Shown piece after piece: positions 1 through 64,000 of a DNA stretch of 64,000 nucleotides (position 1 is the first letter of the stretch; every line of letters begins with the position of its first letter). The stretch comes from Acidobacteriota bacterium. Lineage in GTDB: Bacteria > Acidobacteriota > UBA890 > WLXD01. Location of the stretch: NCBI GenBank assembly GCA_029263295.1, contig JAJCXT010000055.1, positions 81,085 through 145,084 of the forward strand, written 5' to 3'. The position numbers and the translations under genes were made by a program. The notes below the pieces were generated by a model. It was not told where the DNA came from. It was given only the letters and a program-made list of their open reading frames with translations, and did no database searches.

Positions 1-2
1 CC

Positions 3-299
3 GAGCAGGCTCTCGAAGCCGCCGACGATCCCCACGAGGCCCTCGCAGACCTCGACTGGGTACAGATGGCGATCGCCCGCGAACTGGTACCCGTCAACTA
101 CGCCCGCCGCCGCTACTACCACGACCCCGCACTGGAAACTCCGACCGTCCCCGACCTCGCCATCCTGCGCCAATGGCCCGCGCTGGAAGACGACCCTGAC
201 GGCCGCGGCTTCCTCATCGCCCAGGCCCTCCGCGGCCGCAACCGGGTGGTAGACGCGCTCAAACGCGCCCGCGAGCGCCTTTCGGGAGCGGCGATCTAG
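3..299 (+). CDS. C-terminal fragment of an unidentified protein, 5' truncated by window edge
   Basis: Frame is open from base 3 to the TAG at 297-299; ORF 66..299 is the internal part. Confidence 0.5.
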   Translation, partial: EQALEAADDPHEALADLDWVQMAIARELVPVNYARRRYYHDPALETPTVPDLAILRQWPALEDDPDGRGFLIAQALRGRNRVVDALKRARERLSGAAI

Positions 300-422
300 C
301 GCGACGATCGCACGGTCTTCGTAAATCGGCCGCTCTCGGCGTTCTCAATAGAAGAGTTGCGAGATGTCCGCGGCTGAAGTGCCGCGAGGCTGGCGATTGC
401 CAGGTCGACCTTGGAGGACCGG

Positions 423-1343
423 ATGGGCTTCTTACGTAGCGGCGGCTGGTTTGCAGGCATGGTCGGGGTATTGCTGCTCATTTCCGCAGGCTGGACCCCT
501 CCGGCGCGGTCTCTTGAGACAGGGCAGGTCCAGGAGATAACGCCGGAGCTGGTGCTGGGGCTGTTGGCACGGCCCTACCAGCCGGCCGCGACCGATGATC
601 CACGGCTGTTCATTGGCGCATTGCCTCCCGATATGGCGTCGCTTCTCTACGTTCCCGATGGCGCAGTCATTCATGGGAGCGTGGCCTACAGGACGCGGGG
701 GACGGTTGTCGCGACGGTCGCGCGGGCGCCAGCCGAGTTGTGGGACGGGTATCGGCGCGAAATGGAGCTTCGAGGCTGGACACCACGTGACTTGGCCGAA
801 GGAGCGGTTGAATCGCTGGGCGGGGTCTCGATTCCCTGGGTCTACTGCCGAGATCAGGCCACTTCGGCTTTCCTCACCGTGACAGTGCGCGACAAGGCGG
901 TGAGTCGGCTGCGTATCGATTACAGCACGGACGGCAGCGGGTCTCCCTGTGATCCGCGTATCGCCCGCGGACGAGAGCAGTCGCGAATGGAGTGGCTTGC
1001 TCCGCCTCCGCCGACCGACTTGTCGATTGGCGCGTGCGGGAACGAAGTCAGCGGTGGGGCAAGCCAATCGGGGACCTTCTCGAGCAGTCTTCCGGGCGAC
1101 GAACTGTTGCGCCACTACACCGCACAGCTTGAAGGTCGAGGGTGGACGCCTCTGGGGGACCGGGCGGGGGTCGAGTTCATGACGAGCAGATTCGTAATGC
1201 GGGAAGAAACCGGGACGGAGAGCGTCACCTTGCTGCTGGCGCCGGTTCCAGATCGTCCGGGTTGTTGGAGCATGATTCTGCACAGCACCAGGCTGACCTC
1301 AGGCGACTTGCCAGGAAATCAGCGCCCACCTGGCGCGCGGTGA
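423..1343 (+). CDS. Exported protein of unknown function
   Basis: ORF 411..1343; ATG at 423 starts an N-terminal hydrophobic signal-like segment (GMVGVLLLISAGWTPPARS). Confidence 0.65.
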   Translation: MGFLRSGGWFAGMVGVLLLISAGWTPPARSLETGQVQEITPELVLGLLARPYQPAATDDPRLFIGALPPDMASLLYVPDGAVIHGSVAYRTRGTVVATVARAPAELWDGYRREMELRGWTPRDLAEGAVESLGGVSIPWVYCRDQATSAFLTVTVRDKAVSRLRIDYSTDGSGSPCDPRIARGREQSRMEWLAPPPPTDLSIGACGNEVSGGASQSGTFSSSLPGDELLRHYTAQLEGRGWTPLGDRAGVEFMTSRFVMREETGTESVTLLLAPVPDRPGCWSMILHSTRLTSGDLPGNQRPPGAR

Positions 1344-1345
1344 AC

Positions 1346-1852
1346 ATGGGTAAACGAAGGAGCCGAGCGGTGGCACGACCGATCGGTGTGGTCGGACTCT
1401 TGCTGTTGGCCGGGGCACTCGGCTGTCGGATGATCGGCATCCCGAAGCTGGCTCTGGAGGAACTCTCCCCCGGTGGCGGGTACATAGCGCAGGTTCGGAA
1501 CGAGATGTCATTGGACCCGCCACGACAGAGCCTCTGGATCGTGAGCGGTGACGGCAGCGGCGCCACACGGGTCCTGCGATTGTCGGAAGATCAGGACTGG
1601 TGCGATCAGATCGTTTGGTCGGCGGATGGATCGACCGTCGTGTTTGTGGTCCAGCGCGCATGGATCGCGGTCTATGACGCGCAGTCTCGTGAACTTCGCG
1701 CACGCGAGTGGTTCGTGGAGCCAGGGGATCACCCGCCGCGGGACGAGTTGCGAGAGTTGCGATTGAGCGAGAATGGCACGACCGTCACCTATCGTCTCTG
1801 TATCCGCGGCACGGGGGAGTGCTCGGACACGAGGGAGTCGAGAATCCTATGA
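1346..1852 (+). CDS. Putative lipoprotein of unknown function
   Basis: ATG at 1346 in ORF 1142..1852; N-terminus ends in lipobox-like LAGALGC. Confidence 0.65.
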   Translation: MGKRRSRAVARPIGVVGLLLLAGALGCRMIGIPKLALEELSPGGGYIAQVRNEMSLDPPRQSLWIVSGDGSGATRVLRLSEDQDWCDQIVWSADGSTVVFVVQRAWIAVYDAQSRELRAREWFVEPGDHPPRDELRELRLSENGTTVTYRLCIRGTGECSDTRESRIL

Positions 1853-1934
1853 GGTCATTCGGTCTCCGGGTCGCGAGATTGGCCCTCACCTGGCGCTTAG
1901 CTTCGGTATTGGAACCGCCGCGTTGTGGGCCGCG

Positions 1935-2204
1935 ATGCCAGAACATTCATTGTTCTGGCTCGCAGAGCTGGTCTTGGGGTTGGCCGTGTCGCCGCTTCTG
2001 ATCAAGGCCTACAAGACCGGCGATGGGATGTACGCCATGCTGTACGGCGCAATACTCGGCGGAGCCGGCGTCCCTCTCGTAATGCTGACACTCGGTTCGT
2101 TCGGCCCGGTGTCGTTCGCAGGAATCGTTCCCTTCTCGGCGGGAGTATCGGTCGTGATCGCGATCATGAAGAACCACCTGGTCAGCGCCTTGGGCGACTC
2201 CTGA
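1935..2204 (+). CDS. Small membrane protein
   Basis: Hydrophobic segments within ORF 1773..2204; start uncertain. Confidence 0.45.
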   Translation: MPEHSLFWLAELVLGLAVSPLLIKAYKTGDGMYAMLYGAILGGAGVPLVMLTLGSFGPVSFAGIVPFSAGVSVVIAIMKNHLVSALGDS

Positions 2205-2345
2205 AGCTCTTCCGATAGGAGGTAGGACCGTGGGGGCAGCGCATGGTCGCCCGTTGCAATGGCCGCGAGATTCATCGACCATGCCCGCGTGGCACCTGCC
2301 GCCGACTGCTAGCTGAATCGTTTCTCTGAGCAGGGAAGGTCCTCA

Positions 2346-2750
2346 ATGGTCTCTTGGCGCAAAGCACTCTTGTTCGGCTTCCTCATCTGGCTCATCGCCT
2401 TTCTGGTCGCCTTCGCCATCTTCCAGATCCGTGAATCGTCGCGACCTCTCTTCGAGTCCATCATGCCGGTGGTCCTGGCTGTGGCCACGGTGTTCTTCGC
2501 GCGGCTCTACTTCTCACACGTGGGCGCCCGTTTCAGGCGAGAAGGCGTTCTCCTCGGGCTGGTATGGATGGGCGTCAACGTAGCGATCGACATCCCCTTG
2601 ATGCTTGCCCCGAGCCCGATGCAGATGACCCTGGGTGAGTACCTGGCTGATATCGGCCTCACCTACGTGATGATCCCGGTGATCACGGCCGGCATGGGGC
2701 TGGTCAGAGCCCAAGGGACACCCGATACGACGCCGGAGCAAGACCACTAG
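2346..2750 (+). CDS. Small integral membrane protein
   Basis: 134 aa ORF with several hydrophobic segments. Confidence 0.65.
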   Translation: MVSWRKALLFGFLIWLIAFLVAFAIFQIRESSRPLFESIMPVVLAVATVFFARLYFSHVGARFRREGVLLGLVWMGVNVAIDIPLMLAPSPMQMTLGEYLADIGLTYVMIPVITAGMGLVRAQGTPDTTPEQDH

Positions 2751-2843
2751 CCTTCGCGGCTCGAGCATCCGTGCGCGACGTGCCTGCGGGGAAGATAATG
2801 GAACGAGCCAAAACACGATCCGTCCGCGACCGGAGAGCCACTG

Positions 2844-3299
2844 ATGATCGTCCCTAGTCTGCTCCGTCCCGCCGGGGCGGTGTTTCTTGTTGCTGGCGCG
2901 GCGCTGGCGATCAGCAGTGCCCCACCCAAGAGTCAGCCCAATACCTTCGTCGCCGTTCTCACCGCCGGCCAGTTGACCCCGATGCCGGCCAGCAACGCTA
3001 CCGGCGTGGGCTTCGGCACTCTCGAGCCCGACGGCATGTTCTGCTTTTCGCTCTCGTACGATCTGCTTAGCGCTGAGAACGCGGCCCACATTCACGGACC
3101 GGCGCTGCCCGGGGCCAACGCCGGGGTGCGCTGGGAACTGGAGATAGCGGCGCCCAAGAAGGCCTGCCTGGGCCCGCTCACCCGGAAGGAAAAGAGGCGG
3201 CTCCGGGGTGGTCTGTACTACTTCGTCGTCCACTCTGAGGAGTTTCTCAGGGGCGAACTCCGCGGACAGATCGTGCCGGTCGTGGCACCCGCGAGCTAG
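2844..3299 (+). CDS. CHRD-domain exported protein
   Basis: Signal-like N-terminus; AAHIHGPALPGANAGV...LRGGLYYFVVHSEEFLRGELRGQI pattern of the CHRD domain. Confidence 0.7.
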   Translation: MIVPSLLRPAGAVFLVAGAALAISSAPPKSQPNTFVAVLTAGQLTPMPASNATGVGFGTLEPDGMFCFSLSYDLLSAENAAHIHGPALPGANAGVRWELEIAAPKKACLGPLTRKEKRRLRGGLYYFVVHSEEFLRGELRGQIVPVVAPAS

Positions 3300-3310
3300 C
3301 GGGCAGGCGG

Positions 3311-3514
3311 TTGCGCGCAGGAACACCGCTGCCGCGTTCCGCAGTCGGAAGGCTGCTTGTCATCTCGTGCGTCCTCTTGTCGGTTTCGAGTTCGACCGGA
3401 GCGCAGGACCGCACCGGGGACTCCGCTCTCCCGCAGGCCTTACTAGGAAAGTTCATCGACGACTACGGGATTCGTTATGCGGTGTCGAACGAGCTCTGGA
3501 CGCCCCTGACATGA
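3311..3514 (+). pseudogene. Possible remnant of an exported protein gene
   Basis: Signal-like N-terminus then LLGKFIDDYGIRYAVSNELWTPL and an early stop; more coding-like residues continue in another frame to 3588. Confidence 0.3.
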
Positions 3515-3688
3515 TCCCGGTGCCGGACGAGTTCAAACGTGCCCGCGAACTTCTGGCCGGCGCCCTCGAACCCATCGCGCACGATTGATAGCATCTCTGT
3601 AGTCCTGGACCACGGGATTCGAAGCGGGCCACCGAACGCCCATCGGGTGCCCGCGTTGTCTGTTGCCGGAACTGTGCCGGAGTCGACA

Positions 3689-4081
3689 ATGAAGTGGAGC
3701 GACGAGTACGCCACCGGAATCGAGCGCATCGACAAACAGCATCAGACCCTGTTCAGGATGGCGAGTGACTTTGGAGTTGCGCTCGACGAAGGGGGCGGGC
3801 GCGCAACTTATGGCCAGCTCCTCGAGTTCCTCGACGCGTACTGCAGAGGACACTTCGGCTTCGAGGAAGAGTGCATGGAGCAGTACAGCTGCCCGGTGGC
3901 CGAGCAGAATAGGGAGGCGCACTCGACGTTTCTCGCGACGGTCGGCGACTTCCAGCAACGGTATGCCGCAAGCGGGTATCTGGCCGCGGACGCGCGGGAA
4001 CTAGTGGCGACCATTGAAGAGTGGCTCGCCAGCCACATATGCGGGATCGATATCCATCTACGAGACTGCGTGACGCATTAG
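3689..4081 (+). CDS. Bacteriohemerythrin / hemerythrin-domain protein
   Basis: MKWSDEYATGIERIDKQHQTLF ... HFGFEEECM ... HSTFL ... HICGID metal-ligand pattern. Confidence 0.9.
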   Translation: MKWSDEYATGIERIDKQHQTLFRMASDFGVALDEGGGRATYGQLLEFLDAYCRGHFGFEEECMEQYSCPVAEQNREAHSTFLATVGDFQQRYAASGYLAADARELVATIEEWLASHICGIDIHLRDCVTH

Positions 4082-4104
4082 AGCAAGTCCCGTCGGCCGC
4101 TCGA

Positions 4105-5973
4105 CTAGCCCTCGTGGCGACTGAGAATCCAGTCGCGCGCTTTCTCCAGGGCCTCGCCGATCGCAGCCTCGACGGCCTCTTCGTCGTGGACGTCCTCAAT
4201 CGTCAACCCCTGTTCGCGGCGGGTCGTGCCTGCGAGGTCGTAGAGCACGAGGCGAGCGCTGAGCTTGCCGTCATCCCCCAGTCTGCGGACCCAGACGCTA
4301 ACCGTGAAATCAGCAACTCGGGCGTCGTTAGTCACCGCCAGCATCGGCGTGGTGTCGAGGCCTGCGAGAATTTCATGTGAGACGTCCGCCAGCGCGATCT
4401 GGGAGTCGAGTTCCGCCACTCGCGGCCGCATGTAGAAGATCACCGGCCCCACCAGGCGATGGCGCATGTCCTCGGGCGGCTCGGAGACCTTGTCGAGCGC
4501 CTCGAACATCTCCACCTGACTGTAGCCGCCCAGATGCGCCCGGATCGAATGTTCCCATCCCTGCGCGTAGTCGCCCGAGCGCAGCGACATCTCGGCGAGC
4601 TTGGAGTGTGTGGCCGGTGCACCCGGCCGGAGCTCCAGTGACCGCGCAAAGGAGTCGCGCGCCTCGGCATAACGTCCGAGCTCTTCGAGCACCAGGGCGC
4701 GGCCGAAGAACGGGGCCCCGATGTCAGGGCTGAAGCGGGCTACGTGATCGAAATCGGCAAGAGCTTCCTCGTACTGGCCCATCGCGAACTTCACGCTCGC
4801 CTCGCGCAGGACGTTCACCGCCCCTACGTGTGAGTCCTCGTTGCGATACACGCCGGGCTGCACCACGACCTCGGCACGGGCGTCGGTGAGCTTCACCTCG
4901 AGCTCCTGCCATCCCTGCTCGACGCTCTCGGGCGAGACGTACGCGAGCACGTAATACCCGCGCAGCAGGCCCAGGGTTGTCGCGTAACCGTCAGCGAGGT
5001 CCTGCTGGAGGATCAGTTGTCCACCCGAGACGCGGGCGATCTCTCGCAGTTGGTCCTGCAACGCGGCAAAAGCTTCGAACCGCTGTCGCGAGCTCGATCG
5101 CCTGAGCTCGCGACGATTCCAGCTCGTCCCACGGTATTGCGCCGTCTGGGCTGCCTGCCCAACCCCGATGGCGAACACCGGTACCTCGGAGCGCCAGCTG
5201 GCCATCAGCGCATCGGCGTACCCGGCACGGCTACCTGAATCCTCACCGTCTGTCATCAGTACCAGGGCGGCGCGGCGCTCACGCGCTTCTTCAGGGTCGA
5301 GCGGTTCGCCGCACGACGCATTCGTAATCGGCTCCATCCAGGTGCCATACAGAGTGTCGTCGAGCTCCTCGGCGGCAGCCGACGCCGAGTCTGGGCGCCG
5401 CTGGTCGAGTGCGTCATGGGCCACCAGCATGGCGTCGTACAGCCGCGTGTAGAACTCGAATTCCTGGTTGTCGATGGCCGCGCGCAGAATCACGTCGTCG
5501 GGCTTGCCCCACACGCCGGGGCCGACCTGGCTGTTAAACGGCAAAAGGAAGACACAGTCGTCGGCGCCGAGTTGATCGAGAAAACCATGCGCGGCCTGGC
5601 GCGCGGAGACGGCAGACCAGTCGCGCTCGATGCTCGCCGAGAAGTCGAGTGCGAGTGCCACGTCGAGCGAGAACCGCACCGGGTCCAGCACCAGCGTCAC
5701 TTCCTGCTCCGCGCCGTTCTCCCAGACGCGAAAATCGGACGGGCCGAGCCCGGCGACCGGCTCGCCGGTCGCATCGATCACCGCGGCCTTGATGCGCGTC
5801 ATGCCGACGCTGGCCTCGAAGCGCGGGCGCCTGTCCTGCGCCTGCGTCCCGGCAGCCTCCTGCCCGCTACCTGCTACCGCGTCGCCCGCGCCCGTGAACG
5901 CAAGCGCAAGCGCAAGCGCCAACGTAACCGCGCCGCAGACGGGCGACACTTGTAGCTGGGGCGGTAAAAACAA
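4105..5973 (-). CDS. VWFA-domain protein with TPR-like C-terminus
   Basis: SLDVALALDFSASIERDW MIDAS-like segment; ALVLMTDGEDSGSRAGY; TPR-like FARFSPDIGAPFFGRALVLEELGRYAEARDSFARSLEL region. Confidence 0.85.
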   Translation of the reverse strand: MFLPPQLQVSPVCGAVTLALALALAFTGAGDAVAGSGQEAAGTQAQDRRPRFEASVGMTRIKAAVIDATGEPVAGLGPSDFRVWENGAEQEVTLVLDPVRFSLDVALALDFSASIERDWSAVSARQAAHGFLDQLGADDCVFLLPFNSQVGPGVWGKPDDVILRAAIDNQEFEFYTRLYDAMLVAHDALDQRRPDSASAAAEELDDTLYGTWMEPITNASCGEPLDPEEARERRAALVLMTDGEDSGSRAGYADALMASWRSEVPVFAIGVGQAAQTAQYRGTSWNRRELRRSSSRQRFEAFAALQDQLREIARVSGGQLILQQDLADGYATTLGLLRGYYVLAYVSPESVEQGWQELEVKLTDARAEVVVQPGVYRNEDSHVGAVNVLREASVKFAMGQYEEALADFDHVARFSPDIGAPFFGRALVLEELGRYAEARDSFARSLELRPGAPATHSKLAEMSLRSGDYAQGWEHSIRAHLGGYSQVEMFEALDKVSEPPEDMRHRLVGPVIFYMRPRVAELDSQIALADVSHEILAGLDTTPMLAVTNDARVADFTVSVWVRRLGDDGKLSARLVLYDLAGTTRREQGLTIEDVHDEEAVEAAIGEALEKARDWILSRHEG

Positions 5974-6064
5974 TCTCGATCGTCTCTGGTGGGGTCAGTT
6001 AAGAAGAAGCTGAATGACAGACGGTAGGTAGCAAGGTGCCCGCCCGTCAAGATGGCGGCCCCCT

Positions 6065-6092
6065 GCAATGTGGCAGAAGCAATGTGGCAGAA
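6065..6092. repeat. Perfect tandem duplication of 14-mer GCAATGTGGCAGAA
   Basis: 6065-6078 and 6079-6092 identical, upstream of the STPK gene. Confidence 0.95.
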
Positions 6093-6193
6093 TTGACCGT
6101 CGAGGGACAATCCGTGCCATTACCCGCGCATCTACAGCCCCAGTATCGCCACCTAACGCGCCTCAGTGTGATCAAGTTCGTCCGGACGTTGAG

Positions 6194-9100
6194 ATGATTG
6201 GCAAGCAACTCGGCCATTACGAAATCGTGCGCAAGATCGGCGCCGGCGGCATGGGTGAGGTCTACGTTGCCGACGATACGAAGCTGCACCGCGAGGTCGC
6301 GCTGAAGGTCCTCCCGGAAGCACTAGCGGACGACCCTGACCGCCTGGAGCGCTTCGCCCGCGAGGCGAAGACCGTCGCAGCGCTGAATCACCCCAACATC
6401 GTGACGATCTACGCGGTCGAAGAGGTCGACGGCATCCCGTTCATGACGATGGAATTGATCCGGGGTGAGACGCTCGACGAGCTGATCCCCGAGTCGGGGC
6501 TGTCGGTGAGGCAATTCCTCGAGATTGCGGTACCGCTGGCGGACGCGATCGCCGCCGCCCACGCCAAGGGCGTTCAGCACCGCGATCTGAAGCCGCCCAA
6601 CGTGATGGTCGACGAGAACGGTCGGCTGAAGGTGCTCGACTTCGGTCTTGCCAAGCAGCGCGACAGCAGCGGACCCGAGGGTGTCACCCAGATGCTCACC
6701 AGCGAGCTGACGGGCGAGGGGAAGATCATCGGCACGGTGTCGTACATGTCGCCGGAACAGGCCGAGGGCAAGTCGCTGGATCACCGCTCGGACATCTTCT
6801 CGCTCGGCATCCTGATGTACGAGATGATTACCGGCCAGCGGCCCTTCGCGGGCGACACGAATCTCTCGATTCTGTCCTCGATCCTGAAGGACGACCCCAG
6901 TTCCGTCAGTGATATCCGCGACTCGATCCCGATTCCTATCGCCCGCCTCATCCAGCGAGCGCTCGCCAAGCAGCCGGGCCAGCGCTACCAGTCGGCGGCG
7001 GACCTACGCCAGGATCTCACCGAGATTCGTCGCGACATGGACACCGGCGAGGCCCTGTCATCAGGGCTCTACTCGGGTTCGCACATGGCTCCCGGATTAC
7101 GTGCGCCGAAGCCCTGGCTTCGGTGGGCGGGCTACGCCACAGGAGTCGTCGCGATCGTGGGGCTGACGGTCGTGTTGCTACCAATGATCACGCGGCCTCC
7201 TGCCGGACGCCCCGGAGCCCCGCCAGTGCTCACCGCGAACGACTTCAGACCCTCCGTTGCGGTGTTCTACTTCGACAACATCAGTAACGACGAAGAGCTG
7301 CAGTGGCTGCGCACGGGACTGACGGACATGCTGGTCACGGACCTGTCGCAGACCGCCGAGGTAAAGGTGCTGGCTACCGACCGTCTCTATTCGATGTTGA
7401 TGGATATCGGGGAAGAGCAGACGCCGATGACGTCGTTTGACGTCGTTCAACAGATTGCCGGCAGCGCCCAGATGAACACCGCGATCGTGGGCAGCTACGC
7501 CCGCGCCGGCGAGGAACTCCGCATCAACGTGCGGATCCAGGACCCGCGTTCCGGCGACGTCATCGCTTCGAATGCGGTGCAGGGCGAAGCCGACGAGGTT
7601 TTCGATTTGGTCGATGAGATCGCCGAGTGGGTGCAGGTCCAGTTCCGCGTGGACACCAGCGACAGCCGTGTCGCTGCCGGCGCCGGAGCAGGCACTCCCT
7701 CCCCCGTGGGCGAGGTTGGCGATCAGCGGATAGCCGTCGTCATGGAGAATCGTGCGCTGGGAGACGTCACCACTAAGGATGTCGACGCGTACCGCATGTA
7801 CGCGGAAGGTGTGCGGCTCAACCTGGAGTCCAAGGAAGAGATGGCCATCCCGCTGCTCGAGGCGGCGGTCGAGATGGACCCGGACTTCGCCATGGCCCAC
7901 GCAAAGCTCTCCGTGGCCTACGGCAACATGCAGGATCCGGAAAAGGCGGAACTGTACGCGCGCAAGGCCTTCGAGCAGAGCGACAAGCTACCGCCACGCG
8001 AGCGTTTCTACATCCGCGGCCGCTACCTCTCGATGAACCCGGAGACCGTTGGCGACTCGATCGACGAGTATGTCCGCGCTGTCGAGATGTTCCCGGATCA
8101 CATGGCGGCGCGCCACAATCTGGCTTCGCAACTGATGGGGCTCGAGCGCTACGACGAGGCGCTCCCCCACCTCGAGGAACTGCAGAAGCTCGGCCATCGC
8201 TTCGCTCCCTCTTTCCAGCAACTCTCGCTGGCATATGCGGTGAAGGGTGACCACGATGCCGCTGTTGGAGTGTTGCGTCGGTTTGTCGTGGAAAACCCCG
8301 ACAACGGCGCTGGCTATAGGCATCTTGCCGAAGCGCTGACGCGCACCGGCGACTACGACGGCGCTCTGGCGGCGCTGGAGCGTGCCTACACGCTAGCGCC
8401 CGACCCCGTGTATCTGGGAGATCTCTGGAATGTCTACGCGCTCGCGGAGCGCTGGGAGGAGGCCGCCACCGTCGCCGACACACTCATCGAAGGTCGCGGA
8501 CGCGAGGCGGCCGGCGGGCATCTGAAGCAAGCCGTACGAGCGCTGTACTTCGGGCTTGCCTCCGAGGCCCGTGCCCAGGCTCTGCTGGCCCGCGACTTCG
8601 TGCCAACAGGCAGCGGTCAGTGGATGTGGGCGATGAGCCTCTTGGCGGACACGTACGACCTGGAAGGCGACCTCGATGGCATGCTCAGGGCCATCAACGA
8701 GAGCCGCGAGTTGGGATACAACGAGCGCACCGCGCAACAGATCGAGATCAGCGAAGCCCTGGCGCTGGCCAAGGCCGGCGACCTCGAAGGTGCCAGCGAC
8801 GCCATCCAGCGATTTGAGGCAATCCTGGAGAACGTGCCGATGCCGGGCAGCCTGCGGACGCGTGTCGACGCGCAGGTGGAGGGGCTGATGGCGATGGGTC
8901 GCCGCGACGTCGACTCTTCGATTCGAAACCTACGGGCCGCCCTCGAGGCCAATCCGAGCCGCGACATCAGCGAGGAAGCGGTGCAGATCCGCTTCTTCCT
9001 GGGCGAGTCACTGTGGCAGAGCGATCGCCACGATGAAGCCGCCGAGCTGTTCCGTGCCATCGAGCAAACAGGGCTTGCTCGCGTCAACCAACCGCAGCAC

Positions 9101-9256
9101 TGGATTCGGTCGTTCTGGTACCTGGGCAGTTACCACGCGGATCGCGACGAGAACGCGGAGGCCGAGCGCTACTTCTCGAAGTTCCTCGAGTACTGGGGCG
9201 ACGGCGAACTGGACCGCGACAAGGTCGAGACAGCCGAGGACTTCCTGAGCCGCTAA
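6194..9256 (+). CDS. Serine/threonine protein kinase with TolB/FlgO-like segment and TPR repeats
   Basis: GHYEIVRKIGAGGMGEVYVADD, HRDLKPPNVMV, DFGLAKQ; TM segment; SVAVFYFDNISND...LRTGLTDMLVTDL; multiple TPRs. Confidence 0.93.
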   Translation: MIGKQLGHYEIVRKIGAGGMGEVYVADDTKLHREVALKVLPEALADDPDRLERFAREAKTVAALNHPNIVTIYAVEEVDGIPFMTMELIRGETLDELIPESGLSVRQFLEIAVPLADAIAAAHAKGVQHRDLKPPNVMVDENGRLKVLDFGLAKQRDSSGPEGVTQMLTSELTGEGKIIGTVSYMSPEQAEGKSLDHRSDIFSLGILMYEMITGQRPFAGDTNLSILSSILKDDPSSVSDIRDSIPIPIARLIQRALAKQPGQRYQSAADLRQDLTEIRRDMDTGEALSSGLYSGSHMAPGLRAPKPWLRWAGYATGVVAIVGLTVVLLPMITRPPAGRPGAPPVLTANDFRPSVAVFYFDNISNDEELQWLRTGLTDMLVTDLSQTAEVKVLATDRLYSMLMDIGEEQTPMTSFDVVQQIAGSAQMNTAIVGSYARAGEELRINVRIQDPRSGDVIASNAVQGEADEVFDLVDEIAEWVQVQFRVDTSDSRVAAGAGAGTPSPVGEVGDQRIAVVMENRALGDVTTKDVDAYRMYAEGVRLNLESKEEMAIPLLEAAVEMDPDFAMAHAKLSVAYGNMQDPEKAELYARKAFEQSDKLPPRERFYIRGRYLSMNPETVGDSIDEYVRAVEMFPDHMAARHNLASQLMGLERYDEALPHLEELQKLGHRFAPSFQQLSLAYAVKGDHDAAVGVLRRFVVENPDNGAGYRHLAEALTRTGDYDGALAALERAYTLAPDPVYLGDLWNVYALAERWEEAATVADTLIEGRGREAAGGHLKQAVRALYFGLASEARAQALLARDFVPTGSGQWMWAMSLLADTYDLEGDLDGMLRAINESRELGYNERTAQQIEISEALALAKAGDLEGASDAIQRFEAILENVPMPGSLRTRVDAQVEGLMAMGRRDVDSSIRNLRAALEANPSRDISEEAVQIRFFLGESLWQSDRHDEAAELFRAIEQTGLARVNQPQHWIRSFWYLGSYHADRDENAEAERYFSKFLEYWGDGELDRDKVETAEDFLSR

Positions 9257-12200
9257 GCCGCGGGGCTCGCGACCGCGTCGTCGGGTGCCTGAGCCTTACT
9301 TTCCTTCCGCCGCCACGACCATTCCTCCACCATCGTGTAGAGGGTCGGGATCAGGATCAGCGTGATCAGCGTGGAGGCCAACAGTCCGGCGATAACGACC
9401 CGGGCCATCGGCGCCTGGAGTTCGCCACCTTCGCCCAGTCCCAGTGCCATGGGCAACATGGCCAGGACGGTGGTGAGCGTGGTCATGAGGATCGGCCGTA
9501 GACGTCGTCGTCCGGCCAACTCCACCGCAGCATGGAGCTCCATGTCGTCCCGCCGCCGCAGCAGGTTGATGTAGTCCTGCAGCACGATAGCGTTGTTCAC
9601 CACGATGCCCGCCAGCATGATCATGCCGATGAAGGCCTGCACGTTGAACGTCGTCCCCGTGAGGAAGAGCATCAGGATGATGCCGACCGCGGCCATCGGG
9701 ATGGAGAACAGGATCAGGAAGGGATCCCGCAGCGACTCGAACTGCGACGCCATCACCGCGTAGACCAGGATGACGGCCAGCACCAGCACGAGCAGCAGGT
9801 CGCGATACGCCTTCTGCTGTTCCTCGTACTCGTCACCGAGCAGCACGACGAAGCCGCTGGGCAGGTCCAACGTGCGAACGCCCGCCTGAATGTCGGCCAT
9901 GACAGAGCCCATGTCGCGGCCCTCGATGTCGGCCGAGACCTTGATGATGCGCTCCTGGTCCTTGCGCTCGATGTTGACTGGGCCCTCACGCCGTTCCAGC
10001 GTCACGATGCTCGAGGCCGCAATGCGCCGTCCCGTGGGCGTGATGATGGGCATGCGATCGAGTTGCGCGACCCGCTCGCGGTCCGACTCGCGCAGCCGCA
10101 CGAGCACGTCGAACTCCTTACCCTGGTCGCGGAAACGCGTAGCCACCCGCCCGCCGATGGCGGTGCGCAGCGTGGCCGCAGTATCGGCGAGGTTCAGGCC
10201 AAGCGTGGCGGCCTTTTCACGGTCGAGCACAACGCGTAGCTCCGGCACGCCCGGTTTGCGGCTGAGTCGGGGATCGGCGACGCCATCGATGCGTCGCATC
10301 ATGTTCTGCACCTGCTCGGCAACCGCCACGCCGGCGTCCAGATCGTGACCACGAATCTCGACGCTCAGACGCGTCCCGTCGCCGCCCATGCCGCGGAACA
10401 GCCAGTTGCTGTTGCCCGGGTACGCAAAGGCGACCATTCCAGGCCGACGAATCAGATGCGGTCGCAAGGCGGCCGAGATTTCCTGACTGCTGCGCTGGCG
10501 ATCGGGCGAGAGCGATATCCTCAGGTTGCCTCGATTGGTAGCCGTCTGGCGCCAACCACCGCCGCCGATCTCGGCGAGGATGTTAGACGCTTCAGGTACC
10601 TGTTCGCGAACGACGTCTTCGATCTCGCGGATCACCTCGTCGGTGATGTCGACACGGGTGCCCGAGGGCATCTCGACGTTGACCCTCACCTCGCCTTCAT
10701 CCGTCTCCGGCATCATCTCGAAGCCGATGAATGGAATCAGCAGGAGGCTGCCGAAGAACAGGGATGCCGCGCCTCCCACGACCGTCCAGCGGTGCGCCAG
10801 GGCCCAGTGAATAGCACCTTCGTAAGCGAGATCGAGACCGCTCAACATCTTGCCGCTACGCTCGACCATCTGGCGCATGATCGGGTGGTGCTCGCGGTCC
10901 GGCGGACGCACCTGCAGGAACTTGTGACAGAGAACCGGGATGACCGTCAGCGCCACGACCAGCGAGCAGGCCAGCGCGAAGGCGACCACCAACGACAGTT
11001 GCTGGAACATGACGCCCGCCATGCCCGTGAGAAACACGAGGGGCGCGAAGACCGCCAATGTGGTGAGCGTCGAGGCGATGATCGCCGTCGAAACCTCGGA
11101 GCTGCCCTGAATCGCGGCCTGCTCCTTCGTCTCGCCCGACTCGCGGTGTCGGAAGATGTTCTCGAGCACGACGATCGCGTTGTCCACAAGCATGCCCACG
11201 CCTAGCGCGAGGCCGCCGAACGACATCGTGTTCAGCGTGAAGCCGTTGTAGTACATGAGAGCGAACGTCGCGACGACCGCGATCGGGATCGACACGCCGA
11301 TGATCACCGTGCTGCGCAGGTTACGCAGAAACAGGAATAGCACGAGAATCGCAAGCACCGAGCCGTATATGGCCGAGCTGCGCACGTTGTCGATCGACTC
11401 CTCGATGTACTCGGACTGGTCGAAGATCGGCGTGATAATCAGATCGGGAAAGTCGCGGCGGACGCGTGCGAGTTCGTCCTGCACCGCGTTGGCGACCGTC
11501 ACCGTGTTGGAGCCAGACTGCTTGCGCACTGACATCCGGATCGCCGGCTGCCCGTCGAGGCGAATGAATTGGCGAACCTCTTCGAAAGAGTCCTTCACTT
11601 CGGCTATGTCGCGCAGGTATACGGGCACACCACCCCGGGTGGCCACCACAACGCTCCGCATCGGGTCTACCGACTCGAACTCGCCCTGCGTCCGCAGGAG
11701 AACCTCGAAATCGCCTTCCGGAACCGGACCGACAGGCTCGTTGACATTCTCGCGGCGAAGCGTGTTCACCACGTTGCCAACAGAGATGTCGTAGGCGAGG
11801 AGCTTCTCGAGATCGAGCTCCACCAGGATCTGGCGCCGCAGGCCGCCGCTGATGTCCGCCGCCGCCACGCCCGGCACGCGCTCGAGGCGGTATTGCATCT
11901 GATCCTCGACGAACTGACGCAACTCGCGCGGATCGCGGTCGCCGGCGATGGCCATGTAGAGGATCGGGAACTGCGACGGATCGAACTTGAACAGCGTCGG
12001 CGCGTCGGCGTCTTCGGGCAACGCGCCGCGCAGCCGATCGAGGCGACTGCGAATCTCGGCTGAAGCCTCGTCGAGGTTCGCGCCCCATTCGAACGCGATG
12101 GTGACGTTGCTGCTGCCCTCCGAAGAGGTCGCCGTGATGCGCTCGATCATCGGCACCGAGGCCATCGACCGCTCGATGGGTCGTGTGATGAGGGTCTCGA

Positions 12201-12375
12201 TCTCCTCCGGTCCAACGCCCGAGTACTGGGTGCGTATCGTCAAGCTCGGAAACTCGACATCCGGCATCAGGTCGACCGGCAGTCGCGTGAACGCGACCAG
12301 CCCGAGCAACACGACGACGACCGCGAGCATGAGCACCGTCACCGGGCGATGAATGGCTGCCTTCGGGAGATTCAT
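9253..12375 (-). CDS. Efflux RND transporter permease (HAE1/AcrB-like)
   Basis: [25 protein letters not shown]...[13 protein letters not shown]...; 1040 aa RND architecture. Confidence 0.95.
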
Positions 12376-13541
12376 GATGAAGTGTCCTCGTTTTCCTTCG
12401 CGCCAACTACCCGCACGGGATCGCCATCCTTGAGCAGGTTCGCTCCCATGGTCGCGACGGTATCGCCGGGCTGTAGCCCCGCCGTTACTTCGATCCAGTC
12501 GGCCTCGCTCAGGCCAGTATCGATTTCAGTGAAATTGGCAACGTCTTCGCGCAGTACGAACACGCCCTCATCTTGTCCGCGAACCACGAGCGCCTGACGT
12601 GGAATACGCAGCGCCTCACGGTTGCTTCCGAGACTCAACTCCACACGGGCGAACATCTCGGCGCGCAGCCGCGCTTCAGGATTGGGCACGACAACTTCGA
12701 CCTGCGCCGTGCGCGTCTGCGGATCGAGCAGTGGCGAGATTCGCGCCACCTCTCCTGTGAATGTCTCGCCGGGCATCGAGTCGACGTAAACGACTCCACT
12801 GGCACCGATCTCGACTTTCGTGACCTCACGCTCGGGTACGGCCGCGACGAGCTTGAGTGTCGCCAGGTTGACGATCGTGACGATCGGAGTATTCGAGTTC
12901 ACTGCCGCCCCACGATCGACCCAGCGGCGACCGACAAAGCCGCTCATCGGCGCCGTGATGCTCATCTGTTCGTGGCGAATCTGCAGCTCCCGGTGACCTG
13001 CCTCGGCCTGGCCCTCCTGGGCGCGCGCAAGGTTCAGTTGCGAGTGCGCGACGTCGTACCGAGTCTGCGCCTGCTCCAGTTGCTCAGCCGACATCAATCC
13101 GGAATCCTGCAGCCCGCGAGCTCGCTCCAGGTTGACCTCCTGGTTGCGAAGCTCGAGCACTCGCTGCTGCACCATGGCAGCGCTGACCGCCAGGGCCGCA
13201 TCGGACTGCTGCAGTTGCTGCAACAGCTCGTCATCCTCGAGCTCAGCAAGAAGATCGCCGACTTGTACCGCGTCGCCGATGTCGACACGCATCGACTCCA
13301 CCCGACCGCTGACCCGCGGGCTGACCTCGACCTGCTCCTGCGCCCGCAGCGAACCCACGAGCGTCACGGCTTCGAAAACAGCACCGTATTCGGCGACGGC
13401 AGAACTAACAGGCCGGCCGAAGCCTCCCGGGGGCATCTGAAAGCCGCCCGCGGCATCGTCGGATGGCCACTCTTGATAAAGACGGAATGCAATAAGGCCG
13501 GCGAGGAGAAAAACGCCGGCAAGCACTAGCTTGCGGTTCAT
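12372..13541 (-). CDS. Efflux RND transporter periplasmic adaptor subunit
   Basis: MNRKLVLAGVFLLAG...VSPRVSGRVESMRVDIGDAVQVGDLLAELEDDEL; 4-bp overlap with the RND gene. Confidence 0.93.
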   Translation of the reverse strand: MNRKLVLAGVFLLAGLIAFRLYQEWPSDDAAGGFQMPPGGFGRPVSSAVAEYGAVFEAVTLVGSLRAQEQVEVSPRVSGRVESMRVDIGDAVQVGDLLAELEDDELLQQLQQSDAALAVSAAMVQQRVLELRNQEVNLERARGLQDSGLMSAEQLEQAQTRYDVAHSQLNLARAQEGQAEAGHRELQIRHEQMSITAPMSGFVGRRWVDRGAAVNSNTPIVTIVNLATLKLVAAVPEREVTKVEIGASGVVYVDSMPGETFTGEVARISPLLDPQTRTAQVEVVVPNPEARLRAEMFARVELSLGSNREALRIPRQALVVRGQDEGVFVLREDVANFTEIDTGLSEADWIEVTAGLQPGDTVATMGANLLKDGDPVRVVGAKENEDTSS

Positions 13542-13724
13542 GGGGCCGGTCACGGTGAGGGGTGGGTACGGTCGCCTGCCGAGAATTCTGTCACAAGGAC
13601 TCTGCAAACCACCGGACGCGCGGGCTTCTTTGCACGTCTCCGACGTTCTTTACAAAGGCATCGCAAGAGGTCCGGGGCCACTATCCGTCGAATCGGAACC
13701 ACTGGCGGCACGAAGCCGACTAAG

Positions 13725-13756
13725 CTAGCAGCCCGTCGAAGAAGTCCGATGGGCTG
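13725..13756 (+). repeat. CTAGCAGCCCGT hairpin element, copy 1
   Basis: CTAGCAGCCCGTCGAAGAAGTCCGATGGGCTG; CAGCCCGUCG pairs with CGAUGGGCUG (one wobble), 8-nt loop. Confidence 0.6.
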
Positions 13757-13792
13757 ATCGCCGCCGGACACCACGGCCATGGCCTCAGGAGC

Positions 13793-14257
13793 GTGCTGAT
13801 GAATCGACCGAGCTGGGACCAGTACTACATGGACATCGCCACCGCGGTGGCCGAACGATCCAACTGCCTGCGGCGCAAAGTGGGAGCGCTGGTGGTCGTC
13901 GATAAGTCGATCATCTCGACCGGATACAATGGCTCGCCCATGGGTGTCACCAACTGCTGTGACGGCGGATGCCCCCGCTGCGCCTCGGAGACGCCACCTG
14001 GCGTCGGTTACGACACCTGCATCTGCGTTCACGCTGAGCAAAACGCGTTCCTGCTGGCGGCCCGCAACGGCAACTGCACCGACAGCGGCACTCTCTACAC
14101 CACACTGCGGCCCTGCTTCGGCTGTACGAAGGAGGCGATTCAGGCCGGCATTCGGGAGATCGTCTTCGCCGAACCAAGTACCTATGAGGACGACCTCGAG
14201 CGCGTCTACCAGCGCCTGATCGCCGAAGCGGAGATCTTCTTCCGACAGCTTCGCTGA
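13793..14257 (+). CDS. Deoxycytidylate (dCMP) deaminase family protein
   Basis: CVHAEQNAFLLAARNG ... TLYTTLRPCFGCTKEAIQAGI zinc deaminase motifs; GTG start 13793 or ATG 13799. Confidence 0.93.
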   Translation: MLMNRPSWDQYYMDIATAVAERSNCLRRKVGALVVVDKSIISTGYNGSPMGVTNCCDGGCPRCASETPPGVGYDTCICVHAEQNAFLLAARNGNCTDSGTLYTTLRPCFGCTKEAIQAGIREIVFAEPSTYEDDLERVYQRLIAEAEIFFRQLR

Positions 14258-14291
14258 ACGCTCACGACGGCGCACGCCGCCGCCTAGCGCG

Positions 14292-14326
14292 CTAGGGGCT
14301 AGGGGCTAGGGGCTAGGGGCTAGGGG
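14292..14326. repeat. Five perfect tandem copies of the heptamer CTAGGGG
   Basis: Read directly: CTAGGGG x5 between convergent genes. Confidence 0.98.
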
Positions 14327-14616
14327 AGCTTGTAGCGTCGCTTTTCCGGGTCCGGCTGCTGGCGAAAGAGAATCGCTACGCGGCCTATGGCTCCTGCCAC
14401 CTCAGCCCCAGAGGCGGCGGCCAGCGCCGCCGTTTGCTCGCGCCGGTCGTCTCGGTCCGCGAGGAAACGCACCTTCACGAGTTCATGCCGTGCCAGGACC
14501 TCGTGAGTCTGCTTGATGACACCCTCAGACAGGCCGCCTTTGCCCACCTGCACGAGGGCATCGAGGCCGTGCGCCTGACCCCGCAACCAGCGGCGCTGCT
14601 TACTCGTTAGTTCCAC
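14320..14616 (-). CDS. yhbY: YhbY-family (CRM domain) ribosome-assembly RNA-binding protein
   Basis: MELTSKQRRWLRGQAHGLDALVQVGKGGLSEGVIKQTHEVLARHELVKVRF matches the YhbY pattern. Confidence 0.93.
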   Translation of the reverse strand: MELTSKQRRWLRGQAHGLDALVQVGKGGLSEGVIKQTHEVLARHELVKVRFLADRDDRREQTAALAAASGAEVAGAIGRVAILFRQQPDPEKRRYKLP

Positions 14617-15905
14617 GTTTCCTCCTCATGAACGACCGCGCCGCTCTTGATCACCATGCGGACGCGGTGGAGCGCGCCCAGATCCTGTTCAGGGTCTCCT
14701 TCTACCACGATGATGTCGGCCAGCTTTCCCACCGCGATGCTGCCGAGTCGTTCCAGACCGAAGATCGACGCGTTGCCGGCGGTCGCCGCGTGCAATACAT
14801 CGCTCCGGCTCATGCCGTACTCGTGCATCAGTTCGAGTTCACGCACGTTGTCGCCGTGGGCATAGACGCCCACGTCGCCACCGAAGCAGATCTCGACACC
14901 GGCCTCGAGAGCCAGCTTGAAACCGGCTCGCTTGGCTTGGATGCGCGCCGGCTCCGGATCCGTTGTCTTGTTCCACCCGCCGTACTGCATGATCGCATCG
15001 CCGGCCGCGAGGGTGGGGCACAAGGCGACGCCGTGTTCAGCCATCAGCGCGAACACGCCCGCGTCGCCACCATCGCCATGCTCGATCGTGCGAACCCCCG
15101 CCAGTACCGCTCGCCTCATACCCTCGGCTGTTCCTGCGTGCGCCACAACGTACCGGCCTGACGACGATGTGATCTCCACGATGAGATCCAGCTCTTGTTG
15201 CGTGAATGTCGGCTGCGACGTACCGTCGGCGCCCCAGCGATAGTCCGCGTAGACCTTGATCCAGTCCGCGCCACGGCCGATCTGGTTGCGCGTCTTGCGC
15301 GCCAGATCGTCGATGCCGTCTGCCGCCTCGGCGCCCTTCGGAAGTTGATGCTCGGGTGCCCCCTTGGGTCCGTAGCTGCCGGTGGTCACGAGAGCCTTGG
15401 TAGCGATGAGCATGCGCGGTCCAGGGATCACCCCTTTGTCGATCGCCGCTTTGATGCCGACATCAGCAAAGCCCGCGCCCTCCGTTCCGAGATCACGAAC
15501 CGTCGTCACCCCCGCCCGCAGCGTCGCCTCTGCATGCACAACCGCTCTGGCGGTACGCTCGGCGAGCGACTCGCTCATCACCTGGTCGGTCCACGAAGTC
15601 TCGTCGTACGGATGGAGAAGGAGGTGCGAGTGCCCCTCGATGAGGCCCGGCATCAGCGTGGTGCCCTTGAGGTCCAATTCCCGCGTCTCCTCCGTCCTCG
15701 TGACGAGGTCGGTGGCGGGACCCGCGTAGACGATAGCGTCGCCCACCACGACCACGGCCCAGTCCGCGTGCATACGTTCGCCATCGAACACACGGTCAGG
15801 GAGCAGGACAAGGCTGCTGGATGGCTCCTGGGCGCTCGGGGCGACCGGCGCCGCGATAGCGAGGGCGGCAAGCCCGATGGCGACCGCTAGCAGGCGTCTG
15901 ATCAT
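14607..15905 (-). CDS. Exported amidohydrolase-family protein
   Basis: Signal-like N-terminus; LMPGLIEGHSHLL, GVTTVRDLGTEG, AHAGT, IEHGDGGD motifs. Confidence 0.92.
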   Translation of the reverse strand: MIRRLLAVAIGLAALAIAAPVAPSAQEPSSSLVLLPDRVFDGERMHADWAVVVVGDAIVYAGPATDLVTRTEETRELDLKGTTLMPGLIEGHSHLLLHPYDETSWTDQVMSESLAERTARAVVHAEATLRAGVTTVRDLGTEGAGFADVGIKAAIDKGVIPGPRMLIATKALVTTGSYGPKGAPEHQLPKGAEAADGIDDLARKTRNQIGRGADWIKVYADYRWGADGTSQPTFTQQELDLIVEITSSSGRYVVAHAGTAEGMRRAVLAGVRTIEHGDGGDAGVFALMAEHGVALCPTLAAGDAIMQYGGWNKTTDPEPARIQAKRAGFKLALEAGVEICFGGDVGVYAHGDNVRELELMHEYGMSRSDVLHAATAGNASIFGLERLGSIAVGKLADIIVVEGDPEQDLGALHRVRMVIKSGAVVHEEETWN

Positions 15906-16089
15906 GGTCTCGTCCAGGTTTCACGGGCTGCGAGCAGCCGGCGGCAGGATTCTGATGAACGGCCTTTATACCCTGCCAGCTAACGATCTGCGGGGCGCGC
16001 CGTGAAACCTGAGCCACAGTCTGTGCACAGTAGAGGTATGGAGTCGGGTCCCCACAGACGCCCCCGGCGGGGCTCAGGAAGGTGCGGCG

Positions 16090-17340
16090 ATGGCGACCAA
16101 GAGAGCTGCTTCCGCGAACAAAGGCGTACGTCGGAGCCAGATCCCTGTGCCGCAACGCGGCGTGGAACACACCGTGCCGACCCGGCGCAAACAGCCTCGC
16201 CGCGCTGTCCGCCAACGGCCGCGCACCGGCAAAGGCCGTACGCCGCTGCATCTCGGCTGCGCGATCGAGGGCAGCGATGCGTTGCGCTCCCACCTGTCGG
16301 CACGAGTGATCGGCCAGGACCATGCCGTCGACGCCCTGGTGTCGTCGTGGGCCCGACTGTTGTCCGGCCTCAGGGACACTGAGCGCCCGCTGCTTACCGC
16401 ATTGCTGATGGGCCCAACCGGCGTCGGCAAGACTGAGACCGCACGCGCTCTCGCGTCCGCGTTGTTCGGCTCGGAGTCCGCGCTCCACCGCATCAACTGC
16501 GAGGAATACGCCCACGGGCACGAGGTGGCCAAACTGCTCGGCTCGCCTCCTGGCTACATCGGCGCCGACATCGAACCCCTGCTGGCGCAGCGAAGGATCG
16601 ACCGGCCGCACTGGGACAAGCGGCAGGCAGCGGAAGCCGCTGAAGGCGCGAGCGCCGAGCCTCCGCTCATCGAGCAGGTGCACGATCCTGAGGACAGCCT
16701 GCACTCGATCATCCTGTTCGACGAGGTCGAGAAGGCGCATCCCACGCTCTGGAACGCGTTGCTCGGAATCCTCGAGGAGGGCCAGGTCACGCTGGGCAAC
16801 AACACGACCACCGATCTGACCCGCTCGGTAATCCTGATGACCACCAACGTGGGCAGTCGTGAGATGGGAGCAGCCATCGGCCGCGTGCCACTCGGTTTTG
16901 CCGCCAGCGAAGGCACGGTGGCGGACACCCTCCCGCTCGGGGAGATCGCCGAAACCGCAGCCCGGCAGGTGTTCCCGGTGGAGTTCCTCAACCGCTTCGA
17001 CGAGACGCTCGTGTTCAGCCCGCTCGGCGGCGCGGAACTCGACCTGATCTTCGACAAGTTCCTCGGCGTCGTGAACGAGCGCGCTCACGAGCAGGCGGGA
17101 GTGCCGCTGCTGATCAAGACTAGCGAGAAAGCCAAGTCGCTGGTGATCGAGGCCGGCACCGACGCAGTGCTCGGAGCGCGTCCGTTACGACGCGCGATCG
17201 AACGGTTGATCGTCGATCCCGTGTCGCGGCTACTGGCCTGCGGCCAGATCGGCCCCGGCGACGTGGTCGAGGTGGAACGCGAACAGGGCGAGCTGCGCTT
17301 CTACCGCCTACCCCGCTCCACCGACAAGATCGTCGCGTAG
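16090..17340 (+). CDS. Single-AAA (Clp D2-like) ATPase with basic N-terminal extension
   Basis: GPTGVGKTETARALA Walker A, PPGYIGAD pore loop, SIILFDEVEKAHP Walker B, FLNRFDE, GARPLRRAIERLI sensor 2; no D1 domain. Confidence 0.88.
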   Translation: MATKRAASANKGVRRSQIPVPQRGVEHTVPTRRKQPRRAVRQRPRTGKGRTPLHLGCAIEGSDALRSHLSARVIGQDHAVDALVSSWARLLSGLRDTERPLLTALLMGPTGVGKTETARALASALFGSESALHRINCEEYAHGHEVAKLLGSPPGYIGADIEPLLAQRRIDRPHWDKRQAAEAAEGASAEPPLIEQVHDPEDSLHSIILFDEVEKAHPTLWNALLGILEEGQVTLGNNTTTDLTRSVILMTTNVGSREMGAAIGRVPLGFAASEGTVADTLPLGEIAETAARQVFPVEFLNRFDETLVFSPLGGAELDLIFDKFLGVVNERAHEQAGVPLLIKTSEKAKSLVIEAGTDAVLGARPLRRAIERLIVDPVSRLLACGQIGPGDVVEVEREQGELRFYRLPRSTDKIVA

Positions 17341-17346
17341 CCTTCT

Positions 17347-17376
17347 GGGCCTTCGGCCGCCCTGGGCCGAAGGCCC
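17347..17376. terminator. Perfect 12-bp hairpin GGGCCTTCGGCC/GGCCGAAGGCCC
   Basis: 6-nt loop; just after the AAA ATPase stop codon. Confidence 0.6.
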
Positions 17377-17393
17377 CAAGAGACACGGGTCGT

Positions 17394-17424
17394 CGACGTA
17401 TAGAGCCCTCGGCTCTATACGTCG
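17394..17424. terminator. Perfect 14-bp hairpin CGACGTATAGAGCC/GGCTCTATACGTCG overlapping the doxX-like stop
   Basis: 3-nt loop; stop codon of the minus-strand gene (17415-17417) lies in the stem. Confidence 0.5.
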
Positions 17425-17792
17425 TTGCCCTTGATCGCGAAGTAGAGCGACGTGGCCAGGATCAGAACCTGGAACTCCATGCCCATTTCGCCGATCGAGT
17501 TCCAGCCGTTGGCCGCGTGCACCATGAAAATGGCGCCCACCATCGTGGCGGAAAACACCAGCCCCGCGAGCTGCGTGCCCCATTCGGCGCCGGTACCACC
17601 GTACAGAAGGAGCGCCGCGCCGCCGATTTCCATGACCCCGAGCGCCATGATCATCATGGCCGGCATACCCATCATCTCGGCCATAGCGGCCGAGTTGGCC
17701 AACTTGGGCCACCCGTGGTACGCGAAAGTCGCCGCCAGCGAGAAGCGCGGCAGCCAGTGGGCTAGAGGTGCCAGTCCCTTGAGTGCATCCAT
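17415..17792 (-). CDS. DoxX-family membrane protein
   Basis: RFSLAATFAYHGWPKLAN ... MEIGGAALLLYGG; four hydrophobic segments. Confidence 0.85.
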   Translation of the reverse strand: MDALKGLAPLAHWLPRFSLAATFAYHGWPKLANSAAMAEMMGMPAMMIMALGVMEIGGAALLLYGGTGAEWGTQLAGLVFSATMVGAIFMVHAANGWNSIGEMGMEFQVLILATSLYFAIKGNDV

Positions 17793-17972
17793 GTTCCCTC
17801 CGTGGTTGGTACACAAGTAGGAGGCAGGGGTTGCGGCAATCTAGCAGGGCATGGGGGCGCTGTCGCGGGAGAATGAAACTTCTGTCGACCACGACGCCCC
17901 CTCTGTCGTCATAATGGCGAGGGCCTTTTTGCCCACCGCCGCCGTATCGCCCCCCATCCGGAGAAGATCCTC

Positions 17973-19277
17973 GTGCGCAAGACTCTTTCCGCCCGCGTGC
18001 TGACACTGCTCTTGTTGGCCACCGTCACCATCGCCTGTGGTGGCGGTGAAGCCGCCGACACCACCCCCGTCTCGAACTGGGAGCACACGACCTCCACCGA
18101 AGGCAATGTCACCACCGTGAACAACACGGCCGGCTCCAAGTGGGGCGCTGACGCCCGCCTCGTCGAGGAGCTCTCGATCGGCCAGATGGAAGGTGCCGAC
18201 GAGTATGCCTTCGGGATGATCAGCGGCATCTGGCCCACCGAAGACCGCGTGTACGTGTCTGACGCCCGCCTCGACGTCGCACGCGCCTACGACCTGGCAG
18301 GCAACTTCCTGTTCACGATCGGCGCGACCGGCCAGGGTCCCGGTGAATACGAGTCCGCTGTGGGGGTCATCGGCCTGCCCGATGGCCGCATCGCTGTCCA
18401 CGACGGACAAAAGCTCATCATCTACGGCCACGACGGCGAGTACGAAGAGGCTTGGGGAAACGCCGAGAACAGCGGCTTCCGCATGATGGCCCCCGGGATG
18501 TTCGCGGTGTCCAGCAACGGCGACGTCTTCCTGCGCAAGGTGATCATGCCCGTGGGCGGATTCCGCGGCATGGGCTCCATGAAATTCGAGATGCGACAGG
18601 CACTGCCAGGCGATCTCGGCGAGGGCATCGCAACGCCGTCGTTCGACTATGAGCAGCCGACCCACCAGATCACGATGGGCGACAACGTGGCCATGATGCC
18701 GCTCCCGTTCGCGCCCCAGGTGCAGTCCGTCATGCTGCCCGACGGCGGTTTTGCCGCCGGCGTTCCCGCGGACTACTCATTCGAGATTCGGCGACCGGAC
18801 GGCACGGTGACCGTCGTTCAGAAGTACTGGGAACCTGTGCCAGTGAACCCGGGTGAACTCGAGATGCAGATGAGCGGAATGCGCATCGTCATCAACGGCA
18901 GTTCGCCCGAGATCGATTGGTCCGGGGTGGATATTCCAACAACGAAACCCGCGTACTCGGGCATCGCGGCGGCGCGCGACGGACGTATCTTCGTGCAGCC
19001 CTCCAGCGAGATCACCGTCAACGACGAGTGCATGGACCCGAATCTCACCAACGACGACCTGAGCGGCATGGACTGCACCAGCGGCACGAGTTACGGCGAC
19101 GTCTTCGACGGCGACGGATCGTTCCTGGGTCGGTTCGATGTCCCCGACGGTGCGAACTTCGGCTGGGGCTCCTACATCGATGGCGACGCTGTCTGGTTGA
19201 GCTTCGAGGACGATCTGGGCACCGTAATGGTGAAGCGCTACCGCCTGGTCGCGCCGCGCGACCCGTCTGACAGCTAG
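17973..19277 (+). CDS. 6-bladed beta-propeller lipoprotein
   Basis: TVTIACGGG lipobox-like site; VYVSDARLDVARAYDLAGNFLFTIGATGQGPGEY blade motif. Confidence 0.8.
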   Translation: MRKTLSARVLTLLLLATVTIACGGGEAADTTPVSNWEHTTSTEGNVTTVNNTAGSKWGADARLVEELSIGQMEGADEYAFGMISGIWPTEDRVYVSDARLDVARAYDLAGNFLFTIGATGQGPGEYESAVGVIGLPDGRIAVHDGQKLIIYGHDGEYEEAWGNAENSGFRMMAPGMFAVSSNGDVFLRKVIMPVGGFRGMGSMKFEMRQALPGDLGEGIATPSFDYEQPTHQITMGDNVAMMPLPFAPQVQSVMLPDGGFAAGVPADYSFEIRRPDGTVTVVQKYWEPVPVNPGELEMQMSGMRIVINGSSPEIDWSGVDIPTTKPAYSGIAAARDGRIFVQPSSEITVNDECMDPNLTNDDLSGMDCTSGTSYGDVFDGDGSFLGRFDVPDGANFGWGSYIDGDAVWLSFEDDLGTVMVKRYRLVAPRDPSDS

Positions 19278-19298
19278 GCGCTCGCCGCGACGGCGAAT

Positions 19299-20765
19299 CT
19301 AGTCCGCGAATAGTCGGTCGAGCCTGGCGGACCCCACGGGTCCGCCAGCTCGGGCGAGGACCAGGTAAACGAGCAGCGCCAAGCCTATAGCGGGGAATAC
19401 CTGGTGAATGAGCGCCGCGATCGGCAGCAACGGCCATGCCAGTAGCACGAACAGGCCTGTTGCGAACGAGCCGAGCACGGCGGCACCGTTGCCGCCGCGC
19501 CAGAACAGCCCCAGCAACACGGCCGGCGCGAAGCACGCGGCATACATCGAACCGGACAGCACGGTAAGGCCGACGATGCCTCCCGGCGGTCGCATCGCGA
19601 TAAGGGCGGTGATGAAGGCGAACAGCGCCACCCACATTCGCGTGCGTCTCAGCTCCTCCGCTTCGCTGCGACCGCCGCGGAGAACGGCCATGATGTCGCG
19701 TTCCGCAGTGGAGGCCATCACCAGGAGCACGCTATCGAGCGAAGACATCGCCGCCGCCACCATGGCAACGATCAGAAAGGCCGCGACACCCGGAGCGAAC
19801 ACACTCCCCTGCGTAAGCAACATCGGCACGATCTGATCCGTCTCGCTCACTCCCTCGGGGAAGATGTTGCGTGCGTACAGGCCCAACGGCACCAGCAGCG
19901 AGTAGACCAGCGCGAACGCGAGGGTCGACGTGATGGCGCCAGAGCGCACAGCGCCTTCACCGTCGAGCGCATAGAAGCGCGACAATTGCCGCGGTTCCGT
20001 CACCAGCTTCGCCGTGCCGGCAACCAGAACGCCGAACACGTAGACCAGCGGGAACGTGCCGTTCCAACGGAACAGATGCGCGGTGTCGGTGCTGGCACGC
20101 ACGCTGGTAAGGCTCTGGAGACCGCCCGCCGCGCGCACGGTACCCGAGAACAGCAGGATCGCCGCAAGAACCATGACGACGCCCTGTACCGCATCGGTCT
20201 TGACGACAGAGATGAAACCGCCGGCCACCGTGTAGCCCACGACAACCACGAAGACGAGCACGATCGCCCCCTCGTACGGAATCTCGAGAAACGCCTCCAC
20301 GAGGTTGCCGATCCCTTTGAACACCGCGGTCATGTAGAAGAAGCTGGCGAAGAGCGTGATCACCGCGGCCGCCACCCGCGCCGGCACGCTGGCGAAGCGG
20401 AAGCCGATGAAGTCGGCAACCGTCAGCGACCCCAGTTCAGCCGTGAATCGGCGCAGTCGCGGTGCCACGAAGACCCAGGCAACCACCGACATCACGACGG
20501 CCAACGGCGCCATCAGTAGCCAGGCGATGCCCCATTCGTACGATTGTCCGGCGAAGCCCACGAAGCTGTTGGTGCTCGAGTAGGTCGCGAAGAACGACAG
20601 CCCCAGTGCAACTCCTCCCATGGACCGGCCACCGACGTAGTAGTCGGCCACGCCGCGCGTCTCGCGGTTTCCGGCCCAGGCGTGATACGCGAGCAGCCCC
20701 GCGTATCCGAGGAGGAGAAGATGCACCGGCCAGTAGGTCTGCAGTGACTGCAGCAGCGTGCTCAC
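19299..20765 (-). CDS. Sodium:solute symporter family protein
   Basis: YYVGGRSMGGVALGLSFFATYSSTNSFVGF; roughly 13 hydrophobic segments. Confidence 0.9.
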   Translation of the reverse strand: MSTLLQSLQTYWPVHLLLLGYAGLLAYHAWAGNRETRGVADYYVGGRSMGGVALGLSFFATYSSTNSFVGFAGQSYEWGIAWLLMAPLAVVMSVVAWVFVAPRLRRFTAELGSLTVADFIGFRFASVPARVAAAVITLFASFFYMTAVFKGIGNLVEAFLEIPYEGAIVLVFVVVVGYTVAGGFISVVKTDAVQGVVMVLAAILLFSGTVRAAGGLQSLTSVRASTDTAHLFRWNGTFPLVYVFGVLVAGTAKLVTEPRQLSRFYALDGEGAVRSGAITSTLAFALVYSLLVPLGLYARNIFPEGVSETDQIVPMLLTQGSVFAPGVAAFLIVAMVAAAMSSLDSVLLVMASTAERDIMAVLRGGRSEAEELRRTRMWVALFAFITALIAMRPPGGIVGLTVLSGSMYAACFAPAVLLGLFWRGGNGAAVLGSFATGLFVLLAWPLLPIAALIHQVFPAIGLALLVYLVLARAGGPVGSARLDRLFAD

Positions 20766-22249
20766 GGGCGATCCTCGAACAGCGCGCGCAGGGTCGGCTT
20801 CATCACTTTGCCCATAGCGTTGCGCGGCAACTCATCGACGAACCGAACCTGCTTGGGCACCTTGTACGGAGCGAGTTGCTCACGCGCCCAGTCCCGTATC
20901 TCCTCAGCAGTCGTACCCTCGCCAGCGAGTTCAATGGCCGCGCAGACGCGCTCGCCCCAGTCACGATCATCGACACCTACAACCGCGATTTCCCGGACCG
21001 CGGGATGGCCGCGAAGGACCTCCTCGATCTCCAGAGCCGACACTTTGTAGCCGCCGGTCTTGATGATGTCGACGCTACGGCGACCCACGATGCGGTAGTA
21101 GCCGTCGTCCAAGACCCCTTCGTCCCCGGTGAGAAACCAGCCGTCACGGAAAGCGGCCGCGGTTTCTTCGTTTCGCCGCCAGTACTCCGCGAAGACCTGC
21201 GGCCCGCGAACGACAATCTGGCCTGCCGTGCCGGGGTCGCACTCGGCCCCGTCGGCGTCGACTACGCACAGCTCCACCCCGGGCAGAGGCTGACCCACGG
21301 CTCCGGCGCGGCGCTCGCCGTCGAGAGGGTTCGACAGGGCCATGCCAATCTCGGTCATGCCGTAGCGCTCCAGTAGCCGCTGGCCGGTGATCGAGGCCCA
21401 GCGCTCGAGCAGGTCGACCGGCAGCGCTGCTGAGCCCGAGACCATCAGCCGGAGTGACCGCGCACCCCGCGACCATTGTTCTTGGCGGTCCGGAGCGGCC
21501 TCCCAGGCCGCGACCAGTCGCCGGTAGACGGTGGGAACCGCCATGAATACGCTGATCTCTCCGCTAGCGAAACGCTCCCAGACGGCGACCGGGTCGAATG
21601 GTCCCAGGAACTCGCAGCAAGCACCGGAATAGAGCGCCGAGCCGAGCGCCACGTGCAGACCGTGAACATGGTGCAAGGGCAGCACGTGCAGAATCCGATC
21701 GTCGAGTCGCCAGCCCCAGGCGCCGCACACGGACGCCACCTGGGCGGCGACTTGAGCGTGCGTCGTCACGACCCCTTTCGGGTGGCCGGTAGTACCGCTC
21801 GTGTAGACCATCAATGCTGGTCGGTCATCTTCGATCGGCGGCAGGGCGGCGACCATCGGACGGACGAGCGCAGCGCTCGTATGCAGCGCCAGGTCGCGCG
21901 CCGCGGCGATGTCGGCCAAGCGCTCGGCATTCGCGGCGTCGGCGACCAGACAAACCGGCTCGGCGTCATCGATCAATTCCACCAGCTCGCGGGCCGGATG
22001 CGATAGCGCCAATGGGACCCCCACGCCACCGGCACGCCAGATGCCCCATAGTACGGCCACATGGTCGACTCCCGGGCCCACCAGATACGCGACGCGACTG
22101 CTTTGGAGATCGCGCACGTCACCCAGAAGCCTGCTGGCCACGTGGGCCGACGCGGCCAACAGGTCCGCATAGGTCGCGGCCGTTTCCGGGTCGGAGATCG
22201 CGAGGCGCTCCCGGTTGCTCTGTGCCCGCGCGACCAATTCAATCGACAT
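20762..22249 (-). CDS. AMP-dependent synthetase / acyl-CoA ligase
   Basis: LMVYTSGTTGHPKGVVTTH, ERYGMTEIGMALSNP, GWFLTGDEG, ELPRNAMGKVMKPTLR. Confidence 0.95.
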   Translation of the reverse strand: MSIELVARAQSNRERLAISDPETAATYADLLAASAHVASRLLGDVRDLQSSRVAYLVGPGVDHVAVLWGIWRAGGVGVPLALSHPARELVELIDDAEPVCLVADAANAERLADIAAARDLALHTSAALVRPMVAALPPIEDDRPALMVYTSGTTGHPKGVVTTHAQVAAQVASVCGAWGWRLDDRILHVLPLHHVHGLHVALGSALYSGACCEFLGPFDPVAVWERFASGEISVFMAVPTVYRRLVAAWEAAPDRQEQWSRGARSLRLMVSGSAALPVDLLERWASITGQRLLERYGMTEIGMALSNPLDGERRAGAVGQPLPGVELCVVDADGAECDPGTAGQIVVRGPQVFAEYWRRNEETAAAFRDGWFLTGDEGVLDDGYYRIVGRRSVDIIKTGGYKVSALEIEEVLRGHPAVREIAVVGVDDRDWGERVCAAIELAGEGTTAEEIRDWAREQLAPYKVPKQVRFVDELPRNAMGKVMKPTLRALFEDRP

Positions 22250-22338
22250 TCATCAGCCGCCGCATGGTATCCGGATCCGGTGGCCGTAGCCTATTGGCCC
22301 CCAAGGGTGTAGATTGCTTTGACCTCGGAGGCTTGACC

Positions 22339-22845
22339 ATGGTCGATACGATTATCCCCACTGCCGCAGACATCATGACGCGCCGACTGGTGACGTTGCG
22401 GCCCGATACAAGCGTGCTGCGTGCCATGCGCACGCTTCTCGAGAAGCGCGTTTCCGGCGCGCCCGTGCTCAATGCCGATGGCCAACTCTGCGGCATTGTG
22501 TCGGAGCTCGACTGCATGCGGATCCTGACTTCCGGCCAGTTCAGCCAGGAAAGCCACGACGAATGCGCACGCGTGAAGGACATCATGACGGCAGATGTCC
22601 AGACGATCGCTCCCGAGATCGATCTATTCGGCATCGCCCAGCGCTTCCTTGCGCAGAACATCCGGCGACTGCCGGTAGTCGAATATGGCCGGCTGGTGGG
22701 CGTGGTGTCGCGGCGCGATGTTCTGACGGGCGTCGAGACGATGCGCTCCGCAGCACGTCAACAGCCCGCCGCCAGGCGAGTGACCGGCCTGTATCTGTCG
22801 GCGAGCGACAGCACGACCGACGAACTCGACTCGCTGCTCGAGTAG
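22339..22845 (+). CDS. CBS-domain-pair protein
   Basis: AADIMTRRLVTLRPDTSVLRAMRTLLEKRVSGAPVLNADGQLCGIVSELD ... VKDIMTADVQTI. Confidence 0.9.
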   Translation: MVDTIIPTAADIMTRRLVTLRPDTSVLRAMRTLLEKRVSGAPVLNADGQLCGIVSELDCMRILTSGQFSQESHDECARVKDIMTADVQTIAPEIDLFGIAQRFLAQNIRRLPVVEYGRLVGVVSRRDVLTGVETMRSAARQQPAARRVTGLYLSASDSTTDELDSLLE

Positions 22846-22861
22846 CGCTGTGTCTTTTTTT
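22832..22861 (+). terminator. Possible rho-independent terminator overlapping the CBS gene stop
   Basis: CGCTGC-TCGA-GTAGCG hairpin (22832-22847) then CTGTGTCTTTTTTT. Confidence 0.5.
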
Positions 22862-22897
22862 GTCCCTCGGGTGAAACTCGAACGCATAGTTTGCGTC

Positions 22898-22908
22898 ACA
22901 TAGTATGT
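22898..22908. promoter_or_regulatory. Palindrome ACATAGTATGT, candidate PadR operator
   Basis: Perfect 5-1-5 palindrome 53 bp upstream of padR-like ATG. Confidence 0.35.
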
Positions 22909-22960
22909 CTAGCAAGAACGGAGCCACTCCACCGGGTGGCCCGCAGGACTTGCCGGAGAG

Positions 22961-23308
22961 ATGATGCGAATCGAACGTGAACTGATGCGAGGTGCGGGCC
23001 CCACCGCGGTGCTCGGACTGCTCGAGCAGCGAGAGATGTACGGCTACGAGTTAGTCATCGCGCTGCAAGAACGTACTGGGGGAGTACTGGCGATGGGCCA
23101 GTCCACCCTGTACCCGCTGCTGTACAACCTCGAGGCGAAGAAGATGATTCGTGGCAAGTGGCGTACGGCCGAGTCCGGCCGGCGGCGCAAGTACTACGAA
23201 TTGACGGCAGTCGGCCGTAAGCGCCTCGAGACCCAGCGACAGCAGTGGCAAGAGCTGTTCGGAGCCATGGAAGGACTCGGTCTCGTGGAGCCCAAGCACG
23301 GAGACTGA
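22961..23308 (+). CDS. PadR-family transcriptional regulator
   Basis: GPTAVLGLLEQREMYGYELVIALQERTGGVLAMGQSTLYPLLYNLEAKKMI. Confidence 0.95.
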   Translation: MMRIERELMRGAGPTAVLGLLEQREMYGYELVIALQERTGGVLAMGQSTLYPLLYNLEAKKMIRGKWRTAESGRRRKYYELTAVGRKRLETQRQQWQELFGAMEGLGLVEPKHGD

Positions 23309-23309
23309 T

Positions 23310-26069
23310 ATGTCGTCCGCCCCCGACAGCAAGAACTTCCCGGATGTCGAGCGTCTGCTCGCGAGCTCGCACCTGCCCGACCCGATCTGCGAACGCATCC
23401 GCACGCTGATTGGCGCCAGCGCGTTGCAACCCACGGAGCGTGTCGACGTGGCGCGCGAAATGGTCGCTCACTTCGAGGACGGCCTCAGCGCCGGCAGCGA
23501 CGCGGGGGCTTTGCTGGAAGCGTTCGGCGACGACGCGAACGCTGCCACGATGATTCGCAACGCCAAGCGCAGCGCTCGCGTCACGGCGAACGACGATGGC
23601 CTCGTCGGCACTCTCGCCAACGTGCTCGGCGACATTCGCTACGCCATTCGCCGGCTGCGCCAGAGTCCAGGCTTCACCGCGACAGCTGTGCTGTCGCTGG
23701 CGATCGGTATCGGTGCCAACACCGCGGTCTTCAGCATCGTCAACGGCCTCCTCCTGCGTGATGTCGCAGCGGCACGTCCCGACGAGCTGGTCGAGATCTA
23801 CATGTCGACGACGGGATTCCCATACAACGTCTTCAGCTACCCCGACTACGAAGACTTCGTGGAAGGCGCGGGGTCGGCCTTCAGCGCGATCTCTGGATCC
23901 ATGATCGCGATCGGGATGCACGATACCGACGACGGCGTGGAGACCCTTCTTGCCGAGGGCGTCACCGGTTCGTACTTCCCGCTCCTCGAGATCCTGCCCG
24001 CGGCTGGGCGCCTGCTCGGACCTGACGACGACGTCGCCCTCGGGGCACATCCCGTTGTTGTGCTCAGCCATGCGTTCTGGCAGCGCTCCTTCGCTGGCGT
24101 CCCCGGAGTCATGGGCACGGAGGTCGTTCTCAGCGGCTTGCCCTACACCGTCGTAGGTGTCACGCCGGCTAGCTACACCGGCATGAATCGCGGCCTGAGC
24201 CCCGACATCTTCCTCTCCATCCAGATGCTCGACGCCCTCGAGGGTTCTGCCACCAGCAAGCTGGCCGGGCGACGCAACCATTCGCTGTTCGCGCGCGGCC
24301 GACTGCGTGAGGGCGTCAGTATCGAGCAGGCCGCAGACGTGGCCGAGGTCGTGGCCGTTCGGCTGCGCCAGGAGGCCTCTGAAACCTGGGACGACGGCGA
24401 CGGGTTCCGTCTGAAGCCGACCAGCGAGGTCATCCTGTTCCCGATGTTCGACGGGCCCATCAAGATCGGGGCATGGCTACTGCTCGGCGTCGTCAGCCTG
24501 GTCCTGCTCATCGCTTGCGCCAACCTTGCCAGCTTCCTGCTTGCCCGCGCCGTTGACCGACGCAAGGAGGTCGCCGTGCGCCTGACCATGGGGGCCGGCC
24601 GCCGCGACCTGATCCGCCAGTTCCTGATCGAGTCGATGCTGCTGAGCCTGATCGGTGGCCTCACCGGGGTAACTCTTGCGGCGTGGAGCGTCGGCGCTTT
24701 GTCGACGATGGATCTGCCTTTCCCGATCCCGCTGCACTTCGATTTCGGTGTCGACCTCGATGTGCTGCTCTTCAGCGTGGTGGTGTCGCTAGCGGCTGGC
24801 CTGCTATTCGGTCTGGCACCGGCGATCCAGGCCACCAAGCTCGATCTCGTTTCGACCCTGCGTGACGAGAGCGCGGGGGCGGGCCGAGCGGGCCGCAGTC
24901 GGCTGCGCAACACGCTGGTCGTCGCGCAGGTTGCCACCTCCGTCGTCCTGCTCGTCGGCGCCGGACTGTTCCTCCGCAGTCTGCAGGCGGTCTACGCGTT
25001 CGATCCCGGCTTCGGCCAGCAGCCTGCAGCGCTGATGACCTTCGCGATACCGGGAGCGCGCCACGACAACGTCCAGATCAAACAGATTATCGACGAGTTC
25101 CGCATCGAGTCCGAGCGCCGTGCGGATGTCATCGCGTTTGGCTACGTGTCGAACATCCACCTTTCGCAGGCCAACACCACCACGACCGACATAGTCGCCG
25201 ACGGCGTGCCGCCGCCCGACGGCCAATCGGGACATCGCGTCGACTATGCCGCCGCCAGTCCTGGGTTCTTCGAAGCTGCCGGTATCTCCATCGTGGAGGG
25301 TCGCAACTTCGACAGCGGCGATACGCCGGACGTCGCCGACGTGATGATCGTCAGCCAGGCGTTCGCCGATCGCTTCTGGCCTGGAGAATCCGCTGTCGGC
25401 CAGGTAGTCCGCTCATCTCGCTCCGGCGACGAGATGACCATCGTCGGCGTGGCATCGGATACGAAGGTACGTACGCTCGGTGAGGCGCCGCGCCCATTCG
25501 TGTACGCGGCGCTTGACCAGGTGGACACAGCCTTTCTGACCCTCGTCGCCGTTACCCGAGGGTCCCCGCAGGGCACCGCGAACGAACTCATGGCGGGGCT
25601 GCGAGCGAAGGTCCCCGAGGCGCTCATTTACTCGGCCGAGACCATGGACGATCATCTTGAGGTCGTGCGCTTTCCCTCGCGCGTCGCAGCGGTGATGTTC
25701 ACCTTCTTCGCGGCAATCGCGCTGGTGCTGGCCACCATCGGCCTCTACGGCCTCGTGAGCTACACGCAGGCGCAGCGCACCCACGAGGTGGGCATCCGCA
25801 TGTCGCTCGGAGCTGATGCTCGGTCGGTCGTGAGCCTGCTGATCCGCGGCGGCATGCGCCTCGTGTGGGTCGGGATCGGAGTTGGCGTCGTCCTCGCGTT
25901 CGGGGCCACGCGACTGTTGAGCGGGCTGCTCTTCGGTGTCGGGGCGACCGACATCGGAACGTTCGTCGGAGTCGTGGCGCTACTCGCGGGCGTCGCCCTC
26001 GTGGCAGCCTGGGTGCCGGCGCGCCGGGCGAGCCGCATCAACCCGGTGCAGGCGCTGCGCGCTGAATAG
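23310..26069 (+). CDS. ADOP-family ABC transporter permease (MacB/FtsX type)
   Basis: IRYAIRRLRQSPGFTATAVLSLAIGIGANTAVFSIVNGLLLR; two FtsX-like regions; follows padR-like gene by 1 bp. Confidence 0.95.
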   Translation: MSSAPDSKNFPDVERLLASSHLPDPICERIRTLIGASALQPTERVDVAREMVAHFEDGLSAGSDAGALLEAFGDDANAATMIRNAKRSARVTANDDGLVGTLANVLGDIRYAIRRLRQSPGFTATAVLSLAIGIGANTAVFSIVNGLLLRDVAAARPDELVEIYMSTTGFPYNVFSYPDYEDFVEGAGSAFSAISGSMIAIGMHDTDDGVETLLAEGVTGSYFPLLEILPAAGRLLGPDDDVALGAHPVVVLSHAFWQRSFAGVPGVMGTEVVLSGLPYTVVGVTPASYTGMNRGLSPDIFLSIQMLDALEGSATSKLAGRRNHSLFARGRLREGVSIEQAADVAEVVAVRLRQEASETWDDGDGFRLKPTSEVILFPMFDGPIKIGAWLLLGVVSLVLLIACANLASFLLARAVDRRKEVAVRLTMGAGRRDLIRQFLIESMLLSLIGGLTGVTLAAWSVGALSTMDLPFPIPLHFDFGVDLDVLLFSVVVSLAAGLLFGLAPAIQATKLDLVSTLRDESAGAGRAGRSRLRNTLVVAQVATSVVLLVGAGLFLRSLQAVYAFDPGFGQQPAALMTFAIPGARHDNVQIKQIIDEFRIESERRADVIAFGYVSNIHLSQANTTTTDIVADGVPPPDGQSGHRVDYAAASPGFFEAAGISIVEGRNFDSGDTPDVADVMIVSQAFADRFWPGESAVGQVVRSSRSGDEMTIVGVASDTKVRTLGEAPRPFVYAALDQVDTAFLTLVAVTRGSPQGTANELMAGLRAKVPEALIYSAETMDDHLEVVRFPSRVAAVMFTFFAAIALVLATIGLYGLVSYTQAQRTHEVGIRMSLGADARSVVSLLIRGGMRLVWVGIGVGVVLAFGATRLLSGLLFGVGATDIGTFVGVVALLAGVALVAAWVPARRASRINPVQALRAE

Positions 26070-26081
26070 GACGCTGAGCCT

Positions 26082-26131
26082 CTAGCAGCCCGTGATGAAA
26101 GTCCGACGGACACCTCCGCGCTGTCCGTCGG
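26082..26131 (+). repeat. CTAGCAGCCCGT hairpin element, copy 2
   Basis: CTAGCAGCCCGTGATGAAAGTCCGACGGAC plus perfect CCGACGGAC/GTCCGTCGG stem, 13 nt after the ADOP stop. Confidence 0.6.
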
Positions 26132-26271
26132 GCCTCCGGCCGCACCTGGCAGGGGGCGGCCCGGCACGACCGTCATACAGGACGACACGCCTTACCCCCG
26201 TTGGCCACATGGCCTAGTCTGGGCACTTCGTCAGCTGCCACCCGCCGCATAGCCGGCACCCCGGGGACCCC

Positions 26272-26604
26272 ATGAAGCGACTCTCCGCAACGCTTGTGCT
26301 CCTCGCACTGGTGGCCGCGACGACCTACGGAAGCTATGTGTGGGGCTGGTACCACGGACACGAGTACCAGTCGGTGGTGGCAGGCATGAGCGAGGCGACC
26401 GTTGCGCTATCAGCCGCGCGCTCGCTGCGACAATCCGATCCCGCGCTCGCTCTCGAACTGCTCGAGGCGGACATCACCTGGATGAGCGCTACGCTGACCG
26501 ACGCGCGACTCGAGATTCCGGCCAGTGAACGCGCCAACCTGGAACTCGTATTGAAGCGTCTGCGCAGCTACCAGAACGACTACGCAACGACCGCTGGACG
26601 CTAG
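26272..26604 (+). CDS. Short protein with N-terminal TM anchor
   Basis: 110 aa ORF; N-terminal hydrophobic helix. Confidence 0.55.
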   Translation: MKRLSATLVLLALVAATTYGSYVWGWYHGHEYQSVVAGMSEATVALSAARSLRQSDPALALELLEADITWMSATLTDARLEIPASERANLELVLKRLRSYQNDYATTAGR

Positions 26605-26631
26605 CGGCTCAGCCGGCCGGCGAGGCGCGTC

Positions 26632-28365
26632 TCAACCGACGAAGTGACGCTTCACCGCACGGCCGATGAAACGCGCTTTCTGGCTCAGCGAGAACCTTCC
26701 CAGGTTCGTTTTCACAATGCCCTTCGTGAAGGCGCTCTTGCGCGAGTAGTCGATGCGCACGTCCACGATGACCGGATGGCCCGCGGCCGCACGCGCGGTC
26801 GCGCGCTGTACGCAGTCCTCGACTTCGCTGTCTTCATGGATGCGGATGAAATCGGCACCGGTAGCACGCGCCACTCCCTCCAGATCGAACTCCCCGAGCA
26901 CGGTGCAGGTCTTTCGATTGAGGGGGATCTGCTGAAACTGGGAAATCTGCGCCAACTCGCCATCGTTGAACACGTAGAACGCAACACCCACACCCAGGCT
27001 CGCCGCCGTGAGCACCTCCAGTCCGGTCATCAGGAACCCGCCGTCGCCTACGACGGCCGCAACGTCACTCTTCGGGTTCGCGAGTTTGGCGCCGATCGCC
27101 GCCGGTACGCAGTAGCCCATGCAGTTGAAGTCGGCGGGCGAAAGAAAGCGCCGCGCCTGATACACCGGAAATAGCTCGGCTGCCAGGAAAGTGTGGTTGC
27201 CGTCGTCAACGACGAGGAAACCGTCCCTCGGCAATACTCGACGCAACGCCGCGAAGAACACGCCGGGACCAACGCGATCCCCTTCGTGATCGGAAGTCCA
27301 GGAATCTGCCCACTTCTGTTTCGCGCTCGCGATGCGACCGCACAGCGCCTTCGAATCACGACGGCCGGGGAGCTTCCGCTCCAGCTCCTCGCGCAGTGCG
27401 CCCAGCGCTGCCGCGGCATCCGCCTCGATCGTCACTCGCGCTGGGTAGTTGGCGTTGAACACCTGCGGGTTGATGTCTATATGCACGAGATCGGCCGGCA
27501 CATCCATGCCGTAGCTACCGGTCGCGAGCTCGGCAAAGCGCACACCGACGGCGAGGAGGCCATCGCACCCGGCAAACGCCTCGCGCGCCGCCGGGACTGC
27601 AGAGCGTCCGTATCCCATGCCCACGTGCAACGGATGGTCCGCCGGGAAGACGCTCAGCCCCTGCAGCGTCGTGGCCACCGGCGCGCCGAGCAACTCGGCG
27701 ATGGCAACAGCGCTTTCGCCGGCATCGCGCGCGCCCCAGCCCAGGTAGATACCCGGATGGCGCGCTGTCGTGAGGAGTTCCGCCGCGGCGGCGATGTCGG
27801 CCGGCTCCGCGTCGGGTGCCTGCCAGCTAGGCGCATATGGCGCTGGCGCTTCGGCCTCGCCAGGGAACATCATCAGGTCGGCGGGGATCTCCACGAAGCT
27901 CGGGCCCGGCTCGCCGGAGGTGGCTTCTGCATACGCCCGGTAGAGCGTGGGGACGATGTCCTCATGCCGCTCCACCCGATACGCCGACTTCACGATCCCG
28001 TCCACCAATCGTAGCTGGTCGATGTCGTGGAGCTGGTAGGCCCGGTCAGTGTCTCTTCGGACACCTCCGGCAATCACCAGCATGGGGATGCCGTCGAGGA
28101 AGGCCTCGCCGATGCCGCTCATCGCGTGGGTGACCCCGGCGGCCGGTACGATCACCAGACAGCCGACGCTCGCCCCGGTGCGACTGACCGCGTCGGCCAT
28201 GAAAGCGCCTCCGCCCTCATGCGTCACGAGAATCGGTGTGACCTTGTCGGACCGATCGAGCGCGTCATACAGCTCGGTGTTGTGCACACCGGGAATGCCG
28301 AACGTCCAGCGGATGCCCAGATTCTCGAGGGCCCGCACCGCCAAGTCAGCACCGGTCAACTGCAT
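26632..28365 (-). CDS. Thiamine-pyrophosphate-binding, acetolactate-synthase-like protein
   Basis: LENLGIRWTFGIPGVHNTELYDAL...VTHEGGGAFMADAVSR; GDGGFLMTGLEVLTAASLGVGVAFYVFND. Confidence 0.92.
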   Translation of the reverse strand: MQLTGADLAVRALENLGIRWTFGIPGVHNTELYDALDRSDKVTPILVTHEGGGAFMADAVSRTGASVGCLVIVPAAGVTHAMSGIGEAFLDGIPMLVIAGGVRRDTDRAYQLHDIDQLRLVDGIVKSAYRVERHEDIVPTLYRAYAEATSGEPGPSFVEIPADLMMFPGEAEAPAPYAPSWQAPDAEPADIAAAAELLTTARHPGIYLGWGARDAGESAVAIAELLGAPVATTLQGLSVFPADHPLHVGMGYGRSAVPAAREAFAGCDGLLAVGVRFAELATGSYGMDVPADLVHIDINPQVFNANYPARVTIEADAAAALGALREELERKLPGRRDSKALCGRIASAKQKWADSWTSDHEGDRVGPGVFFAALRRVLPRDGFLVVDDGNHTFLAAELFPVYQARRFLSPADFNCMGYCVPAAIGAKLANPKSDVAAVVGDGGFLMTGLEVLTAASLGVGVAFYVFNDGELAQISQFQQIPLNRKTCTVLGEFDLEGVARATGADFIRIHEDSEVEDCVQRATARAAAGHPVIVDVRIDYSRKSAFTKGIVKTNLGRFSLSQKARFIGRAVKRHFVG

Positions 28366-28392
28366 GAACTCGATGCTAGCAGGGTTCGTGCG

Positions 28393-30033
28393 CTAGCCGG
28401 TCTGGATCGCCGCCGCGGCCACGCGGGCAGTGAACACGCAGCCGCCGAGAAACGTCCCTTCGAGCGAACGCTTGCCGTGCACGCCACCGCCGCCAAAGCC
28501 CGCAGCCTCACCCACGGCGAACAGCCCCGCAATCGGTTCGCCTGAGGTGTCCAGCACTCGCGACCGCAGATCAGTCTGGATACCACCGAGACTCTTGCGG
28601 GTGGTGATCCGTTCGCGAATGGCGATGAGTGGCCGGCCGCGCTGGTCATCGATCGCTGCGAATTTGCACGTCCGGAGCCTGTCACCACGATAGCGACGAA
28701 CCTGCGCGATTCGCCGCAGCTGGTCGTCGTTGTGGTAGCGCTGTGGCCGTCGAGTCATCTCGTCGTAGCGCCGGATCTCCTCGGCCAGCCAGGCGCCATC
28801 AACGTCGTCGGTGCCATCGAGTTCGTGCATCTTCGCTACTAGTTCCGATACCGATTCGGCCGCGACGAAGTCCGGACACTTCGCCAGCAACTCATCGACG
28901 AGTGCCTTGTTACCCCGCAGTAGCGTGAGCACAAAACGCAACCGTTGCCGATCACGCATCGCCGGATTGAACTCGGCACCCGAGATCGCCAGCTCCCGTC
29001 GCGCGATGCGGGCGTTGAGAACCTGCCAGGAATGTTGCTTGTCCTGGGCACAGATCGTCTGCGCCAGATGGCTCGTGTCGAAGCCGCCCACTAGCGGCGG
29101 TGACGCGAAGCGACTTCCCCGCCAGTTGACCCAGAGCGCCGATCGCGGCGGCACCAGCGAGAGGCCGTGGTGCTCGTGCTGCGGCTGCCAGTGGCGCACC
29201 CCGGCCGCGTAGAGCCAGACCCTGTCCAGATGAGTGAGGCTGGCGCCCCGTCGCGCCGCCGCCTCGTGCATCACGCCATCGGCGGCGGGCTGCGAGCCAT
29301 TCAACAACTCGGTCGGGGCCCGACCGTAACCTTCGGGCCAGCGCTCGCGCACCTTCTTCAGATCGCCGCAGACCCCACCAGCCGCGACCACCACCGCATC
29401 ACCTTCCGCCGAGAACTCACCGGTAGCGACGTTGATCCCTTCGGACCCTCCGCCCTCGCCCAACACCTCGCCAGCCACGCCGACGATCCGACCGGAGCGC
29501 TCGATCAACTCCAGCGCGCGGTGGCGCCCGAAGACCAACAACCGGTCCTTGTGTGGATGCACGGCGATGCGCTCGAGGAGGACCTCGATCAGACGCGCGC
29601 CTGTGCCCCACACCATATGAAAGCGCGGAACAGAATTGCCGGGCCGGTGCAGCCCCCGCTCGACCCAGTGCACGATGGGAAAGAACTTCACGCCGCAGCC
29701 ACGCAGCCAGTCATAAACGACTTCGCGCGACGCGTTGACGTAGGCCTCTGCCCAGCTGCGCGGCCACTGTTCCGTGCCGTCGAGTTCGCCGTAGGCGAGC
29801 CAGTCGCGCAGGGCCAGGTCGGGGCTGTCGCGGATGCCCCCACGGCGTTGCTCCGGGCTGCCGACGATGAAGATGCCGCCGAAAGCCTGGCGCGCGAGTC
29901 CGCCGAGCCGGTTTCGAGGCCCGGCCTCGAGCAGGATCACACTCTGGCCCGCGTCCAGGAGTTCTATTGCCGTGACCAGGCCGGCAAGCCCGCCCCCCAC
30001 CACAACCGTGTCGGCTCTGTAGGTAGCGCCCAT
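28393..30033 (-). CDS. FAD-binding dehydrogenase (fumarate-reductase/KstD-like flavoprotein)
   Basis: ADTVVVGGGLAGLVTAIELLDAGQSVILLEAG; GLFAVGEAAGFGGGGVHGKRSLEGTFLGGCVFTARVA. Confidence 0.9.
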   Translation of the reverse strand: MGATYRADTVVVGGGLAGLVTAIELLDAGQSVILLEAGPRNRLGGLARQAFGGIFIVGSPEQRRGGIRDSPDLALRDWLAYGELDGTEQWPRSWAEAYVNASREVVYDWLRGCGVKFFPIVHWVERGLHRPGNSVPRFHMVWGTGARLIEVLLERIAVHPHKDRLLVFGRHRALELIERSGRIVGVAGEVLGEGGGSEGINVATGEFSAEGDAVVVAAGGVCGDLKKVRERWPEGYGRAPTELLNGSQPAADGVMHEAAARRGASLTHLDRVWLYAAGVRHWQPQHEHHGLSLVPPRSALWVNWRGSRFASPPLVGGFDTSHLAQTICAQDKQHSWQVLNARIARRELAISGAEFNPAMRDRQRLRFVLTLLRGNKALVDELLAKCPDFVAAESVSELVAKMHELDGTDDVDGAWLAEEIRRYDEMTRRPQRYHNDDQLRRIAQVRRYRGDRLRTCKFAAIDDQRGRPLIAIRERITTRKSLGGIQTDLRSRVLDTSGEPIAGLFAVGEAAGFGGGGVHGKRSLEGTFLGGCVFTARVAAAAIQTG

Positions 30034-30164
30034 GACACCTCGGTTTCGCGAGAGGTTCCGACCCTGCCGGCCGCCTGTGGCAGCAGTCCGCCCCACGATG
30101 GGGCAGCATGGGAATCGCGTCAACCCCTGAAACCTGTCCGCAGACCACAGCAGTCCCTCGCGCC

Positions 30165-31223
30165 ATGACCGAACCCACCCCCGTTGACTCGCCGCCGGCC
30201 GCTGCCAGTGCCGGACAGCCGCCGCGCAACAAGTTCGTCGCCGCGGCCGCTCGCTGGGGCATGGTCATCATTCTCGTCGGCGCCGCCCTGAACCTGGCCA
30301 TGGCGTGGCAATCGATCGGTTCGGGCGCAAGCCGCGCGCTCGACAACGTAGCGCCCGCATGGCTGGCCGTGGCGGCAGTGCTGGGCATCGCGCCGTGGTT
30401 CTTCAGCTCCGGGCGTATCTGGATGTGGGCCCGATTCCTGGATTGCCCGATCTCGTTCCGCGACGCCCTGCGAACGACTACCGCCACTGAGTTGACCTCG
30501 TCGATCAGCCCCAAGGCAATCGGCGGCGCACCTGCCAAGGTCGCCGTGATGATCGACTCCGGCGTGCGACCCGGCCGGGCCGCGTCGATCCTGCTTCTGG
30601 ACAACCTCGCGGACGTCGTGTTCTTCGCGGCGATCGCCCCCGCCATCGCGTTCTTCACGGCCCGCTGGAAGGTACCGGAGGTCCAGGAGGTACTGCTGCG
30701 CGTTCTCGACAAGCTCGGTACCGTCGCACCGTGGTTGCTCGGCGCTATCGCACTGCTCGTTGTGGTCGCCCTCGTCTGGCGCCGCCGCGCCCCCACGAGA
30801 ACGGATGGCGGCAGCAAGCTTCGTCAGGCGCTTACCCAGGTCCGCACCGACTTCCTGTCGGCGTACGCGCTCGTCGCGCGACGCGGCAAGCTGCACTCGC
30901 TCGCAGCCCTCGGTTTCACGACCGGCCTGTGGCTAACCCGCGCCTCGGTGGCCACCGCGGTGATCTACGGGCTCGGTCAGCAAGCCGACCCAATTCTCTT
31001 CTTCCTGCTGCAGTGGGTCGTGTTCGCGATGATGGTCTTCGTGCCGACCCCCGGCGCCGCCCTCGGCGCCGAGGCCTCGTTTGCCGCCATCTTCGACGGC
31101 TTCGTGGTGGAAGGACTACTGGGCGTACTCACGGCCGGCTGGAGGTTCTTCTCCTTCTACCTGCCGCTCCTGTTCGGCCTCGTTCTGATGCCGCTGCTGA
31201 GCCACAAACGCGACGAGGCCTAG
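30165..31223 (+). CDS. Flippase-like membrane protein (lysylphosphatidylglycerol synthase TM-region family)
   Basis: Multiple TM helices; ATELTSSISPKAIGGAPAKVAVMIDSGVRPGRAASILLLDNLADVVFF. Confidence 0.8.
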   Translation: MTEPTPVDSPPAAASAGQPPRNKFVAAAARWGMVIILVGAALNLAMAWQSIGSGASRALDNVAPAWLAVAAVLGIAPWFFSSGRIWMWARFLDCPISFRDALRTTTATELTSSISPKAIGGAPAKVAVMIDSGVRPGRAASILLLDNLADVVFFAAIAPAIAFFTARWKVPEVQEVLLRVLDKLGTVAPWLLGAIALLVVVALVWRRRAPTRTDGGSKLRQALTQVRTDFLSAYALVARRGKLHSLAALGFTTGLWLTRASVATAVIYGLGQQADPILFFLLQWVVFAMMVFVPTPGAALGAEASFAAIFDGFVVEGLLGVLTAGWRFFSFYLPLLFGLVLMPLLSHKRDEA

Positions 31224-31306
31224 CCGCGGGAGCGACGACGACGCCCTGAGTTGCGGCACGCAGGCAGCCCCGTCCGCACCCCGGTGCGCTGGTTCTGTGC
31301 CGATGC

Positions 31307-31389
31307 GGCCATTCGTCGACCGGTAGCGACAGGTCACCGAAAGGTGAACGACGCGCGCTACCGCCGCCGCGCCGCGAGGTGTTCTGATG
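31307..31389 (+). promoter_or_regulatory. Dispersed 5' element copy C (21-bp-period direct repeat, RBS, ATG)
   Basis: TTCGTCG (31312) and GTCACCG (31333) 21 bp apart; GACAGGTCACCGAAA from 31328, 59 nt upstream of ATG 31387. Confidence 0.65.
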
Positions 31390-33114
31390 AGCACTTTAGG
31401 CACGAACAGCATGGAGAATTCATCGATGGGCAGAGCGCCTTGGCACCGAGTAGTCGTGACACACATCGCCTCACAGCGGGCGGCGCGAACACCGCGGCAA
31501 CGCCGAAGCAGGCGCTCCGCGATGTGCGCGGTTCTCGCGATCGGGTTGGCAGCATCGGCGCTAGCTGGTGCCCAACCAACGGCTCGGTCCTCGCAACAAA
31601 CACGTACGGCAGAGTCGTATCGTCGTGCCCGTACCCAGCTCAAGGAGACCATTCAGGCCTTGGGTGGGCCGGCCGTTACATCGTTTCACGCGCTCGAGCT
31701 TCGCTACTCGGGCACGAGGTTCGCTCGCGGGCAGAGCGCCAGCCCCAACGGGCCCAGCCTCGAACAACCGGTGTCCGGGCGCTTCGTCTACGAGCAGAAT
31801 GGCCGTCAGTACCATGAGAACTCAGCCGTAATTCTCGGGGGAACGGACCGGTCTCACAGGCGCGTCCTCGACGATAGCCAAGGTTGGCATCTGTGGGTTT
31901 CGCGAAAGACGCTGTCGGAGCTATCCCCGAACGACGTTGCGCTGTTGAAGCGCTCTCCCGCCGGCTGGATGGAGAGCACCCTACCGCACAGCCTGGTAGC
32001 GATGGCCCTCGCCAGGCCGGCGGCGCTGCGCTGGCTCGGAGAGGAGGAGCGGGCCGGATCCAGAGTTGCCCGGATCGGGTTCACTGATGCCGTCGGCACC
32101 AGCTTCACGCTGGTCATCGACGGCGCCACGGATCTGCCAACGGCGGTCGAGACGATGGCGTCCGACCTGTTGCTGGGCGACGCGATGCGCACCGTGCTCT
32201 ACGACACGTACGAGTCTGTCGATGGGCTGCAGGTCCCACGTCGTCTCGAGTTCCGGATCAACGATCAGCCGCTGCAGCGGTGGAAGCTCGATGGCGTCAG
32301 GCTGCTGGACGCGGTCGACGACGCCGTCTTCGAGCGCCCCGCAGATGTCGTGCCGGTCGAGTACGCGCCCTCCTTCCGGCCACGACAACTCGCGCCCGGC
32401 GTCTGGGCGATGCGTCTCTATTCAGGGCCAGCGAATACCTACAACACACTCCTGGTGGACGTCGGCGATTCGCTGGTTGTCATCGAAGCGCCTCTGACTG
32501 GCCTGTTTCGCGGGATAGTGCAGCGAGTCGCATCGCAACTCGCTCCGGGCAAGCCCATCCGCCACGTCGTCACGACCCACCACCACCACGACCACTCCGG
32601 GGGCATACGTGCCTGGCTCGGCTCGGACACCACGATCCACACGGGGCCCCAGACGGCAGAGTTCATACGGCGCGTCGCAAGTGCTCAGCACACACTCACG
32701 CCGCAGGCTCCGGTAGCGCCGGAAAACGTGCGGCTGGATGTCGTCACCGACACGACCACGATCGGCGAAGGAGCCAACGCCGTTCGTCTCGTGCAGGTAG
32801 GACCTGCCCCGCACGTCGACGACATGCTCATCGCCTATTTACCAGGCGCCCGTCTCGTATTCGTGTCCGATCTATTCGCCGTTCCGGACGGCGGCTGGTA
32901 CCCGGCGCCGAGCCCGTCGTTCGAGTTCTTCGCAGCGACTCTTGATCGGCTGGGCTGGGAGGTCGACACGTTCGTTTCGGGCCACGGACTCGTCGGCACA
33001 CCCGCCGATCTGGAGGCAGCGTTGGCCGGACCCGGCCCGACCCGCACGCGATCATGGAGCGGCGCCACCGAGTCAACCGGCGGCGGCGATGGAGCGGCGA
33101 CCGGGCGGCGATGA
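31387..33114 (+). CDS. Exported MBL-fold metallo-hydrolase
   Basis: HVVTTHHHHDHSGGIRAWLG; FVSDLF; VSGHGLVGTP; start may be downstream near the hydrophobic segment. Confidence 0.88.
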   Translation: MSTLGTNSMENSSMGRAPWHRVVVTHIASQRAARTPRQRRSRRSAMCAVLAIGLAASALAGAQPTARSSQQTRTAESYRRARTQLKETIQALGGPAVTSFHALELRYSGTRFARGQSASPNGPSLEQPVSGRFVYEQNGRQYHENSAVILGGTDRSHRRVLDDSQGWHLWVSRKTLSELSPNDVALLKRSPAGWMESTLPHSLVAMALARPAALRWLGEEERAGSRVARIGFTDAVGTSFTLVIDGATDLPTAVETMASDLLLGDAMRTVLYDTYESVDGLQVPRRLEFRINDQPLQRWKLDGVRLLDAVDDAVFERPADVVPVEYAPSFRPRQLAPGVWAMRLYSGPANTYNTLLVDVGDSLVVIEAPLTGLFRGIVQRVASQLAPGKPIRHVVTTHHHHDHSGGIRAWLGSDTTIHTGPQTAEFIRRVASAQHTLTPQAPVAPENVRLDVVTDTTTIGEGANAVRLVQVGPAPHVDDMLIAYLPGARLVFVSDLFAVPDGGWYPAPSPSFEFFAATLDRLGWEVDTFVSGHGLVGTPADLEAALAGPGPTRTRSWSGATESTGGGDGAATGRR

Positions 33115-33167
33115 GTGGGGCCGACTCGCGAGGCTCTGCAATCCAGCTCGGAGCATCGAGCAGCTGG

Positions 33168-34571
33168 TCAAGGAGCCTCGGCCTCGATTGCGAACTCCAC
33201 AACCCACAGCTGCCGTTCGCCCCCGACATCGTGCAGCGCGGTGGCCAAGAAACGACCGGCGCCAAGACCCGCCAGGCCCTGGGTATCGCCGCCGTTGGCC
33301 CAGCGTCCGTCCATGCAGGCCCGGCCTTCGGTCAGCGGCACGCCCGGGCCGAAGGTGCTGCCGCCGTCGGTCGAGACCGCGCCGAAGAGGCGGAAGCATC
33401 TCCCCGAGGGGTCTTCACGGCGATCGTTCCAGGTCACGGCTACGACGCCGTCGCTCACCGCGAGGCCAGGGTTGCTCAGATTGGCATCGAAACCGCCGTC
33501 ATTGACGCGTTGCGGCTCCGACCAGGTCCGGCCGCCATCGACGGAGGTCGCCATGTAGATCTGGATGCGCTCCCCAACAGCCTCCGGCCAGACCAAGTAC
33601 ATGGCGCCGCTAGCAGAATCCAACGCCAGACGGCCGCCGCCGAGTCCCATCCGCGAAAGACCGCGACGAGCATTGCCGTAGGTGTGCATGGTGGCCATTT
33701 CAAACGGACCCTCATGCTCCCGAGCGTCATTGCTCAATCGCAGGAGCGAGAACCTGCCCGTGAGGCGCCCATCCCTCGGGCCCTCCCCGCCACCTCGCCG
33801 GATGAACCCGATGTAGGGCAGGAGCAGGTCGCCGCCCGACTCAACCATCAGGTCGGTAACCACGTGCAGAATCTGCTCACCGGGTGGCGGCAAGAACAAC
33901 CGTGGCGACTGATACGAGACGCCGCCGTCATCGGAGTAGGACACTGCGATGACGTCACTCGCAATGCTCTCGAACACCGTGATTCCGATCTTCCCGGCGG
34001 TGTAGATACGGCCTTGATCGGCCCCGTCTCCCGTAACGACTCGCACAAACTGCCGGTCGTAACTGCCGCCGGGGACCGTCACACCCTCCCTCCAGTGGCG
34101 CCCCTCATCGTCGGAACGCCAGACCATCATTCCAGAGGCGAGTGTCGTGAAGAAGGCAGTGCCGTCGAGGCCAAAGGTGATCATGGGGTCACCGCTCGGA
34201 AAGATGTCAGATCCATCCGACTGTGCAGCACGGTCCCACGTGCGGCCTCCGTCATCGCTGGCGTAGATCACCGAGCCACGAGCCCCAGCCGTCATCGCGG
34301 TGACCAGCGCGCGGCGCGAGTCGGAAGGGTCGACCGCAAGCCAGGGCTCGAGCGGCCCGAGTCCAGCAGCGCCGTCGGCCACCCGAACCGCCTGGTTCGG
34401 GCGCGGAACCGACTGCTCGGCGTGCGCGGCGACTTCTGTCTTGGGCGCGGCGATGCCGGCAGAAGTCGCCGTCATCAAGCCGACCACCGCCAGCGTCCGT
34501 GTCACCGCGAGCGCGCCGGCTGTCTTGGAACGTCGCATCACGCGTCGCATCCTCTCGGGGAATATCTTCAA
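33168..34571 (-). CDS. Exported sialidase/BNR-repeat-like beta-propeller protein
   Basis: YASDDGGRTWDRA, WRSDDEGRHWREG, YSDDGGVSYQSP, TSVDGGRTWSEP Asp-box repeats. Confidence 0.88.
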   Translation of the reverse strand: MKIFPERMRRVMRRSKTAGALAVTRTLAVVGLMTATSAGIAAPKTEVAAHAEQSVPRPNQAVRVADGAAGLGPLEPWLAVDPSDSRRALVTAMTAGARGSVIYASDDGGRTWDRAAQSDGSDIFPSGDPMITFGLDGTAFFTTLASGMMVWRSDDEGRHWREGVTVPGGSYDRQFVRVVTGDGADQGRIYTAGKIGITVFESIASDVIAVSYSDDGGVSYQSPRLFLPPPGEQILHVVTDLMVESGGDLLLPYIGFIRRGGGEGPRDGRLTGRFSLLRLSNDAREHEGPFEMATMHTYGNARRGLSRMGLGGGRLALDSASGAMYLVWPEAVGERIQIYMATSVDGGRTWSEPQRVNDGGFDANLSNPGLAVSDGVVAVTWNDRREDPSGRCFRLFGAVSTDGGSTFGPGVPLTEGRACMDGRWANGGDTQGLAGLGAGRFLATALHDVGGERQLWVVEFAIEAEAP

Positions 34572-34624
34572 ACGTCCATCTCAATGATCCTATTGTCTTT
34601 CGCGGCGGGACCTTGCAGCGAGCC

Positions 34625-34708
34625 TGTCCGTTCACCGAGCGCAAACGACAGGTCACCGAAAAACGACCCACTGATCCTGTCCCCTGCCGACCCCGAGGTG
34701 ATTTGATG
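34625..34708 (+). promoter_or_regulatory. Dispersed 5' element copy B
   Basis: TTCACCG (34631) and GTCACCG (34652) 21 bp apart; GACAGGTCACCGAAA from 34647, 59 nt upstream of ATG 34706. Confidence 0.7.
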
Positions 34709-35644
34709 GCCGGCATGAGAAGGACGTTGTGGACAGTTCTCGGGATGGGGATCGCAGGCTTCACGCTGGTGGCATTCGCCAGACCAAGTGGACTCGCGAC
34801 AGAAGCGTCCTCGGCCTGCGAGGCAATTCGTGGCCTGCAGGAGCTTCAGCGGCCGGGGAGTGTCCTCTTGCTCGGTGAGATGCACGGAACCGTCGAGAGT
34901 CCCCGATTCGTTCTGAATGTCGCGTGTCTCGCCGCGAGTGCTGACATACCTATCATCGTCGGCCTGGAGCTCGCCGTCGCCGATCAGCAACTGGTCGACT
35001 CTTTCCTCGAATCGTCGGGCTCGGAACAGGACCGGCAGGCGCTCATGGCAACCTCGCACTGGCAGCGTGACTACCAGGACGGTCGCAACAGCCAGGCGAT
35101 GTTCGAGTTGATTGACGGGCTGCGCCAACTGCGAAGTGCCGGGAATCTTGTCGGCATTGTGTTCTTCGACTCGCAGCCCGGTGGCGGTCAGGCGCGCGAG
35201 CGGGCCATGGCCGAGCGGCTCGCTGGAGCCGTCCTCGGCGCACCTGAGGCCATGGTCGTCGTGTTGACTGGCAACATGCACAGTCGTATCGAGTTCGGCA
35301 ACCGCTTCGACGCGAACTACGAACCCATGGGCTACCTGCTCGCCAAGAAGATCTCCGACCACGACCTGATGTCGCTGAACGTGTCCTACTCAGGCGGCCA
35401 GGCCTGGGTCTGTGCGCCCGAGTGCGGGGTCATCGATCTTGGCAGCCGCGGACCATCGGCCACACCGGTGAACGAGATCCAGCTAGGGTCGGCAGGCGGG
35501 CACCTGGGGACGTACGGAGTGGGACGGATCACCGCCTCGCCGCCAGCCCGCACGCACGCACGCGCCGGACTAGCGGCCGCCCGTCACAGAGAGTCGCTGC
35601 CCGCGCAGCACCCCCAGGAGGCAGCGCCTGCACTCTCTCTCTAG
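34706..35644 (+). CDS. ChaN-like (heme-binding/Tiki superfamily) exported protein
   Basis: SVLLLGEMHGTVESPRF ... GLELAVADQQLVDSFL ... VLTGNMHSRIEFG. Confidence 0.75.
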   Translation: MAGMRRTLWTVLGMGIAGFTLVAFARPSGLATEASSACEAIRGLQELQRPGSVLLLGEMHGTVESPRFVLNVACLAASADIPIIVGLELAVADQQLVDSFLESSGSEQDRQALMATSHWQRDYQDGRNSQAMFELIDGLRQLRSAGNLVGIVFFDSQPGGGQARERAMAERLAGAVLGAPEAMVVVLTGNMHSRIEFGNRFDANYEPMGYLLAKKISDHDLMSLNVSYSGGQAWVCAPECGVIDLGSRGPSATPVNEIQLGSAGGHLGTYGVGRITASPPARTHARAGLAAARHRESLPAQHPQEAAPALSL

Positions 35645-36255
35645 CGCCCCCCGGTGAGCACGACGATGTAGGCGTGCGGGCTACCTTCCTGCAGCACCCA
35701 TGGCATGAACGGGTTGGTCCCGTCGGAGCCGATATCGGCGTTCGTCAGGCCCGGTGCATAGACCATGATGTGCGGTGGGTAGCTGATGACCTTGCTGCCG
35801 TTGAACACCTTGTTGCGGTCCGAGAGCATGTACGAGACGCCGGCTTTGGCCGGCGCCACGAATTCGCCGCTGTCGAAGCCCTCCTGAATGCGGTCGTTGA
35901 TCTCGTCCTCACTCACGCCCGCGCTGCGCAGTCGGCCGCGTTCCATATACACGGGGAGGATGGTGCGCGTTCCTTCCTCATCGAGACAAGTTGGCTCGAA
36001 AGTACCGTTGGGGGCACGCGAGACGAGACACGACGCGCCGTTGGAGCCCTCGCGGGCAACGTCGTAGCCGGCGTCACCGACCACGTAGATCGTGGCGCCC
36101 GCTGCCATCGTCGGGGGGCCGGCGCTTTCGGCCAGAGCGACCTCCTCAGCACGCGTCTCGAATTCAATCGCCTGATGCGCTGACGCCACCGCTGGGAGCC
36201 ACGCGAGGGCTGCCAGCACCATCACCTGCATCGCTGCTGAGCTACGAACGTTCAT
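35641..36255 (-). CDS. Exported protein of unknown function
   Basis: MNVRSSAAMQVMVLAALAWLPAVASAHQ signal peptide; 204 aa. Confidence 0.65.
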   Translation of the reverse strand: MNVRSSAAMQVMVLAALAWLPAVASAHQAIEFETRAEEVALAESAGPPTMAAGATIYVVGDAGYDVAREGSNGASCLVSRAPNGTFEPTCLDEEGTRTILPVYMERGRLRSAGVSEDEINDRIQEGFDSGEFVAPAKAGVSYMLSDRNKVFNGSKVISYPPHIMVYAPGLTNADIGSDGTNPFMPWVLQEGSPHAYIVVLTGGR

Positions 36256-36368
36256 GATCTCTCCTGTCGGTTGTGGCAGAGCCGCGGGGTCGGGCCCTTC
36301 TCTTACTGCGTGACAGGCGCACCTCAAAGGGTTGCAGCGGACCGGCCAACCGCGACGATCGTGGTGTT

Positions 36369-36965
36369 TCAGCGGCTATTCAGTTTCTCCGCGTACGCCG
36401 CCTGGTCGGCCAGCGGCGGGACGCCGTACTCAGCGCGGATGGAGTCGGGCAGCCAATCAGCGTACTCGCCCATCGACCACGGGTCCTCGGGCTCGACGCG
36501 GATGTACTGCGTACCCAATCGCTGGGGCGCCTCCGTGCGGTGGAGATACCGATCGAGCGATGCTGCGCTCAGCCAGCGACCGCCATCGTGGCCCTTGAAA
36601 CCGGCTACGGTCGCGAGGATGTGCGAGATCATGATGTCCTCGGAACCCTTGCCATGCTGTAGAACCATCGCCGCATGGTAGTAGTCGTCGGCCGCTTTGA
36701 GATCGCCGGCGCGGACAATCTCGAGAACGCGGTCGCGGCGTTCCTCGTCCCGCCGGGAGACTCCCTCCCATTGCTCCTCGGTGGGCGGCGTCTCCCACTT
36801 TCGGTCCGCCTGGTCGGCCTCGTACATTTGCCGCAACTCCATCGACACGGGAGAAGCTTCCGCCCTCGCGGGCTCCGGCTCTTGCTCCTGCCCATCCGCT
36901 AGAAGTACCGGCGCAAGTCCTGCGACTAGCAGCCCTGCGACCATAGCCCGTCGATTCCTCGTCAT
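36369..36965 (-). CDS. Exported protein of unknown function
   Basis: MTRNRRAMVAGLLVAGLAPVLLADGQ signal-like N-terminus; HAAMVLQHGKGSEDIMISHILATVAGFKGHDGGRWLSAASLDRYL. Confidence 0.7.
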   Translation of the reverse strand: MTRNRRAMVAGLLVAGLAPVLLADGQEQEPEPARAEASPVSMELRQMYEADQADRKWETPPTEEQWEGVSRRDEERRDRVLEIVRAGDLKAADDYYHAAMVLQHGKGSEDIMISHILATVAGFKGHDGGRWLSAASLDRYLHRTEAPQRLGTQYIRVEPEDPWSMGEYADWLPDSIRAEYGVPPLADQAAYAEKLNSR

Positions 36966-37028
36966 AGTCAATGCCTCGTTCCTAAGATGAGCTTTCTGAG
37001 ATAACCCCGCCGTCTCCGCGGCGCGACG

Positions 37029-37071
37029 AAAAGAAGCGCGGAGTTGCCGATCCTCATTGACAACTCCGCGC
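37029..37071 (-). terminator. Rho-independent terminator downstream of the TonB receptor
   Basis: Minus strand GCGCGGAGTTG...CAACTCCGCGC perfect 11-bp stem followed by TTCTTTT. Confidence 0.75.
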
Positions 37072-37207
37072 CCCAAGAGCTCCCCGTGCTGCCTATCGCA
37101 GAGGAGCCAAAGCAGTTTCTGCGAGTCGCGACGAACGCCCCCGGGGCTAGGAAACCCCGGGGACAACGTCGCGTCGCAAGGTCACCGAAGTGACCTCACG
37201 GCACTCC

Positions 37208-40021
37208 TTAGCGGAGCACCGCGCGGAATCCGAAACGGATCGTGCGGCCCGACTGGACCTCACGGATCTTCTCGAACTGCGAGGACGTGATCGACGAGTG
37301 CTGCGCCAGGATCGTGTCCTGGTTGAGCACGTTGAATGCATCCACGATCAAGTGGATGCGGCCCTGATCGGACAGATCGAACGTCTTCTCAGCACGCAGA
37401 TCGAGCGTCCAGAACGTCGGCAGGCGCTCGGAACCGAAGGTGTCCCGGATCGCGTTGACCGAACCTGCGCCAAAGGCGCGCTCGCCCGAGCTGATGAACG
37501 TGAACGGAGCAATGATGTTGCCCTCACGCACCTGGAAGAAACCGGACACGTTGAACCCTGCGGGCAGCGCGTACATGCCGGATACCTTCAGGAACCAACG
37601 GCTAGCTCCCCACCATGCCTGGGTGCGCGAACCCGCCGCAGCGATCTCGTTGTTCGTCACAGCGACGTTGGTCGGATCACGGTATCCGGTGGACTCGCTG
37701 AACTGATTCGTGGGACTGGCCCAAGTGAACGACGCGTTGCCCAGCCACTTGTTGGCGAAGCGCTTGTTCAGGAACAGCTCGACACCCTTGTACTGGGTAT
37801 TGAACCCAACACGCTGTTGGTAGTGGTTGGCGATGGAACGCGGGCCTACGGGCTCGTAGAACGGCACGCCGTCCGAGTTGGTGGTCAGAGTCCAGAACGC
37901 GTCGTTCTGTTCCCCGTCGCGGATGTTCCAGGTGAAGTTGCTGTTCTTCTTGTAGATGAAGTTGCCGCCGACCGCAAAGGAGCGGTTGATCTCACGCTCG
38001 ATACCGACGATCAGCTCGTTGGTCCAGGGCGCGGAGGTGTCATCTACGATGTTCGGCGAGGCTGCCGTCGGGTTAGCCGGATCCCAGCCACCACTGGTCC
38101 ACAGCAGATCGCCCAACTCGTCCGGCTCGGCCTGGCCGTTGCCGTTCAAGTCGGTCCAGGCGAAGTCCATCTCACGACCACTCGTGATGTTGGTGCGATG
38201 GAATTCACTAGCGCCCATCTGCGAGTAGTAGCGTGCGGCATTCAACCGCAGGATCGTCTTGGAGTCGCCCGTCAGGTCGTAGGTGATACCGAGGCGCGGG
38301 GAAAGGGAGTTCCACGTGCCCTTCTCGGCGCCAGCAAACGAGTTCGCCGGGAACAGACCCGGAGCCAACGAGTGAGCACCGACCTCACTCGCGAGCGACT
38401 GCGACGACTGGTTGTCGTAACGCAGACCAGCGTTGACCGTCAGGCGGCCAGCGCTGATCGTGTCGCCAGCGTAGAAGCTGTTCCGCGTTCCTTCGTAGTT
38501 ATCGATGGAATCGGAAATCAGCCATGCTTCTGCGGGAGCACCTTCAACGAAGGCAGCGACCGCGCCACCCGCCGGACCCCAGATGGAGGCGACCCCGGCT
38601 TTTCGGTAGCTGTATCCGTACTTGATCTCGTGATCAACGTTGGCGCCAGCAATGTAGCTGTTACCGTCGAGACGGATGTTCTTGAGCGGACGATCCGTGT
38701 CGTAGAAGAAGTAGCTGTTGCCCCACTCGCCCGTCGACAGGTCGTAGGAGGGCTGGATGTTGCGGCCACCCTGCGGCTCCAGGAAGAACCCCAGACCGGT
38801 GTTGTTGTACGCGGCCTCGACATAGTTGTTGTCGTTGATCGTGTACTGGGCCTTGACCGTGTGCGTCGGCGTCGGGCCACCCTGATTGAAGGTGGTGTCG
38901 GGCGGACGCGTTGCCGAAGCACCGCGACCCTGCTTGGTCTTGTTGGCCGACACATACGTGTAGTTCAGGACGAAAGCGTCACCCAGGTGAAGGTTGCCCT
39001 TACCGTGGATGTTCTTCAGCTGCGTGTTGTCAGGCGAGACGCCGACAAACTGCTTGATGTCCTGCTTACCGTAGGCACCCCAGACGAAGAACCGATCGCG
39101 AACGACCGGGCCGCCGAGCTCGCCGCCCCAGTCCTTGATGTTGTCGACCGCGTTGCCGATGTAACCCGGGAACAGCTGATCTTCGGTGAAGTTGCCGGTC
39201 AGGTTGCCGTCGCGATCCCCAACCGTGTTGGACTGGAGGCTGCCGTCGGTGATGTAGAAACGGGCCGAACCGCGCCAGTTGTTGCCACCGCGCTTGGTCA
39301 CGAAGTTGATGCGCACGCCGCCCGTAGCGATCGAAGGATCGTTACCCCCAGTGGCAATCGAAATCTCCTCGAAAGCATCGAAGTCATAGTACTGGGGCGA
39401 AGCGCCGAGCGCCGCAACGTCTGTGATCTCGGCGCCGTCGTAGGTCCAGATGGCGTCGGATTGGTTGGACCCGTTGGCCGTGAAGCCGGACTGCTGTCCG
39501 CCTTCCGAACCACCCGTGTTAACCCGATCCACCTGCAGCCCAGCGGTGTGCTCCAGCAGGACCCACGGATCGCGGGCTGAAGGAATCGACTGCATGTACT
39601 CCTCGGTCATGTTGGTGCCGAGGCTGGTGCTCTTGACGTCAACGATGGGGCTGGAACCCGTAACCGTAACGGTCTCTTCAACCGTCGACAGTTGCATCGC
39701 CACGTTGATCTGCGTGTTGCCACCAACGCGGACAGGCAGGCCTTCCTGGATGATCGTCTTGAACCCGTCAAGACCGAAGGTCACCGAGTAATCACTCGAG
39801 GGAGGCAGCACCGGGAAACGGTACACACCGTTTGCCTGGGTGTAGATGGTCGACGACGGAACCTGGTTGCCCGCAATCGTGACCGCTACGCCCGGCAGCG
39901 GGGCACCATCCGGGTCCGTAACGGTACCCGTAATCGAGCCAGTTTCCTGCGCCCAAACCGGGGCGGCAACAAACATGACCATAATCAGGCTCGCGACTAG
40001 CGAGCTCTTGAGGAATCGCAT
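37208..40021 (-). CDS. TonB-dependent receptor with carboxypeptidase-regulatory-like N-terminal domain (Oar-like)
   Basis: QETGSITGTVTDPDGAPLPGVAVTIAGNQ; plug-like region; large beta-barrel-like C-terminus. Confidence 0.95.
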   Translation of the reverse strand: MRFLKSSLVASLIMVMFVAAPVWAQETGSITGTVTDPDGAPLPGVAVTIAGNQVPSSTIYTQANGVYRFPVLPPSSDYSVTFGLDGFKTIIQEGLPVRVGGNTQINVAMQLSTVEETVTVTGSSPIVDVKSTSLGTNMTEEYMQSIPSARDPWVLLEHTAGLQVDRVNTGGSEGGQQSGFTANGSNQSDAIWTYDGAEITDVAALGASPQYYDFDAFEEISIATGGNDPSIATGGVRINFVTKRGGNNWRGSARFYITDGSLQSNTVGDRDGNLTGNFTEDQLFPGYIGNAVDNIKDWGGELGGPVVRDRFFVWGAYGKQDIKQFVGVSPDNTQLKNIHGKGNLHLGDAFVLNYTYVSANKTKQGRGASATRPPDTTFNQGGPTPTHTVKAQYTINDNNYVEAAYNNTGLGFFLEPQGGRNIQPSYDLSTGEWGNSYFFYDTDRPLKNIRLDGNSYIAGANVDHEIKYGYSYRKAGVASIWGPAGGAVAAFVEGAPAEAWLISDSIDNYEGTRNSFYAGDTISAGRLTVNAGLRYDNQSSQSLASEVGAHSLAPGLFPANSFAGAEKGTWNSLSPRLGITYDLTGDSKTILRLNAARYYSQMGASEFHRTNITSGREMDFAWTDLNGNGQAEPDELGDLLWTSGGWDPANPTAASPNIVDDTSAPWTNELIVGIEREINRSFAVGGNFIYKKNSNFTWNIRDGEQNDAFWTLTTNSDGVPFYEPVGPRSIANHYQQRVGFNTQYKGVELFLNKRFANKWLGNASFTWASPTNQFSESTGYRDPTNVAVTNNEIAAAGSRTQAWWGASRWFLKVSGMYALPAGFNVSGFFQVREGNIIAPFTFISSGERAFGAGSVNAIRDTFGSERLPTFWTLDLRAEKTFDLSDQGRIHLIVDAFNVLNQDTILAQHSSITSSQFEKIREVQSGRTIRFGFRAVLR

Positions 40022-40571
40022 TTGCCCTCCTTGGCATTTGCATCAGAGGCAGTCGTTCTCAGTCGCTCGGTAGCGGCCTCGTCGATGCCGAGCACCTGCG
40101 GCGATCACGCCGAGGCACTTGGTTAGAGAGCAAGAGGCGTGCCAACGACCGGCTCTCCAGGCGCCTCTCGATGCATCCCAGAGATCGTCGCAGCGCCATA
40201 ACTAGATCAAACACAAGAACTTACGGAGACTCGATTGACCTGGACCGAGGCTGTCAATCGATCTCATCAAGTTGTCAACTTGTTGGCTGGAGAGGCCGCT
40301 CTTCCGAGCAGGTTCGACGACGCGCTCGATTCATCTCTTTGAACGACTGGATCCAACAACCCGGCCGCGCTGCGCTGCGCTCGACATTTCCGGGCAGCCG
40401 CATCTTGAAGCGAAGCGAGCGAGGAACCCTACGCTCTCGATCTGACGCATCGCCGTCACCACCTGTGGGCAAGACGCACTCCTGCGAAGTCGGGTGACGA
40501 CGTCAGAGCTTCGACGAACTCAGAATCAACCCGGTGACGCCGAACGGGTCGAGGGTCGGGCGCGCGCCAGA

Positions 40572-40940
40572 CTAAGCTGCGTCGTTCTCGGTCGTCCGGT
40601 GCATTTCCGCGCCAACCTGCCGGACCGCCGCCCCGAGGTCATCTTCGCTGAGTCCCCTCTTGTCCATCCAAAAGCTGAGCTTGTCGGCCAAGATCGCACG
40701 CCTCAGATGCCGGGGGTTGCAGCCAAGACGCAGCAGCTTCTGCTCGCGCTCCTCCGACGGATGCGATCGGCAGGTGAGGTACTCCGAAAGAGAGTGATCT
40801 GGAATCTCCAGCCACTCCGCGATCTCGTATTGACGCCAGCCGCGACTCATCCTCGCCCGGAATACCAAGGGCCGCAGGTAACACGCCAGAAACCCGAAAC
40901 GGTACCTGTGCGCGGGGGACAACTCGTGCCCCTTGCTCAC
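40572..40940 (-). CDS. Small helix-turn-helix-like protein
   Basis: MSRGWRQYEIAEWLEIPDHSLSEYLTCRSHP HTH-like segment; GTG start overlaps TGA of upstream gene. Confidence 0.55.
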   Translation of the reverse strand: MSKGHELSPAHRYRFGFLACYLRPLVFRARMSRGWRQYEIAEWLEIPDHSLSEYLTCRSHPSEEREQKLLRLGCNPRHLRRAILADKLSFWMDKRGLSEDDLGAAVRQVGAEMHRTTENDAA

Positions 40941-42838
40941 GACGACGCCCCCACAGTAGAGGTCGCCCTGACGCGAACATGATCCGTGTTTGTGACGTGG
41001 GCAAGCAGGAGCGCGGTAACGCGCGCTGCGTTGCGTTCCATGAGCCAGTGTCCGGCGCCCTCGATGACTTCAAACTGGTATGGACCTTCGACGAACTCAC
41101 TCGTTCCCTCGGCCGCGCCTCTACCGAACGCGCTGTCGGCCGTTCCCCAGACGTAGAGCGTGGGCGCGGTGACCGTCAGCGGGGGCGGCGAACTCGCCGG
41201 GCTGCCCGCAGTGGAGCGAAGTGCCGACGCGCGATACCAGTTGAGAGCCGCTCCGATCGCCTCGGGTGTACCCAGTGCAGCCAGGTACTGATCGACCGCG
41301 TCGTCGTCGAGTCCAGCCAGGATGCCGCGTAGGAATGTCGCTTCGTCGGCAAGGAATCGGTCTTCAGCGTCGTCGGCACTGAACACGGCGAAGTAGGCAG
41401 AGCGGTCCGCCTGGTCGTCGTCTTCGTCGGCGAGCGCACGGCCGAACGAACTGACGTGCGGTGTCGACAGTGCCGTCAGTGTCCGCACTCGATCCGGGAC
41501 TCGCGCCGCGAAGACCCAGGCCACGGCCGCGCCCCAGTCATGACCGACCAGATGGAAGGTCTCGAAATCGAGGGCGTTGGCGATCCCGATGACATCGCCG
41601 ACCAGATGGGTCATCGAGTAGTCGCTCACTCCCGTGGGACGGGCACCGGGCGAATAGCCGCGCTGGTCGGGAGCGATTGCCCGGAACCCCGCCTCGCCAA
41701 GCGCGACCAGTTGATGGCGAAAAGCGTAAGACGTTTCAGGGAAGCCGTGCAGGAGAATCACAGGCTCGCCGTCTGCTGGCCCCGAAGCGAGGGCGTCGAA
41801 GGTCATCTCTCCGACTCGGATCGTCAGCGACTCGAGGGCGGGCGGCGGGATCGCGCCCTCGGCGGTAGCCGCCTGTGCGTCTCCGAGCTGCAGTCGGCGC
41901 ACAACGATCGAGGTTTGCTCTTCCCCGCGCCAGACACCGGCAAGGTTGTTGAACCATAGTGCGGACCCGTCGGGACTCGCGGCGATTCCGTTCGGATGCG
42001 AAAGTGTCGCCGTTCTCGCCGGACCATCGGCGAAGCCGCGCTCGCCGGTGCCCGCGAGACGACTCATCGCACCGTCGAGTGACACGCGGTAGATATCGTT
42101 GGCGTGAAATCTGGTCACGAAGAGATCACCGCGTGCGAAAGCAATGTGGGCGTTGCCGCCGAGGTCATTCCCTCCCGGCGAGGTCGGCTGCGAACTGTCC
42201 CGGCCCGGTAGCGTCGCCAGAATCGTGGCGTTCCCCGAGTCGCTCACCCGCACGACGTGATCGTTCCTGTAGTTGACGACGTAGAGATTGCCGTCATCGC
42301 CGATGGTGATTCCGTTGGGACAGGCGAACAGATCGCCCGAGGCAAGAGCGCTGACCGTGCCGTCGGTGTCCACCCTGCTAATCGTGTTGTTGCCGCAGTT
42401 GCAGACGAAGATCGCGCCGGTGCCGTCGACAACGAGGCCAACTGGGGCTACCAGTCCAGTGTCCACGACGGTCGTTACCTCGCCTGTCCGCGCGACTCTA
42501 CTGATGGTGTGATTGAAGAAATTCGACTGCAATACATCGCCGCGTCGGTCGATGGCGATGCCGGACGAGCCATAGAGCGCTCGCGTCAGGGTCGTGACCT
42601 CGCCATCGGGACCGATCCTCCAGAGCGCGTCGTGGAAGTTCGAGACGTAGACGAAACCAAGCCGATCGACCGCGAGGCCGCCGATCCGGCCCCAGCTCTC
42701 GAGTTCCTCAGACAGCGGGAGCGGCTCGACCTGGGCCGCGACGTCAGGTGCACTCTGTGCGGGGATCCCGGCCGACGCCAGCGAGGACAGAAGCGGCACC
42801 AGGGCCGCGAACGAAAGAAAGACTGTGTGCCACCTCAT
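40937..42838 (-). CDS. NHL-type beta-propeller fused to alpha/beta hydrolase (epoxide-hydrolase-like)
   Basis: N-terminal GVAIDRRGDVLQSNFFNHTISRV-type repeats; C-terminal LLHGFPETSYAFRHQLVALGEAGFRAIAPDQRGY and HDWGAAVAW. Confidence 0.88.
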   Translation of the reverse strand: MRWHTVFLSFAALVPLLSSLASAGIPAQSAPDVAAQVEPLPLSEELESWGRIGGLAVDRLGFVYVSNFHDALWRIGPDGEVTTLTRALYGSSGIAIDRRGDVLQSNFFNHTISRVARTGEVTTVVDTGLVAPVGLVVDGTGAIFVCNCGNNTISRVDTDGTVSALASGDLFACPNGITIGDDGNLYVVNYRNDHVVRVSDSGNATILATLPGRDSSQPTSPGGNDLGGNAHIAFARGDLFVTRFHANDIYRVSLDGAMSRLAGTGERGFADGPARTATLSHPNGIAASPDGSALWFNNLAGVWRGEEQTSIVVRRLQLGDAQAATAEGAIPPPALESLTIRVGEMTFDALASGPADGEPVILLHGFPETSYAFRHQLVALGEAGFRAIAPDQRGYSPGARPTGVSDYSMTHLVGDVIGIANALDFETFHLVGHDWGAAVAWVFAARVPDRVRTLTALSTPHVSSFGRALADEDDDQADRSAYFAVFSADDAEDRFLADEATFLRGILAGLDDDAVDQYLAALGTPEAIGAALNWYRASALRSTAGSPASSPPPLTVTAPTLYVWGTADSAFGRGAAEGTSEFVEGPYQFEVIEGAGHWLMERNAARVTALLLAHVTNTDHVRVRATSTVGASS

Positions 42839-42843
42839 GTGGC

Positions 42844-42926
42844 CATCAAAGCACCCGCGCTACGGTCCGGGGTAGGGATCCGCCGCTGGTTTTCGGTGAC
42901 CTGTCGCCGAAGCCCGGTGAACGGTC
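42844..42926 (-). promoter_or_regulatory. Dispersed 5' element copy A
   Basis: Half-sites 42894-42900 and 42915-42921 (rc GTCACCG, TTCACCG), 21 bp apart; 59 nt to conserved ATG at 42846. Confidence 0.7.
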
Positions 42927-42981
42927 GCGTCGGAGCGAAGCAGTCCCGGCAGCGGGCGTGAGCCTGTCGTAACCTCTTCTG

Positions 42982-44115
42982 ATGCCCAACTCATCACGTC
43001 GAGAACACAGCCTCCCGCAGCGCGAGTTCAGCGCCATGGTCTTGGCCCGGGTAGTGCTGGCCTGGCTGCCCCTCGCCGGTTTGTGGACGCTGATCATTTT
43101 GTCTGTGGAAGGGGCCACTCTCGTTTCCGCGGCGCGGTTCGGCTTCATCTCGATAGGGACCGCGGCGATCCTGAGCTACGGCGTCTGGCACTTGACCGGC
43201 CGCTACGAGTGGCCCGATCACGTGAGCGCGGGTTTCTATCTCGCCCATGCCGGGTTCGCAGCGTTGTTCGCCGTCTCCTGGATGGTGATCGGCATGACCG
43301 CGAACTCGCTGGTCACTGGTCTGCCGATCTTCCGGTGGCACCTCAGTGTGTCGTTCACGTTCTGGCGATTCCTCATGGGGCTGTTTCTGTACGGCCTGAT
43401 CGCGGGCGTGTCCTACTCGATGCGCACCCGCGTGCAGCTACGTCAGCAGGAGACGGCAACGCTCGAGGCTCAGGCGCTAGCCGCCGAGGCCAAGCTGGAG
43501 TCGCTACGCGCCCAGCTCAATCCCCACTTCCTGTTCAATGCGCTGCACTCCGTATCGGAACTGATGCACACGGATGTTGCTGGCGCCGAACGATCGATCG
43601 AAGATCTCGCGGGACTTCTGCGCTACAGCCTCGGGGCCGACAGCGAGGACATCGTGAGCCTGGCACAGGAGTGGGAATTCGTAGAGGGGTACCTATCACT
43701 CGAACGGTTGCGACTTGGTCAACGGCTCCGCTTCGAGAGTCATCTCGACCAGGAGGCGCTCGCCGCTCGAATCCCGAGCTTCACGGTGCAGGTGCTAGTG
43801 GAGAACTCCATCCGTCATGCCATCGCGCCGCGGCCCGAAGGCGGGCGTATCCGAGTCAGCGCGAAGATCGAGGATGAGGTCCTGCAGATCGAAGTCGAGG
43901 ACGACGGTCCTGGGTTCGAAGCCCGGGCGGACTCACCTACACCATCATCGAGCGACGGAGACTCGGGCCGAGGCCTGCCGTTGCTGCGGCAACGACTTGA
44001 TGCCATTTACGCGCTCGCCGGGGATCTTGATATCGACTCACAGCCGGGACGCGGCACGACGGCCACAGTGCGCGTGCCGCAGCCACGCCATCGCCGGGAC
44101 CACCGGTCCACATGA
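42982..44115 (+). CDS. LytS/YehU-like sensor histidine kinase (His_kinase family)
   Basis: AQLNPHFLFNALHSVSELMHTD phosphoacceptor motif; ENSIRHAI; N-terminal TM helices. Confidence 0.93.
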   Translation: MPNSSRREHSLPQREFSAMVLARVVLAWLPLAGLWTLIILSVEGATLVSAARFGFISIGTAAILSYGVWHLTGRYEWPDHVSAGFYLAHAGFAALFAVSWMVIGMTANSLVTGLPIFRWHLSVSFTFWRFLMGLFLYGLIAGVSYSMRTRVQLRQQETATLEAQALAAEAKLESLRAQLNPHFLFNALHSVSELMHTDVAGAERSIEDLAGLLRYSLGADSEDIVSLAQEWEFVEGYLSLERLRLGQRLRFESHLDQEALAARIPSFTVQVLVENSIRHAIAPRPEGGRIRVSAKIEDEVLQIEVEDDGPGFEARADSPTPSSSDGDSGRGLPLLRQRLDAIYALAGDLDIDSQPGRGTTATVRVPQPRHRRDHRST

Positions 44116-44852
44116 AGATCCGAAGCCTGATCGCCGAGGACGAGCCCCTGGCGCGGCGCAAGCTCCGCCGACTTCTCGACGAGTTCGAGGAAGTCGAGGT
44201 CATCGGAGAGTGCGGCGACGGGCTCGACGCGGTGCGGGCCATCGATCAACTCGAACCGCAAATCGTATTCCTGGATATTCAGTTGCCCGGCCTGACGGGG
44301 CTGCAGGTCCTGGAGAGGATCGCCCACCGCCCACACGTGATCTTCACGACCGCGTACGACCGCTATGCCGTCACCGCGTTCGAGATCCACGCGACCGACT
44401 ACCTGGTCAAGCCCTTCGGCAAGGAGCGTCTGGCCGTAGCCATCGAACGTGCCCGGGACGCGCTGCGAAGTGGACTGCGACCCGGCACCTACGACCGCGT
44501 CCCCGAGACGCTCGTGTCCGATGTCCCCCTGACGCGGCTGTTCGTGCGCACACGAAACAAGGTCATTCCCGTGGCCGCGACCTCGATCGAACACCTCGAA
44601 GGAGAAGGCGACTACGTCCGGCTTCACGCTCACGGCGACGAGCACCTGATCCACGTTCGCCTGAAGGACCTCGAGGCTCGCCTCGACCCCAGGCACTTCC
44701 TGAGAGTGCACAAGTCCCACATCATCAACCTGGACTTTCTGGACGCGCTAACGCCCCACGAAGGTAGTCGCTACCTCATTACCCTGCGCAGTGGACGCGA
44801 AGTCTTGGCCAGCCGCAGCCGCTCCAAGGAGCTGCGCAAGCAGATCGTCTAG
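44112..44852 (+). CDS. LytTR-family response regulator
   Basis: IRSLIAEDEPLARRKLRRLLDEF receiver; VFLDIQLPGLTGLQVLE; LytTR region IEHLEGEGDYVRLHAHGDEHLIHVRLKDLEARLDPRHFLRVHKSHIINL; ATGA overlap with kinase. Confidence 0.95.
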   Translation: MKIRSLIAEDEPLARRKLRRLLDEFEEVEVIGECGDGLDAVRAIDQLEPQIVFLDIQLPGLTGLQVLERIAHRPHVIFTTAYDRYAVTAFEIHATDYLVKPFGKERLAVAIERARDALRSGLRPGTYDRVPETLVSDVPLTRLFVRTRNKVIPVAATSIEHLEGEGDYVRLHAHGDEHLIHVRLKDLEARLDPRHFLRVHKSHIINLDFLDALTPHEGSRYLITLRSGREVLASRSRSKELRKQIV

Positions 44853-46115
44853 GGGTCTGCACAGGACCCGCGAGTCCGGGGTGGCCGTCGGTGGCGTCTG
44901 CCAGTGGACCCGATCCCCGGCTCGGATGGCATTCGCGAGAGTCGGCCACTGACGATCAGCCGCCGGAATGAGTTCGCGCTCGAGACGACGAAACCGCTCT
45001 GTGATCGCCGGGTTCCAGTTCAGATAGAGCTTGCCGTCAATGATCGACCAACTATCCTGGGGCCGCGACTGAGCACCGTAGCCCTCGCCTCCGTGGCCGG
45101 AAGCACCGTAGGCGCACCAGCCTCCGTACTGGGGCGCGAAGCTCTCAGGGTCGGCGATGAACGACTCTCTATGCTCTCGGGATACGAACAGCCATGTGGC
45201 ACCGCGCCATACCGTGGAAAGGCCCCCGCGGCCGACTGTCGCTTCCCCTAATGCGAAGTACGCGACCGGGTCGTAGCCGCCCAACGCGTAGCCATTTTCG
45301 AGCACCATGACCTCGGTAGGAGCGAGAGCAGGCTGCCAGTCTTCTCCCTTGACGTACTCCTGCGAACCCATCGCCGACGAAGTCGCGGTCGCCAGCTTAC
45401 GAAACTTCAGAAGCATGCGATCGAGCTTGTAGCGGTTCGGAAACCGCGAGTCCGAGTAGTCGTCGGTGGCATCTGACAGCATTTCCGACCTGGCCACGAG
45501 TTCGAAACCGGCTTGAACGATCTCCCCGATCAGGAATTCCTCGTTGATCCGGTGCGTCTTCTCATCGGCTCCCGCCGAGGGCGTGCGGACATCGACCACA
45601 CCCAGGATCCCGCCTGGTTTGAGGGCACGAAGAAAGCCGGCGTACTCGTCAGCGGGCTCGTCCTCGAGAAAGACGTAGAGATCGTGCAGGTTCCTGATGG
45701 TCACGATGACGTCTACGCTCGCGGGCTCCAGGTCGTCAACACGGGGGACGATGCGCACGTTTTCCAACCGAGCAGTCGCGATCCTCTCCTCGAGTTGCTC
45801 GGCAAAATAGTCCGTCCGAGTGGCCAACACGAGCCCGGACGAACCTAGCAGGCGAGAAAGGACCTGCGTGTTGTATCCGCCGAAGGGGAAGTAGTCCACG
45901 ACCGTCATGCCAGCGCCGACTCCGAACCAGTCGAGAACCTCGAGCGGCATACTGCCAGGATCCCTGGCTCGATCACTCTCCGATCGGGTCGGATCGGACA
46001 GGATGCTCTCGGCGGTCTGCCAAGCGGGTCCAGCGAAGACGTTCGCTACGCTGAACGTCAGCGCACTACAGACCATCATCACCAGCAGGAATCTCGGCTC
46101 GCGTCCGCTTCGCAT
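44748..46115 (-). CDS. Exported class I methyltransferase-like protein fused to YHS domain
   Basis: VLDWFGVGAGMTVVDYFPFGGYNTQVLSRLLG; later GYALGGYDPVAYFALGEATVG...WLFVSREHRESFIADPESFAPQYGGWCAYG YHS signature. Confidence 0.88.
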   Translation of the reverse strand: MRSGREPRFLLVMMVCSALTFSVANVFAGPAWQTAESILSDPTRSESDRARDPGSMPLEVLDWFGVGAGMTVVDYFPFGGYNTQVLSRLLGSSGLVLATRTDYFAEQLEERIATARLENVRIVPRVDDLEPASVDVIVTIRNLHDLYVFLEDEPADEYAGFLRALKPGGILGVVDVRTPSAGADEKTHRINEEFLIGEIVQAGFELVARSEMLSDATDDYSDSRFPNRYKLDRMLLKFRKLATATSSAMGSQEYVKGEDWQPALAPTEVMVLENGYALGGYDPVAYFALGEATVGRGGLSTVWRGATWLFVSREHRESFIADPESFAPQYGGWCAYGASGHGGEGYGAQSRPQDSWSIIDGKLYLNWNPAITERFRRLERELIPAADRQWPTLANAIRAGDRVHWQTPPTATPDSRVLCRPLDDLLAQLLGAAAAGQDFASTAQGNEVATTFVGR

Positions 46116-46141
46116 CTGCTCCCCTTCTGTGGATCCGGCGA

Positions 46142-46852
46142 TCAGGAATCTCGGCCGGGCGCCCGTTCGGGCAGTTCCTGCCGCTCGCGCTTCTCGATGC
46201 CACCCAGCCAGAAGCCGATCCAAGGCCGACCCCAGTCGGGCCACAGCGGATTGTCGGACGGGTAGGCGTCGAACTTGCCGAGCGCCTGGGTCAGCATGAT
46301 CCGCCCCTCGTCCATCCGCCTCGCCCTGATCAGGTCGAACCCTCGTTGCATCCACACTCGCGGGTTGTCCGGGTTCAGTTGTTCGGCGGCGAGACGGTCC
46401 GGCCCTGCGAGGGCCAGCAGCCGCGTGCGCTCGGTGGCGTCCTGTTGCACGTAAGCGCGGTTCGAGTGGATCAGCGCTTGCATCATATGGAACTCTGCTC
46501 GCTCATCGTCCGAGGGTGTCGCCAGGCGTGACCCTGCGAGATCAAGGAGCTCCTGCGCGAGATCCATGTTGGCCAACGCCCCGGGGATATCGTCAGCCTG
46601 CAACTGGGTGCGTGCGTGCGAGGCCCAGAATGGAGCTTCCCACCCGGCCGGATACTCGGACGCGATGTCCTCGAACCGCAGTGCAATCCGCTCCTGCACC
46701 TCGGTGCCGGAGGCAAGGTTGGCGTTCCAATCCGCGATCGCGGCCAGCAGGACGGCCGAGTAGTCAGCGCTCGGGGCCAGCGGCGACAGCGCGCTGGATC
46801 CGTGCGGCACAACGGCGGCGAGAGTGGCAATCAGGAACCAGGCAAGTCTCAT
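46142..46852 (-). CDS. Exported helical/TPR-like protein
   Basis: MRLAWFLIATLAAVVPHGSSA signal; helical tandem segments; 26 bp upstream of methyltransferase-YHS gene. Confidence 0.7.
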   Translation of the reverse strand: MRLAWFLIATLAAVVPHGSSALSPLAPSADYSAVLLAAIADWNANLASGTEVQERIALRFEDIASEYPAGWEAPFWASHARTQLQADDIPGALANMDLAQELLDLAGSRLATPSDDERAEFHMMQALIHSNRAYVQQDATERTRLLALAGPDRLAAEQLNPDNPRVWMQRGFDLIRARRMDEGRIMLTQALGKFDAYPSDNPLWPDWGRPWIGFWLGGIEKRERQELPERAPGRDS

Positions 46853-46947
46853 GGCATGCGCCTCCAAATAACGTGGCAGCATCGGGCACCACGAAAGACA
46901 GTTCAACAGGTGGGGGGGGAGCAGCATGAGCGTCCACTTCGAGAACC

Positions 46948-47030
46948 CATCAAAACATCCGCACTACCCCGCAGCGTAGAGATCCCTCGCCGCTTTCGGC
47001 GAACCGTCGCCAGGAGCCGGTGAAACGCCG
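46948..47030 (-). promoter_or_regulatory. Dispersed 5' element copy D
   Basis: Half-sites 46997-47003 (rc TTCGCCG) and 47018-47024 (rc TTCACCG) 21 bp apart; 58 nt to conserved ATG at 46950. Confidence 0.65.
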
Positions 47031-47080
47031 CGCGGCGGGCGAGAACGGGCCCCTCCGCGCCCCGCGATCTCTCCGTACGG

Positions 47081-47662
47081 CTATGTGGGCTCGATGCGAC
47101 GGACCTCGACCCGCCCCCCGTGGCGCGCGTGCGGGCTCGCCGCGGCCACCGCTTGCGCCGACGCCTCGCTCGCGGCCAGCACGATGAAGAACCCCGTGAC
47201 GCGCTCAGTCGGCAGCGGACCCGAGGGGGCCGGCGCGCCGACTACATCGCCACCGTCGGCCAGTTTTTCCCCGGCCTCTAGCAGGCCGCGCGCGGCAAGG
47301 CCACCTGCCCATTCCGCGTACTCCCTCATTCGCTCCACCTCCACAGCAGGCTCAAGGAACGAGCCCGCCGGCTCCAGCAGTAGTAGCAAGTAGCGATCGC
47401 TGCCTTCCGACGCTGCCTCGCTGGGCGCAGTCGCGACAGGCTCGGCATCGAGGAGATAGCGTTGAGTACCAACCCCGGCGACAAACAGCAGCGTGGCAGC
47501 CGCCACCAATCCCAGAGAGCGAACGGTCGTCCGGCGGACCGGTGCGATCAGCCCCTCAGCACGTAATGCCTCGGTAACCCGTGCCTCGAGCCCGGCCGGC
47601 GGCTGATCGCGGCCGAGTCCGTGCAACGCATGGCGCTCCTGCGCCGACAGTTCCTCAACCAT
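47081..47662 (-). CDS. Putative membrane anti-sigma factor with YCII-like C-terminal domain
   Basis: Overlaps ECF sigma gene; one TM (SLGLVAAATLLFVAGVG); C-terminus RYLLLLLEPAG...MREYAEWAGGLAARGLLEAGEKLADGG...GFFIVLAASEASAQAVAAASPH. Confidence 0.7.
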   Translation of the reverse strand: MVEELSAQERHALHGLGRDQPPAGLEARVTEALRAEGLIAPVRRTTVRSLGLVAAATLLFVAGVGTQRYLLDAEPVATAPSEAASEGSDRYLLLLLEPAGSFLEPAVEVERMREYAEWAGGLAARGLLEAGEKLADGGDVVGAPAPSGPLPTERVTGFFIVLAASEASAQAVAAASPHARHGGRVEVRRIEPT

Positions 47663-48269
47663 GTTGCTTATCTCCTTGTCCGAGCCCTTGCCGTAGCTGG
47701 CGACGCGCGCGGTGCAGTTGGCTCTTGGACGTGCCCGGGCTAATCCCGAGCAATGTTCCGATCTCTTCGTGCGTGTGGCCCTCCACGTCGTGCAACAGCA
47801 GCACCTCGCGATATCCCTCCGCCAGGTTCAACACGGCCTGGCGCAGTTGCGCGCTGCCCACCGGGTCCAGCCCTGCGGCCGGACTACCGTCGAAAGGCGG
47901 GTCTGCAGTCAGATCGGGCACCGCCGTGAGCCTGACCCCGCGGCGATAGTGTTCGCGGCACAGATTCAGCGCGATTCCCGTAAGCCACGTGCGCAATGAG
48001 GACTGCCAGCGGAACGCGGCCAGCCCGCGTGCGGCGCGCAGCCACGTTTCCTGGATGATGTCCTCGGCCCCGTCCACCCCGACCCGCAGCACCGCGAAGC
48101 GGTAGAGCGCCGGTGTGTACGCGCGGTAAAGCTCTCTGAAGCTGGCCTCATCTCGCGCGATGAGGTACGCGTTCACCAGCGTCCGATCCGCGGCCCCGGC
48201 GCTCAGCGCAGCCTCCTGTAGTGAATCTCTTCCATCCAATCTTCCTTGCCGTCTTGGTACCAGCTCCAC
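47655..48269 (-). CDS. ECF-family RNA polymerase sigma factor
   Basis: FRELYRAYTPALYRFAVLRVG...AEDIIQETWLRAARGLAAFRWQSSLRTWLTGIALNLCREHYRR; sigma-4 HTH; start uncertain. Confidence 0.92.
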   Translation of the reverse strand: MELVPRRQGRLDGRDSLQEAALSAGAADRTLVNAYLIARDEASFRELYRAYTPALYRFAVLRVGVDGAEDIIQETWLRAARGLAAFRWQSSLRTWLTGIALNLCREHYRRGVRLTAVPDLTADPPFDGSPAAGLDPVGSAQLRQAVLNLAEGYREVLLLHDVEGHTHEEIGTLLGISPGTSKSQLHRARRQLRQGLGQGDKQHG

Positions 48270-48751
48270 TTCGAGGTGAATTCATTCCCGTCCACGAAGC
48301 GGTACTCCGACGAGTCCATATGACCAACGTCACGCGACACCATGTTGCCCCCGCGCTGGAACGCGAACCGAAGAGCTGTGGCGTCCGCGTTGATCTCCGT
48401 TGCCATCAGGTGGGGCTGGTTACGTGCCTCGCAATAGTGCGTCAGTACCAGCTTGTCGCCGTCGAGCGAGAACAGGGTAACCATGGTGTTCTCCGGCGCA
48501 TCCTCGAACACCGTTCTCGACATGACGACCGACCCTCGGGCGAGCACTTCGAACGTCATGTCCTCGGTTGACCAGCCCTTCGTGCTTTCGGCGCTCCAGG
48601 TGCCTGCGAGCGACTTGAAGCGCTCGAAAGCGACCTCGGCAGCGCTTGGTGATTGCGCCTGGGCGACAGCCCCGGCCTGAACCCCGAGCACTAGGGCCAA
48701 TACCGAGAAGCGGACTACATGTGACCGGAGCTGGCCGGGTCCGAGTTTCAT
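48203..48751 (-). CDS. Exported DUF1579-like/lipocalin-like protein
   Basis: Signal-like N-terminus; FKSLAGTWSAEST...SRTVFEDAPENTMVTLFSLDGDKLVLTHYCEARNQPHL. Confidence 0.7.
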   Translation of the reverse strand: MKLGPGQLRSHVVRFSVLALVLGVQAGAVAQAQSPSAAEVAFERFKSLAGTWSAESTKGWSTEDMTFEVLARGSVVMSRTVFEDAPENTMVTLFSLDGDKLVLTHYCEARNQPHLMATEINADATALRFAFQRGGNMVSRDVGHMDSSEYRFVDGNEFTSKWSWYQDGKEDWMEEIHYRRLR

Positions 48752-48953
48752 AGGGACTCCATGGTGGATCGAGTGTGTGGGTAGCCCGGCTCGATGGCTC
48801 GCGCGCCGCACACGGGTTGTCTGGTGTTCTACTCGTTGGTGGCCTGAGGTGGGCAAAAGGTTGCATCGTGTTGAAGCTCGGCAGCTGTTGCGGTAGATCT
48901 TCCTCTCCTGCCGCCCACCCTATCCCGGCCCGACTCGTGCCTCGGAGGTCCTG

Positions 48954-51900
48954 ATGCGACTGTTTGTCTCGCGCCACCCGATCACCGCAGTCCTTCTCGC
49001 GGGGTTCGTCGCCCTTACTTCCGTTGCCCTCGCCCCGAGCGCTGCGACCGCGCAGGACGACCCCAACCAGACCATCGAGCCGGCCCATCTCGCTGAGCTC
49101 AGCTATCGCATGGTCGGCCCCTATCGCGGCGGACGCGCCACTGCGCTGAACGGCGTTGCCGACGAGCCGCACACGTTCTACATGGGCTCGACTGGCGGCG
49201 GCGTCTGGCGCACCGAGGATGCCGGCGCAACCTGGAACAACCTCACCGATGGTCAGATCGCTGCCGGCGGCATCGGCGCGATCGGCGTCGCTCCATCTGA
49301 CGCCAACGTGCTCTACGTCGGCACGGGCTCGGCGTGTCTACGAGGCAACGTGTCGCCTGGAATCGGCGCTTACAAATCGACCGACGCCGGCGCCACCTGG
49401 AACTTCATGGGACTTCCCAACGCCGGTCAGATCGGCAAGATTCTCGTGCACCCGAACGACCCCGACACGCTCTGGGTGGCGGCGCTGGGCAACGCCTTCG
49501 GCGCGAACGAAGAGCGCGGCGTGTTCAAGTCGACGGACGGCGGCAACACATGGAACAAGGTGCTCTATCTCGACGAGCGTACCGGTGTGGTGGACCTGTC
49601 GATGCACCCCACCAATCCGCGGGTGCTGTACGCCGGCGCCTGGGGCGGCGAGCGCAAGCCCTGGTCGCTGCTTTCGGGCAGCACGCTCGGCGGTGTCTAC
49701 AAGAGCACCGACGGCGGCGAGACCTGGAACAAGCTCGAGAACGGACTCCCCGAAGGCATGGTTGGCAAGACGGCGATCCAGGTGTCCCCCGCCAATCCCG
49801 ACCGGGTCTGGGCGCTGTTCGAGCACGAGAAGGGAGGCCTGTACCGCTCCGACGATGCCGGGGCCAGCTGGCGACTGATCAACGACGACCATTCGCTGTG
49901 GGAGCGACCCTGGTACTACATGCACATCACGCCGGATCCGCAGGACGAGAACACAGTCTGGATTGCCAACGTGCTGCTGCAGAAGTCGATCGACGGCGGT
50001 AAGAGTTTCCTGCCTCTGGCACAGGTACACCCCGACAACCACGGCGTCTGGATCAACCCGAACGACTCGAATCTCCTGCTCAACGTCAACGATGGCGGTG
50101 GCGCCGTGAGTCTCAGCGGCGGCAACAGCTGGTCGACGCTGCGCAATCAGCCGACCGCGGAGATCTACCGCGTTGCCGTGGACAACCAGTTCCCGTACCG
50201 GCTGTACGGTTCGCAGCAGGACAACACGACGATCTCGGTGCCAAGCCGGCTACCGTCGGGGATGGTCTCCGACTTCGAGGACGAGTTTCAGTTTGGCGGC
50301 TGCGAGAGTGGCCACATGGCGGTCGATCCGCGCGACCCGAACATCATCTACGCCGGCTGCTACGGCGGCACGATCACGCGCTTCGACCGCCGCACCGGGC
50401 AGTCGCGCGACATCATCGCCTGGCCGCAGCTGCAGCTCGCGCAAGCGCGCGAAGAGCTGCGCTACCGGTTCCAGTGGAACGCTCCGATCCGGATCTCGCC
50501 GCACGACAGCAGCATCCTGTACCACGCGGCGCAGAAGGTACTGCGCTCGAGCAACGAAGGGCAGAGCTGGGTCGAGATCAGCCCCGACCTGAGCACCAAC
50601 GACCCTGAACATCAGGGTTATGCGGGCGGACCCATCACCCGCGATGGCACGGGCGTGGAGATCTACGGCACGGTGTTCGCTCTCGAAGAGTCGCCGCACA
50701 CCGCGGGCACGCTGTGGGCGGGCTCGGATGATGGCCGACTCCATGTTTCGACCGATGCGGGAGAGTCGTGGAGCGAGATCACGCCGCCAGACCTGCCCGA
50801 GGGCACCACGATCAACTCGATCGATCTATCGCGCCATCAGGACGGGCGCGCGACGATAGCAGGCTATCGCTACCGAGAGGCAGACCGGGCGCCGCACATC
50901 TTTGCCACCGACGACTTCGGCGCTACGTGGCGCAACCTCGCCGACGGCACGAACGGCATCCCCGCGGATCACTTCGTGCGGGTGGTTCGCGAAGATCCGG
51001 ACCGCCGTGGGCTGCTGTATGCCGGCACCGAGTACGGCATGTACATCTCTTTCGACGATGGCGCCCACTGGCAATCTCTGCAGCTGAACATGCCGGTCAC
51101 ACCGGTGACCGACATCCAGGTACACGAGCAGGACCTCGTCATCTCGACCCAGGGCCGTTCGTTCTGGATCCTCGACGATCTGACGCCGCTGCATCAGCTA
51201 ACCGACGCCGCGCTGGCCGCGGCCGCCACGCTGCACCCGCCGCGCGACACCCACCGGGTTCACTCCGGTGGGTTCTCGATTTCCGACGGCTATCGCGCCC
51301 AGGACGCGCCCGCGGGCGCTTTCCTCTCGTACACCCTGAGCGTCGACCAGGAGGATCTCGTCAAGCTCGAGATCCTCGACGGCGAGGGCACGATGATCCA
51401 GACCTTCAGCAGCGCAACTCCGCCGCCGCTGCCGATACCGGAGTCATTCCGGATCCTCGCCGAGATCTTCGGTATCCCTCTGGGGCAACCGCAGTTGAGC
51501 GCTGCGCTCGGCACCCACCGCGTGCTGTGGAATCTGCGGGCAATGCCGCCCATGCTGCCGCCGGGGGCGGTGATCTTCGGGTTCCCCGCGGGACCGCTGG
51601 TACCGCCAGGCTCCTACATCGCGCGCCTGAGTATCGGTGAGGACGTACAGGAGGAGAACTTCCGGGTCTTGGCCGACCCGCGCGGAGATGCCACGCAGGA
51701 CGACTTCGAGCGCCAGTTCGAGTTTCTCCAGGCTGTTGCCGGCGGCATCGCGGAACTGGGCCAGAACCTCACCAAGCTGCGCTCGGCCCGGACGCAGGTT
51801 ACGGTCGTGGCCGGCCAGATTGCCGGCGCGGAGATCGACGCTGAGATCCAGAGCGACGTAGCCGCCGCCGCTGAGTCACTCGCAGCCCAGCTGACCGCAA

Positions 51901-52175
51901 TCGAGGATCAACTGGTGCAGACCAAGAGCCGCTCTTTCGAGGATCCGCTCAACTACCCGGGCAAGCTCACGGCGATGCTCGCGAACGTCCAAGCGTCGGC
52001 CAACTCCGGGTCGGACGCGCCGCCGACGGACGGCGCGCTGGCGTTCTTCGCGCAACTCCAGGAGCAGGCAGCCGGTATCTACGCCGAGCTGCAAGCGCTC
52101 CTGGACGACGAAGTGCCCGCCTTCAACGCGCTGGTAGCTGACATCGACCGGCCGGCCGTAGTCATCTCGCAGTAG
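48954..52175 (+). CDS. Sortilin/VPS10-like beta-propeller (sialidase-superfamily) exported protein
   Basis: LSYRMVGPYRGGRATALNGVADEPHTFYMGSTGGGVWRTEDAGATWNNLTDGQ and repeated STDGGxTWNK motifs. Confidence 0.93.
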   Translation: MRLFVSRHPITAVLLAGFVALTSVALAPSAATAQDDPNQTIEPAHLAELSYRMVGPYRGGRATALNGVADEPHTFYMGSTGGGVWRTEDAGATWNNLTDGQIAAGGIGAIGVAPSDANVLYVGTGSACLRGNVSPGIGAYKSTDAGATWNFMGLPNAGQIGKILVHPNDPDTLWVAALGNAFGANEERGVFKSTDGGNTWNKVLYLDERTGVVDLSMHPTNPRVLYAGAWGGERKPWSLLSGSTLGGVYKSTDGGETWNKLENGLPEGMVGKTAIQVSPANPDRVWALFEHEKGGLYRSDDAGASWRLINDDHSLWERPWYYMHITPDPQDENTVWIANVLLQKSIDGGKSFLPLAQVHPDNHGVWINPNDSNLLLNVNDGGGAVSLSGGNSWSTLRNQPTAEIYRVAVDNQFPYRLYGSQQDNTTISVPSRLPSGMVSDFEDEFQFGGCESGHMAVDPRDPNIIYAGCYGGTITRFDRRTGQSRDIIAWPQLQLAQAREELRYRFQWNAPIRISPHDSSILYHAAQKVLRSSNEGQSWVEISPDLSTNDPEHQGYAGGPITRDGTGVEIYGTVFALEESPHTAGTLWAGSDDGRLHVSTDAGESWSEITPPDLPEGTTINSIDLSRHQDGRATIAGYRYREADRAPHIFATDDFGATWRNLADGTNGIPADHFVRVVREDPDRRGLLYAGTEYGMYISFDDGAHWQSLQLNMPVTPVTDIQVHEQDLVISTQGRSFWILDDLTPLHQLTDAALAAAATLHPPRDTHRVHSGGFSISDGYRAQDAPAGAFLSYTLSVDQEDLVKLEILDGEGTMIQTFSSATPPPLPIPESFRILAEIFGIPLGQPQLSAALGTHRVLWNLRAMPPMLPPGAVIFGFPAGPLVPPGSYIARLSIGEDVQEENFRVLADPRGDATQDDFERQFEFLQAVAGGIAELGQNLTKLRSARTQVTVVAGQIAGAEIDAEIQSDVAAAAESLAAQLTAIEDQLVQTKSRSFEDPLNYPGKLTAMLANVQASANSGSDAPPTDGALAFFAQLQEQAAGIYAELQALLDDEVPAFNALVADIDRPAVVISQ

Positions 52176-54105
52176 CAGTTCTAATCAGGCCACCGGACAC
52201 GACTGGCGCCCGCCCCTGGATGAGCAACACTCGTGCGGTCGCAGGCAGGGTACCCAGGTCCTCGCGCTGCCCATCGGGCCAGCGAACCTCGACGTGCGCG
52301 CGGGTGGCCAGGCCGAGGCCCGCGACCACATCGAGGAGACTCTGCGAGGCGAACGAGGAGCCGATCTTCACCGGATGGCGCTGCGGGTAACCTGCCACGC
52401 CGTCCACCGGCGACGCACAGTCCGCCGCGTGGCACGGCGTGATCAGAACCTCGGCGCCGACAGCGTCGCGACTCGAAGTCCTTCCGCGCAGCCTCAAGGT
52501 GATCGAGTTACCAGCGTCGGACACGTTACGCAGGAGCTCGGCACGATCATTGACGTTGGTGACGGCAAGATCGAGACGACCGTCGGCGTCGTAGTCCGCG
52601 ACCGCCATGCCGCGAGAGACGCGGCGGCGATTGATCGCCTCGCCCGCACCCGCGGAGGTGTCGATGAAGAGCGTTCCCGCTGGCAACCACGACGGTGCCG
52701 GAGCGCCCGGGCCTGGAGGCAGCAGCTCGCCATCCCGTTCGGCGGCCGCGCGTAGCGCGCCGAGCTGATTCGTCAACACCTGGTTCGGCTGCCGGTAGTC
52801 GTCGGCGAACTCGAGAATGTGCCCGTTGGCCACGCTCACGTCGAGATCACCATCAGCATCGTAGTCGGCCAGTACGACGCCAAAGCCGAGCAATGAACGG
52901 CTCGTGGTACCCAACCCCACGGCGTAGGTCTCGTCGACGTAGAAACCCGGCGCAATGCTGCGGTAGAGGTTGTATGGCTCATCTTCGAAGTTCGTCACCA
53001 CGATCTCGAACGTCCCGTTGCCGTCTACATCACCAAAGTCGATGCCCATTCCCGCCTGCGGCTGGCCCGTGTCCCCGACGCCCAGACCGGTCATTTCGCC
53101 GCTCTCCTCGAACCTGTCGCCGCGGTTGAAGTAGGCGAAGTTCGGGGTGGTGTCATTGGCGACGTAGACATCGAGCCGCCCGTCCGCGTCGAGATCCATG
53201 ATCGTAACGGCCAGACCCTTGCCGTCGATATCGCGCGCGCCCACCAGCGCCTCCGACCGATCGATGAAGGTACCGTCGCCGCGGCTGGTGTAGAGGGTGT
53301 CCTTCTGACCGTCGAAGATCGCCGGGTGGCAGTAGTCGATGATTCCGCGCACGCGATCCTCGCAAACCACCGCCGTCGCCAGTTCGTAGCGCACGTAGTT
53401 CACCGCGAACAAGTCCAGCCAGCCATCGCCGTCGAAGTCTGCCCAGCCGGAACTGAAAGTCAGCCTTGGGTCGTCCACTCCGGCCGCGGAACTGACGTTG
53501 CTGAACGTCCCGTCGCCGTTGTTGCGGTAGAGGGCATTTGCCCCCCAGTTGCCCACGAAGATGTCCGGGTAGCCATCGTTGTCATAATCGGCCACCGACA
53601 CACCCTTGCCATAGCCGGGGTCAGCTGCCGCGCCCGGGATCGCTGCGAAGGTACCGTCCGGACGCTGTCGCAGGAGTTCGTTCGCGCCGGTGCCCGCCTC
53701 GGCCTCGGCAGGCGTCGAGCCGTCGGGCAGCGGGCCGCTTTCCACCAGGTACAGGTCGGCCCGGCCGTCCTGGTCGTAGTCGAGCCAGGCCACGCCGGCG
53801 CCCATGGTCTGGGGCAGGTGTCGTCGCTCGGTGCCGCCGTGGTGATGGCGGAAGCTCACGCCGGCCGCCGCACTGACGTCTTCGAAGCGAATCGTCGTCT
53901 GCTGGGCGGCGGCTTCGTTCGCGTGCGGCCACGTCACGGCCGCAAGGAAGAGCGCGGGCAGCAACGCCGCCACCGGCCATCGCTGTCGCGTAGTCCGTCG
54001 GGGCAATGTCGTGAGTCTGAACGTCCAGGCCGGGCCTGGCCGCGAGTCGTGCACGCCAGGGTCAGAGAATGTCCTGCCCAGCGTGCGGAGGAGCGGTGAA
54101 CACAA
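52162..54105 (-). CDS. CRTAC1-family protein (FG-GAP/VCBS repeats plus ASPIC/UnbV-like C-terminus)
   Basis: FEDVSAAAGVSFRHHHGG...MGAGVAWLDYDQDGRADLYLV; VSVADYDNDGYPDIFVGNWG; C-terminal VEVRWPDGQRE. Confidence 0.93.
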   Translation of the reverse strand: MCSPLLRTLGRTFSDPGVHDSRPGPAWTFRLTTLPRRTTRQRWPVAALLPALFLAAVTWPHANEAAAQQTTIRFEDVSAAAGVSFRHHHGGTERRHLPQTMGAGVAWLDYDQDGRADLYLVESGPLPDGSTPAEAEAGTGANELLRQRPDGTFAAIPGAAADPGYGKGVSVADYDNDGYPDIFVGNWGANALYRNNGDGTFSNVSSAAGVDDPRLTFSSGWADFDGDGWLDLFAVNYVRYELATAVVCEDRVRGIIDYCHPAIFDGQKDTLYTSRGDGTFIDRSEALVGARDIDGKGLAVTIMDLDADGRLDVYVANDTTPNFAYFNRGDRFEESGEMTGLGVGDTGQPQAGMGIDFGDVDGNGTFEIVVTNFEDEPYNLYRSIAPGFYVDETYAVGLGTTSRSLLGFGVVLADYDADGDLDVSVANGHILEFADDYRQPNQVLTNQLGALRAAAERDGELLPPGPGAPAPSWLPAGTLFIDTSAGAGEAINRRRVSRGMAVADYDADGRLDLAVTNVNDRAELLRNVSDAGNSITLRLRGRTSSRDAVGAEVLITPCHAADCASPVDGVAGYPQRHPVKIGSSFASQSLLDVVAGLGLATRAHVEVRWPDGQREDLGTLPATARVLLIQGRAPVVSGGLIRTATAR

Positions 54106-54181
54106 CGAGAGTCAGCATAGCGCAATCGACTCGGCTTCTGTCGCCTGGTAGCGCCGGTCACGAACCCACCGCCTGTCGCGA

Positions 54182-54212
54182 GGCCCATCAGACTCTAACC
54201 ACGGGCTGCTAG
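54182..54212 (-). repeat. CTAGCAGCCCGT hairpin element, copy 3 (degenerate)
   Basis: Minus strand CTAGCAGCCCGTGGTTAGAGTCTGATGGGCC; TAG is the stop of the adjacent gene. Confidence 0.55.
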
Positions 54213-55906
54213 TAGCGAACTCGCGTCACGGTCGTGCCCCAGACACAGGAGAAGCCGCCGAACACCAACTTGCCCTGCTCTCCCGCAATCCACACGTCCT
54301 CGGTCTCCGGGTCCGGGGCCAGGCCGACGTAGTCCCCGGAGCGCACACGGATGGCAACGCCTCCGTCGGGGAGCGGCACGAGTTGCTGGTTCTGCAACGT
54401 GCACTCGCCATTCTGGGCAGCCCGCACTCGATCGAACCCCTTGCGCGCCGCGATCCGCACCGCGTCACCGTCCTTCATTCCCGAGTAGCTGACGCCGAGG
54501 AGCTTCGTGTCGCCGCTGCGCTGAAACGCCACCACGACCGCGCCGCCCGGTGTGACCACCACCCCCGGCCACCAGTAATGCTCGCGCTTCTTGCCGAGTG
54601 TCTGCTCGAAATCGATCGCCGCTTCTTTCTCGCCCACATCCACTCGTGCTACACGCACACACGACTGCGTCGTGGAACTACCTCTCACCACGCAACCGGT
54701 CGCGTGCGTGAACCACAACCGCCCATGGCGATAGACGGCCTGCTGCATGACGCGAGCATCACCGGTGTCGATTTCCTCGCTGCCACCTTTCTGCGTCGCG
54801 GTCGGCGGGATCGTGTAGCTGTCACGAGCAGCGAACGTCTCCCGTGACAGGCGTGGCTTCGCCCCCCCGCTCTTCTTCTTGGCGGCGATTCGAAACAGCG
54901 TGTAGGTATCGCCCCCGAGAACGTCCGTGCTCACCGCGTAGAGCGGATTGCCCGGGAACCCCGTCGGTTCGTAGTGCTGCACCGGCTGCGGGTTGAACTC
55001 AGCGGTGTCGTTGAGCCCGAGATTGAACTTGAAGAATTTGGCGCTCGGGCACTGTCCTGCGTTATCTACCAGCGCGGTCTTGTCGACAACGAACAGGCGC
55101 GACCGCAATGAGAAGCCGGAAAACGGGAAGTTGTTGGTGTGGAACGCGAGCCAGCGCTCGTTCATTCCCAGCCCCGGGTAGTCGCCCCAGGTGTTGCCCT
55201 TCTTCGTGCTGATTGCGTAGTTGCACCAATCTGTTTCGCCGAGACCCGCTGGGCGGGCGCTACGCGAGACTGACAGATAGGCACGCGAGAAGGTGCCTCC
55301 GTTGAAGTCGATCGCGAGCATGAGGAGGAAGAACCGTTCCGACATCGCGTCGTAGTACAGCTTCGGATCGGTGATCGAGGCGGCGGATGACCCGCCCGAC
55401 GCCACCAGACCGAAGTGCTCGTGCAGTGTTTGCTCCGCCAGGCCGTTGCCCTGCCGATCCGTGAGGCGCACGGCCAGGTTCACGGCCTCAATCACGTTGT
55501 CCGGGCCTACTGCGAGCGTCGTGTCGGGCGGTGAGGCGCTCAAACCAATTTCGCCCTGCGTTATGCCTTCGAAGCTCTCTTCGATGCCGGGCGCCCGGGC
55601 AGTCTCGGCATCGGCCAGCTCGTGTGCGAGCGGCGCACGCGGGTCTGTTCTCGCCTCAACCTTCAAGCGTTCCCAGGTCTCCGGATCTACACCGGTTCGC
55701 TCCCACGGAATATCGATCGGCCGGTCCTGGCGACGCTCCGAGGGCAGCTGGCGAGCGTGGCAGCAGGCCGCTACCTCTTCGACGTCATCGGCTTCGACTC
55801 CCTCCCCGGCCAGCTGGGCGTACAGCGGCGTTGGCATCGCCCCCGCACCGAAAACGAGCCCGCTGAGAAGCACCGAGAGCAGTGTACAAGCGAAGTGTCT
55901 ACCCAC
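54209..55906 (-). CDS. Large exported protein of unknown function
   Basis: Signal-like N-terminus; 565 aa; GEIGLSASPPDTTLAVGPDNVIEAVNLAVRLTDRQGN. Confidence 0.75.
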   Translation of the reverse strand: MGRHFACTLLSVLLSGLVFGAGAMPTPLYAQLAGEGVEADDVEEVAACCHARQLPSERRQDRPIDIPWERTGVDPETWERLKVEARTDPRAPLAHELADAETARAPGIEESFEGITQGEIGLSASPPDTTLAVGPDNVIEAVNLAVRLTDRQGNGLAEQTLHEHFGLVASGGSSAASITDPKLYYDAMSERFFLLMLAIDFNGGTFSRAYLSVSRSARPAGLGETDWCNYAISTKKGNTWGDYPGLGMNERWLAFHTNNFPFSGFSLRSRLFVVDKTALVDNAGQCPSAKFFKFNLGLNDTAEFNPQPVQHYEPTGFPGNPLYAVSTDVLGGDTYTLFRIAAKKKSGGAKPRLSRETFAARDSYTIPPTATQKGGSEEIDTGDARVMQQAVYRHGRLWFTHATGCVVRGSSTTQSCVRVARVDVGEKEAAIDFEQTLGKKREHYWWPGVVVTPGGAVVVAFQRSGDTKLLGVSYSGMKDGDAVRIAARKGFDRVRAAQNGECTLQNQQLVPLPDGGVAIRVRSGDYVGLAPDPETEDVWIAGEQGKLVFGGFSCVWGTTVTRVRY

Positions 55907-56115
55907 GTGCCGTTCCTTCGTCTTTGGGCGTTACGGATCATCCACGACGTCTGTCCGCTCACCCTACCGCAAACCATGCGGCCTGTGTCCGACTCTGGCC
56001 AGCGCTGACCATGTTCCCTGCACGTCGATCTCGCGACCGTGGCCAAGCTCGGGAATACTGGTTGGGAATCGCCAGAGTTCCTGCGCACGCGCACGCGCGC
56101 CACCACCGAGATCGC

Positions 56116-58221
56116 ATGCTTTCACCTGTTCTCACGGTCACGGTCAGCCTCGTGCTCGTAGCCGCAATCGGCTACGTGGTCGGCCTGCTCCGCGGTCGTC
56201 GCCTCAGCGCCAAGGAACGGGCCGAGGGCGCTCGACGTCGACTCGCCGAGGCCGACCTCCAGGCAGCACGCGACGCGCACGAACAGCAGCGCGAACGCCT
56301 CGACCGCGCCGAGACCAAACGCGCACGGGCGGTGGCCGAGTGCGAGTCCCTGCGCGCCAAGATCACGGCGCTCCGCACAGAGGCGGATGCGGAACGGGCA
56401 AGCCTCACGGCCGAATGCGACTCTCTGCGAACCCGGGGCGCCGCCGCCCGCGAGGAAGTCTCCGCCGCGCGCGCAACCTCGACGACCGAACGCGACACTC
56501 TGCGGGCCGCCACGGATACCGCGCGCGCCGAACTGGAGCGCGCAGCTCGCCAGCTCCAGCTCCGTGACGACCAACTCGATCACACGCGGCGACAGCTGGA
56601 AACCACAAAGGCGGAACTGGCCGAGTCGCTGATCACGGAGGACCCGTCGCCCAGCGCTGCCGTCGAGCGTGTACAAGAGCGTCTGCGCGAACGTGACGAG
56701 CGCATCGCACGGCTGCGCGGCGACTTTCGCGAATTGGAGGAGCGCTACTCGAGTCAGGTGCGGGAGCGAGACACCGAGTTGGCCGGAGCTCGACGCTCGG
56801 CCGACGAACACGCTGCAGAACTCGAAGATGCGCGGGCAGCTCTCGCGCGAGCGCGCACCCAACTCGACGAACGTCGCGGAGAACTCAGCGCTGCGCGGGC
56901 AGCCGCGAGCAGCGCCGGCGCCAAGCACGAAGAGATTGAACATGACCGCGATGGCCTGCGTAATGAGCTCGAGACAGCGCAGTCAGCGTTGGCCGCCTCC
57001 CGTCAGGAGACCGCCGAGCTCGAGCAGGGCTACAGCGGCCAAATCGAGCAGCGCGCCGCGCACAGCGATGAACTTCAGGCCGCGCGGCAGCGCGCGGAGG
57101 AACGCTGTGCTGAGCTTCAGGAGCACCTGCAAGAACGCGGCCAGAAGCTGGAGAACGCACTGACCGCGCGCGGAGAGATCGAGCGTCAAACATCCGAACG
57201 GGAGCAACGCTCCGGAACGATTCAGACGGAGTTGCGCGAGGCGCTGCAACACGCCGAGGCGGAGCGCATCTCCACGAACGCGATGCTGGCGGAGGTTAGC
57301 GCCGCCGAACAGCAGGCGCTGGCCGAGGCCGAGTCGGTGCGCGGTCAACTCGCCCAGACGTCGGAGGGACTGGTTGAGAAGGAGAACGCCCTCGTCAGCC
57401 TGCAGCGCGAGCATGATGAACAGGCCGAAGAAGCGGAACGCAAAGCGAAAGAGCGAGCCCTCGAGATCGACCACCTGACCCGCACGATCGCCTCGCGAAC
57501 CTCCGCCCTCGCGCACGAGCAGACGGCGACGCAAACGGCCACCGCGCGCGGCGACGCCCTGCAGCAAGCGCTCGACGCCGAGCAGACGCTCGCGCAGGCA
57601 GCGCAAGATACGGTGTCCCTGCAGGAGGAGTCGCTGCAACAGACTCGGGGTGAACTGAATCATCAGACCGTCGCGCTCGAGGCCGCACGTGGTGACTTGA
57701 TCGACTCCGAGAGCCGGGCCGAGCGACGCCTCCGTGAGCGCACCCTGGAAGCCGAGCGCGTTACCACGCTGCTACATAGCCGCGAGGACGAGCTCGAGCG
57801 AGCGACGAGGCTCGCCACCGCGTTGCAGGAACAAACGAAGCAAGAGGCCGAACGGTGTGCAACCCGCGATCAGCGCATCTCGGTGCTCGAAGGAGAACAG
57901 CGACGTCTCCTCGACGGCCGCGACCGCGTTCTTCGCGAGCTCCACGATCGCGAGCAGCAGGTGCGTCAACTACGCGCGCTAGTGCAGGCCGCTCCTACCG
58001 ACAAAGACGACCTCGAGGTGATCGATGGCATCGGCCCCTCGATCGCGACGCTGTTGAGATCCCTCGGCATTCACTCCTACCGCGAAATCGCGGCCTGGGA
58101 CGAGCGCACGATGGACTGGCTGGCCACGCGGGAACCGCAGCTCAAAGGACGGCTGCGTAGTGCTTGGGTCGAGGCGGCCCGCGCAGCACACGCGGACAAG
58201 TACGATCAGCCGCCCGACTGA
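56116..58221 (+). CDS. Membrane-anchored coiled-coil protein with C-terminal H3TH/HhH domain
   Basis: ATG 56116 then TM helix SPVLTVTVSLVLVAAIGYVVGLL; about 550 aa Glu/Arg/Ala coiled coil; DKDDLEVIDGIGPSIATLLRSLGIHSYREIAAW. Confidence 0.85.
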   Translation: MLSPVLTVTVSLVLVAAIGYVVGLLRGRRLSAKERAEGARRRLAEADLQAARDAHEQQRERLDRAETKRARAVAECESLRAKITALRTEADAERASLTAECDSLRTRGAAAREEVSAARATSTTERDTLRAATDTARAELERAARQLQLRDDQLDHTRRQLETTKAELAESLITEDPSPSAAVERVQERLRERDERIARLRGDFRELEERYSSQVRERDTELAGARRSADEHAAELEDARAALARARTQLDERRGELSAARAAASSAGAKHEEIEHDRDGLRNELETAQSALAASRQETAELEQGYSGQIEQRAAHSDELQAARQRAEERCAELQEHLQERGQKLENALTARGEIERQTSEREQRSGTIQTELREALQHAEAERISTNAMLAEVSAAEQQALAEAESVRGQLAQTSEGLVEKENALVSLQREHDEQAEEAERKAKERALEIDHLTRTIASRTSALAHEQTATQTATARGDALQQALDAEQTLAQAAQDTVSLQEESLQQTRGELNHQTVALEAARGDLIDSESRAERRLRERTLEAERVTTLLHSREDELERATRLATALQEQTKQEAERCATRDQRISVLEGEQRRLLDGRDRVLRELHDREQQVRQLRALVQAAPTDKDDLEVIDGIGPSIATLLRSLGIHSYREIAAWDERTMDWLATREPQLKGRLRSAWVEAARAAHADKYDQPPD

Positions 58222-59099
58222 AGCCCGCGTTCAGCGGCGAGCCGTAGTGCTCGCTGCGCCAGTTCCGGTGCGGCAAGCCGCTGGGCAACTTCCGCGAACT
58301 TCGCGGTAGGTCCGCGCCAACGTAGCGACTCGGCGCCATCGATCGACACCGCGTCTGTGCGGAGCACCGCCAGTTCGCGGAACAGCACCGCGTCTCCCCA
58401 GCTCTCGCGCAGGGCCTCTGCCAATCGCGCCGCGCCGCGCACCTTCACCGTCCACTCCGCCGCGTCGTGCGGAATCTGTTCGAGGAAACCGTAGTGGCCC
58501 AACACCGTGGCGGTGGACTTGGCGCCCCAGCCGCGCACACCCGGGAAGCCATCGGCGCTATCGCCGACGAGCGCCAGGTAGTCGGGAATGGCACAGGGAG
58601 GAACGCCGAAACGTTTCTCGATGGCATCCGCGTCCCGAATCTCGCCAGCGCGTCGATCGAACTGCACTACGCGATCACCGACCACGCACTGAGCTAGGTC
58701 CTTGTCTGGCGTGCAGAGATAAATGCGCTCGACGTCCGGGTCGGCCGTGAGCTTGGCTGCCGCCGCCGCCATCGCGTCGTCGGCCTCGAACTCCACCATG
58801 CCCCATACGAGAATCCCCATCGCCCGCAACGCATCCTCCAGAGGGTGGAACTGCGTCGCCAACTCAGGTTCGAGACCCTCGCCATGCTTGTAGCTGTGCC
58901 AGAGGTCGTTGCGAAAAGACTCCACGACGTGATCCGTCGCAACGGCGACATGGGTAGCACCGTCACGCAACAGAGCAAGCACGGAGCTGACCACGCCCCG
59001 CACGGCACCAATCTCGTTGCCGTCGGCATCCTGACGACGTGGCACGGCGTAGAAATGCCGGAACAACTCGTACGTGCCATCTACCAGGTGAATGTTCAC
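58206..59099 (-). CDS. 5'-3' exonuclease (PIN/FEN-like, PolA N-terminal-like)
   Basis: GTG start 59099: NIHLVDGTYELFRHFYA; FEADDAMAAAAAKL; YLCTPDKDLAQCV; DYLALVGDSADGFPGVRGWGAKSTATVL. Confidence 0.92.
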   Translation of the reverse strand: MNIHLVDGTYELFRHFYAVPRRQDADGNEIGAVRGVVSSVLALLRDGATHVAVATDHVVESFRNDLWHSYKHGEGLEPELATQFHPLEDALRAMGILVWGMVEFEADDAMAAAAAKLTADPDVERIYLCTPDKDLAQCVVGDRVVQFDRRAGEIRDADAIEKRFGVPPCAIPDYLALVGDSADGFPGVRGWGAKSTATVLGHYGFLEQIPHDAAEWTVKVRGAARLAEALRESWGDAVLFRELAVLRTDAVSIDGAESLRWRGPTAKFAEVAQRLAAPELAQRALRLAAERGLQSGG

Positions 59100-59119
59100 A
59101 ACGGCTCGTCGGTGGATAT

Positions 59120-60310
59120 CTAGCTGCGCATGCGCTCCGGTCGATAGAACGGTGGTTTGACCACCGTGGCAACTGCGCGGCGGCGGCGATGGTGCACCGT
59201 GACCTCCACCTCGACCTGCGCACCGGGATCGGCGTGCGCAACATCGACAGTGGCGATGACCAGATACTTCTTCAACAACTTCGACCAGACCCGACTCGTA
59301 GCCCGGCCCACCTGCGACCCGTCGGCCGAGTAGACAGGCACTGGCTCGCGACAAACTGTCATCGGCAGATCAGGCATCAGGTCGGCCTCCAGATACAGAT
59401 CCTCCAGCGGCTGCCATTCGATCTCGAGAGGCACCACACGCCGCGCCGCACCTCGATCGCGGGCAGCGAGCAGCGCCTGGCGTCCAACGAAGTTGTCCTT
59501 GTCCAGCTTCACCGCCCATCCGAGTCCCAGCTCGTACGGGTCGTAGCGCTCGTCGGGCAGGTGCGCCGACTCTGAACTGACATAGTCCACACCGATCAGA
59601 ATGAACCCCGCTTCGACTCGCGCAACGTCCATGGCCGCCAGTCCGCACGGCTTGATCTGCCAGCGTCGGCCAACGTCGAGGAGCGCGTCCCACACCTGCA
59701 AAGCATGCTGCTGCGGGATCCACAATTCGTAGCCAAGATCACCCGTGAAGCCCGTCCTTGAGACCTCCACGCGAACTCCATCGATTTCGGCGCTGCGCTG
59801 ACGGAAGAACCCGAGGTCCGCGATCGCGCCGCCCGTGGCGTCATCGAGCAGCGCCCGCGAGTGGGGCCCTTGCAGCGACAGCGCAGCGATCTCGGCCGAT
59901 CGATCTTCGAGTTCCGCGTCGAACCCGAGACCCGCTCGCTTGAACCAGTCGAACGCAGGCTCCGCCGCACACACGATGAACTCGTCGTCGGCCAGGCGGA
60001 AGATGGTGCCCTCCTGCCGGACCGCACCATCGGAGTCGCACCAGGGCGAGTACGAGATCTGACCTGGTGCGAAACGGGTCATGTCCTGAGTGACGACATG
60101 ATTGACCAGACCTTCCGCCTCCGGACCACCGACCCGGTACTTGTACAGTGGCGAAATGTCGATCAGCGCCGCGGAGTTACGTATCGCCGCGTACTCCGGC
60201 TGCACGTAGTCATCGTAGGAACCAACGCTCAGGTAGCCAGACCACTGGCGCCAGTCGTGACTGTCACAGAGGGCCGAGGTTCGTTCGTGGAAAGGAGTGC
60301 CGACCGCCAT
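59120..60310 (-). CDS. GcvT-like aminomethyltransferase-family protein
   Basis: YAAIRNSAALIDISPLYKYRVGGPEAEGLVNHVVTQDM; VSRTGFTGDLGYELWIP. Confidence 0.9.
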   Translation of the reverse strand: MAVGTPFHERTSALCDSHDWRQWSGYLSVGSYDDYVQPEYAAIRNSAALIDISPLYKYRVGGPEAEGLVNHVVTQDMTRFAPGQISYSPWCDSDGAVRQEGTIFRLADDEFIVCAAEPAFDWFKRAGLGFDAELEDRSAEIAALSLQGPHSRALLDDATGGAIADLGFFRQRSAEIDGVRVEVSRTGFTGDLGYELWIPQQHALQVWDALLDVGRRWQIKPCGLAAMDVARVEAGFILIGVDYVSSESAHLPDERYDPYELGLGWAVKLDKDNFVGRQALLAARDRGAARRVVPLEIEWQPLEDLYLEADLMPDLPMTVCREPVPVYSADGSQVGRATSRVWSKLLKKYLVIATVDVAHADPGAQVEVEVTVHHRRRRAVATVVKPPFYRPERMRS

Positions 60311-60474
60311 ACGCCTCGTCCTCCCAGGTTGTGTCCGCCCGCCGCAACTGTCGACCTGTCGCTGCAGATCATAGCGAAAACCGGCGCTCAAGACACACCG
60401 CTCAGGCCCGGTTCGCAAGCACCCTCCAGGCCCGCTAGACTCACGGACGAAGCGGCCTCATCTGGTGGGTAGTC

Positions 60475-62067
60475 ATGAGCCAACGCTACGACGCGATCAT
60501 CATCGGCGGCGGCCACAATGGCCTGATCTGCGCGGCATATCTTGCGCGCGCCGGCCGCAAGGTACTCGTCCTCGAGAGCCGCTATCTCGTCGGTGGCGCC
60601 GCTGTTACCGAGGAGATCAACCCGGGCTTCAAGTACACGGTTGCCTCGTACGTCGTGAGTCTCCTGCGCCCGCAGATCATCGCTGACCTGAACCTACCGG
60701 CGCACGGCTTCGAGTTGCTGCCGCTGAACGGCACGCTCACGCCGATGACGAACGGGGACCACCTGATGCGCTGGCATGACGCTGGCGAGACGCGCCTCGA
60801 GTTGATGCGTCATTCGCCCGCTGATGCCGAGGCCTACGAGCACTTCGCAATGCTCATGTATCACCTGGGCATGGCGGTTAGACCGATGCTGTCGACCACG
60901 CCGGCCGACCCGACTTCGCTCGCGCCCGCCGCGCTCAAGCGACTCGCGGATGTGGGCCGCCAGTTCGGCAAGAAAGCCGACTATCTCTACGATCTCGCCA
61001 AGCTCATGACAATGAGCTCGGGGGACTTCGTCGAGCAGTGGTTCGAAACCCCGGCGCTGCAGGGAACGCTGGCGGCGAGCGGCGTCATCGGCACCTTCCT
61101 CGGACCACGCTCGCCCGGATCGGCGTACGTCATGCTGCATCACTACATGGGCGAGATCGATGGCGAGTTCCGCGCGTGGGGGCTCCCGCGTGGCGGCATG
61201 GGTGGTGTTTCGGAGGCCATCGCGTCGTCGGCGCGCGCGTTCGGCGCGGAGATTCGCTGCGAGGCGCCGGTGAGCCAAGTCATCGTGCAGGGCGGCAAGG
61301 CCGTGGGAGTAGCGCTGGCCGACGGCGAGGAGATCTACGCCGACACCGTCGTGTCGAGCGTCGATCCGAAACTGACGTTCGAGCATCTGGTGGAGGCCGA
61401 GCATCTACCCGACGAGTTCCGCCAGCATATCGCCCGCTACAAGATCCGCGGTTCCTCCGGCAAGGTGAACCTGTCGATCGACGCGCTGCCTGAGTTCACC
61501 TGCCTGCAGCACCTCTCCAAGAGCGACCAGATTGCCTACCTATCGGGCGCCATGTCGATCAGCCCGAACATCGACTACATCGAGCGCGCGTTCGACGATG
61601 CCAAGTACGGGCGCTACTCGCGCAAGCCGTATATGGACATGGTGATCCCTTCGCTCATCGATCCGACGATGGCGCCTGCTGGCAAGCATGTCGTGTCGCT
61701 GTTCTGTGCCTTCGCGCCCTACGACCTGGCCGAGGGCACCTGGAACGATCATCGCGAGGGCTTTGGCGACGCCGTGATCGATGCGCTGGCGCAGTTCGCC
61801 CCGAACATCAGGGACATCATCCTGCACCGCCAGGTACTGACCCCCTGGGACATGGAACAGCAGATGGGGCTCACCCAGGGCAACATCTTCCATGGCGAGC
61901 TCACGCTCGAACAGTTGTTCTTCCTGCGGCCGGCTCCCGGCTACGCCGATTTCACGACGCCGGTCCGTCACATGTACATGTGCGGGTCCGGATGCCATCC
62001 GGGCGGCGGGGTCATGGGCGCGCCCGGCAAACTCGCCGCCGATCGCATCATCGCGGATACCCGATGA
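60475..62067 (+). CDS. Phytoene-dehydrogenase-like NAD(P)/FAD-dependent oxidoreductase
   Basis: YDAIIIGGGHNGLICAAYLARAGRKVLVLESRYLVGGAAVTEE; C-terminal CGSGCHPGGGVMGAPGKLAADRI. Confidence 0.95.
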   Translation: MSQRYDAIIIGGGHNGLICAAYLARAGRKVLVLESRYLVGGAAVTEEINPGFKYTVASYVVSLLRPQIIADLNLPAHGFELLPLNGTLTPMTNGDHLMRWHDAGETRLELMRHSPADAEAYEHFAMLMYHLGMAVRPMLSTTPADPTSLAPAALKRLADVGRQFGKKADYLYDLAKLMTMSSGDFVEQWFETPALQGTLAASGVIGTFLGPRSPGSAYVMLHHYMGEIDGEFRAWGLPRGGMGGVSEAIASSARAFGAEIRCEAPVSQVIVQGGKAVGVALADGEEIYADTVVSSVDPKLTFEHLVEAEHLPDEFRQHIARYKIRGSSGKVNLSIDALPEFTCLQHLSKSDQIAYLSGAMSISPNIDYIERAFDDAKYGRYSRKPYMDMVIPSLIDPTMAPAGKHVVSLFCAFAPYDLAEGTWNDHREGFGDAVIDALAQFAPNIRDIILHRQVLTPWDMEQQMGLTQGNIFHGELTLEQLFFLRPAPGYADFTTPVRHMYMCGSGCHPGGGVMGAPGKLAADRIIADTR

Positions 62068-62088
62068 GGGACTGGATAACCGAAGACA

Positions 62089-63603
62089 ATGGCTGACTAC
62101 GACGTCATCGTGATCGGCGGCGGCCACAACGGCCTGACGGCTGCAGCCTACCTGGCAGGTGCGGGCAAACGCACTCTACTGCTCGAAGCCCGCGGCGAGC
62201 TCGGCGGCTCACTCGCGAACACGACGTTCGGCGAACACTCCGCACCGCTCGGATTCGCCACGGTCGACACCCTCTACCCTGCCGTCGTCGAGGACCTTGG
62301 CCTGACGGGCCATGGCCTGGAGTTGAGCGACGGCTCGGGCACCCTCGTGCTCAGCGGTACGACCGAACCCCTGTGGCTTCCAGCCGCCGATCCCGCTACC
62401 AATCTGAGCGCAGATGATCGCGCCGGCCTCGCCGAGCTGGAGCGACTCGTCAACCTCGCTGGCGTGGCCCTGAAGCCGATCCTCAGCGGCGCGTTGCCAA
62501 CGGTCGAGCCCACCGGCATCGGCGACCTGTTCGACTTGCTCATGGCGGGCTGGCGTCTGCGTAGCCTCGGCAAGCGCGACATGCCGGATGTGATGCGCCT
62601 CCTACCCATGACCCTGCGCGACATCACCGAGGAGCACGTCTCCGACCCCCGCCTGCAAGCGGCGATCGCGTGCCCGGCTCTGCACGGCACGTGGCTGGGC
62701 CCCTGGTCCGCCGGTGGTGGTTTCGCCCTGCTGCATCACAACCCGCCCTGGCGCTCCCAACTGCTCGGCCCTCCACGGTTTGCCAAGGGAGGTCCCGCGG
62801 CGCTGGCTGCTGCGCTCTCCGCTGCCGCCACAACGAACGGAGCCACCGTGAGAACGGCCGCGCGCGTCGCCCGCATCCGTGTGGCCGAAGGCACGGCGGT
62901 GGGCGTGACGCTGGCCGACGGCGAGACGATCGATGCCGACGCGATCCTGTCGGCCTGCGATCCCACGACGACACTGGTAGATCTGCTGCAGCCGGGCTGG
63001 CTGGCGCCCGAGAAACAACGCGCCGCGCAGGCAATCCGCTATCGCGGCACCGTAGCCACGGCGCGCTTTGCGCTGGGCGCGGTGCCCACGCTGCCAGTGC
63101 CCGAAGCGTTAGGCGGCCGCATTCAGATCGGCGCCTCGCTGGTGGCGCTGGAGCAGGCGTACGACCCGGCCAAGTACGACGAGGTTCCCGCGGAGCCGAG
63201 CATCGAGCTGACCTTCCTGGAGACCGAGACCGGGCCCGTCGCGCATGCGTGGGTGCAGCACATCTCCGCCGGGGCCGCGACCGACGCGGGAGGGCGTGAG
63301 CGTGTACTCGAGGCGATCAGCGCGACCATCGAGGCGGCCGTACCTGGCTTCGCCGCACAGGTTCACGCCACGGACCTATCGACCGCCGCAGACTTCCATG
63401 ACGAACTCGGTCTTGCCGGCGGACACCTCTACCACGGCGAACTCGGTATGGATCAGCTGCTGTACATGCGGCCGATCCCGGGGATGTACGATCACAGCAC
63501 GCCGATCAAGAGCCTGTACCTGGGCGGGCCCGGAACTCATCCAGGCGGTGGTGTCACGGGCCTACCCGGCAAACTCAGCGCCGCGCGAATCCTAGACGCC
63601 TGA
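62089..63603 (+). CDS. Second phytoene-dehydrogenase-like NAD(P)/FAD-dependent oxidoreductase (paralogue)
   Basis: YDVIVIGGGHNGLTAAAYLAGAGKRTLLLEARGELGG; C-terminal GGPGTHPGGGVTGLPGKLSAARIL. Confidence 0.94.
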   Translation: MADYDVIVIGGGHNGLTAAAYLAGAGKRTLLLEARGELGGSLANTTFGEHSAPLGFATVDTLYPAVVEDLGLTGHGLELSDGSGTLVLSGTTEPLWLPAADPATNLSADDRAGLAELERLVNLAGVALKPILSGALPTVEPTGIGDLFDLLMAGWRLRSLGKRDMPDVMRLLPMTLRDITEEHVSDPRLQAAIACPALHGTWLGPWSAGGGFALLHHNPPWRSQLLGPPRFAKGGPAALAAALSAAATTNGATVRTAARVARIRVAEGTAVGVTLADGETIDADAILSACDPTTTLVDLLQPGWLAPEKQRAAQAIRYRGTVATARFALGAVPTLPVPEALGGRIQIGASLVALEQAYDPAKYDEVPAEPSIELTFLETETGPVAHAWVQHISAGAATDAGGRERVLEAISATIEAAVPGFAAQVHATDLSTAADFHDELGLAGGHLYHGELGMDQLLYMRPIPGMYDHSTPIKSLYLGGPGTHPGGGVTGLPGKLSAARILDA

Positions 63604-63644
63604 CTACATGTCCGGGCCGATGATGCGCGTAAGAACGTCGCTGG

Positions 63645-64000
63645 CTACCTCGCCGAGGTTTCGCCGAGTTCTTCCAGATCCGCAAGGTCCTTCGTTCGGC
63701 CCGTCGCTCGCTTGTTCTCCACGAAGTGGTCGCGCCCGATGAACGGGATCGTCACCCCGTCGACCCCATGCATCACACGATCGGTCCAGGCGTCCTCGAA
63801 CGCGACACCGGAGATCTCCGTCATCACGTCGATCCTGCGTGGCGGAAGCCCAATCTGGATGACGCGATCAGGCTGGCGCAGGTCCGACTCGCTGAGGCCC
63901 ACGTCGCTGACCGGTGCGCCGAACTCGATCAACGCCTCCCAGACTCGCGCCGCGTTTCCGGGACTCGTTTCGATCCAGATATCGAGATCGCCAGTCGCTC
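63645..64000 (-). CDS. Nucleotidyltransferase-like protein, 5' truncated by window edge
   Basis: Minus frame reads ATGDLDIWIETSPGNAARVWEALIEFGAP...PPRRIDVMTEISGV...VPFIGRDHFVENKRATGRTKDLADLEEL type pattern. Confidence 0.75.
   Translation of the reverse strand, partial: ATGDLDIWIETSPGNAARVWEALIEFGAPVSDVGLSESDLRQPDRVIQIGLPPRRIDVMTEISGVAFEDAWTDRVMHGVDGVTIPFIGRDHFVENKRATGRTKDLADLEELGETSAR

Follow-up and report, generated by a model that had tools for sequence, protein, structure and literature searches.

Which genes does a newly noticed pair of histidine kinase and LytTR response regulator genes control in this Acidobacteriota bacterium, and through which DNA sites? The pair lies in a stretch of 64,000 nucleotides that was analysed as a whole (hereafter, the window). 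A preliminary description of the locus had proposed that a "LytS-like" kinase and its overlapping regulator are bracketed by two copies of a short candidate target element, A and D. Here, we examine the pair, the elements, the genes that the elements face, and the occurrence of each in the same genome and in related genomes. The coordinates of all features are collected in Table 1.

The kinase and regulator genes are both encoded on the plus strand and, as had been described, overlap by ATGA. The kinase contains (i) a His_kinase domain (PF06580; residues 170–249, with an NPHFLFN H-box) that scores 82.2 bits against a cutoff of 25.2, making it a PF06580-type kinase, and (ii) a HATPase_c domain. 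Its N-terminus carries about four hydrophobic segments. The same combination of a PF06580 kinase gene and a LytTR regulator gene is seen in LytS/LytR-type systems, from which the present pair differs in that Pfam detects neither a 5TM-5TMR_LYT nor a GAF input domain in the kinase (E ≤ 0.001; the kinase core is the sole match). The strict label "LytS" is therefore not supported: any likeness to LytS is confined to the kinase core.

The regulator combines a receiver domain (Response_reg, residues 6–111, 80.4 bits) with a LytTR DNA-binding domain (residues 150–245, 75.0 bits), both above their cutoffs, and so has the domain composition of LytTR two-component systems. Its nearest named family is BtsR (best NCBIfam match, aligned over the full length); the score of 158.9 bits, against a cutoff of 246, places it outside the curated family. 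LytTR Regulatory Systems, in which the partner of the LytTR regulator is by definition a membrane-bound inhibitor and not a kinase (PMC6193735), are a different arrangement, since the partner here is a complete histidine kinase. On the opposite strand, a methyltransferase/YHS frame covers the 3' end of the regulator gene by 105 bp (44748–44852).

Table 1. Features of the kinase–regulator locus; coordinates are window positions, and repeats and start codons are given where they were assigned.
Feature	Coordinates	Strand	Details or basis
Sensor histidine kinase, 377 aa	42982–44115	+	ORF list, Pfam
LytTR response regulator, 246 aa	44112–44852	+	ORF list, Pfam
Element A	42890–42929	-	Repeat 1 42915–42924, repeat 2 42894–42903; in-register ATG 42846; faces NHL-hydrolase operon
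Element B	34623–34662	+	Repeat 1 34628–34637, repeat 2 34649–34658; start codon 34706; faces ChaN/Tiki-like gene
Element C	31304–31343	+	Repeat 1 31309–31318, repeat 2 31330–31339; start codon 31387; faces metallo-beta-lactamase-fold gene
Element D	46993–47032	-	Repeat 1 47018–47027, repeat 2 46997–47006; in-register ATG 46950; faces TPR-like/methyltransferase operon
NHL-propeller/alpha-beta-hydrolase fusion protein, 633 aa, candidate target of A	40937–42838	-	Hydrophobic export-type N-terminus
HTH-like/DUF3606 protein, 122 aa, second gene of A operon	40572–40940	-	4 bp overlap with hydrolase gene
ChaN/Tiki haem-uptake-like protein, 312 aa, candidate target of B	34706–35644	+	
Metallo-beta-lactamase-fold protein, 575 aa, candidate target of C	31387–33114	+	
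TPR-like exported protein, 236 aa with ATG 46852 as start, candidate target of D	46142–46852	-	
Methyltransferase-like protein with YHS domain, second gene of D operon	44748–46121	-	Convergent with regulator
Block with pair and four elements, 15.9 kb	31224–47080		Synteny

Element A was correctly placed in the 143 bp gap (42839–42981) between the kinase gene and the minus-strand gene that starts at 42838. It is one of four copies: a repeat finder showed that the sequence at 42890 recurs, inverted, at 34628 and 31300, and a further, degenerate scan yielded the fourth copy, at 46993, which we take to be element D of the preliminary description. Element D lies 2.14 kb past the regulator stop, with two minus-strand genes (methyltransferase/YHS and TPR-like) in between. 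The proposed bracketing of the pair by A and D stands: both elements flank it, with the operon of A reading outward and that of D inward.

The four elements share a tripartite design, consisting of two 10 bp direct repeats at a 21 bp pitch (i.e., with an 11 nt spacer) and a downstream box in which an ATG is embedded in GRTGnTYTGATG. Read in the sense of the gene that each element faces, the first repeat is CCGTTCACCG in A and B, CCATTCGTCG in C, and CGTTTCACCG in D; the second is CAGGTCACCG in A, B, and C, and CGGTTCGCCG in D. The second repeat is followed by AAA, and a further 46–47 nt lead to the ATG.

In a leave-one-out analysis, the held-out elements scored 34.1, 31.9, 31.2, and 25.2, as compared with 14.5–16.3 for the best non-element position in the window and a maximum of 17.7–22.3 in 20 shuffled windows; each element outscores every other window position except the three training copies. 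Against an expectation of 0.10 occurrences per window, the downstream motif GRTGnTYTGATG was observed four times, in every case at an element and in register. A–D are real, directional elements, beyond chance. Between any two of them, 13–16 of the 16 positions of the second-repeat box agree, while in the spacer core and the 34 nt middle agreement is for the most part close to the chance level, the exception being A and D, which agree at 21/34 positions of the middle. Agreement of the boxes across largely unconserved spacers suggests functional sites rather than recently copied DNA, and an artefact of promoter duplication is rejected on the same grounds (with the noted greater similarity of A and D). 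No RNA family reaches Rfam gathering scores in the window, and a known riboswitch is accordingly not supported.

The architecture resembles that of LytTR binding sites. Published sites consist of two repeats of 9–11 nt with 11–13 nt between them (PMC4847170), a rule to which all four elements conform, and the repeats of LytTR Regulatory Systems are usually 12 bp apart (PMC6193735). In Escherichia coli MG1655, the region upstream of btsT (yjiY), the promoter of the BtsS/BtsR (YehU/YehT) system, contains ACCGCTTACA and ACCACTCAGT at the same 21 bp pitch and with the same orientation of the repeats to the gene. Both systems have a LytTR regulator and very few (here, candidate) targets; they differ in that the four targets here are clustered around the pair and include no pyruvate transporter, and in that the repeats lie 47 bp from the start region, rather than about 140 bp as at btsT. 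Compared with the 8-mer that we take to be the BtsR consensus, repeat 1 of A agrees at 7/8 positions.

A second likeness is to AlgZ/AlgR of Pseudomonas aeruginosa, where the AlgR box is CCGTTCGTC (PMC4064291). In A, B, and C, the first repeat resembles this half-site (7–8 of 9 positions, with 8/9 for C). The first repeat of D matches poorly, at 5/9 positions for AlgR and 4/8 for our presumed BtsR consensus, and the likeness to either half-site extends over 8–9 bases. AlgR sites do not have to occur as pairs at 12 bp spacing, and may lie far from the promoter (PMC4064291), whereas the elements here are all paired and close.

At B and C, the ATG of the element box is exactly the start codon of the ChaN/Tiki-like and metallo-beta-lactamase-fold genes, respectively. 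At A, the in-register ATG begins a three-codon frame (M-A-T-stop), the stop of which overlaps the hydrolase ATG; at D, it begins a frame of about 15 codons ahead of the TPR gene, which has a second in-frame ATG upstream, at 46927. These tiny frames (42835–42846 at A, 46900–46950 at D) are possible leader peptides. The constant spacing between element and start region points to a compact promoter and a short leader; around A, we see no canonical -35/-10.

On inspection, each of the four first target proteins has a hydrophobic stretch near its N-terminus, as is typical of export signals. No recognised transporter was found in the four candidate target operons with Pfam or NCBIfam; BtsS/BtsR, by comparison, is a pyruvate-responsive system with a transporter as its target. 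The candidate target of A fuses an NHL propeller to an alpha/beta hydrolase of the epoxide-hydrolase/dehalogenase type; in the relatives searched, matches span one half of this fusion or the other, and never both. The family of the C target appears to keep company with LytTR systems, since homologues lie directly downstream of (i) another LytTR regulator in the same genome (G000, contig 104) and (ii) a kinase–LytTR pair in the relative G001. This family of large metallo-beta-lactamase-fold proteins, with its LytTR-adjacent members at L197 (11172–13622) and L199 (1762–4900), has 19 matches in the genome G034.

Profile and pattern searches of the 3.36 Mb assembly, which is 78% complete, recovered these four elements only, all of them within 12 kb of the pair. 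The next match has E = 0.058, and the next-best matches in the genome are partial only; given the completeness of the assembly, further elements may be missing from it. In eight relatives (two of the same genus) the best match, at E = 0.019, is background, so that neither the assembly nor the relatives yielded a fifth comparable element. The best match to the kinase in these relatives is 39% identical. One weak element-like sequence on the same contig (L098, 6624–6680; 14.6 bits) has a 20 bp pitch and no downstream box; it lies near the contig's second LytTR pair, about 1.2 kb downstream of that regulator's 3' end, and is probably due to chance. No comparable repeat pair was found upstream of about 30 related kinase pairs (a few of which could not be scored), and the elements hence have no phylogenetic footprint.

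The absence of elements from relatives follows from the absence of the whole block that carries them and the pair. The block is flanked by a flippase-like gene ending at 31223 and a YCII-related gene ending at 47081, the latter beside an ECF sigma factor gene, and it is absent from the same syntenic place in G001, G002, and G003, where about 2.6, 2.5, and 0.4 kb of unrelated DNA, respectively, separate the flanking genes. A search for foreign composition gave no such sign, the GC content of the block (0.61–0.67) being similar to that elsewhere in the window. We found no orthologue of the ChaN-like gene or of the full-length NHL-hydrolase, and no close homologue of the metallo-beta-lactamase-fold gene, among the genomes of the same genus that were searched. 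The ECF gene at the edge of the block invites the reading that the two boxes are -35/-10-like promoter boxes of an ECF sigma factor, for instance the one beside D (47655–48269), for in sigma promoters, too, a pair of boxes stands at a constant distance from the start codon. We consider this very improbable. The two boxes repeat each other directly, a feature that sigma promoters do not require; the ECF gene has no element immediately upstream; and that gene is conserved in G001–G003, i.e., precisely where the elements are not.

The TPR gene has orthologues in two same-genus genomes, G001 and G002 (63% and 53% identity). Relatives carrying element-preceded genes without a LytTR pair, the case that the preliminary description had set against its own proposal, were not encountered: the genomes with these orthologues lack the pair, and the orthologues are not preceded by the element, so that the regulator–target prediction survives. 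Upstream of them lie other, 11 bp tandem repeats (CGTGRCCTTTC), at a site unlike element D (L168, 1285–1330, in G002; L169, about 1316–1350, in G001). The repeat is not a genus-wide motif, with 0–3 matches per genome as compared with 0–2 for a reversed control.

These repeats bear on whether A–D bind some regulator other than the adjacent one: either another of the five LytTR proteins encoded in the assembly, or a winged-helix protein (OmpR/PhoB/CadC-type), with tandem repeats of 10–11 bp. The four further LytTR genes make the former conceivable. As for the latter, the CGTGRCCTTTC repeats resemble one half-site of the elements, and C and B match the pattern with 2–3 mismatches. Nevertheless, what is conserved in A–D is the 21 bp pitch, with no 11 bp unit phase between the repeats (only C has an extra one), and the repeats in the relatives have the opposite orientation to the gene. 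Among the window proteins scanned, no winged-helix match was found inside or outside the block, and besides the small HTH-like protein and the regulator of the pair, the ECF sigma factor was the only transcription factor found. Binding by another regulator is thus distinctly unlikely.

We consider it probable, at roughly three chances in four, that A–D are instead sites of the adjacent LytTR regulator, and that the pair controls four nearby operons, encoding mostly exported proteins, as a local regulon. This reading, drawn from sequence comparison, builds on the LytTR geometry of the elements, on BtsR being the regulator's nearest named family, on the confinement of the elements to 16 kb, and on the joint absence of block, pair, and elements from relatives. 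Together with the likeness to BtsR and AlgR half-sites, these features lend good, if indirect, support to the original proposal of A and D as candidate targets. Under such control, the kinase would respond to a membrane signal by phosphorylating the regulator. The direct repeats of each element, which lie on one face of the DNA and are separated by two helical turns, would then be occupied by two regulator molecules, and these would recruit RNA polymerase at a constant distance from the translation start region. Transcription would thereby be activated at the NHL-hydrolase/HTH (A), ChaN-like (B), metallo-beta-lactamase-fold (C), and TPR/methyltransferase (D) operons. In this scheme, we infer the identity of the binding protein, activation rather than repression, dependence on phosphorylation, and the signal.

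The regulator might additionally bind A to control its own operon from a divergent promoter. Autoregulation is common in LytTR Regulatory Systems (PMC6193735), and the kinase gene has no non-coding DNA upstream other than the gap that contains element A, in which a degenerate half-site, CGTGAGCCTGTCG (42957–42969), is found 63 bp—three pitches—from repeat 2 of A. This half-site agrees at only 9/13 positions, which is not significant among the positions available. Moreover, element A is directional, being oriented to the hydrolase gene with its downstream box on that side only, and no match to a sigma-70-type promoter or terminator was found around the divergent gap, with nothing promoter-like on either side. 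The suggestion that A doubles as a divergent promoter for the kinase is accordingly not borne out; autoregulation of the pair through A is unsupported, and we deem it unlikely.

The 15.9 kb block holds a genuine and well-formed candidate for a local LytTR regulon: a known type of control system, distinguished by unusual clustering and a tripartite promoter module. We advance a wider reading only tentatively, as it is on balance doubtful. Accordingly worded, the block may be a self-contained regulatory island, in which the LytTR pair was gained with new exported-protein genes already carrying the promoter module, and also captured the resident TPR/methyltransferase operon, with element D replacing an ancestral control by 11 bp repeats. 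If true, the combination of repeat, repeat, and GGTGnTTTGATG box at a fixed distance would constitute a new promoter architecture for LytTR regulators. Such regulators are common, and the characterised sites in the literature that we drew on come from few groups (e.g., Proteobacteria, Firmicutes). The block offers a readable case of a regulon found in a single species, whose nearest relatives lack it at the corresponding position; as the pair is accompanied within 16 kb by its likely sites and likely targets, a joint test of site, regulator, and regulon is feasible.
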